Assembly: GCA_947382485.1 (NCBI GenBank)
Contig: CANCYS010000005.1
Location: 1 to 64,000, forward strand
Length of the DNA stretch: 64,000 nt
Origin: an uncultured Clostridia bacterium
GTDB taxonomy: Bacteria > Bacillota > Clostridia > Christensenellales > UBA1242
Direction: 5' to 3'
Both the position numbers and the translations under genes were made by a program. The notes under the pieces are model-generated. The model did not search any database, had not been told where the DNA came from, and was given only the letters and a program-made list of their open reading frames with translations. This document shows positions 1 to 64,000 of this stretch, one piece after another (positions within the stretch are counted from its first letter, which is position 1; every line of letters starts with the position of its first letter).

Positions 1-163
1 GACGACCGGGCGGGCGTGACTGAGACCGGGTAGTGACTGGGCTGGGCGGACGACCTGGCGGACGTGACTGAGACCGGGTAGTGACTGGGCTGGGCGGACG
101 ACCGGGCGGGCGTGACTGAGACCGGGTAGTGACTGGGCTGGGCGGACGACCGGGCGGACGTGA
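1..163. repeat. GC-rich 48-bp tandem repeat, 3.4 copies
   Basis: Complete units lie at 1-48, 49-96 and 97-144, with a partial unit to about 163. Units 1 and 3 are identical and unit 2 differs at two positions. In each unit 35 of 48 bases are G or C, against a very AT-rich surrounding genome. Each unit looks like an older doubling of a roughly 24-bp half (accggg...tgactg...). The plus strand has stops in all frames; the minus strand is open in all three frames but shows no start or coding signal. The array may continue left of the window. Confidence 0.9.
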
Positions 164-172
164 TTAAGTTTA

Positions 173-358
173 AGGGCGGTGCGGGAGACACTGCGATTGG
201 ATTTTTAAAGATTGAGTAGGACTACATCAGGGTTTTCAATGTGGTGCGGGGACGGACTGGGCGGGCGAGAAATTAGGGCGGTATGGGGGGACACTGCAAT
301 TTAATTTTTAAAATTGAGTTGGGGACTACAACAGGGTTTTCGAGGCTGTGCGGGGACT
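173..358. repeat. two diverged direct repeats of about 85 bp
   Basis: A block starting agggcggt at 173 recurs, diverged, at 275 (offset 102 bp). Both copies run through acactgc, an attttta tract, a gactac block, cagggttttc and gtgcgggga. They follow the 48-bp array directly and share its G-rich character. No gene is visible between 1 and 486; from 359 to 486 the sequence returns to AT-rich and holds only the upstream region of the gene at 487. Confidence 0.75.
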
Positions 359-486
359 GGAACTGGATTTAGGGCTGAGGAGTGGTGAGTAAAATTGAGA
401 AAAATTGTTGAGAGATATTTTTGTTTATAGATAATATTTCAAAAATTAATTATAATAAATTATTTAAGTAAGGTTAAAATTTCATT

Positions 487-1593
487 ATGCAAACGAAGAT
501 GCAAAGTAAAAAAACTTATATCATTGACATTGTTATTGTCCTGATTGTTACGGGACTAACAATTTTTTACTTGGCTCACAATGGCATTTTTAATGATATT
601 TCTAGCCTTAAAGAGATTTCTTGGTACGGTTTAATCACTTTAATTGCTATTACTGCTGCTTGCATTTTGCTTCGAAGTGTTGTTTTTTATACTTCTTTTA
701 AAAATACTGACTCTGGCCTTGGATATGGTTCGGCAATCTGTGCTTATATGTTTGGAACTCTTGGCTCTGGCGTTACGCCATTTAAAATTGGACATTTTCC
801 ATTTATGTTTTACTATTACGGCAAACGAAAAGTGCCTTTTGAAAAGAGTTTAGGCATTATTTGTATGAACCAAATTATTTATTCCTTGACAACAATTTTT
901 ACTTATTTATTGGTTATGGTGGTTTGTCTTGCTAAAAAAACTACTATCGTTGTGCAGGAAACGACTATTCATATTTGGATTTTTGCCTTGATTGGATTTT
1001 TGTTTAATCTTGGAACTTTGATTTTGGTTTTACTTATGACTTACATCAAAAAGTTTCACAGTGCTGTTGTGAAATGCTTATCTTTTTTCTTATTCAAATT
1101 TAAAAAGATTTCATCAAGGGAAGAATATGAATCTGAACACACTATTAAGATGCAAATTTACAAAGAACAAATCAACTTTGTTTTAAAACATTTACACAAG
1201 TTTATTCTTACTTTTTTAAGTTTCTTTGTTTATATTATTTTATATTACACGCTTCCATACATAATTTATTTATTCATGACAAAAGCGACTTTCTCTCTTT
1301 CTGACTTGGTGTTCTTTTTTGCTCTTAGTCAAGCCATGACTTATATTACTAATGTTATTCCTGTGCCTGGCGGAACTGGCGTTGCTGAATTTAGTTTTCT
1401 TGTTATATTTGGTTTGGTGTTTGCCGAAAACATGGTTGGGGCAGCCATGATTGTTTGGAGAGTTTCAACTTTTTACATTCCTATTTTGATTTCATTTATA
1501 ATTTTTATTGCTACCATGATAAAATATAAAAAGAAGGCTGATATTGCTAATATTAAAACTGAAAATTCTGAGCATGATGTTTCTTTAAAATAA
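487..1593 (+). CDS. LPG-synthase-type multi-pass membrane protein (UPF0104/YbhN family)
   Basis: A 368-residue hydrophobic protein with about eight membrane segments. It resembles the flippase-like membrane domain of lysylphosphatidylglycerol synthase (MprF) without the cytosolic transferase domain. The family hallmark is the PVPGGTGVAEF stretch near residue 300. Stand-alone members are assumed to move or modify lipids, but their substrates are mostly unknown. The ATG at 487 is used; a second ATG at 499 is a possible alternative. dapA follows after 56 bp, so co-transcription is possible, though no functional link is evident. Confidence 0.8.
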   Translation: MQTKMQSKKTYIIDIVIVLIVTGLTIFYLAHNGIFNDISSLKEISWYGLITLIAITAACILLRSVVFYTSFKNTDSGLGYGSAICAYMFGTLGSGVTPFKIGHFPFMFYYYGKRKVPFEKSLGIICMNQIIYSLTTIFTYLLVMVVCLAKKTTIVVQETTIHIWIFALIGFLFNLGTLILVLLMTYIKKFHSAVVKCLSFFLFKFKKISSREEYESEHTIKMQIYKEQINFVLKHLHKFILTFLSFFVYIILYYTLPYIIYLFMTKATFSLSDLVFFFALSQAMTYITNVIPVPGGTGVAEFSFLVIFGLVFAENMVGAAMIVWRVSTFYIPILISFIIFIATMIKYKKKADIANIKTENSEHDVSLK

Positions 1594-1649
1594 TGGTTTT
1601 ACTGGCACAAAATTCACATTTTCTCATACCTTAAAATTATGGAGGGGAA

Positions 1650-2522
1650 ATGTTTTTAGGAAGTTGTGTAGCTCTTGTTACGCCATTTAACAAAAATGGC
1701 TCAATTAACTATTTTTCACTTAAAAATCTTATCGATTATCAAATTGCTTGCGGTACAAAAGCAATTCTTATTTTGGGAACAACGGGTGAATCTGCCACAA
1801 TATCGGAAGAAGAACGCATTAAAATGATTAAGTTTTGTGTTTGTTTGACACAAAAAAAAGTGCCTCTTATTGTGGGTTGTGGGTCTAATTCGACCAAAGA
1901 AGCTGTTAAAAAATGCAAACAAGCCGAATCTCTTGGTGCAGATGGTGTGCTTGTTGTTTCACCATATTACAACAAATGCAACCAAAAAGGTCTTTTTTTG
2001 CATTACAAACAAGTGGCTAACTCTACAAAACTTCCCGTCATCATTTATAATGTTCCATCGAGAACTGGTGTTAACATTTTGCCTGAAACAGTTTTGAAAT
2101 TGTCTAAAATTAAAAATATTGTTGGTATTAAAGAGGCTAGTGGAAACTTGCAACAATTGGCAACTCTTTGCCATATTTTGCCTAAGTCATTTTCTGTGTT
2201 TAGTGGTGATGACGGACTTGCTTTGCCGAGTTTTGCACTTGGAGCAAAAGGGGTTATTTCTGTGACTGCAAACTGTTATCCTGAGCAGGTTCAAATGCTA
2301 TCTGATTATGCTTTGGGAGGGGATTATTTCAACGCAAGGCGTATTCATGATATGCTTTTTGATGTTAATGCAGGTATGTTTTTGGATGTAAATCCTATTT
2401 GCGTTAAAGCATATCTTAATCTTATGGGATTTGATGTGGGGTCTGTTAGGTTGCCACTTACTGATGCTGAACCACAAATTTTGAACAAGTTAAAAGGAAT
2501 TAAGTCTGATTATGAAAGTTAA
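1650..2522 (+). CDS. dapA: 4-hydroxy-tetrahydrodipicolinate synthase
   Basis: Condenses pyruvate with aspartate semialdehyde, the first committed step of the diaminopimelate/lysine branch. The 290-residue length is normal for this cytosolic TIM-barrel enzyme. Visible landmarks are GTTGE at 43-47 (pyruvate pocket), the catalytic Tyr133 in YNVPSRTG, and the Schiff-base Lys161 in GIKEASG. The start has a strong GGAGG ribosome binding site about 6 nt upstream. The stop overlaps the ddh start by 11 bp, so the two are translationally coupled. In a spore former the pathway supplies both peptidoglycan and dipicolinate. Confidence 0.97.
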   Translation: MFLGSCVALVTPFNKNGSINYFSLKNLIDYQIACGTKAILILGTTGESATISEEERIKMIKFCVCLTQKKVPLIVGCGSNSTKEAVKKCKQAESLGADGVLVVSPYYNKCNQKGLFLHYKQVANSTKLPVIIYNVPSRTGVNILPETVLKLSKIKNIVGIKEASGNLQQLATLCHILPKSFSVFSGDDGLALPSFALGAKGVISVTANCYPEQVQMLSDYALGGDYFNARRIHDMLFDVNAGMFLDVNPICVKAYLNLMGFDVGSVRLPLTDAEPQILNKLKGIKSDYES

Positions 2523-3471
2523 TATTGGTATTGTTGGTTATGGGAATCTTGGCAAAGCAGTTGAACAATCTGTGTTATCTAACACAAACTTTAATCTTGT
2601 TGCTATCTTTTCAAGAAGAAATGTGACTAGTAAGTTTAACACAAAAATTGAACATTATGAAAATTTTACTGAATATGTGGGTAAGATTGATGTTATGGTG
2701 CTGTGCGGAGGGTCGATGTGTGACCTTGAAATTCAGACACCAGAAATTTCTAGATATTTTGATACCATTAACACTTTTGACACACACAAAAAACTTCCTT
2801 CTGAATTTGAAAAACTAAACAAAATTGCCAAAAAGTATGGTCATCGAGTTATTATGGCTTGCGGTTGGGACCCTGGAATTTTTAGCATAATAAGATGTCT
2901 TTTTAAAGCAATTAGCAAAAAAGAACCTATTACTTTTTGGGGCAAGGGTGTGAGCATGGGGCACAGTGATGCCATTAGGCGAATTGATGGTGTTTTGGAC
3001 GGAGTTCAATTTACTATTCCAAACATTGATGCTGTTAGGCTTGCCAGGTTAAACAAACTTGACGCTGATGTGCCTAAACATTTCAGAGAATGTTTTGTTG
3101 TGGCTGAACCTAAGAATCACATTAAAATTGAACACGAAATTAAAAACATTCCAAACTACTTTAAAGGGCAACCAACTAATGTGACTTTTGTGAGCGGTGA
3201 AAAACTTCTTAGATTGAAATCTAAACTTTGTCACAAAGGGCAGGTGATTTCTTCTTTTAACTCGGTTCATGGGACTAAAAACAAAATGGAATTTTTGGTT
3301 TCGATGGAATCTAATCCTAATTTTACCGCATCAATTGTTACGGCTTACATTAATGCGATTATTAACCTTAAAGAAATGAAATTGGTTGGGGCGTTTACAA
3401 ACCTTGACATTCCTGTTAGCTTTTTATTTTTAGGTAAAGAAAAGGATAATTTAATCAAAAACCTATGTTAA
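2512..3471 (+). CDS. ddh: meso-diaminopimelate D-dehydrogenase
   Basis: A 319-residue NADP-dependent enzyme that makes meso-diaminopimelate from tetrahydrodipicolinate in one step, bypassing the succinylase and acetylase branches. The N-terminal Rossmann motif is GIVGYGNLGKAV, and the family signature CGWDPGIFS lies near residue 120. Coupling with dapA suggests the organism uses the dehydrogenase route to DAP. The 11-bp overlap and absence of a promoter between the genes support one operon. No terminator is obvious in the 60 bp after it. Confidence 0.93.
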   Translation: MKVNIGIVGYGNLGKAVEQSVLSNTNFNLVAIFSRRNVTSKFNTKIEHYENFTEYVGKIDVMVLCGGSMCDLEIQTPEISRYFDTINTFDTHKKLPSEFEKLNKIAKKYGHRVIMACGWDPGIFSIIRCLFKAISKKEPITFWGKGVSMGHSDAIRRIDGVLDGVQFTIPNIDAVRLARLNKLDADVPKHFRECFVVAEPKNHIKIEHEIKNIPNYFKGQPTNVTFVSGEKLLRLKSKLCHKGQVISSFNSVHGTKNKMEFLVSMESNPNFTASIVTAYINAIINLKEMKLVGAFTNLDIPVSFLFLGKEKDNLIKNLC

Positions 3472-3532
3472 ATGCTAAAATTTGGGCAGAATTTTGATGA
3501 ATTTGTTTCTTTTTACACCTTCTTAAAAGCAA

Positions 3533-3561
3533 TTTACAAATCTATTAAGACATGATATAAT
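3533..3561 (+). promoter_or_regulatory. sigma-A promoter for the gene at 3601
   Basis: TTTACA at 3533-3538 and TATAAT at 3556-3561 are separated by 17 bp. A ribosome binding site (aggaga) follows before the ATG at 3601, giving a leader of roughly 30 nt. Confidence 0.75.
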
Positions 3562-3600
3562 GCTCATGTTAAAAAATTTTCTAGGAGAAATTTATTATTT

Positions 3601-4377
3601 ATGGCAATTGAAGAAACCGAAGAAAGTATTGATTTAGCGATTACTGAAATGAACGCACTTAAAAACAAAATTGGTAGTATTGGGACTTCTAATGAACTTA
3701 TGTTCACAAGATTTAACAATGCCTTTAAACTTTTAACCTCAAAAGGAAAAACAGAAGGTAAGCCAGTTGATGACGGATTTTATTCATCTTCTAAACACAT
3801 TTTGGCAAATTATTTTTTGGTTGAAAATGACGAGCTTTACACACCTTTATCTAACTGTACAACATTCTTTTTGGAACACTATGGCAATTCTGAGCAGTTT
3901 GCTCTTGCACTATCTATGATTTTTTTGGGTGATGTGAACATTAATTGCTTTCCAGTTAAAGTTAAAATTTTGATTAAAAACGAAACTGAAACAACCGAAA
4001 ATTATCACTACATTAACTTTGTTAAATTTAGGGACAATGACGAAACTTTGATTATGGCGGGTTATACCGACCTTTACTTTGGTATTGGGCGTGTGGACAC
4101 TTTTGAAGAAATTGCTGATGCCCTTAAAGAAATTTATACTAACAATGACCAAAAGTGCATTGATGTTCAAATGGAAGGCATGGCTTATTTTGAACAAGAC
4201 ATTGACCTTAAAAAGAATTTTACTATTCTTCAAACACTTACTAATAACGCTGTTATTGATTTTAACTATGAAGGATATCAACTTGACTTTTTGAGTGCTG
4301 AACTTGAAAAATGCTCTGACCTTAAAAACTATTTAAACAGCAAAGACCTTTCTTATTGTTTGAAAACTTATTTATGA
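3601..4377 (+). CDS. unknown protein, possibly a degenerate transglutaminase-like fold
   Basis: A 258-residue soluble protein that I do not recognise as a named family. Residues 95-160 follow the layout of transglutaminase-like domains: GNSEQFA (95-101) where a family member has GxCxxxA, then a short gap, then His136 in a beta-strand context and Asp157 after a hydrophobic turn. If this alignment is right, the catalytic Cys is replaced by Ser97. The N-terminal 45 residues are helical and polar. It has its own promoter and a terminator directly behind it, so it is monocistronic. The fold assignment is tentative. Confidence 0.6.
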   Translation: MAIEETEESIDLAITEMNALKNKIGSIGTSNELMFTRFNNAFKLLTSKGKTEGKPVDDGFYSSSKHILANYFLVENDELYTPLSNCTTFFLEHYGNSEQFALALSMIFLGDVNINCFPVKVKILIKNETETTENYHYINFVKFRDNDETLIMAGYTDLYFGIGRVDTFEEIADALKEIYTNNDQKCIDVQMEGMAYFEQDIDLKKNFTILQTLTNNAVIDFNYEGYQLDFLSAELEKCSDLKNYLNSKDLSYCLKTYL

Positions 4378-4387
4378 TGGGGAAGAA

Positions 4388-4421
4388 AAAAAGATATAGA
4401 GACTAGTCTATATCTTTTTAT
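4388..4421. terminator. bidirectional terminator between convergent genes
   Basis: The 9-bp stem agatataga/tctatatct has an A-run before it and a T-run after it. It lies between the plus-strand gene ending at 4377 and the minus-strand gene ending at 4427. Confidence 0.8.
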
Positions 4422-4426
4422 TTTAC

Positions 4427-4660
4427 CTATGCAACAACTGTTGGTTTTTTCCAAATGATTGTGCAAACAAGGTCAACAAGCCAAGTGATTACGCATCCAA
4501 AAATAATCCAGAGTACGCCAACAACAATCATTAATATGTTTTTGTTTTCCGCACCTTTGCAAATTCTGTAAATTGCCCATGCAATGTCAAGAACTGGCAA
4601 ACATAGAATGATTTTTAATGCCCATGGTAAATTGTCAAACGCTTTTACTACATCTTTCAT
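4427..4660 (-). CDS. small two-helix membrane protein (77 aa)
   Basis: Short hydrophobic protein with two membrane helices (about residues 15-35 and 42-65) joined by a short polar loop (ICKGAENKN), and a lysine-containing C-terminus. A strong GGAG ribosome binding site precedes the ATG. It is related in layout to the divergently transcribed protein at 4837-5061: both have a hydrophobic helix, a short loop with G-K, then a helix ending in a W-x-x-DLV pattern. Function is unknown; similar short proteins are common in gut Firmicutes. Confidence 0.75.
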   Translation of the reverse strand: MKDVVKAFDNLPWALKIILCLPVLDIAWAIYRICKGAENKNILMIVVGVLWIIFGCVITWLVDLVCTIIWKKPTVVA

Positions 4661-4836
4661 TTTTCTTCTCCTTTCTAGTTTAATTTATATTCGACCGACT
4701 TCTCGTTTAGAATACTATTTTTAAATTTATAAAAAATTTATATAATTTTAGTTTTGTGCATGTTTTTTATTTGATTTCACTTTTTTTAGTTGCTATAATT
4801 AAACCAGCAAATGAAAAATTTATGGAGGAACACAAT

Positions 4837-5061
4837 ATGGCAAAATCAAAAAGTGATTACTTTGGACTTGGTAGAGTTGTAAGTCTTATCTTAGCAATTT
4901 TCCCTTTCACTGCTTGGATTTGTGGTGCTATCACAAGATTCACAGAAGGTAAGATTGTTGCTGGTTTAATCAGACTTATCTTTGGTTTCACAATTGTTTG
5001 GATTTGTGACTTAGTTCTTATGATTATTAGCAAACATATTTTAAGATTAATTAATGTTTAA
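4837..5061 (+). CDS. small two-helix membrane protein, paralogue of its divergent neighbour
   Basis: I place the start at the ATG at 4837 because a GGAGG ribosome binding site ends 7-8 nt before it; the longer reading from 4756 lacks one. The 74-residue product has two membrane helices with the W-x-x-DLV pattern in the second, matching the minus-strand neighbour. A TATAAT lies at 4741-4746 but I see no convincing -35. The head-to-head arrangement suggests duplication with inversion, or a pair that acts together. Function unknown. Confidence 0.72.
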   Translation: MAKSKSDYFGLGRVVSLILAIFPFTAWICGAITRFTEGKIVAGLIRLIFGFTIVWICDLVLMIISKHILRLINV

Positions 5062-5069
5062 TCTTTAAA

Positions 5070-5098
5070 AGCACCTAACTTTTAGGTGTTTTTATTTT
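5070..5098 (+). terminator. terminator after the small membrane protein gene
   Basis: The stem cacctaa/ttaggtg is followed by a T-rich tail. Confidence 0.75.
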
Positions 5099-5130
5099 CT
5101 TTTTTCTTGCTTAATTTATTTTGGCTTTAC

Positions 5131-5163
5131 GCAATCAAAATTATTCTTTTGATTGCTTTTTTT
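5131..5163 (+). terminator. second terminator, overlapping the alaS -35 box
   Basis: A perfect 10-bp stem, gcaatcaaaa/ttttgattgc, with a 6-nt loop is followed by seven T residues. The right arm and T-run contain the -35 box of the alaS promoter, so termination and initiation signals are interleaved. Confidence 0.85.
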
Positions 5164-5181
5164 ATGCTAGTATTATATAAT
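5153..5181 (+). promoter_or_regulatory. sigma-A promoter for alaS-proS
   Basis: TTGCTT at 5153-5158 and TATAAT at 5176-5181, spaced by 17 bp. The alaS ribosome binding site and ATG at 5214 follow. Confidence 0.8.
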
Positions 5182-5213
5182 GCAAGTTGTATTATTATAT
5201 TTGTGAGGAATTT

Positions 5214-7028
5214 ATGATTACTGATAAAGAACTGAAACTTAAATGGAAAAACTTTTTTACTAAACATGGTTTTGTGAAAATTCAAAACAGTTCTGTTGTG
5301 CCTGAAAACGACCCAACTGTGCTTTTCACAACTGCTGGTATGCACCCACTTGTGCCTTATCTTTTAGGTGAAAAACACCCAGCAGGTAAGAAACTTTTTA
5401 ATACTCAAAGATGTATTAGAACCAATGACATTGATTCTGTGGGCGACTACAACCACAATACTTTCTTTGAAATGCTCGGCAACTGGTATCTTGGCTCTTG
5501 TCCAAAAGAAGAAATGATTAAACATTCTTATGAATTTTTGACAAGCAAAGAATATCTTGGCATTAGTCCTGACAGACTTTCTGTTACTGTTTTTGAGGGC
5601 GATGAAATTGCTCCAAGAGATGAACTTACTGCAAAAACTTGGGAAGAATGTGGTATTGCAAAAGACCATATTTACTTTAATCCAAAAGAAGACAACTGGT
5701 GGGCTCTTGGCAGTGGTGTTGGTCCTTGTGGCCCTGACAGCGAAATGTTTTATGATTCTGGCAAACCTAAATGTTCTGATGATTGCAGACCTGGTTGCAA
5801 CTGCGGAAAATATAACGAGATTTGGAACGATGTTTTCATGCAATACAAAGTTGAAAAAGAAGGCGAATCTGCTAAACTTCTTGAAAATCCTAATATTGAT
5901 ACTGGTATGGGAGTTGAAAGAACTATTTGCGTGCTTAATGGCGTTAAAAGCAGTTATGATGTTGGTATTTTTAAAGATGTTATTGAATTTATTGACATCA
6001 AAGCCGAAGTTAAAAAGTCTGACGAGACAATGCCTTCTTATCGTATTTTGGCTGACCATTTGAGAAGTTCTGTGTTTATTTTGGGTGATGAAAAATCTAT
6101 TAAGCCTTCAAATGTTGGTCAAGGCTACATTTTAAGAAGATTCATTCGTCGTGCTGTTAACCATGCAAGAAAGATTGGTTTGGATACCAAAATTTTCAAT
6201 GATGTGGTTGACCTTTATATTGACTATTATGCAGACGACTATGAAATTTTGGTTAAAAACAGAGAACAAATTAAATCTGACCTTGATGCAGAAGTTGATA
6301 AGTTTGCAAAAGCTATTGACCTTGGCATTAAAGAATTTGAAAAAATTGTTGCTGGTATTGAGCGTCACAAACAATTTGCCAAAGAAGGGGAAGTTGTTGA
6401 AAATATCATCAGCGGAAAAGCATCGTTTAGGCTTTTTGATACTTTTGGTTTTCCTATTGACCTTACAAGAGAACTTGCAAAAGAAAGAGGATATGAAGTT
6501 GACATGGTGGGCTTTGAAGAAGCAAACAAAAAGCACCAAGAAGAAAGCAGATCTGCATCTGCTGGAACTTTTAAGGGTGGACTTGCTGATTCGTCTTATG
6601 AAAATGCTAAACTTCACACAGCAACTCACATTATGCTTGCAGGACTTAGAAAAATGTTTGGAACTGGCGTTGAACAAAAAGGTTCTAATATTACACCTGA
6701 AAGACTTAGATTTGACTTTAATCTTGACCACAAGATGCTTCCAGAAGAAATTGCTGAACTTGAAGCATTTGTAAACAACGCTATTGAAAGAAAAATTGAT
6801 GTTACTTGTGAAGAACTTACACTTGAAGATGCCAAAAAATCTGGGGCATACGGTGTGTTTGATTCGAAATATGAGGAAAAAGTTAAGGTGTTTACTATTG
6901 GTGACGTGGACAGGCAAATTTGCGGTGGCCCACATGCTAAGAACACTGGTGACTTACATCATTTTAAAATTATTAAAGAAGAAAGCAGTTCTGCGGGTAT
7001 TCGTAGAATTAAGGCTATTTTAGATTAA
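5214..7028 (+). CDS. alaS: alanyl-tRNA synthetase, short form lacking the C-terminal domain
   Basis: Class II synthetase that charges tRNA-Ala and has a built-in editing site. At 604 residues it is about 270 shorter than the usual enzyme. The N-terminal catalytic core (motif 2 around CIRTNDIDSVG, motif 3 DTGMGVERT), the tRNA-recognition region and the editing domain are present; editing zinc ligands are seen in HTATH near residue 468 and CGGPH near 569. The protein ends just after the editing domain, so the dimerising DHHA1/C-Ala part is missing. A Cys-rich insert (CSDDCRPGCNCG) follows the catalytic GPCGP loop. The start at 5214 has a tgagga ribosome binding site; the upstream TTG at 5187 does not. 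proS follows after 19 bp. Confidence 0.9.
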   Translation: MITDKELKLKWKNFFTKHGFVKIQNSSVVPENDPTVLFTTAGMHPLVPYLLGEKHPAGKKLFNTQRCIRTNDIDSVGDYNHNTFFEMLGNWYLGSCPKEEMIKHSYEFLTSKEYLGISPDRLSVTVFEGDEIAPRDELTAKTWEECGIAKDHIYFNPKEDNWWALGSGVGPCGPDSEMFYDSGKPKCSDDCRPGCNCGKYNEIWNDVFMQYKVEKEGESAKLLENPNIDTGMGVERTICVLNGVKSSYDVGIFKDVIEFIDIKAEVKKSDETMPSYRILADHLRSSVFILGDEKSIKPSNVGQGYILRRFIRRAVNHARKIGLDTKIFNDVVDLYIDYYADDYEILVKNREQIKSDLDAEVDKFAKAIDLGIKEFEKIVAGIERHKQFAKEGEVVENIISGKASFRLFDTFGFPIDLTRELAKERGYEVDMVGFEEANKKHQEESRSASAGTFKGGLADSSYENAKLHTATHIMLAGLRKMFGTGVEQKGSNITPERLRFDFNLDHKMLPEEIAELEAFVNNAIERKIDVTCEELTLEDAKKSGAYGVFDSKYEEKVKVFTIGDVDRQICGGPHAKNTGDLHHFKIIKEESSSAGIRRIKAILD

Positions 7029-7047
7029 AATTTAAGGAGAGATATTC

Positions 7048-8475
7048 ATGGCTAATAAAAATATTACTAGCAGAGATGTTGATTTTGCAAAATGGTATGA
7101 CAATGTTGTGAGCAGTGCAAAACTTTCTAAGTATTCTAATGTTAAAGGTTGCATTATTTTGGAGCCTAACGGATATGCTATTTGGGAGAAAATTCAGCAG
7201 AATTTGGACAAGATGTTCAAAGAATCTGGTCACAAGAATGTGGCTATGCCTCTGCTTATTCCTGAAAGCCTTATGAAAAAAGAAGGTGAACTTATTGAGG
7301 GGTTTGCTCCTGAGGCTGCTTGGGTGACCATGGGTGGTAACAAAACTTTGGAAGAAAGAATGTGTATTAGACCAACCAGTGAAACTGTGTTTTCTGATTA
7401 CTTTTCTGGTGCAATAAGTTCTTATCGTGATTTGCCTCTTAAATATAACCAATGGTGCAGTGTTCTTCGTTGGGAAAAGGAAACTCGTCCATTTTTGAGA
7501 AGTCGTGAATTTTGGTGGCAAGAAGGTCACACTATTCACGAAACAGCATCTGAGGCTGAAAAGGAAACACAAGATATGCTTGATACTTATGCTAGATTTT
7601 TCCGTGATTATCTTGCTATTCCTGTTATTGGTGGTAGAAAAACCGACAAAGAAAAGTTTGCAGGTGCTGAATATACACTTTCTATTGAGGCACTTATGTA
7701 TAACGGCGTTTCACTTCAATCTGGAACATCTCACTACTTTGGACAAAAATTTAGCAAGGCTTATGATATTAAATTTTTAAACAGAAATAACGAACTTGAA
7801 TATGCTTATCAAACTTCTTGGGGAGTTAGCAGTCGTATGATTGGTGCTCTTATTATGGTTCATGGCGATGATGACGGCTTGATTCTTCCTCCAAAAATTG
7901 CACCTACACAAGTGAGAATTGTTCCTATTAAAGTTGAAGAAAACATTTTGAGTGTTGCAAAAGAGTATTATGAAAAACTCAAAAATGCTGGTATTTCTGT
8001 TGAACTTGATGATGACGACAAAACTTCTGCTGGTTTCAAATTTGCTGAATCTGAGGTTTTGGGTGTGCCTGTTCGTATTGAAATTGGTATGCGTGACCTT
8101 GAAAATGGGCAAATTACGCTTTCTAGGCGTGATACTAAGGAAAAAATACAGGTTTCAAAAGATTGCGACATTGTGGCTGAAATTCAGGCTTTGATGAATG
8201 ATATTCAAAACAATTTACTTCAAAGAGCAACAAACAGACGTGACAGCATGACTTATACTGCTACAAACCTAGACGAATTTGCAAAGATTATGAACAATAC
8301 TCCTGGATTTATCAAAGCAGATTGGTGCGGAAATGAAGAGTGTGAACTAAAAGTTAAAGAAATTCGTGGTACAAAATCAAGATGTATTTTGGAAAACGAA
8401 AAAATGCTTACTGGAAAATGCGTGGTTTGTGGAAGACCTGCAAGACATTTGGTTTTATGGGGCATTCAATATTAA
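7048..8475 (+). CDS. proS: prolyl-tRNA synthetase, archaeal/eukaryotic-like type
   Basis: Class II enzyme that charges tRNA-Pro, 475 residues, without the bacterial INS editing insertion. Motif 2 appears as LRWEKETRPFLRSREFWW and motif 3 in SSRMIGALIMVHGDDDGL. The C-terminal region has Cys pairs (WCGNEEC, CVVCGR) typical of the zinc-binding tail of this subgroup. An AAGGAGA site precedes the ATG, and it lies 19 bp after alaS with no terminator between, so the two form an operon ending at the hairpin near 8526. Confidence 0.95.
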   Translation: MANKNITSRDVDFAKWYDNVVSSAKLSKYSNVKGCIILEPNGYAIWEKIQQNLDKMFKESGHKNVAMPLLIPESLMKKEGELIEGFAPEAAWVTMGGNKTLEERMCIRPTSETVFSDYFSGAISSYRDLPLKYNQWCSVLRWEKETRPFLRSREFWWQEGHTIHETASEAEKETQDMLDTYARFFRDYLAIPVIGGRKTDKEKFAGAEYTLSIEALMYNGVSLQSGTSHYFGQKFSKAYDIKFLNRNNELEYAYQTSWGVSSRMIGALIMVHGDDDGLILPPKIAPTQVRIVPIKVEENILSVAKEYYEKLKNAGISVELDDDDKTSAGFKFAESEVLGVPVRIEIGMRDLENGQITLSRRDTKEKIQVSKDCDIVAEIQALMNDIQNNLLQRATNRRDSMTYTATNLDEFAKIMNNTPGFIKADWCGNEECELKVKEIRGTKSRCILENEKMLTGKCVVCGRPARHLVLWGIQY

Positions 8476-8480
8476 TCGCT

Positions 8481-8507
8481 AAATTTCGATAAAATAAGGT
8501 GTTATGT
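8481..8507 (+). other. recurrent intergenic element, copy A
   Basis: One of three copies of a roughly 27-nt motif with core aaaataaggtRttatgt. The other copies are at 14070-14096 and 18711-18736. Here it lies after proS and 20 nt before the terminator. See findings for a comparison with dif sites. Confidence 0.55.
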
Positions 8508-8525
8508 GACACATAGTTATTATTT

Positions 8526-8550
8526 AGCAGGCAATTTTGCCTGCTTTTAT
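8526..8550 (+). terminator. terminator of alaS-proS
   Basis: The stem agcaggcaa/ttgcctgct is followed by TTTTATTTT. Confidence 0.9.
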
Positions 8551-8605
8551 TTTAAGTTTTTGGGGCATAATTTATTTTCTTGAAACAGCAATTTAAAAAT
8601 GGGTA

Positions 8606-8634
8606 TTTACAAAATATTGCATTTATGATATAAT
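8606..8634 (+). promoter_or_regulatory. sigma-A promoter for the gene at 8662
   Basis: TTTACA at 8606-8611 and TATAAT at 8629-8634 with a 17-bp spacer. An aaggaga ribosome binding site lies at about 8648-8654. Confidence 0.85.
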
Positions 8635-8661
8635 ATTATTGTTGTTTAAGGAGATAATTTT

Positions 8662-9402
8662 ATGATTAGTGGTTTTGATTTTAACAAACTTGATTTTGTG
8701 GAAATGAAATACATTATGCAATTATATGCAGACGAAACTGCAAAAGAATCTTTTACTAAAATTTTGGAGGGTATTTTTGGTGCTAAACTCAAAATGTTTT
8801 TAGAAGATTTTGATAAAGATTCTATTTCATTTGAAATTTACAATTATGATGACAATAATCATACTATTGATAAAGTTCTTAAACTTAGTAACTTTGATTG
8901 TGAAATTTTTAATATGAGAACTTTCCAAGGTTCAGGCTTTGAAAAAGTTGTTATTACACCTGACGATGACAAACTTTTGCTTTTTGAAGTTAAAAAAGCA
9001 TTCAGAAAATTTATGCTTGACTTATACAAAGATGACCCTGATTATGCTGAAATTTTGAAATCTCATATGGAAGACGAGATGAACAATATTCGTTTAATTT
9101 ATGATTATGATTGTGATAACTGGGCAAAAGAATATGAGGCTTATTTTGGTTCTGAATCTAACAAACTTACTATTGAAGACGGACAAATGGACTTTTTATC
9201 ATCTGGCGAACAGTTGACTATTAGAAAAAGCAGTATTAATCCTGAACTTTCTGAAATACGTTTTAAACCATATTCTGGAAATGAACCAGCAGAAGAAACT
9301 GAACTTCAATCAAAAGGCGAACAACTTGATTTATTCACAAAAGGTGAACAAATGAATATTGATGAAGTTTCAAAAGAAAAGAAACAAAGAGGCGAAGAAT
9401 AA
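8662..9402 (+). CDS. acidic unknown protein with a clamp-binding-like QLDLF tail
   Basis: A 246-residue soluble, acidic protein with no family that I recognise. The first 170 residues look folded (mixed helices and strands, many Asp/Glu). The last 75 residues appear disordered and carry a repeated short motif: DGQMDFL, SGEQLTI, KGEQLDLF and KGEQMNI. QLDLF at residues 221-225 equals the consensus pentapeptide by which proteins bind the beta sliding clamp, so a link to replication or repair is possible; this is inference only. It is monocistronic, with its own promoter and terminator. Confidence 0.7.
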   Translation: MISGFDFNKLDFVEMKYIMQLYADETAKESFTKILEGIFGAKLKMFLEDFDKDSISFEIYNYDDNNHTIDKVLKLSNFDCEIFNMRTFQGSGFEKVVITPDDDKLLLFEVKKAFRKFMLDLYKDDPDYAEILKSHMEDEMNNIRLIYDYDCDNWAKEYEAYFGSESNKLTIEDGQMDFLSSGEQLTIRKSSINPELSEIRFKPYSGNEPAEETELQSKGEQLDLFTKGEQMNIDEVSKEKKQRGEE

Positions 9403-9424
9403 TTTTTAAGGTTTTAAATAAAAA

Positions 9425-9450
9425 AACAAGCCAAATGGCTTGTTTTTTTT
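9425..9450 (+). terminator. terminator of the 8662 gene
   Basis: The stem aacaagcc/ggcttgtt with loop aaat is followed by eight T residues. Confidence 0.9.
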
Positions 9451-9485
9451 GTAAATTCAATAATATGCTGATTATTTCTTTTAAC

Positions 9486-9510
9486 TGGCTAATTTTCTTA
9501 GCCAATTTTT
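9486..9510. terminator. hairpin downstream of the recombinase gene
   Basis: The stem tggctaa/ttagcca with a 5-nt loop is followed by atttttat. It could terminate transcription from either side. It is the last AT-rich feature before the G-rich stretch. Confidence 0.45.
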
Positions 9511-9557
9511 ATGGGCGGGATTTTCTGGGCGGGATTTCAATGGGGCTGTTACGTGGA

Positions 9558-9671
9558 ATGAGCAAAATTTACTCTGACAGATTGTTTTTAGCGAATGTGG
9601 CATGAACGGGTAATTAGGCGTACATGGCAGGGATTTACTATCAGAGTGTTTTTATATGCGGACATGGCGGG
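9558..9671. repeat. two imperfect direct repeats in a G-rich stretch
   Basis: A block of about 50 bp at 9558-9610 recurs, diverged, at 9623-9671. Each copy contains atttact, a cag/gtgttttta segment and ends in catg...cggg. Preceding bases 9511-9545 carry two gggcgggatt copies. Like the start of the window, this stretch is much richer in G than its surroundings. It abuts the 3' end of the recombinase gene. Confidence 0.6.
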
Positions 9672-10724
9672 CTATTCTTCTGGACGGAGTGAAACTGCCG
9701 TTGACGCATTACGCCTTATATTATCAGAAATTGCAGCGTAGTGCTTTTTGGTTGTGTTTACATCTTTATGTCCAAGCACATCAGCAACAATGTATATGTC
9801 TTGCGTTGCTTGATAGAGTCTTGTGCCGTAGGTGCTTCTGAGTTTATGTGGCGTGATATGTTTGAGCGGAGTGACTATTCCTGCATATTTTTTAACTAAA
9901 ATTTCAACCGCTCTTGTTGATATTCTCTTATTTTGAAGTGATGTGAAAAGTGCTGGTTCATCAAGAAGCAATGGATTTCTTGAACGCTCTTCAATCCAAT
10001 CATACAAAGCAACCTTGACCTCGTCTGAAAAATATAAAATTACTTGATTTCCACCTTTACGAGTTACTCTTATGGCGTTTATTTTGAAATCTATATCAGA
10101 TAAATTTAATCCAACACATTCAGATACACGAAGGCCAGTGCCAAGAAGAAGCGTTATTATTGCTACATCTCGTGTTTTTGTGTGTTTGTGGTAGCCTTTG
10201 CCGTGACCTTCAAGACCATGTCCATTTTCAACAATGTTTATGAACTTGTAAACCTCGTCATTTTCGAGTTTTATGATGGGTTTTTCATGGAGTTTTGGCA
10301 TTTCAATTTTACTTGCAAGGTCAACAGAAATCATTTCATGCCTGAAATAATATTTGAAAAATGAACGAACAGAGGCGATTTTTCGTGCTTTTCCACGCTC
10401 ACCATTGGTCACAATTTCACCGTTTTCATCGGTGTAGGACGTGAGATAACTCATATAACGCTCAAAATGCGTTGGGTGAAACTTTTCAAGGTCTTTAACT
10501 TCTAAATCATACATGGTTTTTCCACGAAACAAGTTTGTTTCATTTAAAGCCCAATTAAAAAACAAACGCAAATCATAACCATAATTTAGCCTTGTGAGTG
10601 CACTTGTTTGATTTTCAATTCCAGTGAAAAAATCATAGGCAAAGTCGGGAAGATCTTTTAAAACATTCCTTAGTTTGTCTGTGTTTTTTATTTTTTGCTC
10701 ATTATAATATGATTGATTTTTCAT
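9672..10724 (-). CDS. tyrosine recombinase (XerC/XerD-like)
   Basis: Site-specific recombinase of the phage-integrase family, 350 residues. The N-terminal SAM-like core-binding domain spans about 25-135, the catalytic domain about 150-345. All catalytic residues are visible: Arg199 in GTGLRVSE, Lys223, His293 and Arg296 in PHKLRSTYG, His319 in LGHK and nucleophile Tyr329 in KKHYA. It is longer than typical XerC/D (about 300) by an N-terminal extension and an insert near 168-180. It may be the chromosomal Xer protein or a mobile-element integrase; no excisionase or relaxase is nearby. A perfect 11-bp inverted repeat lies between its start and the divergent gene. Confidence 0.93.
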   Translation of the reverse strand: MKNQSYYNEQKIKNTDKLRNVLKDLPDFAYDFFTGIENQTSALTRLNYGYDLRLFFNWALNETNLFRGKTMYDLEVKDLEKFHPTHFERYMSYLTSYTDENGEIVTNGERGKARKIASVRSFFKYYFRHEMISVDLASKIEMPKLHEKPIIKLENDEVYKFINIVENGHGLEGHGKGYHKHTKTRDVAIITLLLGTGLRVSECVGLNLSDIDFKINAIRVTRKGGNQVILYFSDEVKVALYDWIEERSRNPLLLDEPALFTSLQNKRISTRAVEILVKKYAGIVTPLKHITPHKLRSTYGTRLYQATQDIYIVADVLGHKDVNTTKKHYAAISDNIRRNASTAVSLRPEE

Positions 10725-10743
10725 AGTTTAAATTTAATATTAA

Positions 10744-10773
10744 TATTCGCAAAAGTCAATTATTTTGCGAATA
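10744..10773. repeat. inverted repeat 1 (11-bp arms, 8-bp spacer)
   Basis: Arms TATTCGCAAAA (10744-10754) and TTTTGCGAATA (10763-10773) are perfect complements around an 8-bp spacer. The same arms recur at 12573-12602. The repeat lies 20 bp upstream of the recombinase start, in its promoter zone: on the minus strand a TTGACT overlaps the spacer and left arm. It may be an operator, a recombination core site, or both. Confidence 0.85.
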
Positions 10774-10783
10774 GTTTTGGCAT

Positions 10784-10810
10784 TTGACAAATAGTTTTCT
10801 TTGTTATAAA
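10784..10810 (+). promoter_or_regulatory. promoter with -10 adjacent to the start codon (leaderless)
   Basis: TTGACA at 10784-10789 and TATAAA at 10805-10810 have a 15-bp spacer. The ATG at 10816 begins 5 nt after the -10 box and no ribosome binding site is present, so the transcript probably starts at or next to the ATG. Confidence 0.6.
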
Positions 10811-10815
10811 CTTGA

Positions 10816-11628
10816 ATGGTAATGATTGCACTTAATGAACTTGTTAGTAAAAAAGATGAATTTGAAAGGTTGTATCAAGTTAAAGGAAAATCCTTTGACT
10901 TGGATTTTATTTTGAAAAAAACAAAATTACTAAAAGAGTTTCAACTTGAAAGCGAACACAAGCGAGCTGAGTGTAACAAACTTTGTGGAACAGTGCCTCA
11001 AAAATTGAATGATGATGCTGAGTTAAAAGTTCTTATGAAAAAAATTAACATGCTTGATAAAAGTTCAATTAAGTTTAAAAAGAAAGCCATGAACATAGAA
11101 AAAATCATAAATCATAGGCTTGAAGTTTTTGACAATTTGCCAGATTATGAAATTCAAGATAATTTGAATTTATCAAACATAGGTAAAGAATTAACTGATG
11201 AAAAAATGTTTGAATTTTTCAGGGGACTTTGTAACAACAAAATTTTTGATGAGAACGTTTCAGATGTATTAAAATTTAGACAAAATCGAATTTTTGACGA
11301 AAATGAATTTCCAGCAATATATGGAGATTTAAATCATGAATTTTTATTGCTTTGCACAGAAAATGAAGTTAATCAACTATTAAACAAAATTCTAGAATTC
11401 TTTAAATTGAAGGCAAGTTCTGTTACACAAATTGCAACCGACAAATTAAGTTTTGAATCAGCAAGTGAATATTGCATTGAATTAAACGAACAAGATGTTC
11501 TTAAAATAAATATGATAAGGGAATTTTGGACTAGGAAATTTAAAATTAAATATAAAGACAGCAGTGTTGATGCCACCAAATTTGTTAATCAAATTAATTT
11601 CAAATTAATAAAAAAGATGCCTAAATGA
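10816..11628 (+). CDS. degenerate seryl-tRNA-synthetase-like protein without catalytic motifs
   Basis: A 270-residue protein whose two ends follow seryl-tRNA synthetase (normally about 425). Residues 10-115 match the helical tRNA-binding arm: paired charged helices with KRAECNKL near 49-56, then a return helix ending LPDYEIQD, as in the IPN-P junction of SerRS. Residues 172-250 follow the C-terminal half of the SerRS catalytic fold: SFESASEYCIEL (212-223) matches the family GFTAAKKYDIEV, and REFWTRKFKIKYKD matches FEAFQARRANIRFR. Motif 2 and the motif 3 GxGxxxxR are absent, so it should not make seryl-adenylate. It could bind tRNA-Ser without charging it. It may be translated leaderless from 10816 (or ATG 10822). 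It lies between two large inverted repeats. Confidence 0.75.
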   Translation: MVMIALNELVSKKDEFERLYQVKGKSFDLDFILKKTKLLKEFQLESEHKRAECNKLCGTVPQKLNDDAELKVLMKKINMLDKSSIKFKKKAMNIEKIINHRLEVFDNLPDYEIQDNLNLSNIGKELTDEKMFEFFRGLCNNKIFDENVSDVLKFRQNRIFDENEFPAIYGDLNHEFLLLCTENEVNQLLNKILEFFKLKASSVTQIATDKLSFESASEYCIELNEQDVLKINMIREFWTRKFKIKYKDSSVDATKFVNQINFKLIKKMPK

Positions 11629-11641
11629 GGCATCTTTTTTT
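11611..11641. terminator. bidirectional terminator overlapping the stop codon
   Basis: The stem aaaagatgcct/aggcatctttt includes the last codons and TGA stop of the SerRS-like gene and is followed by a T-run. The complement also has a T-run, so it serves the minus-strand gene ending at 11656. Confidence 0.9.
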
Positions 11642-11655
11642 TGTTGTTTAACATG

Positions 11656-12240
11656 TTACTTTTTAGTTTTTTTCTGTTTACCAGGTTTTTCATTTATTGC
11701 AGTTTCTTCTTTAAGTGTTTTAATTAAGTTTTCAGTGCTAGTGTAGCCTTTGACTCCACGATTTGATGGGATTTTTGTTTTAGATTTTGGGTTTTTTACG
11801 CCATCGATTTCAACAAAATTGTTGATTTCTTCTTTTTTTGGCTTTTTTTCAATATGTTTTTCAACACTATGAGTTTCTACAACAGCATTTGATTTTGTTT
11901 CATTTGATGAATCTTCATTTAAATCTGTTAATTGCTTAGTGAAATGTTCAACCATGTTATCTTTGACTATTGGAGTTTGAACTGGTCTTGATTCCATTGG
12001 ATCTTCATAAACAGGTTCTGTGTTTATTACGTATGTGTCATCATTGATTTTTTCAACATTGTTTTGAAGTATGTTTTGTTCATCTTCATTAAGTTGGACA
12101 TTTTCTTTGTGTTTTTTTGATGATTTTACAAAATAGGTGGCTAACCAAACTATGCCTATGATTATCAAAATTACATCAACTACGTAACTGACAACAGTCC
12201 ATGTGTCAGTTTGACACATAAAATTTTTCAATATATTCAT
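11656..12240 (-). CDS. single-pass membrane protein with a long charged tail
   Basis: A 194-residue protein of unknown function. One membrane helix spans about residues 16-38 (VVSYVVDVILIIIGIVWLA), followed by a lysine-rich flank and about 150 polar, probably disordered residues rich in Glu, Asn and Lys, ending in a basic GKQKKTKK. The N-terminus is short, so the tail is probably cytosolic. A GAGGTG ribosome binding site precedes the ATG. It converges on the SerRS-like gene and shares its terminator; both lie between the inverted repeats at 10744 and 12573. Confidence 0.7.
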   Translation of the reverse strand: MNILKNFMCQTDTWTVVSYVVDVILIIIGIVWLATYFVKSSKKHKENVQLNEDEQNILQNNVEKINDDTYVINTEPVYEDPMESRPVQTPIVKDNMVEHFTKQLTDLNEDSSNETKSNAVVETHSVEKHIEKKPKKEEINNFVEIDGVKNPKSKTKIPSNRGVKGYTSTENLIKTLKEETAINEKPGKQKKTKK

Positions 12241-12572
12241 AAAACACCTCTATAAAATTACATATTAATTATAGCACATAAATAAAATTATAAATAATAT
12301 TTTTATGATGTTTCTTAAAATATTTTAAAATCACAAAGGCGAATGATGGTTTTTTAAATTAATAAACCTTGGGTATTATGACAAATATAATACCTATATA
12401 AAAATGATTATGATGAAAAATCAAATCAATAAACAAATTGAAATTAACAAAATGAAAACTGCAAATGAAAAAATGTTTTGTAAAATTATTAAAGTTAAAA
12501 TCTAGAAACTTTATGAATGCTGATTTTATCAGAGTTTATGAAATGTTGAAAAGTCCCCTAAACCCCCAGTAA

Positions 12573-12602
12573 CTATTCGCAAAAGCTGTCTTTTGCGAAT
12601 AG
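12573..12602. repeat. inverted repeat 2 (13-bp arms, 4-bp spacer)
   Basis: CTATTCGCAAAAG and CTTTTGCGAATAG are perfect complements around CTGT. The inner 11 bp of each arm match inverted repeat 1 exactly, but the spacer between those shared arms is 6 bp here versus 8 bp there. No T-run follows, so it is not a terminator. Confidence 0.85.
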
Positions 12603-12943
12603 ATTGCATAAAGGTTGTTAACAATCCTGTTAATTACTATTCGTGATATTCACATGTTTTGGCTCACTTTCTGTGTGGTTTTATGGCTTTTAAATGGTCT
12701 TTTATTCTTCCACCCCACTTATTGGTGGGTCTGATGTTTTTTATTTTGCACTCAATTTAATTAAATTTTGATGTAACTCTATCTGCACTTTGATTTTAGT
12801 TTTTAGTGAATTATCGTTTTAGTGAAACATTAAAATTTTTTTTAATCTTTAATATATGAAAAGATTTATTTGCATTACTTAAAATTTGAACGATATGTTG
12901 GGTGGTTGTTTGTCATATTTTATGTATATTTTTACAAATCAAC

Positions 12944-13005
12944 TGGGCGAGTTTAAATTAACTTGCTAATTTATTTTATTTTCATTTGCACTCGCCCACT
13001 TTTTT
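12944..13005 (+). repeat. 9-bp inverted repeat followed by a T-run
   Basis: TGGGCGAGT (12944-12952) and ACTCGCCCA (12990-12998) are perfect complements separated by 37 AT-rich bases; CTTTTTT follows. It could end a small transcript, but no promoter or conserved RNA was recognised upstream. Confidence 0.5.
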
Positions 13006-13183
13006 GATACTACCCCAAACTTTTAGCCTATTTTACTCATCTATCACCCCATATAATACCTATTTAGTCTACTTAAATCCCCTATTTTTCGGAATTTATA
13101 ATAATTTGATAACAAGAATTTGCCTTTAAAATTAACTTGACTGCCCTTTCCTTTGCATTTATCATATATATGAGGACGAGAAT

Positions 13184-13429
13184 ATGGAAATTTTGAAGAA
13201 TCGTATTTATAAACATTTTAAAGGCGACCTATATTTGGTTGTGGACTTTGCAAAACATACTGAAACTGGTGAAAAACTCGTAATTTATAGGGCTTTATAT
13301 GGAAATGGCGAACTTTATGCAAGGCCTTATGACATGTTTGCTGGCAAAGTGGATAAAGTTAAATATCCTAATGCTAGCCAAGAAAATCGTATGGAACTGC
13401 AAGAAATTGAAAGCGTTGTAAAAAGATAA
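13184..13429 (+). CDS. DUF1653 family protein
   Basis: A compact 81-residue protein matching the DUF1653 pattern: [11 protein letters not shown] near the N-terminus, a central [16 protein letters not shown], then YARPYDMF. The family is widespread in bacteria, folds as a small beta-rich domain and has no established function. A gagga ribosome binding site precedes the ATG. trmL follows after 54 bp and may be co-transcribed. Confidence 0.88.
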
Positions 13430-13483
13430 TCATTTTATTGATGATTTTTATGTTTTTTAAAAATATATTATAAGGAATAGAAA

Positions 13484-13993
13484 TTGAATATGATTAATAT
13501 TGTTTTGGTTGAACCAGAAATTCCACAAAATGCTGGAAATATCGTGAGAACAAGCGTTGCTATTGGTGCAAAACTATACATGGTGAAGCCTCTTGGATTT
13601 ATTATGGATGACAAACACTTTAAGCGTGCCGAAATGGACTACAAAGATTTTGCGAATGTTGAAGTTGTGGATTCATTTAATGAGATTTTGAACGCAAACC
13701 CAGACAAACAATTTTATTATGCTAGCACAAAATCACAAAAACTTTACTCTGATGTGGACTATCCAGATGATTGCTTTATTGTTTTTGGAAAAGAAAGTTA
13801 TGGACTTAGTGAAAATATTTTAAAACACAACTATGACAAGTGCATTCGAATTCCGATGAATGCAAATGCAAGAAGTTTGAATTTGAGCAACTCTGTTGCA
13901 ATCATCGCCTATGAGGCTATGAGAAAACAAGGATTTCCAAACTTGGTTGGTTATGGCGAACTTACTGGCAGAGTTGAATATGATGAATTTTAA
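13484..13993 (+). CDS. trmL: tRNA (cytidine(34)-2'-O)-methyltransferase, SPOUT family
   Basis: Methylates the ribose of the wobble base in certain tRNA-Leu species with S-adenosylmethionine. The protein is a minimal SPOUT domain of about 169 residues, the family size. Visible motifs are the N-terminal EPEIPQNAGNIVRT, FGKESYGL in the middle and the knot-forming IPMNANARSLNLSNSVAI near the end. The ribosome binding site aagga lies 7 nt before a TTG at 13484 but 13 nt before the ATG at 13490, so I prefer the TTG start; the ATG would remove only two residues. Confidence 0.92.
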   Translation: MNMINIVLVEPEIPQNAGNIVRTSVAIGAKLYMVKPLGFIMDDKHFKRAEMDYKDFANVEVVDSFNEILNANPDKQFYYASTKSQKLYSDVDYPDDCFIVFGKESYGLSENILKHNYDKCIRIPMNANARSLNLSNSVAIIAYEAMRKQGFPNLVGYGELTGRVEYDEF

Positions 13994-14069
13994 TTTATAA
14001 GGTCAAAGTCAGTCAGTTGTTTATTATTTGTAATTTATATATATTTTGAAAAATTGGATAATTTGATGT

Positions 14070-14096
14070 AATTTGTGGAAAAATAAGGTATTATGT
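14070..14096 (+). other. recurrent intergenic element, copy B
   Basis: Shares with copies A (8481) and C (18711) the core aaaataaggtattatgt preceded by an aattt-g-g segment. It sits between the convergent trmL and metallopeptidase genes, 13 nt before the terminator hairpin. Confidence 0.55.
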
Positions 14097-14108
14097 CTGT
14101 CAAAATAC

Positions 14109-14141
14109 TAAAAAGAACAGCACTTTGGCTGTTCTTTTTAT
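14109..14141. terminator. bidirectional terminator between convergent genes
   Basis: The stem aaaaagaacagc/gctgttcttttt with a 6-nt loop lies between trmL (plus) and the metallopeptidase gene (minus). Confidence 0.92.
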
Positions 14142-14182
14142 TTATATTAATTAAGGAAATTGCTTTACTTTTGTTTGTTAAA

Positions 14183-14860
14183 TTACACTTCATTAAACAG
14201 TGAAAGCAGAAAACTATATTCTTTTATTGATGCTTTAAGAGAATCAACATTTGGCAAGAATGACTCTACTAGTTTCCAAAAGTTTTTGCTATGATTCATT
14301 TCTACCAAGTGACAAAGTTCATGAACAATGACATAATCTATGATTTCTGGTGGTAACATTATTACTCTGAAATTTAAGTTTATTACGCCTTTACTGTTGC
14401 AAGAACCCCACCTTCCTTTGCTGTCTCCTATTTTCATTATCATTGATTTTAGTTTTATTCGACTTTCAATGTATGTTAGTCTGTCTTGAAGGACTTGTTT
14501 TGCGACCTTTTTGTACCACGATTTGATGAGTTTTAAAATTTTATCTGGCTCAGTTTTTTGCGGAAACACGATTTGAAACTTGTCATTTGTTTCAATTCTT
14601 TTCACATCGCTTGCAAGAAGTGTGTATTTATTGCCGTATAAAAGAAAACTTTTATAACCAACAACATCTTCATATTTGTTGATTGTTTTATTCACAATGA
14701 AAAGTTTGCTTTTTATCCACTCTTGCTTATCTTCAACAAATCTGCTTATCACTTCATCACGCATTCTTATTGGTGCTTTGACTACGACACTTCCGTCTTT
14801 TAAAACTGATAATGATAATGTTTTTCTGTTTGACCTTTCAATGTAATCTGGCGTTATCAC
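14183..14860 (-). CDS. YgjP-like metallopeptidase-domain protein (DUF45/M48-like)
   Basis: A 225-residue protein with the zinc-binding HELCH motif in IVHELCHLVEMNHSKNFW and the family signature GRWGSCNSKGVINLNFR just before it. Members are predicted zinc-dependent hydrolases; a role in phosphodiester or peptide cleavage is not settled. The start is a GTG at 14858-14860 with a strong GGAGG 6 nt upstream. It is monocistronic and converges on trmL. Confidence 0.88.
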   Translation of the reverse strand: MITPDYIERSNRKTLSLSVLKDGSVVVKAPIRMRDEVISRFVEDKQEWIKSKLFIVNKTINKYEDVVGYKSFLLYGNKYTLLASDVKRIETNDKFQIVFPQKTEPDKILKLIKSWYKKVAKQVLQDRLTYIESRIKLKSMIMKIGDSKGRWGSCNSKGVINLNFRVIMLPPEIIDYVIVHELCHLVEMNHSKNFWKLVESFLPNVDSLKASIKEYSFLLSLFNEV

Positions 14861-15001
14861 ACTTTACCTCCGACTGAAAATATTATACACTAATTATTTC
14901 GTTTTTGAATAGTTTAAAACCTACAAAATTTTTATTTACTTGTTATTTTAGTAAAAATATGCAATTTATTTGTCGTAAAACTCGCAATTTACTGATTTTG
15001 T

Positions 15002-15030
15002 TTGACTTAAAAATAAACTAATATTATTAT
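15002..15030 (+). promoter_or_regulatory. sigma-A promoter for the PadR fusion gene
   Basis: TTGACT at 15002-15007 and TATTAT at 15025-15030 with a 17-bp spacer. The leader to the ATG at 15086 is about 48 nt and contains aaggaa. Confidence 0.8.
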
Positions 15031-15085
15031 TATATTAAGTATATTTATAATTTGTAGCACAAAATAAACATAAGGAAAACCGTCT

Positions 15086-17329
15086 ATGCGTAATATTGAT
15101 AGCGATTTGATTCGTGGTAACATTGACACTATTATTCTTAAAACTATGCTCGATGGCGACAAGTATGGTCTTGACATCATCAAGGAAGTTGAACTTAGAA
15201 GCAATGGAACTTACGAACTTAAACAACCTACCCTTTACAGCTGTTTGAAACGTCTTGAAAATCAAGAGTTAATTTCGTCATACTGGCTTGATAGTGATAT
15301 TGGTGGCAGACGCCATTATTACAAACTTACTGACAAGGGTCGTGCTGAATATGAGAAAAAACAAGAGGAATGGTCTAAATCTAAATTTATTATTGACAAC
15401 CTTTTAAGCAACTATGATTATGACGACTATCGTCTTGTGAAAAAAGATGATTATGACAGAATTATTGAAGGCAAAACTTTCACATACAATAAAAGCGAAG
15501 AATCTGCAAACGAAAGTGATTTGACTCAAAACTTTGATGAAAGTGATGATGATGATGTTTCTCAGGAAGAAAATGAAACATTTTCTAGCGGTATGGAAAT
15601 TTCAGAACCTGAGGAAAATGAAGATGTTGATGATGTAAACTCTCCTGCCCTTGAAGAAGAAACTGATGATATGGAAGATTACAAAGATTTGGAAAGTTCG
15701 CTTCATCAAGAAGAATTTGATTTGAACGATGAAGAATCTTCTGACAATGAAGATGACGATGAAAGAATTTATGTTTCAGACTATGAAGGTCAAAGTCAGT
15801 CAGAGATTGAAAATGAAAATAATGGTTCTTATTTTGAAGAAAAAACTGACCAATCAAATTTTGAAAACAACATTTTAGCAAGTTTGAGAAAACAAGATGA
15901 CGAAGAAGTTTATACTTATGTTGGCGACCAAAAATCTTATATTAATCATTTGAATATGGCTGATGAAAATGAAGAAAATGAAGATTTTGATGTGGTTCAA
16001 CAAAATTTGTTAGATGACCCAAAATTGAATGGAAATGATGAACTTGAAGAAAGAATTGATGAGTTTTCACAAAACATTGATGAACTTAATAAGTTTTTGG
16101 CAATGAAAAATGCTGATAACAATGAAAATTTAGAAAATGATGATGAGTTTTCTGACAATGCTGACGAAGAAGTTTTAGACGAAGAAAATGAAGAAGACAA
16201 TCAGCTATTTGAAGAAAACAGTCAAGTTTTGGAAAATGAAATATCAGAAAATTCTTATGAAGAAAATGAAGATTCTGAGCCTTATGAAGACAACTATCTT
16301 GACGAACTTAATGATTTAAACTCAAATGGCGGTGGTTATTTTTCAAGTAATGATTCTGCCGAATATGAAAATTTCGCCTTTCCCAGTAATGAGCAGGAAT
16401 CTGAGATTGAAAAAGAAGAATTTGAACCTGCTACTCAAAAAGAAGAAATAGATGAGGAAAATGAGGAAGAAAGTGATATAAATGAAAACTTTCCAACCAT
16501 TTACTCAAATGAAAATGAAGATAATGAAGATTTTGTTGATGAAGATGAAAATCAATCTTCTTATGAAGAAACAAGCACGTTTGCAGATTATTCTCATTTT
16601 GACAACATTATTTCTGAAAATGTGAACAATTATACTGACACAGTTCAGTCTACTATGTTTAATGACAATGATTTCCCTACATTTACTCCAAAATATACTA
16701 GCCAAAATTACAAGGAAAAATTATCTAACCTTTCAGAATATTCTAAAACTTCGATTGATAATTCTGATAAAAAAGATTGTGTGAAAGATACTAAGAGTTT
16801 GCAAGCTCTCAAAAATGACTTTGAAAAAGAAGGCATTGAAATTAAAGAATTCACAAAATATTACAAATCAGAAGAAGCCGAAAAGAGTTATCTTTTGATT
16901 AACAAAATTAATCTTGTGAACAGTTTAATTTTGTTGTTTGGATTTGTATTTTTGCTTTCAGCAGTTTTTGTTATTTTAAACAGCACAAGTTATGGAAAAC
17001 TTTTTGAACTTGACTTTAAATATTTCTTGATTGGACTTATTCCTTTTGCTGTGTATGCTTTGACTTATGCGATTTTATATTTGATTAATCCTTATCGCAA
17101 AGTGCCTGCAAAGTATGCTCCTCGAATTATGCTTTTGATTTCTGCAATTATAACAGTTCAACTTTTACTTATAACTTATTGCGTAAACTTGCAACTTGGA
17201 TTTTATAGTTTTACACAAGAAAACTACAACCATTTACTTTGGATTATTCCAACTATAATAAGTTTTGCACCAATCGTTTGCAACCTTATTTATATGACAT
17301 TGTTCTATTCGAAGAATTTCAATGTTTAA
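15086..17329 (+). CDS. membrane-anchored PadR-type regulator with a long acidic linker
   Basis: A 747-residue protein of unusual design. Residues 1-105 form a PadR winged-helix domain (GNIDTIILKTMLDGDKYGLDI, then QPTLYSCLKRLE and the wing GGRRHYYKLTDKG). Residues about 125-590 are very rich in Glu, Asp and Asn with no recognisable fold. Residues about 610-745 contain four membrane helices. The family is normally a cytosolic dimer of 100-180 residues, so this would place a DNA-binding domain on a tether below the membrane. Without ligand or target evidence the role is open; it could sense membrane state. It has its own promoter and terminator and no obvious transporter partner. Confidence 0.85.
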   Translation: MRNIDSDLIRGNIDTIILKTMLDGDKYGLDIIKEVELRSNGTYELKQPTLYSCLKRLENQELISSYWLDSDIGGRRHYYKLTDKGRAEYEKKQEEWSKSKFIIDNLLSNYDYDDYRLVKKDDYDRIIEGKTFTYNKSEESANESDLTQNFDESDDDDVSQEENETFSSGMEISEPEENEDVDDVNSPALEEETDDMEDYKDLESSLHQEEFDLNDEESSDNEDDDERIYVSDYEGQSQSEIENENNGSYFEEKTDQSNFENNILASLRKQDDEEVYTYVGDQKSYINHLNMADENEENEDFDVVQQNLLDDPKLNGNDELEERIDEFSQNIDELNKFLAMKNADNNENLENDDEFSDNADEEVLDEENEEDNQLFEENSQVLENEISENSYEENEDSEPYEDNYLDELNDLNSNGGGYFSSNDSAEYENFAFPSNEQESEIEKEEFEPATQKEEIDEENEEESDINENFPTIYSNENEDNEDFVDEDENQSSYEETSTFADYSHFDNIISENVNNYTDTVQSTMFNDNDFPTFTPKYTSQNYKEKLSNLSEYSKTSIDNSDKKDCVKDTKSLQALKNDFEKEGIEIKEFTKYYKSEEAEKSYLLINKINLVNSLILLFGFVFLLSAVFVILNSTSYGKLFELDFKYFLIGLIPFAVYALTYAILYLINPYRKVPAKYAPRIMLLISAIITVQLLLITYCVNLQLGFYSFTQENYNHLLWIIPTIISFAPIVCNLIYMTLFYSKNFNV

Positions 17330-17332
17330 TAA

Positions 17333-17360
17333 AAAACCACCAAAATTTGGTGGTTTTATT
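17333..17360 (+). terminator. terminator of the PadR fusion gene
   Basis: The stem aaaaccaccaaa/tttggtggtttt is followed by a T-rich tail. Confidence 0.92.
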
Positions 17361-17431
17361 TTATGATTTAATTTTATAATTTATAAATTATCATTTTTGT
17401 GTGCAATTTAAGTGTGGTTGTTGCTTTGTTT

Positions 17432-17890
17432 TTATTCTTGAATTTCTGTGGCATGTTTTGCAATTTCACCAGTTGCAAGAGCGTCACAACGATTGTTGAA
17501 CTCATTGTCTGCATGACCTTTCACTTTTATGAAAGTTACCTGATGTTTCAAAAGTAGTTCGTCCAAAGTTTGCCATAAATCAATGTTTTTTACAGGTTTC
17601 TTATCTGCACCTTTCCAACCATTGTTTTTCCAATTATCAAGCCATTTTTGACTTACACTATTTACTACATATGCTGAATCTGAATATAGCTTTACTGTGC
17701 ATTCTTTTTTCAACATTTGAAGTGCTTTTATAACAGCAGTGAGTTCCATTTTATTGTTTGTTGTGTTTGGCTCATAACCTGAAATTTCTTTCTTATAATC
17801 ACCATACATCAAAACGGCTCCCCAGCCACCTGCACCTGGATTTCCTGAACACGCACCATCAGTGTATATTGTTACATCAAAATCGCTCAT
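17432..17890 (-). CDS. rnhA: ribonuclease HI
   Basis: Cleaves the RNA strand of RNA-DNA hybrids, for example primers and R-loops. The protein is 152 residues, close to the classic size, with the full catalytic set: Asp11 in [11 protein letters not shown], Glu49 in NNKMEL, Asp71 in YSDSAYV and Asp136 near the C-terminus, plus the basic handle region around [13 protein letters not shown]. An aggaga ribosome binding site precedes the ATG. It is divergent from the tRNA-Trp gene. Confidence 0.97.
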
Positions 17891-17958
17891 AATATCTCCT
17901 ACTTGTTATATTATCACAAAATGGAATATGTCACAATCAAATTATAAATAAATTTAGA

Positions 17959-17988
17959 TTGACAACAAAATTTGCATTGTGCTATAAT
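17959..17988 (+). promoter_or_regulatory. strong promoter of tRNA-Trp
   Basis: Consensus TTGACA at 17959-17964 and TATAAT at 17983-17988 with an extended TG two bases before the -10; the spacer is 18 bp. The tRNA begins 12 nt downstream of the -10. Confidence 0.92.
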
Positions 17989-18000
17989 CACTATGTGCTT

Positions 18001-18074
18001 AGGGGTGTAGTTCATCGGTAGAATGAGAGTCTCCAAAACTCCAGAGGAGGGTTCAACTCCTTCCACCCCTGCCA
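18001..18074 (+). tRNA. tRNA-Trp (anticodon CCA), CCA end encoded
   Basis: Cloverleaf by eye: acceptor AGGGGTG pairs perfectly with CACCCCT, D-stem GTTC/GAAT, anticodon loop CTCCAAA with anticodon CCA, T-stem GAGGG/CCTTC (one G-U) around TTCAACT, discriminator G and genomic CCA. The anticodon stem AGAGT/ACTCC has one A-C mismatch at its base. Confidence 0.95.
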
Positions 18075-18079
18075 TAACG

Positions 18080-18112
18080 GAAAAGCAAGGCATTTATGCT
18101 TGCTTTTTATTT
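18080..18112 (+). terminator. terminator of tRNA-Trp
   Basis: The stem aagcaa(g)gca/tgcttgctt with one bulge is followed by TTTTTATTTTT. Confidence 0.85.
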
Positions 18113-18152
18113 TTATAAAAAGCAATAACTATTGACCTTTCTTTTCTTTCTA

Positions 18153-18177
18153 CCCCACAAAAGTTTCTTTTGCGGGG
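18153..18177. repeat. perfect 11-bp hairpin without a T-run
   Basis: CCCCACAAAAG (18153-18163) pairs with CTTTTGCGGGG (18167-18177), one G-U, around a 3-nt loop. It is GC-rich at the base and not followed by T residues, so it is not a canonical terminator. Nothing else is seen between the tRNA terminator and the promoter at 18279. Confidence 0.7.
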
Positions 18178-18278
18178 AACCATAAATTCTATTTATAAAT
18201 TTATACTCTTGCTTATGACAATGACTACTTTTGTGCAAAAAAATGTTAAAGCAAAAATTGTGATTTATTAAATTAAAC

Positions 18279-18307
18279 TATACAAATGAAATAAATTTGA
18301 TTATAAT
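18279..18307 (+). promoter_or_regulatory. probable promoter of the Cys-rich small protein
   Basis: TATACA at 18279-18284 and TATAAT at 18302-18307 with a 17-bp spacer, then a gaggtg ribosome binding site before the ATG at 18334. Confidence 0.65.
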
Positions 18308-18333
18308 GATGGTAGTTTATTTTTGAGGTGCTT

Positions 18334-18606
18334 ATGAAAAGAAATATTCATGGTGATGAAAATGGCATGTGTGTGCTTGACGAGAACGAGCCTTGCACAG
18401 ATTGTGGCGAATGCGACCTTTGCGACCTTGACCCAAATAAGATTTGCGACAACTGCGGAAAATGTTTAGATGAATTTAACACAGATGAAAAAGGATTTGT
18501 AAAAATTCCTATTGATAAAATCGATTTAACTGGTGCTGAACCAACTCTTGAAGATTTTTATAAATCAATGGGACTTGATGACGACGATGACGAAGATTTT
18601 GATTAA
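18334..18606 (+). CDS. Cys-rich acidic small protein, probable metal binder
   Basis: A 90-residue protein of unknown family. The ATG at 18334 is chosen for its gaggtg site; a GTG two codons upstream lies within that site. Eight Cys occur in the first half (residues 13, 21, 24, 27, 30, 38, 41, 44), in the pattern CxxCxxCxxC then seven residues then CxxCxxC, which could hold zinc or an iron-sulphur cluster. The C-terminal half is acidic and ends in a run of Asp/Glu. Expression from its own promoter suggests a stand-alone role; I infer metal binding from spacing only. Confidence 0.78.
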   Translation: MKRNIHGDENGMCVLDENEPCTDCGECDLCDLDPNKICDNCGKCLDEFNTDEKGFVKIPIDKIDLTGAEPTLEDFYKSMGLDDDDDEDFD

Positions 18607-18710
18607 TAATTACACAAAAAACACCCAAATTTAATTTAAGTGTTTTTATTTGAAATTTTATGTTTTATGATATAATCTCGCACTGATTAAAAACTTGCTA
18701 TACTTGTCGA

Positions 18711-18757
18711 AAATTGCGAAAATAAAGGGTATTATGTTAGAAATAATACCCTTTTTT
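18711..18757. terminator. terminator containing recurrent element copy C
   Basis: The stem gggtattat/ataataccc is followed by six T residues and separates convergent genes. Its left arm is the end of copy C (18711-18736) of the recurrent intergenic element. Read as a Xer site it gives TGCGAAAATAA, a 6-bp spacer AGGGTA and TTATGTTAGAA. Confidence 0.8.
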
Positions 18758-18758
18758 A

Positions 18759-19949
18759 TTAATCTTTATCAAGTAAATCAAATTCTGCAAAGACTTTTGC
18801 AATGATGTCTGCTGCTTCATCCAAGTCTTCTTCTTTATGAGTTGTTGTGTATGCAGTTCTGATTAAACATTGTCCTGGTGGTGTTGCTGGTGGAAGAACT
18901 GGATTTGCATAAACACCTTCTTCAAAGAGTTTTTTACATACTCTTAGAGTGACTTCTTGGTCATAGGTGTAAAGTGCAATGATTGGAGCTTTTCCATCTT
19001 TAAACTTAACTTTTCTTTTTCTGAGTGCATCACGCATATAGTTTGTTACATAATCTAGGCGTGTTACCCTTTCTGGTTCTGCTTTTAAGATTCTGAGAGC
19101 TTCACGAGTTGCAGCGAGCGATGCAGGTGTTATTGAAGCACTGAAAATGAATGGTCTTGAATTGTGTCTGATATATTCTGCAACTTCATGTGAGCAACCA
19201 CAATATCCACCCATGCTTGCAAGAGATTTTGAGAATGTTCCATAAATTAAATCAACTTCATCGATAAGTCCAAAGTGTTCTGCTGTTCCTGCACCTGTTT
19301 TTCCAAGCACTCCAAGGCAGTGTGCGTCGTCAACCATGAGTCTTGCACCATATTTTTTCTTTATTTCAACAAGTCTTGGCAAATCACAAAGTTCACCTGA
19401 CATTGAGAAAATTCCGTCAGTTACAATCAAAATTCCTGCATCTTTTGGAACTTCTTGAATTTTTCTTTCCAAATCGTCATAGTCCAAGTGATTAAAACGA
19501 ATCATTGTTCCATAACTAAGTCTGCATGCGTCATAAATTGATGCGTGATTTTCTTTATCACACATTATATAATCTTTTCTTCCTACAATCGCAGAAATTA
19601 CACCAAGATTGGTTTGGAAACCTGTGCTCATTGTGACACAATCTTCTTTTTGCAAAAACTCTGCAAGTTCTTTTTCAAGTTCAACATGAAGTGTGGTGGT
19701 TCCATTTAAAAATCTTGAACCTGAACAGCCTGTTCCAAATTCCTCAGTTGCTTTTACTGCTTCTGCAATAACTCGTGGGTCACTTGTGAAGCCTTGATAG
19801 TTATTTGAACCTATCATGATTTTTCTGCCACCTTCCATTGTGACAATTGTGTCTTGCTTTGATTCAAGCACATGAAAATATGGATAAATATCCATTTTTT
19901 TGATATCTTCAACTATATGATAATCTTTACATTTTTGAAATAAATCCAT
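18759..19949 (-). CDS. alpha-oxoamine synthase, serine-palmitoyltransferase-like
   Basis: A 396-residue PLP enzyme of the family that joins an amino acid to an acyl thioester with loss of CO2 (Spt, Kbl, BioF, CqsA). Visible are the N-terminal NNYQGF motif, His135 in ENHASI, DDAH at 207-210 and the PLP Lys241 in GTFSKSLASMGG. The FSKSLAS form is closer to bacterial serine palmitoyltransferases than to BioF, but glycine C-acetyltransferase cannot be excluded. The start at 19949 has an AAGGAAGG site; upstream codons to 20015 are not supported. The divergent neighbour is a PlsC-like acyltransferase, hinting at a lipid role. Confidence 0.85.
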   Translation of the reverse strand: MDLFQKCKDYHIVEDIKKMDIYPYFHVLESKQDTIVTMEGGRKIMIGSNNYQGFTSDPRVIAEAVKATEEFGTGCSGSRFLNGTTTLHVELEKELAEFLQKEDCVTMSTGFQTNLGVISAIVGRKDYIMCDKENHASIYDACRLSYGTMIRFNHLDYDDLERKIQEVPKDAGILIVTDGIFSMSGELCDLPRLVEIKKKYGARLMVDDAHCLGVLGKTGAGTAEHFGLIDEVDLIYGTFSKSLASMGGYCGCSHEVAEYIRHNSRPFIFSASITPASLAATREALRILKAEPERVTRLDYVTNYMRDALRKRKVKFKDGKAPIIALYTYDQEVTLRVCKKLFEEGVYANPVLPPATPPGQCLIRTAYTTTHKEEDLDEAADIIAKVFAEFDLLDKD

Positions 19950-20024
19950 TACCTTCCTTTCCTTTTGAATAAATTTAACAATAACTATTATATAATAATT
20001 TAAAAAACAACACAAACTTTTTAT

Positions 20025-20052
20025 TTGAAAAATTTATATTTTAGTATATAAT
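20025..20052 (+). promoter_or_regulatory. promoter with -10 six bases before the ATG (leaderless)
   Basis: TTGAAA at 20025-20030 and TATAAT at 20047-20052 with a 16-bp spacer. The ATG at 20059 starts 6 nt after the -10 with no ribosome binding site, so the first transcribed base should be the A of ATG. Confidence 0.75.
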
Positions 20053-20058
20053 TAACCT

Positions 20059-21201
20059 ATGAACAAAAATAAAATTTTAAAAGAATTTATTGACAGAGAT
20101 TTCTTTGAACTTCCAAAGAAATCCTTTGATTGTTTGAAATATTCTTTCAAATTTGGCTGGACTGATGACAGAGTTGAGGACCCATATCCACATCTTTATA
20201 TTTGCAACAAAACATCTGTTTATGACAAATTTTTGATTGGAAAAACTTTTAAGTTTAACTATTTGATTTTAAAAGATGAAATTGTTAAACAAATTTATGA
20301 TGGGACTCTTCCAAAGCATAAATTAAAAAGCCTTTTGAATCATATTAAAATTCTTTATGACGCATTTATTTCGATTGTTATTTTTCCTGAAAGAAATCAA
20401 ACTGTGTTTGGCGATACTGGTTTTATCTCAAAAAACATGACTGATTTTTTGCTTGAAACAAAGTTTGATATTAGATTTTTCAGTTTGATTGGTACATATT
20501 TTTCTGCACCAATTTGGACAAACGATTTTAGAAAATGCACAGTTAGTTACAGACGACAATTTGAAATTAAATATAACGATGCAAAAAATATGTCATCTGA
20601 AAAATTTAATGATAAAGTAAATGAATTTATGCCTTCTTCTGCAAGTGTTTACACAAAGAAAGTTCAACTTGGAATGCTTTCTACTAAACGTGCACAAAAC
20701 CTTGAAACAATTGTTTATTGTTGCCCTAACTGCAAAAAATTCTTTTCAATTTATTCTGAACGCAACTGCATTAAATGCAACAACTGTCAAAGTGCTGTTG
20801 AACTTTTGGAAAATGGTGATATTATTTTGACAAAGAATGTTCACAACTTTGATGAACTAAACGATTTTCAATACAAAGAACTTTCTAAACTTAAATTCAC
20901 TAACAAACCAATCATAAGTTATCCTACTGCAAACTTGTGCACAGTTTTTGACAATAACTCAATTAACATTATTGGAGACGTTAAACTTGATATTTATCAA
21001 ACTAAAATTCAAGCCACTAAAAACGACTACAACAAAACGATTGAATATCATGATGTTCGTGAAATTGAATTTGCCCCATCAAACACTTTGATTATTTATC
21101 TTTCTGATGGAAACAAAATTGGTTTTGTTGGAAAAAACAAAGAAAATCTTTATATTATTTCTGATTTATTTAAAAATTTCAAAGAAAAAACAGCACTTTA
21201 A
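20059..21201 (+). CDS. PlsC-like acyltransferase fold with altered active site, plus zinc ribbon
   Basis: A 380-residue protein. Residues 40-175 follow the lysophospholipid acyltransferase (PlsC) layout: ICNKTSVYD at 48-56 stands where the catalytic NHxSxxD is expected, with Lys51 in place of His, and IVIFPERNQ at 106-114 replaces the FPEGTR block. Residues 221-243 hold a four-to-six-Cys zinc ribbon (CCPNC ... CIKCNNC), unusual in this family, and a C-terminal PH-like or GRAM-like beta-rich region follows (about 290-370). Catalysis by the standard His-Asp pair is not expected; it may use another mechanism or bind lipid. It is divergent from the Spt-like gene and probably leaderless. Confidence 0.7.
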   Translation: MNKNKILKEFIDRDFFELPKKSFDCLKYSFKFGWTDDRVEDPYPHLYICNKTSVYDKFLIGKTFKFNYLILKDEIVKQIYDGTLPKHKLKSLLNHIKILYDAFISIVIFPERNQTVFGDTGFISKNMTDFLLETKFDIRFFSLIGTYFSAPIWTNDFRKCTVSYRRQFEIKYNDAKNMSSEKFNDKVNEFMPSSASVYTKKVQLGMLSTKRAQNLETIVYCCPNCKKFFSIYSERNCIKCNNCQSAVELLENGDIILTKNVHNFDELNDFQYKELSKLKFTNKPIISYPTANLCTVFDNNSINIIGDVKLDIYQTKIQATKNDYNKTIEYHDVREIEFAPSNTLIIYLSDGNKIGFVGKNKENLYIISDLFKNFKEKTAL

Positions 21202-21218
21202 GTGCTGTGATTTTTTTT
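21188..21218. terminator. terminator overlapping the stop codon
   Basis: The palindrome acagcactt/aagtgctgt contains the TAA stop of the PlsC-like gene and is followed by eight T residues. The convergent ssb-like gene ends at its edge. Confidence 0.88.
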
Positions 21219-21939
21219 AAACCACTTCCGTATTTGGGGCGACTTCGCCTGCGGAAATTAATTCATTCGCATCAATCACTTGGTGATCTTCAATGTTGTA
21301 ATTGTTGATTTCTGTTAGACTTGTGTCGTCCATAATCATGACGCTTGATAGAGAAATTTCATAAGCAATTCTAGTTTCAGTGTTGTTGTCATCAATACGT
21401 TTTTGATATTTTCTGCTTTGAATTCTGCCCTGAACTTCAAGTTTTTCACCAACTGACAAATCTCTTACAAATCTTGCGTTTCTGCCCCATGCAATGCAAG
21501 GAAGATAATCGCTTTTATTGTATGCTCTGTTTACTGCTAAAAGCACATCGCAGATTTCTCTGCCAAATGGTGTTGTTCTATAAATTGGTTCTTTACAAAT
21601 GTAACCTACAAGATAAATTTGATTTATTTCGCTGATTTCACTTGGGTCAATTAATTCCTTTACAAAAATTGTGAGCATAAGTTTGCTTCTTGTGTCTTCA
21701 ATTTTATTGTAACTTCTAAATTGTCCACAAATTCCTATTTCATCACCGATTTTAAAATCTGTTATTAACCTTTCAGATATTGTTACTGGAAGTACATCAA
21801 CTTCGTCAGAAAGTCTTTGAACTTCAATATACATTTCAAAGAAGCCTTCTCCCATCACTGTGTGAGAATAGACTGGTAGTTCTTTGATTTTTCCTTTCAA
21901 AAGAACATGATTATTATTATCAAAAGAAGAATTATTCAT
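21217..21939 (-). CDS. single-stranded DNA-binding protein with two OB folds
   Basis: A 240-residue protein with two SSB-type OB domains, about residues 10-105 and 110-205. The second is clearest (IYLVGYICKEPIYRTTPFGREICDVLLAVNRAY, then CIAWGRNARF). The tail is acidic but lacks the DDDIPF-type tip of the replicative SSB. This two-domain form occurs in many Clostridia beside a canonical ssb and may act in a special repair or spore setting. It lies 17 bp after pdaB on the same strand, so the two probably form an operon. Confidence 0.82.
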   Translation of the reverse strand: MNNSSFDNNNHVLLKGKIKELPVYSHTVMGEGFFEMYIEVQRLSDEVDVLPVTISERLITDFKIGDEIGICGQFRSYNKIEDTRSKLMLTIFVKELIDPSEISEINQIYLVGYICKEPIYRTTPFGREICDVLLAVNRAYNKSDYLPCIAWGRNARFVRDLSVGEKLEVQGRIQSRKYQKRIDDNNTETRIAYEISLSSVMIMDDTSLTEINNYNIEDHQVIDANELISAGEVAPNTEVV

Positions 21940-21956
21940 AGTTCCATCCCTATGTT

Positions 21957-22721
21957 TTATTTTATTTTTTGTAATCCATTATTATCAACAATGTAGTTAT
22001 CTGCGTATACTAAATCAGAAATTTTAACCATTTTATAGCCTTCGGATTTTAGATATGAGATGATTAATGGCAATGCTTCCAAAATGTGGTCTGAATTATT
22101 GTGGCACAATATGATTGAACCATTTTTTACGCTTGTTTTTACTCGTGATAAAATTTCATTGGCAGATAGTCCTTTCCAATCAAGACTGTCAACGTCCCAT
22201 TGAATTGTTTTTAAACCTAAGTTTCCTGCAACAGTCACTAGCGTGTCATTGTAATCTCCAAACGGTGGTCTGAAAAATTTGACTGGCTTGCCTGTTATTT
22301 TTGTGATTAAGTCCATTGATACTGATAGTTCATTTGTTATCTGCTCTGATGACAAAGTACTCATTTTTGGGTGCGTATTTGAATGGGTACCAATATCAAA
22401 TCCCGCAGCATCTATTTCTTTTACTTTGTCTTCATTTTGCTCAATCCAAAAACCAACAAGGAAAAATGTTCCTTCTACGCCTGCTTCTTTTAGCGTACTT
22501 ACGATTTTTGAAGTTTTATCCGAGCCCCATGCTGCATCAAATGTGAGTGCAACTTTCTTCTCAGTTGTGTCAACTGAATAGATTGGTACAAGCCTCTTTG
22601 CATAACCAAAATATAACGAACCTGCACTTGTTATAGTGATGGTTGCTGCAAGAATTATAGCAAAAATTGAAAGCGTTGTAATTCCGATTAAAGTTCTAAA
22701 TTTAGTGCAAATTATTCTCAT
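21957..22721 (-). CDS. pdaB: polysaccharide deacetylase, PdaB-like
   Basis: A 254-residue NodB-domain protein with one N-terminal membrane anchor (about residues 12-37). Motifs: TFDAAWGSDKT, HSNTHP (zinc ligands) and RPPFGDYN, then WDVDSLDW and ILCHN near the end. The TFDxxWG form is typical of the sporulation deacetylase PdaB rather than of TFDDG cell-wall deacetylases. It lies 169 bp downstream of sigF and after a terminator, so it should have its own promoter, perhaps read by a sporulation sigma factor; I could not assign one with confidence. Confidence 0.87.
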   Translation of the reverse strand: MRIICTKFRTLIGITTLSIFAIILAATITITSAGSLYFGYAKRLVPIYSVDTTEKKVALTFDAAWGSDKTSKIVSTLKEAGVEGTFFLVGFWIEQNEDKVKEIDAAGFDIGTHSNTHPKMSTLSSEQITNELSVSMDLITKITGKPVKFFRPPFGDYNDTLVTVAGNLGLKTIQWDVDSLDWKGLSANEILSRVKTSVKNGSIILCHNNSDHILEALPLIISYLKSEGYKMVKISDLVYADNYIVDNNGLQKIK

Positions 22722-22871
22722 AAAAAATTACTCCTATATTTTAATAGAGCAATGCCAAATTTTCCAAAACATATTGAAGACGATAATGTAATAATTGGTA
22801 TTAATTTGTCGAATTTGGTCATTAATACTTTATTCTATTAAATTATATTAGATTTTTATTTCATTTATTAC

Positions 22872-22898
22872 AAAAAAATAGAGCGAACTCTATTTTTC
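22872..22898 (-). terminator. terminator of the spoIIA operon, overlapping the sigF stop
   Basis: The stem aaaaatagag/ctctattttt encloses the last codons and stop of sigF and is followed on the minus strand by a T-run. Confidence 0.85.
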
Positions 22899-23633
22899 CA
22901 CTAATTTACTTTTTAATTGTTCTATTATCTTTGCTTCAATTCTTGAAACTTGCACCTGAGAAACATCTAGCATTTCGGCAACTTCGCCTTGCGTTTTGCC
23001 ACGATAATACCTGAGAAGGATTATCTTTTTTTCTTTTTCTGGAAGATTCATGATTTCATTTTTTAAAATGAATTTATCTAACATTTCATCATTTTTGTCA
23101 AAAATCGCCAATTTATCTAATACATTTTGGCTGTTTGGGTCATCTTCATCAATTTTTGCATGCAATGAAATTGTTGTTTGACAGGATTCAAGTGCAACTA
23201 CAATATCTTCTTTTTCAACTTCAAAATGTTTTGCAAGGTCATCAACTTTTGGTGATTCGCCTGTTTCTTTTTTGACCTTTTCAATATATTCTTTAAGTTT
23301 TATTGATAATGTTTTTATTGACCTTGAAACTTTGACCATTCCATCGTCTCTTAAAAACCTTTTGATTTCTCCTGCAATCATTGGCACAGCATAGGTTGAA
23401 AACTTGACATCAAAACTTGGGTCGAAGTTTTTTATTGCTTTTAAAAACCCTACACAACCAATTTGATATAAATCATCATATTCAACACCTTTTCCTAGAT
23501 GTCTTTTTACAATCGCTTTTATGAGTGGAAAATTGCCATTGATTAAGGTTTCTGTTGCTTCTTCGTCACCATTTTTTGACTTTAAAATGAGTTCGTTAGT
23601 CTGAACCACATCAAGGGGTTTGTATTGTTCCAT
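22890..23633 (-). CDS. sigF: RNA polymerase sigma factor SigF (forespore)
   Basis: Sporulation sigma factor of 247 residues with regions 2-4 and no region 1.1. Region 2 contains YDDLYQIGCVGFLKAI and FSTYAVPMIAGEIKRFLRDDG; region 4 ends in QGEVAEMLDVSQVQVSRIEAKI, the recognition helix. It switches on forespore genes after septation and is held by SpoIIAB. The ATG shares one base with the spoIIAB stop (TAATG), so translation is coupled. Confidence 0.96.
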   Translation of the reverse strand: MEQYKPLDVVQTNELILKSKNGDEEATETLINGNFPLIKAIVKRHLGKGVEYDDLYQIGCVGFLKAIKNFDPSFDVKFSTYAVPMIAGEIKRFLRDDGMVKVSRSIKTLSIKLKEYIEKVKKETGESPKVDDLAKHFEVEKEDIVVALESCQTTISLHAKIDEDDPNSQNVLDKLAIFDKNDEMLDKFILKNEIMNLPEKEKKIILLRYYRGKTQGEVAEMLDVSQVQVSRIEAKIIEQLKSKLVEK

Positions 23634-24058
23634 TAACCCTTTATTACCTTTTTTAAATGGACAATTAAACCTGATGGTGTGTTTTGTTTAACTTCCATGC
23701 AATCCATGAACGAATCCATTAAAGTGAATCCCATGCCTGAGTGTTCCTCATCAGATTTTGTGGTGAAAAATGGTTGCAAAGCCATATCAATATCAGAAAT
23801 TCCTACACCTGTGTCTTTGACCACAATGTCAAGAGTGTTGCCTGTAATTCCTGCTTCAAGAACAATTTGTCCTCCTTTGTTTTGGTAACCGTGAACTATT
23901 GCGTTTGTTACTGCTTCACTGACTGCTGTTTTTACATCATTGATTTCAGAAATCGTTGGTTTGAGTTCTGTACAAAAAACTGCAACCACACTTCTGGCAA
24001 AACTTTCATTGATGTTTTTTGCTTCAAATTCAAGTTTAAAATAATTATCAAATGCCAT
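23633..24058 (-). CDS. spoIIAB: anti-sigma F factor, serine kinase
   Basis: A 141-residue GHKL-type kinase that binds SigF and phosphorylates SpoIIAA. The N-box (VSEAVTNAIVHGYQ), G1 box (VVKDTGVGI) and G2 box (HSGMGFTLM) are all visible. The start at 24058 follows an aaaaggaga site; codons upstream of it would overlap spoIIAA and lack a site. The gene order spoIIAA-spoIIAB-sigF is that of all classical spore formers. Confidence 0.96.
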   Translation of the reverse strand: MAFDNYFKLEFEAKNINESFARSVVAVFCTELKPTISEINDVKTAVSEAVTNAIVHGYQNKGGQIVLEAGITGNTLDIVVKDTGVGISDIDMALQPFFTTKSDEEHSGMGFTLMDSFMDCMEVKQNTPSGLIVHLKKVIKG

Positions 24059-24071
24059 AACTAATCTCCTT

Positions 24072-24386
24072 TTATGATATTTTTGGAATAATTTGATATA
24101 TTCCACTCATTTCAAAAATTCTGTTTACATAAGAAGTTGGATTCTTGATGTACATGCCTATGTCATACTTTGAATATTTATTGTATCGTCCAAGCAAAAT
24201 GCCAATTCCTGTGCTGTCCATGAATGATACATTTGAAAAGTCTAAAACAAGTTTTGTTTTTGTGCTGGTTAAGTTTTTGAGCAAGTCATCAAGTGAAATT
24301 CGGACATATTCAGCCGAGCATTCATCAAGTTCACCTGAAAGTTCGGCATAAATGCTGTCATCTTTATTTAAGTAATTAATCTCCAT
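24072..24386 (-). CDS. spoIIAA: anti-sigma F factor antagonist
   Basis: A 104-residue STAS-domain protein that releases SigF from SpoIIAB when unphosphorylated. The phosphorylated Ser58 lies in the conserved FMDSTGIGILLGRY segment. A GGAGG site precedes the ATG. It is the first gene of the operon; in relatives a sigma-H promoter lies upstream, but none was recognised with certainty here. Confidence 0.95.
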   Translation of the reverse strand: MEINYLNKDDSIYAELSGELDECSAEYVRISLDDLLKNLTSTKTKLVLDFSNVSFMDSTGIGILLGRYNKYSKYDIGMYIKNPTSYVNRIFEMSGIYQIIPKIS

Positions 24387-24519
24387 AAAGTTTCCTCCTC
24401 ACATAAAAATGATAACACATGAAGCTTTGCAAAAATTTAGAACTAATGTCTAATGGTTAATAATTTTGTTTTGTTTTGGAATATTTATTTTTAAGCGAAC
24501 ATTTTAATTTTTCACAACA

Positions 24520-24556
24520 AAAAAACTCCAAACTTACACGCTTGGAGTTTTTACTT
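24520..24556 (-). terminator. terminator of the HtrA-like gene
   Basis: The stem aaaaactccaa/ttggagttttt with a 10-nt loop; read on the minus strand it follows the stop at 24572 and ends in a T-run. Confidence 0.85.
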
Positions 24557-24571
24557 TTTAGTTACATTTTA

Positions 24572-26263
24572 TTACGCAATTTCTGTGAACATTGCTGAAT
24601 TTGGATTTACTGTATATGTTTTACTGGTTAGAACATTATTGTCTGTTGTTAAAACATTAAATTTTATTGTTTGATTTTTGTTTGGACTTACAAGTAGCAA
24701 CAAATCATCTAATTCATAATCATGATTTAAACTGTAAGTTGTTGTTCCTATTTCAACACTTTCAATGATGTCTCCAACTTTAAGTCCTATTCCAAAGCCA
24801 ACGCCTGTTGCACTGAGTTTATCAACAACTACATTTCCGCCAAGAACCCATTCAAAGTCAACAAATTGAGAATTTCTATTGCCATTTTTCACGGTGATAC
24901 CTAGGCTGTTTGTTGTGATTGCTTTTATTCTAGTTTGAGTTTTTGAGCCATCACATTGCTCAATGATTTGGTCTGCAAGTCTTGTTGCAATGTTGACAGG
25001 AATTGCATATCCAACATTGTCATAACTTGAACTTTCAATTTTTCCATTCACAACACCAACCAATCTTCCATTTAAGTCAAACAAACTTCCGCCAGAATTT
25101 CCTGCATTGATTGCTGCTGACACACGAATTAATCTTAAACTGATTGCTTTTGATGAATCGATTATTGATTCAAAAGTACAATATTCTGAAATATTGCTAA
25201 CCACACCGTCAGTTGAAGTTAAGCACAGTGCATCAATGTATGTTTTTTCAAGTAAATTTACATAGTCTTCTGCATTTATATTTGAATCATCAACAGAATT
25301 TGTGTCTGCAAGAAGTGGATTTCCGACGGCGATTATTGTTTCACCTTCGTTTAAATTTGAACTATCTCCTATGCTTGCAGCAGAATATGAACCATTGAAT
25401 ATTAGTGCATTGTTTGGAGTTTCATTTTTCTCAATTTTTAAAACAGCAATATCATTGTCGGCAGAACCACCAACAAAACTTGCTGAAAGTTTATATTCTT
25501 CTGACTGATAGCCATACAAATATACTCCATAACTATCTAAGAAATGTGTGTGTATTGGTGCATAGTTTATGCTTGATTTGTTTATATATTTTTGTGAACC
25601 AAAGAAACTTCCTTCAATTTTAACATTTTCATATTTTGCTGTGAAATATGTGTCTGTGGTTGAATTGTAGAAAACCCTATAACTACTATCATTTGTGTAG
25701 TTTGCAGCATAAAGCACATGATAATTTGTGATGATGTAGCATGTGTCATCGCTCATTTTATATATTACGCCTGAACCAGCAGAAACACCAATTGATGCAT
25801 AATTTTTGCTTTCATCAATATAAAGTTTGTTTCCATTTTCTTGAACATAAACGATTGGTTGGTCTATACAATATGAATAGCAAATGTCTACTGTTGAACG
25901 AAGTGCAATTTGTGTTGTAAGTTCAGTTTTTGTGACCGCATCATCATCTGGCAAAAACTGGTCAGGAAAATAATTTAACAAAAAGTCTGAATATGTGCAA
26001 TCATCTTTTGACAAATTGTTTTCACTTAAATACGCATTATAAATGTCATCAAGTGTTATGCTTGAACCATCTTTTCCATATAAACTTGCTAAATATTCTG
26101 ACTGTGTGCCACTGAACTCGCCACTTTCAATTGCAAGTTGATATGCACTTTTGCCGTCGTTTCCATCTTTTCCATCATTATTATATAATCCAATGAAAAT
26201 TGAAAAAGCACACATGACGACAATCATTATTACTGCAAAAATATTTACTTTTTTTGAATTCAT
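24572..26263 (-). CDS. HtrA/DegP-like serine protease with collagen-like N-terminal motif
   Basis: A 563-residue membrane-anchored trypsin-like protease. A signal anchor spans residues 8-27. Just after it come two DGKDG-type stretches around SAYQLAIESGEFSGT, a short module common in Firmicute surface proteins. The catalytic triad is His182 (ITNYHVL), Asp271 (ADNDIAVL) and Ser390 (NAGNSGGSL). A PDZ-like domain follows from about 455. It should act outside the membrane on damaged or secreted proteins. The protease domain carries large inserts between His and Asp and between Asp and Ser, making it longer than usual. It lies 57 bp after fhs on the same strand. Confidence 0.9.
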   Translation of the reverse strand: MNSKKVNIFAVIMIVVMCAFSIFIGLYNNDGKDGNDGKSAYQLAIESGEFSGTQSEYLASLYGKDGSSITLDDIYNAYLSENNLSKDDCTYSDFLLNYFPDQFLPDDDAVTKTELTTQIALRSTVDICYSYCIDQPIVYVQENGNKLYIDESKNYASIGVSAGSGVIYKMSDDTCYIITNYHVLYAANYTNDSSYRVFYNSTTDTYFTAKYENVKIEGSFFGSQKYINKSSINYAPIHTHFLDSYGVYLYGYQSEEYKLSASFVGGSADNDIAVLKIEKNETPNNALIFNGSYSAASIGDSSNLNEGETIIAVGNPLLADTNSVDDSNINAEDYVNLLEKTYIDALCLTSTDGVVSNISEYCTFESIIDSSKAISLRLIRVSAAINAGNSGGSLFDLNGRLVGVVNGKIESSSYDNVGYAIPVNIATRLADQIIEQCDGSKTQTRIKAITTNSLGITVKNGNRNSQFVDFEWVLGGNVVVDKLSATGVGFGIGLKVGDIIESVEIGTTTYSLNHDYELDDLLLLVSPNKNQTIKFNVLTTDNNVLTSKTYTVNPNSAMFTEIA

Positions 26264-26320
26264 AATTTCTCCAACCTATAAGTTAGTTTTAGTATGTGCA
26301 AAACAAATTATTTTTGTTCA

Positions 26321-28000
26321 TTAAGACAATCCAATTATTGTGCCGTCTGACATAATGTCTATTCGGACTGCATTTGGAGTTTTTGAAAGTCCTGGCATGA
26401 GCATCATGTCACCAGCAAGAACTACAATGAATCCTGCACCTGTTTTGAGTTCGATGTCACGAACAAAAATTTCAAAGTTTGTTGGTCTTCCTACCTTTTC
26501 TTTGTCATCAGACAAACTAAACTGTGTTTTTGCAACAATTACAGGAAGATTGCTGTAACCTGCTTCATTTATAAATTTTATCTTTTCTTTTGCTTTATCT
26601 GAAAGTTTTGCACCGTTTCCACCATAAACATTTTTCACAATGTCATTAATTTTGTTTTCAACAGTGTCTTCTAAATTATATGCATAAGTAATCTTTTTAT
26701 CTGAAATATTTTTCAAAACTGCGTTTGCAAGGTCAATTGTTCCATCTCCACCTTTTGCAAAACATTCATTTACGACTGCGTCAACATTTCTTTCTTTAAG
26801 TTTGCTAATTACGAGATTAACTTCATCATCTGTGTCTGATAAAAACTTATTTATTGTTACTACAACGCTTGCACTATATGTGTTTTGCAAAGTTTCTATA
26901 TGATGATATAAATTTTCAAGTCCTTTTTCAACCAAAACAAGATTATCTTCATTTGGATTTGTTTCTGAACCACCATGAAATTTAAGGCCACGAATTGTTG
27001 AAACGAGAACAATTACATTTGGACTGAGATCGCCAATTCTACATTTTACATCTAAAAATTTCTCTGCACCAAGGTCACTTCCGAACCCTGCTTCTGTTAT
27101 TGCATAATCAGAAGTTGCAAGAGCAAGTTTTGTTGCTGTGATGCTGTTGCAACCATGTGCGATGTTTGCAAAAGGTCCAAGATGAACAAATGCAGGAGTG
27201 TGATCGAGGGTTTGCACGAGATTTGGACAAAGAGTGTTGCGTAAAAGAACCGCCATGCTTCCTTGTGCATTGATTTCTCTGGCATAAACTGGTTTGCCAT
27301 CTTTGTTAAGTGCAATCATGATGTTTCCAAGTCTGGTTTTTAAGTCGTCCATATCTCTTGCTAAGCAACATATTGCCATGATTTCACTTGCAGCAGTGAT
27401 TGACAAATAATCCTTTCTGAGCAATGATTGTGGATTGCCATTTTTATCTTTGCCAGTGATTGTGTATGAAATTTCTCTTAATGACCTGTCATTGACATCT
27501 AAGCATCTATGGAAAAGAATGTTGTTTACATCAATTTCTAGTTCGTTTCCATTGAAAATATGGTTGTCAATAAGTGCAGAAAGAAGATTGTTTGCTGATG
27601 TGAGAGCATCAAAATCACCAGTGAAACTTAAATTTATGTCTTCCATTGGAATAACCTGACTGTATCCACCGCCAGCTGCACCACCTTTTATTCCAAAAAC
27701 TGGACCAAGAGATGGTTCACGCAGTGCAAGACAAGCATTTTTTCCAAGTTTTCTGAGTGCATCAGCAAGACCAATTGAAACTGTTGTTTTTCCTATACCA
27801 AACTTAGTTGGACTCATTGCAGTTACCAAAATAAGTTTGCCTTGATTTTTGCTTTGCTCAATATACTTTTGATAGTTTTTGATTTTTGCGATGTTTTCAC
27901 CATACAAAAACATATCTTCTTCTTTTATATTTAATTTTTTAGCAACATCTTTTATTGGTTCTAATTTTGCACTTTGTGCGATTTCAATATCTGTTAACAT
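26321..28000 (-). CDS. fhs: formate-tetrahydrofolate ligase
   Basis: Makes 10-formyl-tetrahydrofolate from formate, THF and ATP, feeding purine synthesis and one-carbon metabolism. The 559-residue length is normal. The nucleotide loop is SPTKFGIGKTTVSIGLADAL near residue 65, slightly different from the usual TPAGEGKTTTTVGL; downstream REPSLGPVFGIKGGAAGGGYSQVIPMED is highly conserved. The start at 28000 follows an AAGGAGA site; the upstream codons to 28018 overlap it. It begins 23 bp after nrnA, so both are likely in one operon. Confidence 0.96.
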   Translation of the reverse strand: MLTDIEIAQSAKLEPIKDVAKKLNIKEEDMFLYGENIAKIKNYQKYIEQSKNQGKLILVTAMSPTKFGIGKTTVSIGLADALRKLGKNACLALREPSLGPVFGIKGGAAGGGYSQVIPMEDINLSFTGDFDALTSANNLLSALIDNHIFNGNELEIDVNNILFHRCLDVNDRSLREISYTITGKDKNGNPQSLLRKDYLSITAASEIMAICCLARDMDDLKTRLGNIMIALNKDGKPVYAREINAQGSMAVLLRNTLCPNLVQTLDHTPAFVHLGPFANIAHGCNSITATKLALATSDYAITEAGFGSDLGAEKFLDVKCRIGDLSPNVIVLVSTIRGLKFHGGSETNPNEDNLVLVEKGLENLYHHIETLQNTYSASVVVTINKFLSDTDDEVNLVISKLKERNVDAVVNECFAKGGDGTIDLANAVLKNISDKKITYAYNLEDTVENKINDIVKNVYGGNGAKLSDKAKEKIKFINEAGYSNLPVIVAKTQFSLSDDKEKVGRPTNFEIFVRDIELKTGAGFIVVLAGDMMLMPGLSKTPNAVRIDIMSDGTIIGLS

Positions 28001-28023
28001 AAATTTTCTCCTTTGCATTTATA

Positions 28024-28977
28024 TTAATAATTATTTACTTTTAAATAATTAATTATTTCTTTTTCAACATCTTTTTTTGCAGAGTTTAAACTTTTTTTGA
28101 TGTTACAACCTGATGCGTTCTTGTGTCCGCCACCGCCAAAAGCTTCGGCTATTTGTGAAACATCATATTCAAACTTTGACCTGAAACTGCAATGAATTCC
28201 GTCTGATTTTTCTTTTAAAATAACTGCAATTTTATATCCACAACTTAAATATGTTTTTGGCAAATTTCCAATATCATCTTGGTCGTTTACACCAAACTTT
28301 TCGTAATCTGATGAACTTGCTGTCATTATGACAAATTTATACTTTTCATTTATATCTGCACCAAGAAGTGCATTTGATGTGAGTTTTACATAACCAACTG
28401 ATTTCTTATCAAAAAACTCATTATAAATTTTTCGATAATCAGCACCATAATTAAAAAGCTGAGCACAAGTTTCAAAAGTTTTGCTATCTGTGTTATTGTT
28501 TCTGAATATGCTTGTGTCACCGCAAATTCCAAAATATAATTCAGTGGCGATTTCTGGTGTGATTTTTACTTTCAACTTTTTTGCTATTTCATATACTAAA
28601 ATTGAACAAGCACTATATGTTTTTACCAAATTCAACTTTGCAAAGTTTGTGCCGACAGAATGATGGTCAATTTTGATTGTGTTAAAAAAAGCCAAAAAAT
28701 CTTCTGCGAAAAATCCAAGTTTGTTGTCACTTGCCACATCAACAGCAATATAAAGGTCGAAATCCTCTAAATTTCTTGTGTTATATCTGACATAATACTC
28801 CAAAAAATTATAGTTTTCGCCCAATTCACAGCCACAAAAAAGCCCTACATCTTTACCCATGCTTTCCAAACATCTGCAAAGTGCAAGTGATGAACCAATT
28901 GTGTCAGGATCTGGACTTTCATGTGAAAATAATGCTATTTTCTTTGCCTTTTTAATTCGTTTTAAAATATCTTTCAT
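28024..28977 (-). CDS. nrnA: DHH-family phosphoesterase, NrnA type (nanoRNase/pAp phosphatase)
   Basis: A 317-residue DHH-DHHA1 protein that degrades short RNA oligomers, and in relatives also pAp or cyclic dinucleotide products. Motifs: HESPDPDTIGSSLAL (motif I), VAVDVASD (II), KIDHHSVG (III) and the DHHA1 signature GGGGHKNASGC near 295. The AGGTGA site supports the ATG at 28977. fhs follows 23 bp downstream. Confidence 0.92.
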   Translation of the reverse strand: MKDILKRIKKAKKIALFSHESPDPDTIGSSLALCRCLESMGKDVGLFCGCELGENYNFLEYYVRYNTRNLEDFDLYIAVDVASDNKLGFFAEDFLAFFNTIKIDHHSVGTNFAKLNLVKTYSACSILVYEIAKKLKVKITPEIATELYFGICGDTSIFRNNNTDSKTFETCAQLFNYGADYRKIYNEFFDKKSVGYVKLTSNALLGADINEKYKFVIMTASSSDYEKFGVNDQDDIGNLPKTYLSCGYKIAVILKEKSDGIHCSFRSKFEYDVSQIAEAFGGGGHKNASGCNIKKSLNSAKKDVEKEIINYLKVNNY

Positions 28978-29047
28978 ATTTCACCTAATGTAATAATAAC
29001 ATATTGAATTTATAAAAGCAAAGCAATATAGATTTTTCATAAAATTA

Positions 29048-29076
29048 AAAAATAACGACTTTCGTCGTTATTTTTA
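29048..29076 (-). terminator. terminator of the gene at 29082
   Basis: The stem aaataacgac/gtcgttattt with a 4-nt loop, T-run on both strands. Confidence 0.88.
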
Positions 29077-29081
29077 ATTAA

Positions 29082-29549
29082 TTAATTTTCATCTCCACCA
29101 AGAGTGCCTTGTGGCTTAGTTTTAGGTGTTTTTTTAGATTCATCATCTTGTTTTTTTACAGGTTCAACAGAAATAGTGTTATGTTGCTCTTGAAGTTTTT
29201 TTACAAACAATGGAAAATTGTCACCATCTCCATATTTCTCACTGAACACATCTTTACATTTTAAATATTCATCTATTTCAAAACATTGTTCGAAAACACC
29301 ACGAAACTCTTCATTTATAATTTCATTTGTTGAAATTTGAAAATTTCTATCAATCATTGCAACTTCACCAGTTCTTTCATGCTTTGATATGGTTTCGCCC
29401 GAAGTGCCATCAGAAAAAATTATTGTTGTTTTTAAAATTTCATCACTTTTTTCATCTTTATCATATTCAACTTCTTGAATCAAGTTGTATATCCACTCGT
29501 TCAACATTTTTTCATATTTTTGTACTGATATCTTATAATTTTTACTCAT
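29082..29549 (-). CDS. unknown acidic protein (155 aa)
   Basis: A soluble 155-residue protein that I do not recognise. Residues 1-110 look folded (helix, then strands around TTIIFSDGTSGETI and a helix EFRGVFEQCFEIDEYLKC). The last 40 residues are low-complexity and basic/acidic with a KKTPKTKPQG tract, probably disordered. An aaggag site precedes the ATG. It has its own terminator and no obvious partner. Confidence 0.65.
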   Translation of the reverse strand: MSKNYKISVQKYEKMLNEWIYNLIQEVEYDKDEKSDEILKTTIIFSDGTSGETISKHERTGEVAMIDRNFQISTNEIINEEFRGVFEQCFEIDEYLKCKDVFSEKYGDGDNFPLFVKKLQEQHNTISVEPVKKQDDESKKTPKTKPQGTLGGDEN

Positions 29550-29643
29550 AACTTTAACTGCTCCTTAAACACTTGGATATTATATCATTTATCATGATTT
29601 AAGTCAACACTCAATTTAAACATAAACAATCTAAACACAAATA

Positions 29644-29669
29644 AAAAATGAAGCATTTGCTCCATTTTA
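29644..29669 (-). terminator. terminator of the MBG-repeat protein gene
   Basis: The stem aaatggagc/gcttcattt (one G-U) on the minus strand is followed by a T-run. Confidence 0.75.
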
Positions 29670-29684
29670 AATTTTTTTATAAAA

Positions 29685-32600
29685 TCAATATTTTTTATCT
29701 ACGAAATCAACACCTGAAATCTTTTTTGAAACATTGATTCTTGAATTAACAATGTTTTCGCTTTCTTTCAAAAGTTTTTTATCAAGATTTTTGTATACAG
29801 TGTTTTTCTTAAAAAATCTATTTCTACGATATCTATTGATTGATTTTGTAACTATTACGCACAAGAGTAAAATTCCTGCTATTGAACCAATTTTTGCATA
29901 TAACATGGTTCTGTCTGTGTTTGTTACAAGAATACTTACTGAAAGGTCGTTTATTGAAAGCACATAATAACCATTGTCGATTATGTATGAAATTTCTGAA
30001 ATTTTTCCATTTCTATCAATAGCATAAATTTTAACACTTTCAGTTGTGTTTAATGCTCTGATTTTGAATGTGAACACATCACCAGCGATGTAGTTTCCAT
30101 CAACATTTTTAAAACCATAAGCTGTTACACATTTTAAACCATCATTGAAAGAACTGAATGTTGAAAGCAAACTTGCATCTTCATAGATTTGAATTTCAGA
30201 ACTTGAATAGTTTACATTGTCTGTTGTGATTGATGCACTTCCATTGTTGTTTTCAATGTATAATTCTGAAACAATTTTGATTGTGCCTTTGAAATTACAA
30301 TAATAGTTAGGGTCATTTGATTCAATTGTATAGTTATATTCGCCAAGTTCAACTGGATAAACATCATTTTCATATTTTACAATTAAACTGATGTCTTCAT
30401 CTAAACCAATTTCATAAACTGGTGATTGTTGATTTCCATTATAAAGGAAAATTGATTTTTTAACCATTACTGGAACGATTTTTCTGTTTACTGTGAGAAC
30501 TGCTGTGTTTGACTTGTAGGCATTGTAATTTTCATTTCCAGCAAATGTGAAATAAACATTATATGTACCTGCATCAACAACGCTTTCAACTGTTCCCATA
30601 ATATTTGAATATACAAATTCAAAATTTAAGTCCATATTTGGCATGTCGATTTGAACTTCATTTCCTGAATAAACAACTGTTTTATCTGAAAGAACTAAGT
30701 CTAAATCTGCTTTTTCAACATTAAGTGTTCCACAATTAACGATTACATTTTCTTCATAGTTTGCTGAATTAACCTTTATGTTGTTTGCTGAAATTGTGTA
30801 AGAAGAAACATTTGACCATATTTCAGCGTTACAAGCAACATCAAAACTTAAAACATTTACTTCGTCAGATACAATTCCAAGTACACTATATGTGAAATCT
30901 GGATTTATTTCACCATATGCTCTTGTTTTATCATCAAATGTGATTGTTATTTGTGATTTTCTAATTTCAAGATTTGAAGATGTGTAACTAATCACATAAT
31001 TTTCTGCTGAAAGCGAGCCAAGTGTGATTTGATATTCACCTACATTTTCGCCTTGAACTCTCAAAAGTTCACCACCAATTTCGTCACCAGAAACAAGTCC
31101 ACTTACGCTGTATGTGAGTGCTGGGTCTGCTTCACCATAAACTTTGCTTTGTGCATTTGCAACAATAAATAATTTTGCAGGTGTGATTTTTAGCGATGCA
31201 GGAACAAACTCAATTTCATAGTTTTCTGCTGAAAGCGAACCAAGTGCGATTTGATATTCACCTACATTTTCGCCCATCTCTCTTGACAAATTGCCTGATA
31301 TAGTGTCACCAGCAACAAGACCACTTACGCTGTATGTGAATGTTGGGTCTGCTTCACCATAAACTTTGTTTTGTGCATTTGCTGTGATTGTTAGTTTTGC
31401 TGGAAGCACTGTTAATTTTGCATTGATTGAAATGACATTATAATTTTGAACTTTTTCAATGTCAACTGTGATATTGAATGTTCCAACTCTGTTTGAATTT
31501 TCACATGAGATTGAAGCGATGATATCTTCAACATCTTGTGTAAGAACGTTTGAACCTTCAATATAAAAATCAAACTTTGGAGTTTCTGTTCCATAAACTT
31601 TTGTTGAATTTTTGAGAACGATAACTGCTGGACGTTTTTGAATTTCAAACAAAACAACATCAAGTGAAATGTCATAGTTTGAATTTTCGATTGTACCAAG
31701 TGTGATGTTATAGTGACCTACATTTTGGATTTCTTCACTAAGTCTTGAAAGTTTTCCATTTAGGCTGTCACCTGAAACAAGCCCTGTTACACTATACTCA
31801 AATGTTGGGTCTGCTTCACCATACATTTTTGAAGCTGCGAAAGGTGTTATTGTTATAGATTTTTTATTTACAATGAATAATTCAGATTTATAAAGTTCAA
31901 CTTCATAATTTTCAAATTCTACATTTTCAAAACTTAACTCATAACTTCCTGCATTTACTAAACCTAAGTCGTTGATGCTTAAATTTGAAATTATATTAAA
32001 TGAAAGTTCATCGCCTTCAACATTGCCTGTGTAATAATATTCAAAATTAGGGGTTTCGTCACCATAAGTTATTGTTTGTGGCAAAGCATATACACTAACT
32101 TTTCTTTTGGCAACAACAACATCAATCACTTTTTCAAGTGTGAAATTGTCGTTATCAAAGCAGAATACTGCAACATATTCACCTGCGTTTTCTGGCAAAG
32201 TTTCAACTAAGTTTCCTGCTTCATAATTTGATTTTGTGTAATATTTTACAACAATATCATTTTTATCAACCAAATTTGTGTCTATTGAAAAGTCTAAAAG
32301 ATGTGTTGTTTTATCATATACGAAATTTGTTTCGTTTACTGAAACAACGATGTTATGTCTTTTCATTATAACTGTGCCAGCGATGTTGCCTGAAAGGAAA
32401 TAATTGTTATTGTCACAAGTTATCTTATAAACATATTCACCAATATTTTCAAAATTTGCAATTTCATTGTTTTTCAAAATTTCGATAACGATGTCTACAT
32501 CTTCACTTAAAGTTAAATCAAGATTTTGTATGCTACCTGAATATTCATATTCTGTTGTATTTAATGTGATTGATAACTCTTTTTTATAAACAACGATTTG

Positions 32601-34373
32601 TGCTGAACCATCACCAACAAAAAGTTCATTTTCTAATATGCTATATCTGACATAATACTCGCCAATATCAAGGTTTACAGGGTTTTTTATTAAATTGTTG
32701 TCTTTGTCATAATATTCAAAAATAATCAAATTTTCATCAATATTCGCATTTGCTACATAAGAAATTTTGAATCCAGTTGCATCATATGTGTATTCTGTTT
32801 GAATGTTTAAATTAATAATTTTTTTGTAATAAACTTCAACAACTGTGTCACCTGTTATATTTATGCTAAACTCTCCATTTGAGTTTGCACTGCTTGCAAA
32901 TTTGATTTCAGATTCTGAAAGAATGTTTGTCACACCATTTGTTGTGATTTTTATTTGTGAGAAGATTGTTTCATTGTTTGAAGTGAAACTTAAATTATAA
33001 ATTCCCCTTTTTACAATGTTTGAAGTTTGCCCATTTAAATTTGCATCACAATTATATCCAACAATTTGCAAATTGTAGTTTGTGTCATCAACTACAATAT
33101 TTTCAAATGTTTTATGACATTCGTTTCCTGCTTCGTCAACAACAAAGAAATCAAATGTATATGTTCCATTTTCTGGAACGATGAATGTGTTTGTTCCATT
33201 TACAAATGAAATGTTATCACTTGTAACTCCACTTTCTGAATATGTGAAGAAAAAGTTGTCATTGCTAATTCCTGTGCCTGAGATTGTTGCATCAAATGAT
33301 ACTGTTTTTTCTGTAAACAAATCAGATATTGAAATTTCAATTTCTGGAACAATTTTGTCAATTTTGCTTTCTGTGTGAGTGTATACATTTGAAACATTTC
33401 CAACATTATCAAGAGTTCTGAAATAATATGTTCCATTTTCTTCAATTTCATAATATCTTTCAGCAGAGGTTTCATAAGAAGAAAATTCAAAAATATTTGT
33501 CCAATTTGTGCCATCAGTTGAAACTTGAATTTTGCTAATTCCACTTTCAGCATCAGAAACACTGAATGTGAAAGGTCTTGAAACATTTGTCCATTCACTT
33601 GTGGTTGAAACGGACATATTTGGTTTTGTTATATCAGTTGTTGAAACAGTGACCATTGGCTGTTTAACTTTCATGAAGTTTGCTGTTGTTGCCCAACCAG
33701 AAGGTGTTACATAAGATGATGTGAATGAAAGTTCAATTTTATCGAAATTATTGCCTTTTAATTCTGCTGAATTGAAAGAAAGAACATCTGCATTTTGCAA
33801 GTAGTTATCTCTTTCTCCACTAACTTTTTGATTTACATTTAAACTATCGTTATATGCATAAAATGCCATTTCAACGGATTCTGGTTTATCATTTTTATCT
33901 TTATTGATTGAAGCCCAAACAGCGTTGCCAGAAGTAAAATATGCTGATGCTTCTAAACTTACATAACCTTCGTTCAATGCAATAATCATGTTGCTAGATA
34001 AATTTAAAAGTGAAACAAACTGTCCATTGTTGTTTACGAGTGTTGAAGAACTATTTTTTTGATGAATAAGTTCTGAATCACTGCTGTTGTTTCCAGCAGC
34101 TGTTGCATTTGAAACATAATATGAAAAAGCATTTTTTATTGAAGAAACATCATTTCCATTTGGGTATAAATAATAAACGGATTTTCCATCACCACTTTCA
34201 ACAGCATTGTCAATCACTATTGTATACGACTGAGATGTCTTTTTACTGTCAAGGTAACCAACTGGCGAACCAGCATGAGAACTCATGGTGAAAAGACCTG
34301 TTGTTGAAAAAATTACAAAACAAGTCATCACTGCAATTAATAAGCCTGAAATTCCTTTTATTATTTTCTTCAT
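29685..34373 (-). CDS. giant MBG-repeat surface protein with C-terminal membrane anchor
   Basis: A 1562-residue exported protein. A signal peptide (about 1-34) is followed by a unique region, an Ig-like segment around 250-345, and from about 520 onward a chain of 75-90-residue domains with the MBG pattern: YGEADPTFTYSVSGLVxGD ... GENVGEYQIxLGSLSAENY. A membrane helix near 1495-1517 (IGSIAGILLLCVIVT) and a basic cytosolic tail anchor it; there is no LPXTG. Such repeats form stiff stalks in adhesins, so adhesion to host, mucus or other cells is the best guess. Two domains are nearly identical in DNA, pointing to recent duplication. A GGGGGAA ribosome site precedes the ATG. Confidence 0.87.
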   Translation of the reverse strand: MKKIIKGISGLLIAVMTCFVIFSTTGLFTMSSHAGSPVGYLDSKKTSQSYTIVIDNAVESGDGKSVYYLYPNGNDVSSIKNAFSYYVSNATAAGNNSSDSELIHQKNSSSTLVNNNGQFVSLLNLSSNMIIALNEGYVSLEASAYFTSGNAVWASINKDKNDKPESVEMAFYAYNDSLNVNQKVSGERDNYLQNADVLSFNSAELKGNNFDKIELSFTSSYVTPSGWATTANFMKVKQPMVTVSTTDITKPNMSVSTTSEWTNVSRPFTFSVSDAESGISKIQVSTDGTNWTNIFEFSSYETSAERYYEIEENGTYYFRTLDNVGNVSNVYTHTESKIDKIVPEIEISISDLFTEKTVSFDATISGTGISNDNFFFTYSESGVTSDNISFVNGTNTFIVPENGTYTFDFFVVDEAGNECHKTFENIVVDDTNYNLQIVGYNCDANLNGQTSNIVKRGIYNLSFTSNNETIFSQIKITTNGVTNILSESEIKFASSANSNGEFSINITGDTVVEVYYKKIINLNIQTEYTYDATGFKISYVANANIDENLIIFEYYDKDNNLIKNPVNLDIGEYYVRYSILENELFVGDGSAQIVVYKKELSITLNTTEYEYSGSIQNLDLTLSEDVDIVIEILKNNEIANFENIGEYVYKITCDNNNYFLSGNIAGTVIMKRHNIVVSVNETNFVYDKTTHLLDFSIDTNLVDKNDIVVKYYTKSNYEAGNLVETLPENAGEYVAVFCFDNDNFTLEKVIDVVVAKRKVSVYALPQTITYGDETPNFEYYYTGNVEGDELSFNIISNLSINDLGLVNAGSYELSFENVEFENYEVELYKSELFIVNKKSITITPFAASKMYGEADPTFEYSVTGLVSGDSLNGKLSRLSEEIQNVGHYNITLGTIENSNYDISLDVVLFEIQKRPAVIVLKNSTKVYGTETPKFDFYIEGSNVLTQDVEDIIASISCENSNRVGTFNITVDIEKVQNYNVISINAKLTVLPAKLTITANAQNKVYGEADPTFTYSVSGLVAGDTISGNLSREMGENVGEYQIALGSLSAENYEIEFVPASLKITPAKLFIVANAQSKVYGEADPALTYSVSGLVSGDEIGGELLRVQGENVGEYQITLGSLSAENYVISYTSSNLEIRKSQITITFDDKTRAYGEINPDFTYSVLGIVSDEVNVLSFDVACNAEIWSNVSSYTISANNIKVNSANYEENVIVNCGTLNVEKADLDLVLSDKTVVYSGNEVQIDMPNMDLNFEFVYSNIMGTVESVVDAGTYNVYFTFAGNENYNAYKSNTAVLTVNRKIVPVMVKKSIFLYNGNQQSPVYEIGLDEDISLIVKYENDVYPVELGEYNYTIESNDPNYYCNFKGTIKIVSELYIENNNGSASITTDNVNYSSSEIQIYEDASLLSTFSSFNDGLKCVTAYGFKNVDGNYIAGDVFTFKIRALNTTESVKIYAIDRNGKISEISYIIDNGYYVLSINDLSVSILVTNTDRTMLYAKIGSIAGILLLCVIVTKSINRYRRNRFFKKNTVYKNLDKKLLKESENIVNSRINVSKKISGVDFVDKKY
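31000..31275. repeat. recently duplicated MBG domain at the DNA level
   Basis: About 50 bases starting at 31001 recur with few changes at 31223 (offset 222 bp, 74 codons), within the MBG-repeat gene. Neighbouring domains share the protein motif but differ more in DNA. Confidence 0.75.
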
Positions 34374-34433
34374 AATTCCCCCTTATTTTAAGGTATTACG
34401 TTAAATTTTTCAAGTGTATTAGTGTATTTTTCG

Positions 34434-34476
34434 TGACAATATTACATATTAATTATTTATGTAACATATATTGTCA
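34434..34476. repeat. imperfect inverted repeat between the giant genes
   Basis: tgacaatat-tacat (34434-34447) and atgtaacatatattgtca (34459-34476) pair over about 13 bases with small bulges. No T-run follows on the minus strand, so it could be a weak terminator of the lipoprotein gene or a protein-binding site upstream of the MBG gene. Confidence 0.5.
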
Positions 34477-37400
34477 TTATCCGTAAATTAGATGAGAAAC
34501 AATATCTATATCACTGGCATTCAAATTATAGTTTGAAATTGTGCTTTGACTGCTTATTGCCAGCGAATTATTTAGTGCAACATCATTTGAAATGTTGATA
34601 TCGTCAATCTTTATATTTGCACTTTGTGTGTAATATTTATGGTAGATTGATGCCTCTACATCCATGTTTAAAGTGATACCTACCGCAGAAGCTTTTACAT
34701 TGTAAATTTCATTGTTTTGAATACCTACAATCCAACCCTCTTTTGTTATTTCAAAAATAAATTCTATCTTTTTAAACGAATTCATTGTTTGAGCTGACAT
34801 TAATTTGTGGCTGTGAGTTGCATAGTTTTTCCAAACAGATTGTTCATTGCTTAATGTCATTGTAAATGTGTAATTGCCATTTCCATTTATTGAAACATTA
34901 TTAAATGTGCAAACACCAAAACTGATGTTGTAATATAAATAACAATTGATTGGTGCACCATAAATTGATGCGAACTCTGATTCTGAAACTCTTGACAGTC
35001 CACCAGCTGTGTGGTTTGCTGTGAAGTTTGCATTTACATCATCTTTGATAATTTGTTGATAGTACCATTGCCCATCAATTCGAGCAGTTACAAGCGAAAC
35101 TCTTGGGTCTACACCAGCAACTGGGGTTCCATAGTTGACATGCTGTCTGATGAAATTGCCATTGTTGTCTTTCTTTGAAATAATTCTGACATTTGATGGA
35201 CCACTCATATTTGTTTTTGGAGTAACCACACCTGTTGTTTCAATTTGGAAACTTGCTGCATTATCAAGATTTTCATAGGCATTTTGATAAAGCATATAAG
35301 CAAAGTCATTGTTTTTGATAACCAAATCATAGACACCATCTCTTGTAATTGATTTGGTGTAACGATTTTGCAAGTTCTTTTCAACAACAACTTCACCTGC
35401 AACACCATTTAAAGTGTATCTTCCGTTTTCATCGGTGTAGGTTGATTTTGTTCCTGATTTAACTTGTACAAAAGATGCTGCGACACCTGAATCTGACCTA
35501 ACAACACCAGAAATGTCATAATAAACAAATGATGTTACATTGATTATGCTTGGAGCAGAAACAGGAATGTTATTAAGTGAAAATGTTGTATTTTTTCTAA
35601 CAAATTTGACATTAACAATACCTTCAAGCCCATCAATTTTAATTTGCTTGCTTTGATTTGTACAATAAAGTTCGTCATTCAAATAAATTTCAACACCACT
35701 TGAAATGTCTAAATTAAGTGTTATTGCATAAGACATATTTAAAATTAAGCCATTTAAACTGTCTGAAAACTCATAGTCTAAGCCAATTGTTTCACCAGTT
35801 TCATCAAGTTTCATTGATTTTAAAGTGTAACCATTCACAAGAACTGAGATTGTTGATAGTCCATCAATGTTTGTGAATGTGAAATTGCCCTCACTATCTG
35901 CCCTAATAATTTCTGCAACACCATTTGAAAGTTTTAAAGTTACATCAATGTTTAATGGACTATTACCTGTTAAAACCTTACCAGAAATTTGATAGAACGC
36001 CCTAACTTCAACTGTTTTATCAAGCAATCCTGAAAAATTTTCAAAAGTGTAACTTTCTTTTTCAAAACTTAAACTATATCTTCCACTGACAGAACTGAAA
36101 TTAAACATTCCATTCTCATCAGTGAAAACTTCAAAATGAGTGAGCACATCAGTGCAAGTTACTTTTACATTTGAAAGAACTTTATCACCAACTTTTACGA
36201 TGCCCGAAACACTGTATGTTCCATTTATTGACAAGTTTGATTTATGGCCTTTAACGATTATGTTGTTAAACTTGTAACCATCTAAAATGAATGAAATTTC
36301 AACTTCGCCAACAAGACCATTTATGGTAAATTCACCAATAGCATTTGTTTGAGCATAAGTTTCGCCATACTTCAAAATTACATTTGAAAGCATGCTTCCA
36401 CCAGTTGAAACTTTTCCCGAAATGCTGTAAGTTGACTGAACATCAAACAAGCCTGTGTCTGAAACTACAAATTTTTCAAATGTGAATCCTGTTTTTTCAA
36501 ACGTAATTTCATCTCCAAGATTTGCAACAAAGCTAAATGGTTCTTCTCCACTTTGTGAGCCAACAAATTCTGTTCCATTATAAACTTTGAAACCTGAAAC
36601 TAAAATATTTCCAGTTTTAACTTGAACAGAAACATTTGCTTTTGTTTGAACCTCATGATTTCCAAATTCTTGAACTGATAAAGCATCAGTAAACACAAAA
36701 CCTTGTTTTTCAAAACTTACTGTTTGTTGTCCAACAAGACCGCTTACGATGAAGTTTCCTTCACTGTCGGTTTGTGCAACTGTGTTGCCATTTAAAACAA
36801 CATTTACATTTGCAACAGCAGTTAAACCTGAAACAACCTTTCCATACACCATATAACTTGCTGTGAAATTGATGTTTTCATTATCTTCTGAAACTGATAT
36901 ATCATCACTGAAAACATAGCCATCTTTTGAAACTGACACAACACAATCACTTGCAACGAGTTCAAAACAATACTCACCATTTGCATTTGTGTAGGTTGTC
37001 ATGATTTCACTTTCAAGAGTTGCAGTTACACGAGCATATGCAACTGGAAGATTTCCAGACATGATTTTTCCAGCAACCTTAAATCCACTTAAACTAAAAT
37101 CAAACTTTCCACCAGCAGAAACTGAATATGAATTTGGTTTTAATTTGAAATTGCCACTTGCGTCCATTGTGTAAAGCAAATATTTTTCAGTTAAGCCATT
37201 AAATTCATAATAGCCATTATTATCTGAAACAGCGATTTGTCTGTTATTTTCGGCATCAACTAAATATATATTTCCACCAACAACAACGCTTTCTTCATCA
37301 CTTAAAGTTCCAAAAATTTTATAATTTCCATTAAAATTTAAACTTTCAGCATGACATACTTGCTCTTGCATTTGGAAATTGTAATTATTTTTGACAACTG

Positions 37401-39177
37401 AAATTTCGTGGCTACCAAAGATGTTAAGTAGCACAAATTCGCCATTTGTGTCAGTTTCAATACCACTATCAATTCCATCAACATAAACCTTTGCCATAGT
37501 TACAGCATTTGTTCCTGTTTGTACAATTCCATTTACATTATAAGAAAGATTGATTGTTTGATTTGTTGCAGAATTAACGTTTATGCTTTGAGAATTGTAA
37601 TTTTCTGCACTAATTACAAACTCATTTTCGCCATAAACTTTATCAAAAACTATATTTCCATTTGAATCGGCATAAAATTCTTCACCATTAAGTTCAACCA
37701 AAACATTTGAAATTAAAACATTTCCAGATTGCACAAGGAAAGTTACTGAATAAGGAATTAAATATTCAATGTTAACATTTACATTTTCAAAATCAACATC
37801 ATAAGTTTCAAACTTATAATCTTTATACGAAGCTGAAACTGTGTGCTTTCCAAAAAGTGAACCAAAAGCATCTACTGAAACTGGCGAACCATCAAGCAAA
37901 TATTCAAAGTCATTTTCATTTGAAATTTCACCACTTACACCAACATTTAAGTTGTATAAAGCGTGACATGACACAGAATATAAGTTTTCAACAGATATCA
38001 AAACATTTGTTTCTGATAAATTGTAAACACTTGAAGAAAGTTCAATTTCATCACCAAGACAAACTTCGCTCAAAATGCAAGTTGTGTCATCAACTTTTTT
38101 GATTTTATCATGACTGATTGATACATCACCAAGATTTCTATGGTCACAATCAAAAATTAAATAAACTGACTTTGTTCCGTTGAAATTTGCAACTGTGTCA
38201 AATTGGCTTATTGTTACTTTATTGAAAGTTAAACCATCAAAAACTATGCTAAGTTCATTTGTTTTAGAAAGTCCATATATTTCAAAATTTCCATTTTCAT
38301 CAGAAACAGCAACCTCTTTCCCAGCAATTCTTACACTTGCACCAGCAATGTTTGTTTTTCCACTTTGAACTTTTCCAACTACATCATACTTTTTATAGAC
38401 TTCAATTTCTTCAATTTGATTTAAACTTGAAATGTTAAACTCTGGTTTATTAAAATCATAATAATCAGAAACTAATTTGATTTTGCTGTTATAATGAACA
38501 TCAAATGTCATTTCATTTGAATTGATACCAACCATTGAGTCATCAATGAAAAGTCTGATTTGATTGTAATCAACATTTGTTGTGTCAAATGAAAACTTTA
38601 ATGTTAAATTTGATGTTGTGTTGATGACCACATTTGGATTGGTTATGTTTGCTTTAACTGGATAAAACTGAACTCCTGTTTCAAGGCATGAAATTGTTGT
38701 TTCACCAGCAACACCAGCAACTTTGAATTCACCATTGTCATCGGTGTTTGCATAGAAAGTTCCTGAAAGAGAACTGATAACAAGTTCTGCATCTGGTCGT
38801 GCAATTCCATTGTTTTCAACCTTGCCAGAAACAGTGTATTCTTTATATGCAACAAAGTCTGCATTATCTTTTCCATTTGTTATGCTTTTGCTTTCAACAG
38901 CAAACTTATATTTATCAATGCTTGGAGTTACAATAATTCCATTTTTGACTTTTGAAAAACTGTAAACACCCTGTGAATTGGTGTATGTTGTGCCATAATC
39001 ACTTTCAATTTTAACGCCTTCAACCGCCACACCATAATCATCTACAATTCTGCCAGTGACATCAAAACCTTTTTTTGAACCAAACAAAGAGCAACCAGAA
39101 AACATGTTTGTTACAAAAAACAAACACACAAAAATTACTGTGATATTAAATAATTTTTGAAGTATACTCTTTTTCAT
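34477..39177 (-). CDS. giant lipoprotein with carboxypeptidase-regulatory-like repeats
   Basis: A 1566-residue exported protein. The N-terminus has a lysine-rich start, a hydrophobic segment and the lipobox FSGCSLFG, so it should be lipid-anchored through that Cys. About fifteen repeats of 75-85 residues follow, each with a beta-sandwich signature such as TDxxGxFxxxGLxGxxxxSFxKxGYxF, typical of carboxypeptidase regulatory-like (transthyretin/Cna-B-like) domains. The last 250 residues differ and may be a binding domain. The start at 39177 is chosen because a consensus promoter lies 6 nt upstream; an earlier in-frame TTG lies inside that promoter. A role in surface attachment or glycan binding is inferred. 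Confidence 0.87.
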   Translation of the reverse strand: MKKSILQKLFNITVIFVCLFFVTNMFSGCSLFGSKKGFDVTGRIVDDYGVAVEGVKIESDYGTTYTNSQGVYSFSKVKNGIIVTPSIDKYKFAVESKSITNGKDNADFVAYKEYTVSGKVENNGIARPDAELVISSLSGTFYANTDDNGEFKVAGVAGETTISCLETGVQFYPVKANITNPNVVINTTSNLTLKFSFDTTNVDYNQIRLFIDDSMVGINSNEMTFDVHYNSKIKLVSDYYDFNKPEFNISSLNQIEEIEVYKKYDVVGKVQSGKTNIAGASVRIAGKEVAVSDENGNFEIYGLSKTNELSIVFDGLTFNKVTISQFDTVANFNGTKSVYLIFDCDHRNLGDVSISHDKIKKVDDTTCILSEVCLGDEIELSSSVYNLSETNVLISVENLYSVSCHALYNLNVGVSGEISNENDFEYLLDGSPVSVDAFGSLFGKHTVSASYKDYKFETYDVDFENVNVNIEYLIPYSVTFLVQSGNVLISNVLVELNGEEFYADSNGNIVFDKVYGENEFVISAENYNSQSINVNSATNQTINLSYNVNGIVQTGTNAVTMAKVYVDGIDSGIETDTNGEFVLLNIFGSHEISVVKNNYNFQMQEQVCHAESLNFNGNYKIFGTLSDEESVVVGGNIYLVDAENNRQIAVSDNNGYYEFNGLTEKYLLYTMDASGNFKLKPNSYSVSAGGKFDFSLSGFKVAGKIMSGNLPVAYARVTATLESEIMTTYTNANGEYCFELVASDCVVSVSKDGYVFSDDISVSEDNENINFTASYMVYGKVVSGLTAVANVNVVLNGNTVAQTDSEGNFIVSGLVGQQTVSFEKQGFVFTDALSVQEFGNHEVQTKANVSVQVKTGNILVSGFKVYNGTEFVGSQSGEEPFSFVANLGDEITFEKTGFTFEKFVVSDTGLFDVQSTYSISGKVSTGGSMLSNVILKYGETYAQTNAIGEFTINGLVGEVEISFILDGYKFNNIIVKGHKSNLSINGTYSVSGIVKVGDKVLSNVKVTCTDVLTHFEVFTDENGMFNFSSVSGRYSLSFEKESYTFENFSGLLDKTVEVRAFYQISGKVLTGNSPLNIDVTLKLSNGVAEIIRADSEGNFTFTNIDGLSTISVLVNGYTLKSMKLDETGETIGLDYEFSDSLNGLILNMSYAITLNLDISSGVEIYLNDELYCTNQSKQIKIDGLEGIVNVKFVRKNTTFSLNNIPVSAPSIINVTSFVYYDISGVVRSDSGVAASFVQVKSGTKSTYTDENGRYTLNGVAGEVVVEKNLQNRYTKSITRDGVYDLVIKNNDFAYMLYQNAYENLDNAASFQIETTGVVTPKTNMSGPSNVRIISKKDNNGNFIRQHVNYGTPVAGVDPRVSLVTARIDGQWYYQQIIKDDVNANFTANHTAGGLSRVSESEFASIYGAPINCYLYYNISFGVCTFNNVSINGNGNYTFTMTLSNEQSVWKNYATHSHKLMSAQTMNSFKKIEFIFEITKEGWIVGIQNNEIYNVKASAVGITLNMDVEASIYHKYYTQSANIKIDDINISNDVALNNSLAISSQSTISNYNLNASDIDIVSHLIYG

Positions 39178-39183
39178 AATTTT

Positions 39184-39212
39184 ATTATAAAACTTAGTGA
39201 ACAAAATGTCAA
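39184..39212 (-). promoter_or_regulatory. consensus promoter placed for a leaderless transcript
   Basis: On the minus strand TTGACA (39212-39207) and TATAAT (39189-39184) have exactly a 17-bp spacer. Six bases separate the -10 from the ATG at 39177, and no ribosome binding site exists. This is the clearest leaderless case in the window. Confidence 0.85.
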
Positions 39213-39267
39213 CTTTGTTTACTTGATTTATTAAATTTTATTTGCATATTTTTTAAAATATAACTAA

Positions 39268-39302
39268 TAAAAAATAGGTATGTTATAAAATCATACCTAT
39301 TC
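39268..39302 (-). terminator. terminator overlapping the tetR stop codon
   Basis: The stem aataggtatg/catacctatt on the minus strand includes the tetR stop and is followed by TTTTTTATT. Confidence 0.88.
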
Positions 39303-39887
39303 GAATATTTTAAAGAAATTTTCAAGAAAAGAGCTGGTTTCTTTTAACAAATTTTGTTTGTCATGAATATATTCTTGAAGGATATAAAGTATGGTTGTGA
39401 GAGCAGTTTTTGAATATATATTTGCTCTGTGTTCATCTAGGTTTTCTATGATATCCATCATTGAACTTTTGACTACTGAAATTAATTCTTCATTAATTCT
39501 TTCATACTTACTGCCTTCATTTGAATTTATCAAAATGTAAAGTTCTGTTGCATTGTTTGATATGGTTTTTGCAATCATATTTAATAGATAATTTTTAAAT
39601 CTACTGTTCTTATAAACCTTTTTCTTATTAATAACAACATTTTTTTGAGTAAACTTCTTGGCATAATTATTTATTTTTGTTATTGTCATAACTTCATCAA
39701 AGCAAGACTTTACAATATCATCAAATAAAATTTCTTTATTTTCATAATATCTATAAATGTTTCCAACAGTCATGCCACTTTTTTGAGCAACATCACGCAT
39801 TGATACATCTTTATAAGGCATGACAAAAAACAGTTCTTTTGCTGACTTTTTTATCTTTTGTTTAACATTCCCCTTTTTTATCTGCAT
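39297..39887 (-). CDS. TetR/AcrR family transcriptional regulator
   Basis: A 196-residue regulator with an N-terminal helix-turn-helix (MRDVAQKSGMTVGNIYRYYENKEILFDDIV, residues about 30-60) and a helical ligand domain of no recognised class. The ATG at 39887 has a cggag site; a TTG seven codons upstream does not. It is followed by the giant lipoprotein gene, which has its own promoter, so it may control that gene, itself (a tgtataca palindrome lies just before the site), or distant targets. Confidence 0.88.
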   Translation of the reverse strand: MQIKKGNVKQKIKKSAKELFFVMPYKDVSMRDVAQKSGMTVGNIYRYYENKEILFDDIVKSCFDEVMTITKINNYAKKFTQKNVVINKKKVYKNSRFKNYLLNMIAKTISNNATELYILINSNEGSKYERINEELISVVKSSMMDIIENLDEHRANIYSKTALTTILYILQEYIHDKQNLLKETSSFLENFFKIFE

Positions 39888-39907
39888 AACTTTCTCCGAT
39901 GTATACA

Positions 39908-39936
39908 ATTATATATCAATTTGATTTTATTTACAA
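39908..39936 (-). promoter_or_regulatory. promoter of tetR
   Basis: TTGTAA (39936-39931) and TATAAT (39913-39908) on the minus strand, 17-bp spacer. The palindrome tgtataca lies immediately downstream and could be an autoregulatory operator. Confidence 0.75.
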
Positions 39937-39949
39937 GCAAATTGAGTTG

Positions 39950-40777
39950 TTAACAAGTGCAAGTGAGAAAATTATTTGCGTTTTCATAGAAAATTTTATT
40001 AATACTTTTTTCAGTATAACCGAGTTTTGTTAACCTATCTGATAACTTATTTACCAAATCTTGATAATTATTTATTGATTTTGGCAAATGATTTGTTCCA
40101 TAAAAATCTGTTCCAAGTGCCAAATTATCAATACCAAATTTACAAGCAAAATAATCAATATGTGCCACAATATCAGCCGGTTTACACCTGTTTGAACCGT
40201 TGATAAAATCAGAAACAAGACATAGTCCAACAATTCCACCAGAGTCTTTTATCATTCTTATTTGATAGTCTTTTAAATTTCTACTGTTTGGTTGAATGCC
40301 ATAAAATGCCGTGTGTGAGCAAAAAAGTGGTTTTGTTGTTAACTTTGATAGTTCCATAAAACTTTCTTCATTTAAATGAGCTGTATCAACCTTGATATTG
40401 TTATTTTCTAATGATTTTACTGCAATTTTTCCAAAAGATGTCAGTGCACCACTTTCATGTGCACCACCTGCTAAACAATTGCTAGTATTCCACGTAAGAC
40501 CTGCATACACCGGTCTAAAAGACAAAAATTTATTTATATTATCTTTACTCAAAAAATGCAAATCTTCAACAGCTAAAAATAATTTATTATTTCTATTTAC
40601 AAAATTTCTTGCTTCTTCAATTTCATACATTGCTTCTTCTCTATTAAGCTCGCTTGTCCAAATTGCAGAAACAATATTTCCAGCACTATCTGAATGCTTG
40701 GTTAAATAATTTTGTTTATTCTTATCTGTTTTTAATTTTAAAAAATAATCGTTATGCAAATCAAAAATTTTATACAT
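39950..40777 (-). CDS. M19-family (renal dipeptidase-like) peptidase
   Basis: A 275-residue TIM-barrel metallopeptidase, shorter than the usual 310-400. The metal-binding DLHND lies at residues 6-10; AVEDLHFL supplies the bridging Glu, CSHTAFYG and HIDYFACKFGIDNLALGTDFYG the remaining ligands. No signal peptide is seen, so it acts in the cytosol on dipeptides, possibly those with a D-residue. It is divergent from a radical SAM gene with a 115-bp shared promoter region. Its own start has an AT-rich, TATAAT-like run directly before the ATG and no clear ribosome binding site. Confidence 0.87.
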   Translation of the reverse strand: MYKIFDLHNDYFLKLKTDKNKQNYLTKHSDSAGNIVSAIWTSELNREEAMYEIEEARNFVNRNNKLFLAVEDLHFLSKDNINKFLSFRPVYAGLTWNTSNCLAGGAHESGALTSFGKIAVKSLENNNIKVDTAHLNEESFMELSKLTTKPLFCSHTAFYGIQPNSRNLKDYQIRMIKDSGGIVGLCLVSDFINGSNRCKPADIVAHIDYFACKFGIDNLALGTDFYGTNHLPKSINNYQDLVNKLSDRLTKLGYTEKSINKIFYENANNFLTCTC

Positions 40778-40857
40778 ATTATAATATATTATTTAAAAAC
40801 ATAAAAATATACAAAAAGTTCCTAAAATTATAACTTTCACTAAATTTAATTTTAGTA

Positions 40858-40886
40858 TTGATTTTGTTATCAGAGTATTTTATAAT
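40858..40886 (+). promoter_or_regulatory. promoter of the radical SAM gene, leaderless spacing
   Basis: TTGATT at 40858-40863 and TATAAT at 40881-40886, 17-bp spacer. The ATG at 40893 follows 6 nt after the -10 and lacks a ribosome binding site. Confidence 0.78.
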
Positions 40887-40892
40887 ATTCTT

Positions 40893-41876
40893 ATGGTAAA
40901 TTTATTCAAAAGAAAGAAAAATAACATTAATTTTGAAGAACTTGATAAGAAAAATATTATGCTAGGGATACTTGAAATTATTGTTACTAAAAAATGTAAT
41001 CTTGCATGTGCACATTGCATGCGTGGAGATGCGCAAAATCAAGACATAACAAAAGAAACTTATGACGCTATTTTTGATAAGATTCAATTTATTGAAAATT
41101 TGAATCTTGGTGGTGGCGAAATTTCCCTATCTCCAAAAGTTATCACAGACCTTATCGCCTCACTAAAAGAACACAAAACAATTGTTAATAGTTTTGCATT
41201 AACAACAAATGGAACAATCATTAGCCAAGAATTTATTGATGCACTTTTAGAGCTTAAAGAATATGTTTACAAATGTCGTGAAGAAAAAATAACTATATTT
41301 AAATCCCTAGAAAAATCTCAATTTCACATAGTTATAAGCACAGATGACTTTCATCTTAATGAAATGATTAAAAAAGGATATACCCTCGAAAATCTGCTAG
41401 GCAATATTCAAACTTATAGACAAAATTTTGGTGATGATTCTGTTGAATTTAAAGGCTATTGTGATTTTGACCTTATTGATGAAGGAAGAGCAAAAGATTT
41501 ACCTCCAATACAAGGAATTTCAAAATCTCCTCAACACCCACTTACACAAAAATTTAGTTATACAAATCTTACACCTAAAACAAACTATATTGATGGATTT
41601 TTATCAATTTCAACTGATGGAGAGGTTTTACCTGGTTGCAATTATTCATTTGAAAATGAAAAAATCTTTACTGCTGGAAACATAAAAGAGAAAAAACTAA
41701 GCGAAATTTTCAGCCATTTAGATTTGATTCCTGTTGAAATTAAAGACCTTAATAAGTTTAGACACAAAATGGTGAAAGCCTCATCTGTCGATGAAAAATC
41801 ATATAAAAGATATTTTAAAGCAAATGGAAATAAAAAAGAAAGGTATCTTTGGATGCATTCTCAACCAGAAAAATAA
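40893..41876 (+). CDS. radical SAM protein
   Basis: A 327-residue radical S-adenosylmethionine enzyme. The cluster-binding CxxxCxxC is CNLACAHC at 35-42, followed by the GGE motif (NLGGGEISL). The C-terminal part has TDGEVLPGCNYSFE and AGNIKEKKLSEIF, reminiscent of the start of a SPASM region, but too few Cys for a full auxiliary-cluster domain. The substrate is unknown; relatives modify peptides or proteins. No precursor peptide gene was found beside it. Divergence from the M19 dipeptidase suggests co-regulation. The mRNA is probably leaderless. Confidence 0.87.
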   Translation: MVNLFKRKKNNINFEELDKKNIMLGILEIIVTKKCNLACAHCMRGDAQNQDITKETYDAIFDKIQFIENLNLGGGEISLSPKVITDLIASLKEHKTIVNSFALTTNGTIISQEFIDALLELKEYVYKCREEKITIFKSLEKSQFHIVISTDDFHLNEMIKKGYTLENLLGNIQTYRQNFGDDSVEFKGYCDFDLIDEGRAKDLPPIQGISKSPQHPLTQKFSYTNLTPKTNYIDGFLSISTDGEVLPGCNYSFENEKIFTAGNIKEKKLSEIFSHLDLIPVEIKDLNKFRHKMVKASSVDEKSYKRYFKANGNKKERYLWMHSQPEK

Positions 41877-41903
41877 AAAACTAGGGTTAACCCTAGTTTT
41901 TAT
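41876..41903. terminator. bidirectional terminator between the radical SAM gene and rny
   Basis: The perfect palindrome aaaaactaggg-ttaa-ccctagttttt is flanked by A- and T-runs and separates two convergent genes. Confidence 0.93.
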
Positions 41904-41918
41904 TTTGAATTTCATTCA

Positions 41919-43481
41919 TTATGAAGCAATATCTGTTGCTCTTGTTTCTCTTATGATATTAACTTTAATCTGACCTGGGTATTCAAGCTCAGATTCAATC
42001 TTTCTAGCAATTTCTTTCGCTAAGATTACCATTGATGCATCATCAACCTCTTCTGGTTTAACAGCAATTCTGATTTCACGACCAGCTTGAATTGCAAATG
42101 AAGTTTCAACGCCCTTAAAGCTATTGGCAATTTCTTCAAGTTTTTCAAGACGTTTAACATATGCATCAAGAGATTCTCTTCTTGCACCTGGTCTTGCACT
42201 TGAAATTGCATCAGCAACTTGAACTAAAATAGCTTCAATTGACTTAAATTCAACACCACCATGATGTGCTTCGATACAATGAATTATTTCTGGACTTTCT
42301 TTATATTTTTTAGCAATGTCAACACCAATTGAAACATGAGTTCCTTCCATTTCAAAATCAAGTGCTTTACCAATATCATGCAAAAGTCCACCACGTTTTG
42401 CGATTGCAACATTTGCACCAAGTTCACCAGCAAGTAATCCTGCAAGATATGATGTTTCCAAACTATGTTTTAAAACATTTTGACCATAACTGGTTCTATA
42501 TTTGAGTCTACCAAGAATTTTGATAAGTTCTGGATGAAGATTATAGATTCCTGCTTCAAAAGTAGCATTTTCACCTGCTTCTTTGATGGTTTTTTCCATA
42601 TCTTTTTTAACTTTATCAACAATATCTTCAATTCTTGCAGGATGAATTCTTCCATCAGTGATGAGTTTTTCAAGAGTGAGTCTTGCAACTTCTCTTCTGA
42701 TTGGGTCAAATGATGAAAGTGTGACAGCATCTGGTGTGTCATCAACAATAAGGTCTACACCAGTTGCATTTTCAATTGCTCTAATGTTTCTGCCTTCACG
42801 ACCAATGATTCTTCCTTTCATTTCATCGGTTGGAAGTGAAACTGTGGTTACAGTGACATCTGCGGTTTGGTCAGTTGCACATTTTTGAATTGCAAGTGTA
42901 ACAATGTCTCTTGCCTTCTTTTCGCCCTCTTCACGAGCTTCTGCTTCAATGTCGCGTACAATATTTCCTGCATCTTTTCTTGCATCATCAATAATTGAGT
43001 CAACAACTTGTTTTTTTGCTTCTTCACGAGAAAGACCCGCAACTTTTTCAAGTTCTTTTGCAATATTTTCTTTTTCTTTTAAAATTTCTTGCTTTGCATC
43101 TTCAAGTTCATGTTTTTTGTTTTCAAGTTCTTGTTTTGCATCTTCGATTGATTGCAATTTTTTATCTAGCATATCATTTTTTCTGTCAATACCTTCTTCT
43201 TTTTCAAGAATTCGGTTTTCCATTCTTTGAATTTCATTTCTTCTTTCTTTATATTCGTTTTCTGATTCAGTTTTGATTTTCAAAACTTCTTCCTTGGCCT
43301 CTAAAATGGCTTCTTTTTTGATTGTAGATGCTTTTTCCTCAGCATCTTTAATTGTTTTTTCTGCAACATTTTTTGCGTTGCCTAATTTTTTTTCAAGCAT
43401 CTTACTTGCTACAAAGTAAGATACGACACCACCTATTGCCAAGGAAACGATAGCGACTATTATATAATATAATGCCTCCAT
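41919..43481 (-). CDS. rny: ribonuclease Y
   Basis: Membrane-bound endoribonuclease that starts mRNA decay in Firmicutes, 520 residues. Order: N-terminal membrane helix (about 4-24), a long coiled coil (about 25-200), a KH domain with [15 protein letters not shown] near 215-230, and an HD domain with [10 protein letters not shown] and [10 protein letters not shown] around 340-370. The start at 43481 follows GGGGGAA; codons upstream to 43526 have none. It has its own promoter and lies next to recA, as in B. subtilis. Confidence 0.97.
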
Positions 43482-43557
43482 TTTGTTCCCCCAAATTTTA
43501 AATATGTGCGACTTGAACAAAATCATACCCTAATTGTCCAAATACTCACAAATAAAG

Positions 43558-43585
43558 TTTATCACAGAAAAAAATATTAAGTCAA
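43558..43585 (-). promoter_or_regulatory. promoter of rny
   Basis: TTGACT (43585-43580) and GATAAA (43563-43558) on the minus strand with a 16-bp spacer and TG upstream of the -10. The leader is about 75 nt. Confidence 0.65.
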
Positions 43586-43613
43586 GCATTATGAAACGCA
43601 GTTAAAAATAAAT

Positions 43614-43641
43614 AAAAAAAGCATAACAATTGTTATGCTAA
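43614..43641 (-). terminator. terminator after recA
   Basis: The stem agcataac/gttatgct followed on the minus strand by seven T residues; it ends the long operon that starts with the M16 gene. Confidence 0.9.
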
Positions 43642-43658
43642 TTTTTGTTTTTTATAAA

Positions 43659-44687
43659 TTATTCGGCTGGTTTTGTTTCTGGATTTTCAGAAGTTGGCTC
43701 ATCTTTTGGAACAAGCAAATCTCTAATTTTTACAGTAACTTCCTCAGCAAATGCAGGATTTTCAACAAGATATCTTCTTACGTTGTCTCTGCCATTACCA
43801 ATTTTTTCGCCATTATAACTATACCAAGCACCGCTCTTTTGAATGATGTCATGTTCAACAGCAAGATCTAAAATGCAAGATTCTTGCGAAATTCCCATAC
43901 CAAAAATGATATCAAATTCAGCAACTTTGAATGGAGGTGCAACTTTGTTTTTAACAACCTTAACTTTTGTTCTTGCACCGATTGCAGTGTCGCCATCTTT
44001 GATGATTTCACCTTTTCTAACATCAAGACGAACACTTGAATAGAATTTAAGTGCTTTTCCACCAGGAGTGGTTTCTGGGTTTCCAAACATAACCCCAACT
44101 TTTTCACGAAGTTGGTTAATGAAAACTATACAAGTTTTTGTTTTATTTGTGATTGCTGCAAGTTTTCTGAGTGCTTGGCTCATGAGTCTTGCTTGAAGAC
44201 CAACATGGCTATCACCCATTTCACCATCAATTTCAGCTTTTGGTGTGAGTGCGGCAACAGAGTCAATTACAATAATGTCAATTGAACCAGACCTTACTAA
44301 ACTTTCTGCAATTTCCAAACCTTGTTCACCATTGTCAGGTTGAGAAACATATAAATTTTTGATGTCAACACCAAGTCTTGCTGCATAGTTTGGATCTAAG
44401 GCATGTTCAGCATCAATAAAAGCTGCTGTTCCACCAAGTTTTTGAGCTTGTGCCACTATGTGCAAAGAAACTGTTGTTTTACCAGAAGATTCTGGTCCAT
44501 AAATTTCTACAATTCTTCCACGAGGAATTCCACCCACGCCAAGTGCAAAGTCAAGAGTTAAACAGCCTGTTGGAATGACTTCAACATTTTCTGTTTCAAT
44601 ATCTCCAAGACGCATGATGCTACCTTTTCCGAATTCTTTTTCAATTTGAGCAATAGCCTGCTCTAAGTTTTTTTGCTTATCAATCAT
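43659..44687 (-). CDS. recA: recombinase RecA
   Basis: Strand-exchange protein and LexA co-protease, 342 residues. Walker A GPESSGKT at 64-71, Walker [13 protein letters not shown] near 140, loop-2 region around [22 protein letters not shown]. The C-terminus is short and acidic. It lies 35 bp after pgsA in the same operon, and no LexA-type box is obvious directly before it. Its transcription may depend largely on the upstream operon promoter. Confidence 0.98.
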
Positions 44688-44722
44688 AATTTACCTCATT
44701 TATTTTTTCACTTGTCTTAAAA

Positions 44723-45403
44723 TTACTTTTTTATCTTTTTAGTTTCTGCTGACTTTTTAGACTTTTCTTCTTTTTTAGGTTCTTCTGTGATTTCTTCTTG
44801 TTTTTCTTCTTCAATCACATTTGAACCCTTGATTGTTTTGACTGCGTTAACTGAATAATTTATACAAGATATTACACTAAGTATAACACCAACAATCATG
44901 ATTGCAATACCTAAAACTCGGACATAATTCACAAAATTTGTGTTTAATGTTGCTCTTAAACCAATGTAAAGCATTAAAATCATGCTTGCAATATCAAGGA
45001 AAAATGATTTTACTTTTCCATAAATATCTGCTGGAATTACATAATTTTTATTTGCGGCAACCATTCTGATTCCGCTGATTAAAATATCTCTTAAAACTAC
45101 AATCAAAAGCATTAAAACTGCAAGCCAACCACGTGTTACACCTGAAAAAAGAACCAAAATCATTGCAGTAGTTGTTATAAACTTATCTGCAATTTGATCC
45201 ATAAATTTTCCAAAGTCTGTGATTAATTTATATTTTCTTGCAATATAACCATCAAGCATATCAGTGAAGCACCCAAAAACATAGATGCCAAGAGCCACAA
45301 ACACGCCAATGCCTTTTGGAATTGGGAGCAAAAACAGCAAAATTATGATTGGTGTGCATGCAATCCTTATCATTGTTAAAATATTTGGAACATTTTTATT
45401 CAT
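44723..45403 (-). CDS. pgsA: CDP-diacylglycerol-glycerol-3-phosphate phosphatidyltransferase
   Basis: Membrane enzyme of phosphatidylglycerol synthesis, 226 residues. The CDP-alcohol phosphotransferase signature DxxDGxxAR...GxxxDxxxD is seen in FTDMLDGYIARKYKLITDFG plus MDQIADK. Several membrane helices follow, and the C-terminal 35 residues form a charged Glu/Lys tail not usual in the family. The start at 45403 is supported by aaggaga; it overlaps the rimO stop by 8 bp. Confidence 0.94.
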   Translation of the reverse strand: MNKNVPNILTMIRIACTPIIILLFLLPIPKGIGVFVALGIYVFGCFTDMLDGYIARKYKLITDFGKFMDQIADKFITTTAMILVLFSGVTRGWLAVLMLLIVVLRDILISGIRMVAANKNYVIPADIYGKVKSFFLDIASMILMLYIGLRATLNTNFVNYVRVLGIAIMIVGVILSVISCINYSVNAVKTIKGSNVIEEEKQEEITEEPKKEEKSKKSAETKKIKK

Positions 45404-46814
45404 ATACAATTTCTCCTTGTAAGTCATAACCTCTTACTTTTTTAATCTTTACCTTATAGAACTTACCAATTTCAATAGGAACTTTTGACTTGAAAAATAT
45501 CAAAGAATCTGCTTCTGGTGTTTGATATTGACATCTTCCAAAGAACATTTGTTTTTCATAGTCAATGCCTTCATAAATAACATCAAGTGTTTTTCCAACA
45601 AACTTTTTATTTATTTCAGCAACAACCTTTTGTTGAACTTTAACAATTTTGAGAAGCCTTTTCTTTTTTATTTCTTCACTAATTTGGTCTTTAAAATCTC
45701 CTGCAACAGTTCCTTCTTCACGAGAATAAGTGAAAAATCCAACGTGCATAAGTTTTGACTCTTCTACAAACTTACACAATTCTTCAAATTGTTCATCTGT
45801 TTCTCCTGGGAAACCAATCATCATTGTTGTTCTTATTGCAACATAAACTGGTAACTTTTTAATTCTGCCAACAAGATTTAAAATGTCTTTTTGATTAACA
45901 TGCCTATTCATTCGTTTAAGTATATTATTTGAAATGTGTTGAAGCGGAATGTCAATGTATTTACAAACCTTTGGGTTGTTTACAATTTCATTTAAAAGTT
46001 CATCATCAATCATTTCTGGATAACAATATAAAAGTCTTATCCATTTCAAATTTTTGATTGCAGATATTTTTCTGATAAGTTTAACAAGCCTTGATTTACC
46101 TGATTTGTCGTAGCCATATCTTGTTGTGTCTTGTGCAACAATAATGATTTCTGATGCACCATTTCTAACCAAACTGCTAGCCTCTTCCAAAATGTCATCA
46201 AGATCTCTTGACCTAAATCTTCCACGAATGTATGGAATTGTACAAAATGTGCAAAAGTTATCACAACCATCAGCAATCTTTAAATAAGCATAATGTGATG
46301 GCGTTGTAACCATTCTATCACGCACATTTGGAAGTGTGTTTGTTCCACCAACTTTAACTATTTTTTTATCTTTTTCAAAAGATGTATTTATTATTTTTAA
46401 TATGTCTGGATATTGGTCAATTCCAAGAAAGATATCAACTTCTGGAAATTCTTCACGCATTTCACCAGACCATTTTTGAGGCATACAACCAGTGACAATG
46501 AGTCTTTGACACCTTTTGTTTGGGTCTTTTCTATATTCACTCATTTCATTTATTGCGTCCATTGACTCATCTCTTGCACTTTTGATAAAACCACAAGTGT
46601 TGATGATGATGATATCGGCATTTGCTGCATCTGATGTGAAATTATAACCAGCGGCACGAAGATATGTGAGCATAATTTCTGTGTCAACTCTGTTTTTATC
46701 ACAACCGAGAGAAATTACACCAACAAGCATATTCTTTCGCTTTTTCTTCATAACTTTTAATACATCTGTATCAATGGTTTCAACATTGCTACTTATACCT
46801 TTGCTATTTAACAT
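45396..46814 (-). CDS. rimO: ribosomal protein S12 methylthiotransferase
   Basis: Radical SAM enzyme that methylthiolates an aspartate of S12, 472 residues. The UPF0004 domain begins with SLGCDKNRVDTEIM, the radical SAM cluster motif is CDNFCTFCTIPYIRG, and a TRAM domain closes the protein. A 21-residue N-terminal extension compared with most relatives is supported by an aaaggtg site before the ATG at 46814. It sits between the FtsK-like gene and pgsA in a tight operon. Confidence 0.95.
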   Translation of the reverse strand: MLNSKGISSNVETIDTDVLKVMKKKRKNMLVGVISLGCDKNRVDTEIMLTYLRAAGYNFTSDAANADIIIINTCGFIKSARDESMDAINEMSEYRKDPNKRCQRLIVTGCMPQKWSGEMREEFPEVDIFLGIDQYPDILKIINTSFEKDKKIVKVGGTNTLPNVRDRMVTTPSHYAYLKIADGCDNFCTFCTIPYIRGRFRSRDLDDILEEASSLVRNGASEIIIVAQDTTRYGYDKSGKSRLVKLIRKISAIKNLKWIRLLYCYPEMIDDELLNEIVNNPKVCKYIDIPLQHISNNILKRMNRHVNQKDILNLVGRIKKLPVYVAIRTTMMIGFPGETDEQFEELCKFVEESKLMHVGFFTYSREEGTVAGDFKDQISEEIKKKRLLKIVKVQQKVVAEINKKFVGKTLDVIYEGIDYEKQMFFGRCQYQTPEADSLIFFKSKVPIEIGKFYKVKIKKVRGYDLQGEIVYE

Positions 46815-46823
46815 TTTTCACCT

Positions 46824-49229
46824 TTAATTTTCTATATTTTGAATGATTAATTTAAGTTCTTTTTCAGTTAAATTTGGAACTTTCAAATGCACTGGATTTG
46901 CATCAATTTTTGAATATAAAATGTCGTTTACATCTGCAAGCATTTCTGCACCAGCAGTTCCAACAGAATATATTGAATCTTCTTCAATATCGGTTTTAAA
47001 TGAAATTCTTGAAGACAAATTATAATTTAATCCATCATTCAAATCATTATCATAAGTTTCCAAAATCACATAAATGCCCGCAAGTCTACCAAATTTTAAC
47101 AAACTTTGTATCAATGAATTTATTCTATATGAATTGTCCAAAGTTGACATACGAGAATAATTTAAAACAAATGTAATAACATATGGAAGTTTTGAAAATT
47201 GTTCTCTTTCAGCAATGTCATTATAATTTTCAATGCTACTTGCATTTAAACTTGCAATGATTTTATATCTTGATTCAAGTTCTTGATTGAGACTGATTAA
47301 TGTATCTAAAATTTTATTATTGTCTTTTGCAATTTCATTAAGCAGATATGAACTATCTTTATAAATATCATATTTGCTATTGTCATTTGAATCACAAATT
47401 ACCATTTTAAATTCATCTGGATTATTTTTAAGCATCAAACTTAATATTATTGTGTTTATCAATGTGAATGAATTTTCATTTTCACCATAATTGAAGATTG
47501 CCATGTTGTAGCCTCTTTCAAGGTCTGCAAAAACTTGCATATCATCTTCATTTTTACCAAGCAAAAACTCTAACTTATCACTATCTTTAAACTGACTATT
47601 TGAAATTGCATTAATAAAGCCATAATCTTTTATTTCTATATATGGGCTTTCTTTTTTGTTTGATTCAACAGGTTTATAATGATATTCTTCATCAGCATAA
47701 TCCTCGTCAAATTCAGCATTTTCATCAATTTCTTCTTCTTGATTTTGAACTATTTCATTTTCATTTTCAACATCAGTTTCTTGTTCTAAATTAGATTCAT
47801 CTTGACTTTCAACTGATTCATTATTTTCTTCATCATTATTTGAAATTTCATTTGTGACTTCATTTAAATTTTTAAGTTTGCTAAAATCACTTAAAATTTC
47901 AGTTATATTTTCTTCACTTTCTTCGCTGACATTGTCAGATTGAGCAGAAGTTTCTTCAACAACAGAATTTTCTGTTTCTTGAACTGGTTGAGTTTCTGTT
48001 TCTTCATTATTAACCAACTGGCTTTCTAATTCTTCATTATTTTCAGAAACATCTTCTGTTTTTTGTTCTTCATTGTTTAGATTTAAAATTTCGCTGATTG
48101 CACCATTATCTTCTAATTCAAAATTTTCAGATTTTGGTTCTTCTTCAATTTTATTTTCAACAGCGGATTCTTCTTGAACATCAGCACTATTTGATTGTTC
48201 TGATTGTTCATAGTCAGAATCATCACTATATAAAATATTTTTGATTAAATCAATGCTGTTATCTTCATGCTCTGGTTCTTCAAAAACCTGTTCTTGAACC
48301 TCGTCCATACTTGGGTCATAATGAACTTCAAATGCTGAAAAATTATCATACACATTAAAGTCTTTATTTTGAGTTGCATTCTCATCAACATTTGGAAGAT
48401 TAACACTTAATCCATTGTCCGAATTTTCATCATTCACTTCGAATTGACTTAAATTCACCATGTTTTCAGGCTTTTGATTTTCGGTTGTTTCGTTTGAAAC
48501 TTCCAAATTGTCACTTGTTTCATTTAAAGTACTTTCTGATTCATTTTTTGTTTGTTTTAAAGCATTTTCTGCCTCAATTTCGGCTTCAACACTTTCATAT
48601 TGCTCAGTAGATTTAACTTGATTTGCATTTTTTATTGAATATATATCATCGTCTGCATTAGGGTCTTCATCATAAAATGTGGATTCTTTTTTCATTGGTT
48701 CATCAGAAAAATCAGCATCTTCATCTTCAAGTTCTTCATATGAATCGCCAAGAAGCATTTTTAAAAGTTCTTGCCCGTCTAATTTATCAATCATATCGCT
48801 ATCTGATGAATTTGAAGATTCTAAGTTTGCTGTTACATCACTTACATTTTCAGTTAATGTGTCGGCACTGCTTGAAACTTGGTAATTATCTTCTTCAATA
48901 TTCTCTGCAAGTTCTTCAATTTGTGGTTCATTTTCAGCAGTTATGGCTTGACTTGAACTATCTTGCAAAGCATCTGCAATCACTTCATCATCTTTTTCTT
49001 CTTCATAAGAATTGTTACTTTCTGATGATGAATTTTCTAGATTATCATAAAGTTCTTCAATTTTTTCGTCTGAATCTTCATTAGAAACGACATCTGAACT
49101 TTCAGATGTTCTATTAGGATTATAGTTGCTATACATGTTAGGGTCAGTTTCAATTCCACGCTCAATATTGAGCTCTTCTCTTGCCCTTCTTAATTCTTCT
49201 AAATCAACAGAACCTACATTTTTATCCAA
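46824..49229 (-). CDS. FtsK-like pseudo-ATPase with long acidic N-terminal region
   Basis: An 801-residue protein. Residues 1-540 are acidic, Glu/Asn/Ser-rich and probably disordered. Residues about 545-801 follow the FtsK motor domain of the upstream gene strand by strand: YNMAIFNYGENENSFTLINTIILSLMLKNNPDEFKMVICD parallels the segment MVHLLIAG-Walker A-NIVLSLIYKSSPDDLRLIMID of FtsK, and QFSKLPYVITFVLNYSRM parallels QFERFPYIVIIVDELAEI. Walker A (GSTGSGKS) is replaced by GENENS and Walker B (VDELAE) by LNYSRM. There are no membrane helices and no gamma domain. It cannot be a normal translocase; it could join or regulate the FtsK hexamer. It starts 14 bp after ftsK. Confidence 0.82.
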   Translation of the reverse strand: MDKNVGSVDLEELRRAREELNIERGIETDPNMYSNYNPNRTSESSDVVSNEDSDEKIEELYDNLENSSSESNNSYEEEKDDEVIADALQDSSSQAITAENEPQIEELAENIEEDNYQVSSSADTLTENVSDVTANLESSNSSDSDMIDKLDGQELLKMLLGDSYEELEDEDADFSDEPMKKESTFYDEDPNADDDIYSIKNANQVKSTEQYESVEAEIEAENALKQTKNESESTLNETSDNLEVSNETTENQKPENMVNLSQFEVNDENSDNGLSVNLPNVDENATQNKDFNVYDNFSAFEVHYDPSMDEVQEQVFEEPEHEDNSIDLIKNILYSDDSDYEQSEQSNSADVQEESAVENKIEEEPKSENFELEDNGAISEILNLNNEEQKTEDVSENNEELESQLVNNEETETQPVQETENSVVEETSAQSDNVSEESEENITEILSDFSKLKNLNEVTNEISNNDEENNESVESQDESNLEQETDVENENEIVQNQEEEIDENAEFDEDYADEEYHYKPVESNKKESPYIEIKDYGFINAISNSQFKDSDKLEFLLGKNEDDMQVFADLERGYNMAIFNYGENENSFTLINTIILSLMLKNNPDEFKMVICDSNDNSKYDIYKDSSYLLNEIAKDNNKILDTLISLNQELESRYKIIASLNASSIENYNDIAEREQFSKLPYVITFVLNYSRMSTLDNSYRINSLIQSLLKFGRLAGIYVILETYDNDLNDGLNYNLSSRISFKTDIEEDSIYSVGTAGAEMLADVNDILYSKIDANPVHLKVPNLTEKELKLIIQNIEN

Positions 49230-49243
49230 TTTTGTTACCTCAT

Positions 49244-52200
49244 TTAATCATTTATACTATCGTAATCTTCGCCAAAATCTTGTCTGAATTGGTCTGGTGT
49301 TATAAGCACCTTTCTCACCTTTGAACCTGTTGCAGGAGCAATATATCCCTTATCTTCCATTTGGTCGACAATTCTTGCGGCTCTTGAATAGCCGATTGAA
49401 AGTCTTCTTTGAAGATAAGAAACTGATGCACCACCATTTTGCATAACAAGTTTCACAGATGTTTTGAAATAACTATCAACATTTTCTCTTGATGGCAATC
49501 CATCTGAGCCAAATGAAACGCCTGCATCATCAGGAGCGGCTTGTTGCTCTGAATTTATGATGTTATTAACCATTTCATCATAATTTGCGTTGTTATATTT
49601 TTTGTCATAATCAATAACTGCTTTAATTTCTTCATCTGACGCATATGCGGCTTGAAGTCTTGGGGTTGCAGATGTTCCTGTTGGAGCAAATATCATATCA
49701 CCTTGACCAAGCAATTTTTCTGCACCAACTGCATTTAAAATTGTTTTTGAGTCAATGCCTGACTGCAAACTGAAAGCAATTCTTGAAGGCACATTGTTTT
49801 TAATTACACCAGAAATGATGTCAACTGATGGTCTTTGTGTTGCAAGAATCATATGCATTCCGCAAGCACGAGCAAGTTGAGTTAATCTTTGAATGCAAGC
49901 CTCAACTTCTTTTTTATTGACCTGCATAATTTCTGCAAGTTCGTCAACAATGATGACAATGTATGGGAATCTTTCAAATTGTCCAGCTTTTACAAGTTCA
50001 CTCTTGTTATATGGTTCAATATTGTTATAACCTGATTTAGACATCAAATCATAGCGACGTTCCATTTCTTTAACACACCATTTGAGTGCATTGATTGCCT
50101 TGTCTGAACCCATGACAACTTCTGGTGTTAAAAGATGTGGCAAACCATTATATCTGTTAAATTCAACTTTCTTTGGGTCAATCATGATAAGACGTAAGTC
50201 ATCTGGTGAAGACTTATAAATTAAACTTAGAACAATGTTGTGAATGAACACAGATTTACCAGAACCAGTTGAACCTGCAATAAGCAAGTGAACCATTTTT
50301 GCCAAACTTTTGACAATTATTTCACCTGAAATATCTTTTCCAATAGCAATTGGAAGCGGATCTTTGAAGTTTTGGAACTCATCAGATTCTAAAAGTTCTC
50401 TTTCATAAACTGAACTAAATGTATCATTTTCAAGTTCAATACCAACATAACTGCTACCTGGAATTGGTGCTTTGATAACGATTGTTTTTGCTGCAAGTGC
50501 TGCCGCAATATCATCTTCATACATTGGGATTTTCTTTACTGACACACCAAGAGGAACTGAAAGTTCATATCTTGTAATTTTTGGACCACGAACTATATTT
50601 TTAACTTTTGCAGGAATATTGAATGCAGAAAGCACATTTTCAAGTTGTGCAGATTTTCTGTTTTGTTCTTCTGTGTAATCGCCATTATCTGGTTTTAGAG
50701 GTCTGAGCAAGTTTAGTGGTGGCGGATTATACCTTACGCCTGGAATACCAACATTAAATCCATATGGATTTGTCTTTGTTTCTTTTACAGGAACAGTATA
50801 TTTATTTTCGTTATTAATTGGATTATTTTGAATTACAGGCGATGATGGAACATTTGAAACTCCACCAAATGCAGGTTTTTGTTCAACTTGTGGTTTTGTA
50901 TTTCCAAAGTTTTGAGAAGTGCCAAAACCTGAATTTTTTCTTTCAAATTCTTTATCAATGCCCAAATTATCAGGCTTTGCAGGTTCAAAACTTGGGGTGC
51001 TTAGTGTTACAAAATCTGTTTTTGGAACTGATGGTTCTTTATTAAATGAACCAAAATCATTATTTGCTTTAACAGGCTCTTGTTTTTCATCATCATCAAA
51101 ACTAAATCCAAAACTACTGCTAGATGGACTATCTAAAACATCACTTTTAACATCATTTTCAATATCATCTTCACTTGTGCTTAAAATTTTAGAAATTTCA
51201 TCATTTATTGAAGAGTTATCAAATGTTCCATTAAATTCTGTTTCGTCTGAAAAATCTGATGTTTCTTCATCATTTCCAAAGTTTGATGAGAAATCACTTA
51301 AATTTGAACTAAAATTATTAACTTCATTATCTACATTTACTGGTTCAGTATCAAAAGTGTTAACTTGTGAAGAGTATGGTGTTTCATTATACGGATTTTG
51401 TGAACTTACAAATTCATTTGAATAATTAGTTTCTGTATTTTCCGAACTTTCAGTTGATGACATACCACCAAAAGTCGCATTCATAAATTGTCTGCGATAT
51501 TCATTTACATCTGAGGTATAAACATCTGGATATGTTTCAGCAGAATAAAAATTACTACTAAATGTGTTTTGAGTTTGTGGCTCTTCATTTGTTTGAGTGT
51601 CTGGCTGTTTGAAATAGCTATCACTACCCGTGTACACATTTGAATAGTTGTTATATGTGTAGTTGTAACCTTCTGTTATATCTCTGTCTGTGATTTCACC
51701 AATAACATCTTCACTGCTATAAATTGGTTTTGGTTCATTTTCATTTATGCTTGTGCCTTCTAAATCTCTGGCATCAACAGAAATTTCATCAACAACATCT
51801 GCCAATTCACCACTATCAAATGAATAATTTGGCATATTTTCGTTAACCAAATCTCTATCACTACGACTAACCTTTTCTCTCATTTTATGAGTTTTAAGTT
51901 TTTTGATGTGTGGTGCTTCATATTTTCCATAAAGTTGATAGTCAATAAAAAGTCCAAAAAGAAGGGTTGTTAAAATAACAAACACAATAATTACACCCAT
52001 TCCACCAAGAAGAAGTGAAATTAAACCACACAAAATTGAACCAACACTTCCAAGAAGTGTGATTTTTGATGTATATGAAATTTCAAGATATGTTTTGAAT
52101 GTTTGACCGCTAACAACTGCATCAAGTGGTTTGAAGGTTGAAATTGCATGAATAACTAATAAAACCGAAACAATTCCAATTGTAAGCAAAACTGCTGGCT

Positions 52201-52426
52201 TCATACGCTTTGTGTAATTTAAACCTAAAAATTTTGCAAGTGAATAAAAATCTAAAATTATAAGCAATGGATATGTTGCGATGCCAAAAGTTCCGACAAT
52301 GGCTCTACCTATTGGAAGAACTGAGAATAAACAAGCAAAAATAAAAGCCAATGAAAAAACTATAAGACCAAGCAGTCCTAAAACTTTTCTTTTTGTTAGC
52401 GACGAATTATGCTGTATATTTTCCAA
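49244..52426 (-). CDS. ftsK: DNA translocase FtsK/SpoIIIE
   Basis: Membrane-anchored ATPase that pumps DNA through the closing septum in division and sporulation, 1060 residues. Four membrane helices lie within residues 15-165. A long Ser/Asn/Glu-rich linker (about 180-580) is followed by the alpha/beta motor with Walker A GSTGSGKS near 720 and Walker B IIVDELAE near 827, RPSVDIISGVIKNNVPSR, and the winged-helix gamma domain (about 990-1050) that reads KOPS/SRS. The linker is longer than in B. subtilis SpoIIIE. It begins 9 bp after the M16 gene and is followed by its pseudo-ATPase relative. Confidence 0.96.
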   Translation of the reverse strand: MENIQHNSSLTKRKVLGLLGLIVFSLAFIFACLFSVLPIGRAIVGTFGIATYPLLIILDFYSLAKFLGLNYTKRMKPAVLLTIGIVSVLLVIHAISTFKPLDAVVSGQTFKTYLEISYTSKITLLGSVGSILCGLISLLLGGMGVIIVFVILTTLLFGLFIDYQLYGKYEAPHIKKLKTHKMREKVSRSDRDLVNENMPNYSFDSGELADVVDEISVDARDLEGTSINENEPKPIYSSEDVIGEITDRDITEGYNYTYNNYSNVYTGSDSYFKQPDTQTNEEPQTQNTFSSNFYSAETYPDVYTSDVNEYRRQFMNATFGGMSSTESSENTETNYSNEFVSSQNPYNETPYSSQVNTFDTEPVNVDNEVNNFSSNLSDFSSNFGNDEETSDFSDETEFNGTFDNSSINDEISKILSTSEDDIENDVKSDVLDSPSSSSFGFSFDDDEKQEPVKANNDFGSFNKEPSVPKTDFVTLSTPSFEPAKPDNLGIDKEFERKNSGFGTSQNFGNTKPQVEQKPAFGGVSNVPSSPVIQNNPINNENKYTVPVKETKTNPYGFNVGIPGVRYNPPPLNLLRPLKPDNGDYTEEQNRKSAQLENVLSAFNIPAKVKNIVRGPKITRYELSVPLGVSVKKIPMYEDDIAAALAAKTIVIKAPIPGSSYVGIELENDTFSSVYERELLESDEFQNFKDPLPIAIGKDISGEIIVKSLAKMVHLLIAGSTGSGKSVFIHNIVLSLIYKSSPDDLRLIMIDPKKVEFNRYNGLPHLLTPEVVMGSDKAINALKWCVKEMERRYDLMSKSGYNNIEPYNKSELVKAGQFERFPYIVIIVDELAEIMQVNKKEVEACIQRLTQLARACGMHMILATQRPSVDIISGVIKNNVPSRIAFSLQSGIDSKTILNAVGAEKLLGQGDMIFAPTGTSATPRLQAAYASDEEIKAVIDYDKKYNNANYDEMVNNIINSEQQAAPDDAGVSFGSDGLPSRENVDSYFKTSVKLVMQNGGASVSYLQRRLSIGYSRAARIVDQMEDKGYIAPATGSKVRKVLITPDQFRQDFGEDYDSIND

Positions 52427-52435
52427 AGTTCACTC

Positions 52436-53701
52436 CTATTTTAATCCTTTAATCAAATCATCTCTGTCAATGTCAATGTCATGACCAAGATAAACAACAA
52501 CCATTTTATTAAAATCAAGAATTTGTTTAATGAGTTTGTTTGCATCTTTATTTGTGAGCATTTCAATTTTAAGTCTTTCAGTATTTTCACTGAATGTTTG
52601 TTTTGTAAGAGCGATATGCTTTGCAGAAATCAAAGCATTTTCAACAACATTGTCATATTTGTTGATGAAGTTTGTGACATAATATCTTTTTTCTGTTTCA
52701 AATTCTTCACTTGAAATTGCTCTATTTTTAATATCTTTGCTGAGTGCTTCAACAAAATTATACAAATGTTCTTCCGCAAAGTCATAATCAACCATGATTT
52801 CAAATTCAATGTTACCATTGTTTGAGTAATACTTTGTTTTGATTTTTGTATCAAAATAATAATTTTGGTTTGAAAGTGAAAGTTTTAAATTGTTAAGAAT
52901 GATTGGAGCAACAATTTCAATCAAATATTTTTGTTTATCTTTAAACGAAACTGTTGGAAAAACCACAGAAATTCTTGTTTGATTTAATCTTTTGATTCTG
53001 CCCTTGCAAGCACCTTCAAAATCATCAATGGCTGAAACATATTTAAGTTTTTTATATTCAGTGTCATTATCTTTCATTTTATCAAAGAAATGAACTTTAA
53101 CAATATCATAAATTTCATCTTGATTAACATCACCAACAACAGATATGATTGTGTTTCTTGGTGTGAAAACTCTATCAAGGAAATCTTTTGCGTCAAATGC
53201 TCTGAATCTTGCAACAGTGAGTTTTGTTCCAGTTTTTGGATTTGCAAGACCTGTTCTGTAATAAAGTGTTGAATTCACAATTCTGTTGATAATAAATTGT
53301 GCATTTTCAGACAAAATTTCGACTTGCGACAAAAGTTGCTTTCTTACCTTTTCACCATTTTCAAGTGAGAAATTTGTGTTGAAAGCAATTTCTGAAAGTA
53401 AGGCTATTGCCTTTTCAATATTTTCTTTTGGACAAAGTGCACTGATTGTTATGCTTTCCTTTGAATTGTGTGGAGTTAAAACAATTCCATTAGATTTTGC
53501 AAAACTTGCAAGTGAATCTTTATTTGGATGTTGTTTTGTTCCCATAAGCATAATTCGTGTTAAATAATCACTGATTCCACTTTGATTACTTTTTTCTGAT
53601 TGTGTGCCACCAGCAATATGCAAAACCACGCAAGCAACCTTTTTATCTGTTCTTGGAACACACACAAGTCTAAGCCCATTTGAAAATGTGTTTAATGCCA
53701 T
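52436..53701 (-). CDS. M16-family protein without the zinc-binding motif
   Basis: A 421-residue protein with the two-lobe M16 peptidase fold (each lobe about 200 residues; the second starts near VSAIDDFEG). Where active members have HxxEH (SGISHFLEHMxFKGT), this one has SGISDYLTRIMLMGT, so His45, Glu48 and His49 are replaced by Asp, Thr and Arg. It is therefore probably an inactive subunit or scaffold. Its position between ylxY and ftsK matches mlpA/ymxG of B. subtilis. The start at 53701 has a ggag site; a longer reading to 53779 runs through a terminator. Confidence 0.88.
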   Translation of the reverse strand: MALNTFSNGLRLVCVPRTDKKVACVVLHIAGGTQSEKSNQSGISDYLTRIMLMGTKQHPNKDSLASFAKSNGIVLTPHNSKESITISALCPKENIEKAIALLSEIAFNTNFSLENGEKVRKQLLSQVEILSENAQFIINRIVNSTLYYRTGLANPKTGTKLTVARFRAFDAKDFLDRVFTPRNTIISVVGDVNQDEIYDIVKVHFFDKMKDNDTEYKKLKYVSAIDDFEGACKGRIKRLNQTRISVVFPTVSFKDKQKYLIEIVAPIILNNLKLSLSNQNYYFDTKIKTKYYSNNGNIEFEIMVDYDFAEEHLYNFVEALSKDIKNRAISSEEFETEKRYYVTNFINKYDNVVENALISAKHIALTKQTFSENTERLKIEMLTNKDANKLIKQILDFNKMVVVYLGHDIDIDRDDLIKGLK

Positions 53702-53746
53702 TTTAATTTTCTCCAATGTATATATTTTTACACATTTATTATATAA

Positions 53747-53776
53747 CAAAAAAATCCGTTCTGAAAACGGATTTTG
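53747..53776 (-). terminator. terminator after ylxY
   Basis: The stem aaaatccgtt/aacggatttt, 5-nt loop, T-run on the minus strand. Confidence 0.85.
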
Positions 53777-53841
53777 CATATTTTTTAATCTTTTTTATAA
53801 TTTTTACACATTTTTAGATAAACCAAACAAAATTTACAGTT

Positions 53842-54576
53842 TTATTTCAATCCCAAAGTTTCGCTCACTGTCGTAAGGTTAAATTTATGGTTCTTCGCAT
53901 ATTCAATTATGTCTGTGAGTGCCTCAACTGTGTTTGCTGTTGGGTGCATTAAAATTAAGTCACCACCACACATTTGAACAACAGCCCTATTATAAATTAA
54001 TTTGGTGTCATGGTCACGCCAGTCAATGGTGTCTCTTGTCCACATTATCGTTTTATAACCAAGTTTTTCAGCAGAAATCGTGGTATTTTTGTTATAAGAA
54101 CCACCAGGAGGAGCAAAAAGTTCCATATCAATTCCAAGAATGGCTTTTACAATTTCATGGCACTTGCTAATTTCTGATAAATTTTGTTCAAGTGAAAGTT
54201 TTCCATGTTCTTTATGAGAATAACCATGACTTGCAATTTCGTGCCCTTGATTTTTCATTTTCTTTAATAATATCTCATTTTCCTCCGCCCAAGTTCCACC
54301 AATAAAGAAAGTTGTCTTTATATTATATTTTTGCAATATTTCAAGCATCATCTCAACATATTCTGTGCCCCAATACACATTTATCATGAGTGAAACATTA
54401 TTTGAATTTTTGTCACCAGCATAAATTGTGCCATTATACTCACTGTTTGTTGCTGTGGAAACAGTGTTATTTTTTCTTATTAAAAAACCTGAAAGCACAC
54501 AAACACAAATTGCAGCAAAAATTGCCACATTACAAATTACATGAACAAATAATTTTTCATTTTTTAAATATTTCAT
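53842..54576 (-). CDS. ylxY: polysaccharide deacetylase-like sporulation protein, YlxY family
   Basis: A 244-residue NodB-domain protein with one N-terminal membrane helix (about 10-35). The first motif is LMINVYWGTEY, the form found in YlxY proteins in place of TFDDG; later motifs SHGYSH (zinc ligands) and APPGGSYN are retained. The domain should face outside the membrane. Position directly downstream of pnp is the B. subtilis arrangement. Whether these proteins deacetylate peptidoglycan is uncertain because the first Asp is missing in the family. Confidence 0.85.
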   Translation of the reverse strand: MKYLKNEKLFVHVICNVAIFAAICVCVLSGFLIRKNNTVSTATNSEYNGTIYAGDKNSNNVSLMINVYWGTEYVEMMLEILQKYNIKTTFFIGGTWAEENEILLKKMKNQGHEIASHGYSHKEHGKLSLEQNLSEISKCHEIVKAILGIDMELFAPPGGSYNKNTTISAEKLGYKTIMWTRDTIDWRDHDTKLIYNRAVVQMCGGDLILMHPTANTVEALTDIIEYAKNHKFNLTTVSETLGLK

Positions 54577-54603
54577 AATTTAATATATGCAAGAGATTTT
54601 AAA

Positions 54604-54632
54604 ATAAAAACCACAGGCGTTACCTGTGGCTT
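54604..54632 (-). terminator. terminator after pnp
   Basis: The stem ccacagg/cctgtgg, 5-nt loop, followed on the minus strand by TTTTTATTTT. Confidence 0.9.
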
Positions 54633-54654
54633 AAATTATAATTAAAATTTTAAA

Positions 54655-56757
54655 TTATGCTTCGATTTTTTTAACAAGTTTGAGGTCTACTCTTTCTTTT
54701 TCATCAATCTTGATTACTTCAACTTCAACCTTATCACCAATTTTAACGATATCTTCAACTCTATCAACTCTCTTTGAAGAAAGTTTTGAAATATGAATCA
54801 TACCATCACAGTTTGATGAAATTTCAACAAAAGCACCAAATTGCATAATTCTAACAACTGTACCAGTGTATCTTTCACCAACTTCTGGAACAAAAACAAT
54901 GTCTTCAATGATTTCTTTTGCTCTGTTGCAATCTTCAATGTTTGCAGAAGAAACCATAACTGTTCCGTCATCTTCAATATCAATTTTAACATTGGTTTTT
55001 TCAATGATTTTATTAATTGTTTTTCCGCCTTGTCCAATAACTTCACCAATTTTTTCAGGATTAATTTTGAAAGTGATGATTTTTGGAGCATATGGGCTGA
55101 GTTCTTTTCTGTATTCAGGAATAACAGCAAGCATTTTATCCATAATTTCAAATCTGCCTTCTTTTGCCTGAGCAAGTGCAGTTGTTAAAATGCTTTCATC
55201 AATACCTTTGATTTTGATATCCATTTGAATTGCAGTGATACCTTTGCTTGTTCCCGCAACTTTGAAGTCCATGTCGCCATAGAAATCTTCAAGACCTTGA
55301 ATGTCGGTCATAACAATTACTTTGCCAGATTCTTCATCTTTGATAAGACCCATTGCAACACCAGCAACAGGTGCTTTAATTGGAACACCTGCGTCCATAA
55401 GTGAAAGTGTGCTTGCACAAACACTTGCCATTGAAGATGAACCATTTGATGATAAAACTTCACTAACAAGTCTGAGTGCATATGGGAATTCTTCTTCACT
55501 TGGAATAACTGGAACAAGTGCTCTTTCTGCAAGTGCACCATGTCCAATTTCACGACGACCAGGTGATCTAAGGTTTCTTGCTTCACCAGTTGCATATGGA
55601 GGCATATTGTATTGATGAATATATCTCTTGTAAGCATCTTCTTCATCATCTAAGCCTTCAACTCTTTGAGCTTCTGAAATTGTTGCAAGTGTCAAACAGT
55701 TTAATACTTGTGTTTCACCACGAGTGAACACACCAGTTCCATGAACTCTTGGAAGAACACCAACTTCGCACCAAATTGGACGAATTTCTTTTGTTTTTCT
55801 TCCATCTGGACGAATACCACTTGAAATGATATTTTTTCTAACGATTTCTTTTTGCATTTTATAAAGAAGTTCGTTTACTTCTTGTTCTCTATCTTCATAC
55901 TTTTCAGCAAAATGTTCTCTGCAATCAGAAAGAACTGCATTTATTCTTTCATTCAAAGCAACTTTATCTGCAAGTGGTGCCATTGCTTTTGTGAGATTTT
56001 CTGTAACATAATCACGTACATCTTTTTCAAGGTCTTCACCAACATGGAAAAGTTCAACTTCTCTTTTTGGTTTTCCAACTTCTTTTGCGATTGTTTCAAT
56101 GAAAGCAACTATTTCTTTGATATATTTGTGTGCAAACAAAATACCATCTCTCATTTCATCTTCGCTAACTTCTTTTGCACCTGCTTCAACCATCATGATT
56201 GCATCTTTTGTTCCTGCAACAGTTACATGCATTAAACTCTTTTCACATTCTTCTTGTGTTGGGTTGATAACATACTTTCCATCAATATAACCAACAACAA
56301 CTGAACCAGTTGGTCCTGCAAATGGAATATCTGAAACTGAAAGTGCAACAGAAGAACCAATCATTGCTAAGATTTCTGGTGGATAGTCTGGTTCAACAGA
56401 AAGTGCTGTTGCAACAACTGCAACATCATAATAAAACCCTTTTGGGAAAAGTGGTCTGATTGGTCTGTCAATAAGTCTTGAAAACAAAACTGCTTGATCA
56501 CTTGCTCTGCCTTCTCTTTTTTTGAATCCACCTGGGAATTTTCCAATAGAATACATTTTTTCTTCAAAGTCAACGCAAAGTGGGAAGAAATCTGCACCTT
56601 CTTTTGGTTTGTCACTCATTGTTACATTAACCATAACAGTTGTGTCTCCACAACTAACTTGACATGTGCCATTTGCCTGTCCACAATATTTTCCAGTTTT
56701 AATATGAATATCTTTTCCTGCTAAACTGAGTTTGTAATTTTTTTCTTCACCGAACAT
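54655..56757 (-). CDS. pnp: polyribonucleotide nucleotidyltransferase (PNPase)
   Basis: Phosphorolytic 3'-5' exoribonuclease of the degradosome, 700 residues as usual. Two RNase PH domains (about 1-210 and 310-540), the second with GRREIGHGALAERAL and DIQGLEDFYGDMDFKVAGT; a KH domain with GEVIGQGGKTINKI near 560; and an S1 domain (YTGTVVRIMQFGAFVEI) at the end. An AAGGAGA site precedes the ATG. It follows rpsO by 56 bp, the classic rpsO-pnp pair. Confidence 0.98.
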   Translation of the reverse strand: MFGEEKNYKLSLAGKDIHIKTGKYCGQANGTCQVSCGDTTVMVNVTMSDKPKEGADFFPLCVDFEEKMYSIGKFPGGFKKREGRASDQAVLFSRLIDRPIRPLFPKGFYYDVAVVATALSVEPDYPPEILAMIGSSVALSVSDIPFAGPTGSVVVGYIDGKYVINPTQEECEKSLMHVTVAGTKDAIMMVEAGAKEVSEDEMRDGILFAHKYIKEIVAFIETIAKEVGKPKREVELFHVGEDLEKDVRDYVTENLTKAMAPLADKVALNERINAVLSDCREHFAEKYEDREQEVNELLYKMQKEIVRKNIISSGIRPDGRKTKEIRPIWCEVGVLPRVHGTGVFTRGETQVLNCLTLATISEAQRVEGLDDEEDAYKRYIHQYNMPPYATGEARNLRSPGRREIGHGALAERALVPVIPSEEEFPYALRLVSEVLSSNGSSSMASVCASTLSLMDAGVPIKAPVAGVAMGLIKDEESGKVIVMTDIQGLEDFYGDMDFKVAGTSKGITAIQMDIKIKGIDESILTTALAQAKEGRFEIMDKMLAVIPEYRKELSPYAPKIITFKINPEKIGEVIGQGGKTINKIIEKTNVKIDIEDDGTVMVSSANIEDCNRAKEIIEDIVFVPEVGERYTGTVVRIMQFGAFVEISSNCDGMIHISKLSSKRVDRVEDIVKIGDKVEVEVIKIDEKERVDLKLVKKIEA

Positions 56758-56813
56758 AATTTCTCCTTTATAATAAATGGGAATGGAAAAAAATCTCCAC
56801 CCCCTTTATTTAA

Positions 56814-57077
56814 TTATTTTCTAATATTTAATTTTTCAATCAAACTTCTGTAACCTTCAATGTCAATATTTTTTAAATATTCAAGAAGACCACGTCTACG
56901 TCCAACAAGTTGCATAAGTCCACGTCTTGAATGAAAGTCTTGTTTATTTTGCTTTAAATATTCAGTTAAATTATTAATTCTTTCAGTCAAAAGAGCGATT
57001 TGAACATATGGAGAACCAGTGTCATTCTCATTTGTTGCGAACTCTTTAATTATTTCTTGCTTTCTAATTTTGTCCAT
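56814..57077 (-). CDS. rpsO: 30S ribosomal protein S15
   Basis: An 87-residue primary binding protein for the central domain of 16S rRNA. The sequence matches S15 throughout: [22 protein letters not shown], then [29 protein letters not shown] site precedes the ATG. A promoter and a structured leader lie upstream. Confidence 0.98.
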
Positions 57078-57152
57078 TTCTTTTCCTCCACTTTAAATTT
57101 GCCAGTTTTTGAGCGCACTAAACGGAAAAAATTTAGGTCTCTCAAACGGTAA
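57078..57152 (-). promoter_or_regulatory. structured rpsO leader, possible S15 autoregulatory element
   Basis: The transcript before rpsO is about 75 nt. In it tttgag (minus strand, 57146-57141) pairs with ctcaaa (57113-57108) and, inside, ctaaa with tttag (57136-57132 / 57122-57118), leaving asymmetric internal loops. In many bacteria S15 binds such a leader and represses its own synthesis. The specific motif is not proven here. Confidence 0.5.
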
Positions 57153-57159
57153 CGCCAAG

Positions 57160-57188
57160 ATAATACCATAATTATCAGAAAAAGTAAA
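57160..57188 (-). promoter_or_regulatory. promoter of rpsO-pnp
   Basis: TTTACT (57188-57183) and TATTAT (57165-57160) on the minus strand, 17-bp spacer. Confidence 0.75.
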
Positions 57189-57202
57189 GCAATTTGACAA
57201 AA

Positions 57203-59305
57203 TTAGTCAAAAAATCTGGTTACATCTCTAACATCTTCAAAAGATTTTATTACATCTTCAAGTTTTGTTAATTCATTTGTGTTTTTTACATCAACACACA
57301 TAACAAACTCACATTCGTTGTTATTTATCATTTTCACTTCTAGTTTTGTTAAATTAAAACCATTTTCCGCAATTAAACTAAGAAGTTTCCCCGCAAAGCC
57401 AATTGTGTCTTTTGCAACAACTTTTAAATTTACATTGAATGTTTGACTCAATCCAGTCTTCCACTTTGCACTTACAATTTGAGCACCAATCATTTTGCTT
57501 AAATTTGGACAATTTTTTGAATGGATTGCAACACTATTTTTTGAAAATACACCAACAATTTCATCACCAGGTATTGCACAACAACATTTTGGAAATGAAA
57601 GATTTATAAACTTAGTGCTTCCTTCAACTTCAACTGGCGAATTTTTTGCGATATCACTTTCCTGTTCTTTTTCATACAAATATTTCGTGAGTTGTTGAAC
57701 TGTGACGCTTTTGTAACCTACGCTTGCATACATATCATCAAGATTAACAAAATTGTAATCTCTTTTTATTTGTTCAAAAAACTTAATTAAATCACCAATT
57801 GAAAAACCTGATTTTTCAAGTTCATCAGCAAGCAAATCTTTGCCGAGTTTGATATATTTTTCTGTTGTGTGCTTTGTTATGTAATCTCTAATTTTCTTTC
57901 TTGCACTTGCGGTTGTGACAACTGAAAGCCAATCTCTGCTTGGAGCTTTTGGAGTGCTTGAAAGCAAAATTTCAACAACATCACCATTCCCAAGCACTGA
58001 ACCTAGCGACATTTTTTTGCCGTTTATGATTGCACCAACTGCGTTATCACCAATGCTGGTGTGAACTGCATAAGCAAAATCTATTGCAGTTGGAGTTTCT
58101 GAACTTAAACAAATTGGCTTAAACTTTGGAGTGAAAACCCAAGTTGAGTTGGTTGAAAGTTCATTTTTAATGGCATCAATGAAAGACGAACTATTGCTTT
58201 CACCAGACTCACTCAAAACAATTTCTTTAAGAGAATTATACTTTTCAATGCTATCGTCATATTCAATATCTGTATCTTTATCTTTCCAAAGAGATGATAC
58301 ACCATATTCACAAATTTTATCCATTTCATAGGTTCTAATCATTACTTTGAAAGCAATTTCTGCTTCACTTGAAACAAGAACCGTTTGAAGTGATTTGTAA
58401 CCATTGAGTTTTGGAGAAGCAATAAAATCTTTTATTTGCTCTGGAAGTGGCGTGAATTGTTTATGCAAAAGTCCTAAAACTTTATAACAATCCATTTCTG
58501 TTGGAACAATGATTTTGTAGAGCATGAGACCATAAACTTTGCCAATTCCTTTTGAACTCAATTTCTTATAAATTGAATAAAAATGTTCTGGCCAACAAAC
58601 AACTTTTCCTTCAATTTTATTGTTAACCAAAATCTGATTTAACTTGTTTGTTATGCTTTCAACTTTCTTTTCACCAGCAGTGAATTTGTCGCCAAATTCT
58701 TTTTTTATTTTCTTATAATCTTCTGGTCTAAGACATTCAAAGACCAAATTTTCAAGTTCTGAGCGTATGGTTCTGATTCCAATTTTATCTGCAATTGGAA
58801 TGAACAAATCTTTTGTTTCATTTGCAATTTTTGTTTGTTTTTCAGGTTTTAAAAATTTGATTGTTCTCATGTTATGGAGTCTATCTGCAAGTTTTATAAA
58901 AATGACTCTTATGTCGTTTCCCATTGCAATGACTAATTTTTTTATGCTATCAGCCTCTGCATCACCAGCATTTTTTTCAATATTGCTGATTTTTGTCACT
59001 CCATCAACAAGTCTTGCAACAGTATCCCCAAATCTTTTTTCAATTTCCTCAATTGGAACATCTGTGTCTTCAACAACATCATGCAAAAGCCCTGCCATGA
59101 TTGTGGCGTAGTCCATATCATTGTCAATCAAAATTTGTGCAACACTGATTGGATGAACAATGTATGGTTCTCCACTCATTCTTGTTACACCTTCATGTGC
59201 ATTTTTTGCATAAAAATATGCTTCCAAAATCTTATCACCATTAACAGGATAATTTTCTTTTACACTTTTTATAAATTTCTTTTCAATTTCGACTATATTT
59301 CCCAT
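57203..59305 (-). CDS. RelA/SpoT homologue with intact hydrolase and degenerate synthetase domain
   Basis: A 700-residue long-form (p)ppGpp enzyme. The HD hydrolase half is complete: His51 in YIVHP, HDVVED at 75-80 and ADRLHNMRT near 140. The synthetase domain (about 225-345) is recognisable but has lost key residues compared with B. subtilis RelA: SGRPKH is VCWPEH (Arg to Trp238, Lys to Glu240), YDLLAVR is YGLMLYK (metal-binding Asp to Gly259), EVQIRT is KVMIRT (catalytic Glu to Lys320), AAHW is SSLW. TGS (about 395-455) and ACT (about 625-700) domains follow. It should hydrolyse but not make (p)ppGpp. It begins 3 bp after recJ. Confidence 0.9.
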   Translation of the reverse strand: MGNIVEIEKKFIKSVKENYPVNGDKILEAYFYAKNAHEGVTRMSGEPYIVHPISVAQILIDNDMDYATIMAGLLHDVVEDTDVPIEEIEKRFGDTVARLVDGVTKISNIEKNAGDAEADSIKKLVIAMGNDIRVIFIKLADRLHNMRTIKFLKPEKQTKIANETKDLFIPIADKIGIRTIRSELENLVFECLRPEDYKKIKKEFGDKFTAGEKKVESITNKLNQILVNNKIEGKVVCWPEHFYSIYKKLSSKGIGKVYGLMLYKIIVPTEMDCYKVLGLLHKQFTPLPEQIKDFIASPKLNGYKSLQTVLVSSEAEIAFKVMIRTYEMDKICEYGVSSLWKDKDTDIEYDDSIEKYNSLKEIVLSESGESNSSSFIDAIKNELSTNSTWVFTPKFKPICLSSETPTAIDFAYAVHTSIGDNAVGAIINGKKMSLGSVLGNGDVVEILLSSTPKAPSRDWLSVVTTASARKKIRDYITKHTTEKYIKLGKDLLADELEKSGFSIGDLIKFFEQIKRDYNFVNLDDMYASVGYKSVTVQQLTKYLYEKEQESDIAKNSPVEVEGSTKFINLSFPKCCCAIPGDEIVGVFSKNSVAIHSKNCPNLSKMIGAQIVSAKWKTGLSQTFNVNLKVVAKDTIGFAGKLLSLIAENGFNLTKLEVKMINNNECEFVMCVDVKNTNELTKLEDVIKSFEDVRDVTRFFD

Positions 59306-59308
59306 AGG

Positions 59309-61594
59309 CTACTCCACTATGTTATAAAATTTTGAAGAATTCAAATCCATCTTTTTTGCATTTAAAATTTTTATATTATTTAGTTTATCATCAAATTCCA
59401 AAAAATTCAATTCCATAAATACAATTAAACTAAATAAAATTTGGCTCATTGTTATTGATTTATCCTTAAACGATAACTTGTATGCAAAATCTAACACATC
59501 ATTTGCCTGCATAACGCTAAATTGTTTTACTAGGCTATAAACTTTAACAAAAATTTCTCTGGATTTTGAAAGTGTAACTGGCATGTCATTCACAGATTTT
59601 TGCTCATAAACATTTAATTTTTGAGAAAAATATAGATGCTCTTCATCAAAATATTTATGTATAAAAATTACATTTTCATACGCTTTTAATTCGTTAAGTT
59701 GATATATTTGTCTTGGATTTACAACAACACAATTTTGTCCATTTTTGCAAGGCTCTGAAACAATATATTTTTCCAGTTTGAGTTCTGAAATTATTTTCAT
59801 GTCTTCATCGTTTGAAACAATTATTGCAGTGCCAAAATCACTTTCATTGAATTTTTGTTTAATCACTGAAACTATGTCATCTAAAACTTGGTAATTTTGA
59901 TAATTATTAAAGTCAAAAATAGAATAATATTTATTGAATAATGCAGACATAAAATCTTGTTCTTCAAAACCTTTAAGGTTTACACTTTTAATTCCTACGG
60001 ATTTAAGCATAACATTCTTTTGAATTTTACCTTTATAATCTGAAAGATTTAAGTCAACAAGTAATTGTTTCTCGCAATTTGTTCTTAAAATTTGTGAACT
60101 TTTATATCCAGAAAAAGACACTATAAAGTTATTTTTTTCAGTAAAACACCTATAATGTTTAAATGCTTTTTCACTTACATTTTCTGTGAGCATTGATTTT
60201 TGACTTATCATGAAAACTGGTTTTTCATTACCATAACCAAAAGGTTCTAATAAATTTAATTGCTCAATAAATTCTTTTGTCAAATCATCGTCTGTAATTT
60301 CAATGTCATACTTATTTTTTTGCAATTCATCAGCAAAAGTTTTTTGCATACTTTCGATTTTTTCAAACAAAACTCGCTTAAATTCCTCAAAATTATCAGG
60401 GTCGATTTCAACGCCAATAGCCATCTTATGCCCGCCAAATTCAAGTATTATGTCACACATAGTTGCAATAATTTCATGCAAATCTATACCTTCAACACTT
60501 CTGCCACTTGCCTTTAATGTTCCATTTTCTGTTTGTGTGAAAATGAGTGTTGGCTTGTTATAATCCTTACAAACTCTTGATGCTAAAATTCCAATTATAC
60601 CTTCGTGAAATTCACCTGAAATAATAATCGCTGGGTCTTTTGAATTAAATTTTTCAAGTTCTCTATCAATTATTGCATTGCCTTTTTCAATAAATTCACA
60701 TCTTAATGTATTGTCATTTTCAACTTCTTTATACTTTTCTTCAAGTAATTTATCATCAGTTTCAATCAAAAAATTGAACATTTTGTATGCATTATCTATT
60801 CTTCCACAAGCATTGATTCTTGGAACAACTCTAAAACTGATGTCTATTGAATTTATTTTTTCTATGCCAAGTTTATTTAGCATAAATCTAATGCTCTTTA
60901 AGCACGCATTTGAATTTATTTTTTCTATTCCAAGTTTTGCAATTACTCTGTTTTCACCAACAAGCGGAACAATATCACCAACAGTCGCTATTGCACACAA
61001 ATCAATATATTTGAGTGCTGTTTTTCTGTCTGACATTGCTTCAACAAGTTTAAATGCAACACCTGCACCACAAAGAGCGTCAAAACCATAGTTTGTGCAG
61101 TCAAACTTTGGGTCTACAATCAAACAGTCTGGTACAGTTTCAAGAGGCAAATGATGGTCTGTTATGACCACATCAATACCCTCTTGTTTTAAAATTTCAA
61201 CTTCTTCAATGGCAGTTATTCCAAGGTCAACAGTTACAATTAAATCTGGCATATAATTAGCAATTATTTCTTCTATTGCATCAACGGAAATTCCATAACC
61301 ATTTTCAAACCTATTTGGTATGAAAACCTCAACATTTGCACCTTGCGATTTTAAAAACATGTAAAGTATTGTGCATGCAGAAACACCATCACAATCAAAA
61401 TCACCATAAATCAATATCTTTTTATTTTCATTTATGAAATTTTTAATTTTTTGACTAATTTCAGGCATGTTTTTGAGTTTGTTTGCGTCCAAAAGTCCAT
61501 TTTCATCAATGCTTAAAAATTTATCTAAATCAAAATCTTCGCCTTCATGTTTATTTGTTATATAATCAATTAATCTTTTGTCTGTAAGTTTCAT
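59309..61594 (-). CDS. recJ: single-stranded-DNA-specific exonuclease RecJ
   Basis: A 761-residue DHH-family 5'-3' exonuclease for repair and recombination. Motif I is YGDFDCDGVSACTIL near 60-75, motif III VITDHHLPL near 145, and DHHA1 has EFGGHKMAIGVEI near 390. An OB-type domain follows and the C-terminal 200 residues form an extra domain found in Firmicute RecJ. It is the first gene of a recJ-relA pair, the same adjacency as recJ-apt-relA in B. subtilis but without apt. Confidence 0.93.
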   Translation of the reverse strand: MKLTDKRLIDYITNKHEGEDFDLDKFLSIDENGLLDANKLKNMPEISQKIKNFINENKKILIYGDFDCDGVSACTILYMFLKSQGANVEVFIPNRFENGYGISVDAIEEIIANYMPDLIVTVDLGITAIEEVEILKQEGIDVVITDHHLPLETVPDCLIVDPKFDCTNYGFDALCGAGVAFKLVEAMSDRKTALKYIDLCAIATVGDIVPLVGENRVIAKLGIEKINSNACLKSIRFMLNKLGIEKINSIDISFRVVPRINACGRIDNAYKMFNFLIETDDKLLEEKYKEVENDNTLRCEFIEKGNAIIDRELEKFNSKDPAIIISGEFHEGIIGILASRVCKDYNKPTLIFTQTENGTLKASGRSVEGIDLHEIIATMCDIILEFGGHKMAIGVEIDPDNFEEFKRVLFEKIESMQKTFADELQKNKYDIEITDDDLTKEFIEQLNLLEPFGYGNEKPVFMISQKSMLTENVSEKAFKHYRCFTEKNNFIVSFSGYKSSQILRTNCEKQLLVDLNLSDYKGKIQKNVMLKSVGIKSVNLKGFEEQDFMSALFNKYYSIFDFNNYQNYQVLDDIVSVIKQKFNESDFGTAIIVSNDEDMKIISELKLEKYIVSEPCKNGQNCVVVNPRQIYQLNELKAYENVIFIHKYFDEEHLYFSQKLNVYEQKSVNDMPVTLSKSREIFVKVYSLVKQFSVMQANDVLDFAYKLSFKDKSITMSQILFSLIVFMELNFLEFDDKLNNIKILNAKKMDLNSSKFYNIVE

Positions 61595-61663
61595 AATATT
61601 TTCCTAATAAAAAAATTTTATCACTATTACAATTAAATTGCAATAATAACATTCCTTGCAAAA

Positions 61664-61692
61664 AGAAAAACCGACAAATTGTCGGTTTTTTA
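61664..61692 (-). terminator. terminator after secF
   Basis: The stem aaaaaccgac/gtcggttttt with a 5-nt loop, T-run on the minus strand. Confidence 0.9.
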
Positions 61693-61698
61693 TAATAT

Positions 61699-62778
61699 TT
61701 AATTGGTTTTCTTTGATTTAGTTTTCTTTGCTGGCTTTTCATCTACTGATTTGTCATTGCTTTTTGCTTTTGATTTTGATGCACTTTTTTTGATTTTTTT
61801 CTTTATTTCTTTATTAATTGTATCGTTTCTACTCATTACAGCTTTTAAGTTCGCATCATTAATTTCAAGCAAGTTTGCATAAACTGATGGTCCAATTAAA
61901 AGTGATGAATATGCAGTAACAATAAGTGCAAACATGATATTAAGTGCTGCCAATCTTACATTTAAAACTGGGATAAACAACATGAGTACTGCAAATGCCA
62001 AAACTGCTCCACCAATAAACATCATTGGTTTTATTGATTGTTTTTCGCATGCCATCATAGTTTGTGTGATTGAAATTTTATCTGAATTTTGAAGTTTTGT
62101 TTCTTCTCTATATTTTTCAAAAATATGAATGAGAACAATTCCCATTACAAGTGAAAGCACAAGTGCAATTGAAAGCGAAACCAAACTAAGTTGAACCCTT
62201 GTTAAAATTAAAATTGCAAGATACAAAATAATGTTATGCAAATATGCAAGCAGGAGTGCAAGTGCCGCAAACACGTTGTATCTGATAAGTCCAAACACAA
62301 AAAATGCTATAACTACTAATCCGACTGCAATTCCTACATATAAGATTTGCTTTGACCTTACTGAACTATAAATTTTTTGAATGTCTGAAATGTTTGACTC
62401 ATCAATTTCAAGTTTTGTTGCAAGGTCTTTTTTGATATTTGCTTTTACTTCATCGCTGATTTCTGTTTCTGCAATGTTTATTACTAAACAGCTTGTTGTA
62501 TATTCACCTTCTACTTCGCCAGCAAGATATTTATCTTCAACTGATGCAGAATCAATTTTATAGCCATATTTGCCTAAAACCGAACTTGCTTTATCGAAAT
62601 AATCTTTACTTGAAGCATCATTTTGAATTACTATTTGAATTTGGCTTCCACCACCAAGTTTAACACCAAGTTTTAATCCAAAAAATCCAAGAATGAACAA
62701 TGATGTGATGATTATTACACAAGAAATAATCATACATATGAGGAGTGGATATTTTTTTGTTTTAACTTTTTCTGCCAT
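61699..62778 (-). CDS. secF: protein translocase subunit SecF
   Basis: Membrane partner of SecD that uses proton flow to aid Sec secretion, 359 residues. One N-terminal helix (about 12-35), a periplasm-side domain with LGVKLGGGSQIQIV, then five more helices (about 145-300). The C-terminal 45 residues are very Lys-rich. The start at 62778 is supported by AAGGAGG 9 nt upstream; an in-frame GTG at 62787 abuts that site. It starts 1 bp after the secD stop. Confidence 0.9.
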   Translation of the reverse strand: MAEKVKTKKYPLLICMIISCVIIITSLFILGFFGLKLGVKLGGGSQIQIVIQNDASSKDYFDKASSVLGKYGYKIDSASVEDKYLAGEVEGEYTTSCLVINIAETEISDEVKANIKKDLATKLEIDESNISDIQKIYSSVRSKQILYVGIAVGLVVIAFFVFGLIRYNVFAALALLLAYLHNIILYLAILILTRVQLSLVSLSIALVLSLVMGIVLIHIFEKYREETKLQNSDKISITQTMMACEKQSIKPMMFIGGAVLAFAVLMLFIPVLNVRLAALNIMFALIVTAYSSLLIGPSVYANLLEINDANLKAVMSRNDTINKEIKKKIKKSASKSKAKSNDKSVDEKPAKKTKSKKTN

Positions 62779-62779
62779 A

Positions 62780-64000
62780 TTATTCACCCTCCTTTGATAC
62801 TGTTATATCAGATTCATTAACTACAACATCTGCAAACATATCACGCTTTTTGAGCATGAAAAGTTTTGTTCCCAATCCTTTAAATGAAATACAAATCTTG
62901 ATTAAGAATGGAATGATGAAAAGGTTTGTTAATATGCTCAAAAATGAACAAATTGCAAATACAATAAACACACTTGTAAGTTCTCCAAATGAGAATGCAA
63001 ACATGACAAGTGAAGTTAAAAATAGTGAAATGTTTCCAATCAAGTTTATTGGAAGATTCTTTTTATATGAGGTTTCTAATGCTGCACCAAGTGATTTTCC
63101 ACTTTCATATTCTTGTTTAACACGATTAACAAAGATATAAGCATAAGTGTAAATTACTGTAATTCCTATAACAAGAGCGATTGCAGCAGAAAGTCCAAAT
63201 TCAATTGATGGCATCAAGCACATCAAAATTAAGAATAAATAACTATTAAACAAAATTGTTACAAGCAAAAGAACTGAATATAAGCCAAATTTGATTGCAA
63301 AAATTGAAAGACCCATAACCATGATTATGAATATTGCTGCAACAATAACAACATAAGCTGTGCTTGATGTGAACGAACCAACAAATGGATTTCCTGATGA
63401 TTCGCCTGCGGACAAACTTGCAGACATTGTGTTGATTACTTTTGTGCTACTATCAAGGTCTACTTTCAAGCAACCAAGTTTAATTCTTTGCTCTAAGGCA
63501 ATAAGGTTGTCATAATCATCGTCTGAAAGTGTGAACTGAGTGTAATCAGTTACATTTGACGCAGAAATTGATTGTGCATAATCTCCAAGTGCAAGATATA
63601 TGGTTGTTGTTTTTTCACAAAGTGCCTTATAATCTTCTTGGCCTTGTTTATTGAAATGAATTGAAAGATATTTTGTTGAATTGTTTGTGAAAACTGTGAT
63701 TTTGTCAACACACTCTGCACCATCTACAACAATACTTTTTTCAGAAAGTGTATATTCATTTCTTAGCGAAAAAGCACCAGAACCTACATTTGAAAGAAGT
63801 TGATAGGTTTTGGCAAAAGTTGTGTCGCCAGATGGATAACTGACTTCGACTCTGATTTTTGTTTTTCCAACGCAGTATACATTTACATTTTTATATCCGT
63901 TTTCATCAAAAACTTCTTTTATACTTGTCATTGAATTTAAAATGTCGGCATCAGATGGATTTTCAGATATGATGTTATATTCACCATACATTCCACCAGT
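62780..64000 (-). CDS. secD: protein translocase subunit SecD (N-terminus cut by window end)
   Basis: The visible 406 or so residues are the C-terminal part of SecD: the reading frame continues to the window edge, where GGMYGEYNII resembles the segment after the first helix. An extracytoplasmic domain (about 1-205 of the visible part) is followed by six membrane segments including AIALVIGITVIYTYAYIFVNR. It ends in TVSKEGE one base before the secF start. The true start lies beyond 64000. Confidence 0.88.
   Translation of the reverse strand, partial: TGGMYGEYNIISENPSDADILNSMTSIKEVFDENGYKNVNVYCVGKTKIRVEVSYPSGDTTFAKTYQLLSNVGSGAFSLRNEYTLSEKSIVVDGAECVDKITVFTNNSTKYLSIHFNKQGQEDYKALCEKTTTIYLALGDYAQSISASNVTDYTQFTLSDDDYDNLIALEQRIKLGCLKVDLDSSTKVINTMSASLSAGESSGNPFVGSFTSSTAYVVIVAAIFIIMVMGLSIFAIKFGLYSVLLLVTILFNSYLFLILMCLMPSIEFGLSAAIALVIGITVIYTYAYIFVNRVKQEYESGKSLGAALETSYKKNLPINLIGNISLFLTSLVMFAFSFGELTSVFIVFAICSFLSILTNLFIIPFLIKICISFKGLGTKLFMLKKRDMFADVVVNESDITVSKEGE

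Follow-up and report, generated by a model that had tools for sequence, protein, structure and literature searches.

A conserved, stand-alone degenerate FtsK motor domain encoded directly behind ftsK in one genus of uncultured Clostridia

FtsK and SpoIIIE are treated as homohexamers, each built from the product of a single gene. In clamp loaders, the delta-prime subunit supplies an arginine to a neighbouring subunit. Degenerate versions of the FtsK-type domain, with degraded Walker motifs, are already known from the ATPases of the T7SS, namely the DUF of EccC and the D2 and D3 domains of EssC/EccC. In the EccC5 DUF the Walker A motif is one residue shorter (PMC11154593), and an arginine finger is reported to be missing from this DUF (PMC11154593) and from D3 of EssC/EccC (PMC9436818). 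These domains are fused to an active domain in one chain. In contrast, the protein described here, which we term pseudo-FtsK, is the product of a separate gene in a lineage devoid of T7SS. It was recognized in a window of 64,000 nucleotides (the whole stretch of DNA analysed) from an uncultured Clostridia bacterium. We found no description in the open-access full-text literature of a pseudo-ATPase partner of FtsK or of a stand-alone pseudo-FtsK encoded with ftsK, and the conserved stand-alone form beside ftsK appears to be new to that literature. Through a conserved, catalytically dead relative encoded with ftsK, control of the motor by a non-catalytic partner of its own would become accessible to genetics; such a relative would also be a case of an ATPase domain turned to another use within one genus.

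The gene order in the window is pnp, polysaccharide deacetylase, M16 peptidase, ftsK, pseudo-FtsK, rimO, pgsA, recA and rny, and is largely common to relatives except for the pseudo-FtsK gene. The latter directly follows ftsK, as an earlier note on this DNA had placed it (Table 1), starting 14 nt past the ftsK stop and ending 9 nt ahead of rimO. Across the eight species of the genus examined the gap behind ftsK is 14-39 nt, each with a ribosome site, and a G-rich site lies at short distance upstream of the start in 8/8 genomes. A promoter scan gave a signal no better than that of shuffled sequences.

Table 1. Features of the pseudo-FtsK locus, in window coordinates
Feature	Position	Strand	Remarks
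Pseudo-FtsK gene	46824..49229	-	801-aa ORF, TTG start; found at this place in 8/8 genomes of the genus
Degenerate FtsK beta (RecA-like) domain, residues 529-801	46827..47645	-	Pfam, BLASTP, profile, model, Foldseek
Former DNA-gripping loop II	47025..47060	-	3 residues shorter; Arg632 and Lys643 equivalents lost
Retained arginine finger Arg715 (= P. aeruginosa FtsK Arg620)	47085..47087	-	Arg in 8/8 pseudo-FtsKs and 33/33 FtsKs
Lost Walker B acids: Leu-Asn for Asp-Glu	47160..47165	-	Asn-Asn in the 7 other species
Lost Walker A: NYGENENS for GSTGSGKS	47469..47492	-	Lys472 equivalent absent in 8/8
Acidic linker, predicted disordered, residues 41-528	47646..49109	-	orthologue pLDDT ~30; no transmembrane segment
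Short linear motif DFNVYDNFSAFEV, residues 290-302	48324..48362	-	the one clearly conserved linker stretch
Conserved N-terminal segment, residues 1-40 (MDKNVGSVDLEELRRAREELN..)	49110..49229	-	genus-only; helix 10-23 predicted in orthologue
Shine-Dalgarno GAGGT of pseudo-FtsK gene, just after ftsK	49237..49241	-	7 nt upstream of TTG
ftsK, 1060 aa	49244..52426	-	membrane segments, linker, alpha/beta/gamma domains present; catalytic residues intact

In pseudo-FtsK a conserved N-terminus (residues 1-40) is followed by an acidic linker, which leads into a C-terminal domain of ~273 residues. The likeness of this domain to the FtsK motor, suggested in the earlier note, is borne out by pairwise alignment, profile and fold searches and a residue map. 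BLASTP aligns residues 551-796 with the motor of the neighbouring FtsK (255 columns, 25% identical, E 8e-19), and the Pfam FtsK_SpoIIIE model (PF01580), which has a cut-off of 24 bits, recovers the domain at 42.4 bits. When a profile of the eight orthologues was compared with the PDB, FtsK of E. coli and P. aeruginosa was retrieved at 2e-24 to 1e-18 (2IUS, 2e-24) and EccC only at 4e-6. An AlphaFold2 model of the domain was obtained from the eight sequences (best of five with mean pLDDT 78.5 and pTM 0.82, the other four lower at 50-66); the top Foldseek matches of this model are all FtsK motors, the best solved structure being E. coli FtsK 2IUS (E 3e-19, TM 0.83). This structural comparison, which the earlier note had proposed, thus places the domain in the FtsK fold and not in another. 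On the strength of the PF01580 and 2IUS matches, pseudo-FtsK belongs by homology to the FtsK/SpoIIIE superfamily. The homology covers the beta subdomain and its lead-in only: Pfam FtsK_alpha and FtsK_gamma find no match in pseudo-FtsK, whereas the neighbouring FtsK has both.

To map functional residues we used P. aeruginosa FtsK numbering, comparing the eight pseudo-FtsKs with 33 FtsKs; residue roles were taken from cryo-EM and simulation studies (PMC7321959, PMC9410874), those of R620 as arginine finger and of loop II in DNA gripping coming from the former (PMC7321959). All eight pseudo-FtsKs lack equivalents of K472 in Walker A, D595 and E596 in Walker B, the phosphosensor Q631, R632 and K643 of loop II and R661 of loop I, and in all eight loop II is three residues shorter; the first six of the residues named are present in 33/33 FtsKs. 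The Walker A pattern GxxGxGK[ST] is likewise missing in 8/8, and in seven of them the motif is one residue shorter, as in the EccC5 DUF; GENENS at the P-loop and LNYSRM at Walker B read just as the earlier note had them. Pseudo-FtsK is therefore almost certainly an inactive ATPase. Judged as an FtsK DNA translocase, it lacks Walker A, Walker B, the loop I/II residues and the alpha, gamma and membrane parts, and has the arginine finger. It shares with FtsK/SpoIIIE the fold, homology over the whole beta domain, this arginine and an adjoining gene, and differs in lacking membrane segments, alpha and gamma domains, Walker A/B, phosphosensor and DNA-gripping residues.

The equivalent of Arg620, which in FtsK extends into the ATP site of the adjoining subunit, is kept in all eight pseudo-FtsKs despite their mean identity of 42%. 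Among 51 columns invariant in the 33 FtsKs, 11 are kept in 8/8 pseudo-FtsKs and 25 in none; given this base rate of 22%, retention of the arginine is suggestive but not significant by itself. It gains some weight because the reported degenerate FtsK-type domains of T7SS are without the finger (PMC11154593, PMC9436818). The second trans-acting residue (548) varies within FtsK itself. Several positions have become newly invariant in pseudo-FtsK, including E596 to Asn, 597 to Tyr, H625 to Tyr, K643 to Asn, A465 to Phe and H512 to Tyr, and many of these surround the old active site, which seems to have been rebuilt and to be now held constant.

The acidic region that the earlier note had placed ahead of the FtsK-like domain is real: residues 46-521 contain 32% D+E and 4% K+R, with a net charge of -132. 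A hydropathy scan of the N-terminal part of pseudo-FtsK peaks at 0.05, as against 2.84 in FtsK, and detects no hydrophobic or membrane segment; by sequence, pseudo-FtsK is a soluble protein. Within the otherwise unalignable linker lies a 13-residue motif, DFxVYDxFAxFEV, which as the pattern [DN][FL]x[VMI]YDxF[AS]xFE[VI] recurs in 8/8 pseudo-FtsKs with a mean best-match score of 52; in four shuffles the maxima were 28-34. The core of the motif, Y[DE]xFxxFE[VI], was sought in FtsK and the other ORFs of the compared loci and found in pseudo-FtsK only. The N-terminus shows 59-93% identity to the query consensus across the eight species; a search of 20 genomes for a second copy of it returned none, save one weak match at chance level. 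In a full-length model of one orthologue (L039) the N-terminal helix 10-23 reaches a pLDDT of up to ~69 and the linker motif ~30. Both lie outside the confident region of this model, which was checked for folding of either segment onto the domain.

Phyletically, pseudo-FtsK is restricted to a single genus, where it lies between ftsK and rimO in all eight species examined and scores 376-446 bits with the eight-row profile. Of 297 family genomes searched with this profile, 289 belong to other genera, and none of these has a match exceeding 138 bits, a score that FtsK itself attains; in a draw of 248 genomes of the order, the window's own apart, none scored above 125 bits. The ftsK-rimO spacing in 22 loci from other genera is -20 to 142 nt, and hence there is no pseudo-FtsK gene between them. 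When 84,980 species genomes were scanned with a single short peptide pattern, which reaches close relatives only, seven loci were obtained, apparently those of the seven other genus species; all are from uncultured Clostridia and several from the gut of goat, sheep or roe deer. The co-occurrence with ftsK across the order raised in the earlier note is thus not observed; nor is the gene missing from close relatives or set among random neighbours, being conserved and syntenic in 8/8.

Pseudo-FtsK evolves rapidly. Mean identity within the genus is 35% for pseudo-FtsK, 57% for FtsK, 68% for rimO and 87% for pnp. Such divergence, together with the lost catalytic motifs, is what a decaying pseudogene copy of ftsK would display. 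However, the ORF and ribosome site are intact in 8/8 species, the domain has 32 invariant columns, and the N-terminus and linker motif are conserved. Moreover, dN/dS of the C-terminal domain (Nei-Gojobori) is ~0.18 and ~0.23 in close pairs (G001-G004 and G002-G006) and 0.57 in a more distant one (G000-G005), values that are rough because synonymous sites are near saturation. The close-pair values of ~0.2 point to a functional pseudo-ATPase and not to decay. On these sequence comparisons pseudo-FtsK is very probably a functional gene under purifying selection, and the pseudogene reading, refuted by conservation, retains almost no probability.

In phylogenetic trees the eight pseudo-FtsKs form one clade with a stem of ~4.2 substitutions per site. 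The best tree groups them with the FtsK of the genus, with a support of 25/0. Of 26 residues specific to the FtsK of the genus, pseudo-FtsK has only 2, and its similarity to these FtsKs does not exceed that to FtsKs from elsewhere. In most genus genomes no full FtsK other than the neighbour was found. Tandem duplication of ftsK, as put forward in the earlier note, is the simplest account because of the position beside a full ftsK and the lack of another in most genomes. It is suggested by position, and neither the tree support nor the residue count confirms it. Alternatively, the gene might derive from a mobile FtsK-like ATPase, a phage or a T7SS EssC domain and have been inserted after ftsK, an origin compatible with either of the functions considered below. 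The failure of the tree to place pseudo-FtsK inside the genus FtsK clade would fit such an event, as would the single sequence scoring higher with the T7SS EssC model (54 bits, in the D2 region) than with FtsK models (42 bits). Yet the eight-species profile scores 89 bits with FtsK and 29 with EccC, Foldseek ranks FtsK first, no relative was found in viral contigs, and phage and plasmid matches are FtsK-like proteins at ~25% identity. We consider a foreign origin improbable; a phage or plasmid source was rejected, nothing closer than these FtsK-like proteins having been found. A T7SS origin and assignment of the protein to EssC/EccC were also rejected, 54 bits comparing with a curated cut-off of 778 and EssC being above cut-off in 0/121 genomes of the order.

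Since the ATP- and DNA-contacting residues are lost and selection nevertheless persists, pseudo-FtsK is probably a regulator or adaptor and not a motor. We favour the reading that it is a soluble, catalytically dead beta-domain protein, produced from the ftsK operon, which serves as a non-catalytic partner of FtsK, with a probability of roughly 0.45. In its favour are the FtsK fold, the pattern of residue losses, the arginine kept in 8/8, the short operon gaps, the close-pair dN/dS and the newly invariant residues. That it acts on or with FtsK in some manner has, judging from sequence, about an even chance. In such a partnership, the beta domain would use the face that bears the surviving arginine finger to dock on a motor subunit of FtsK and thereby complete, or block by capping, the ATP site of that subunit, so tuning assembly or firing of the ring. 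A further factor, such as a protein of the septum, might be bound by the N-terminal 40 residues and the motif in the linker, with the long acidic linker tethering the beta domain, and its dead cis site, to both. Docking through the arginine finger is in itself unlikely. Slightly more doubtful still is a two-component FtsK motor in this genus, wherein a pseudo-ATPase subunit would lend its arginine finger and set when or where the ring fires. The clamp-loader delta-prime/RFC5 subunit would work alike, being a non-ATPase member of an AAA+ ATPase ring (PMC3331839), but it belongs to a different ATPase superfamily and is no close homologue, and ring membership of pseudo-FtsK is hypothetical.

Lacking the alpha domain, which makes up the stable portion of the FtsK ring, pseudo-FtsK cannot be an ordinary ring subunit. 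A mirror-tree test over 21 non-independent pairs gave no positive correlation between its divergence and that of the motor of FtsK (rho -0.39, p 0.08), and in one pair of genomes (G000 and G005) the FtsK motors are 95% identical and the pseudo-FtsKs 35%. This counts against tight co-assembly, being unexpected for a large shared interface. The idea put forward in the earlier note, of a non-catalytic subunit acting where the division or spore septum forms, is a guess. Fast evolution independent of FtsK fits better with reuse of the beta fold as a protein- or peptide-binding scaffold, which would make no contact with the FtsK ring and whose place after ftsK would reflect origin only. The conserved replacements that fill the old active site (N596, Y597, Y625, N643) are consistent with this, and the degenerate FtsK-type domains of T7SS, which do not bind ATP and are yet needed for secretion (PMC11154593), provide a precedent. 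Against a scaffold stand the unbroken position of the gene directly behind ftsK at 14-39 nt in all eight species and the arginine finger, which, unlike in the T7SS precedents, is kept throughout. We regard such reuse as a real possibility, albeit one falling short of the partnership with FtsK.

Some further features of the window and of related loci are worth recording. Within window positions 50200-50400, the FtsK of the genus carries a fixed change after the P-loop, SGKSVFIH, with His where 26 other FtsKs have Asn; this change is possibly linked to pseudo-FtsK. In the FtsK of two loci, L065 (G033) and L071 (G019), the P-loop reads GATNSGKS for GxTGSGKS, the second Gly being replaced by Asn with Lys and Ser intact. 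A spoIIA-like operon at window 22890-24386 (-) encodes a STAS protein, a HATPase anti-sigma kinase and a sigma-70 factor, which suggests that the lineage forms spores even though its genome is near 1 Mb; consequently FtsK may double as SpoIIIE. The same three genes occur in a relative from outside the genus (L071) that is without pseudo-FtsK. Two very large proteins (1562 and 1575 aa) are encoded side by side at 29685-39204 (-); repeated MBG domains occur in one of them and carboxypeptidase-regulatory-like repeats in the other. Finally, a 747-aa protein encoded at 15086-17329 (+) combines an N-terminal PadR DNA-binding domain with ~650 residues that have no Pfam match.
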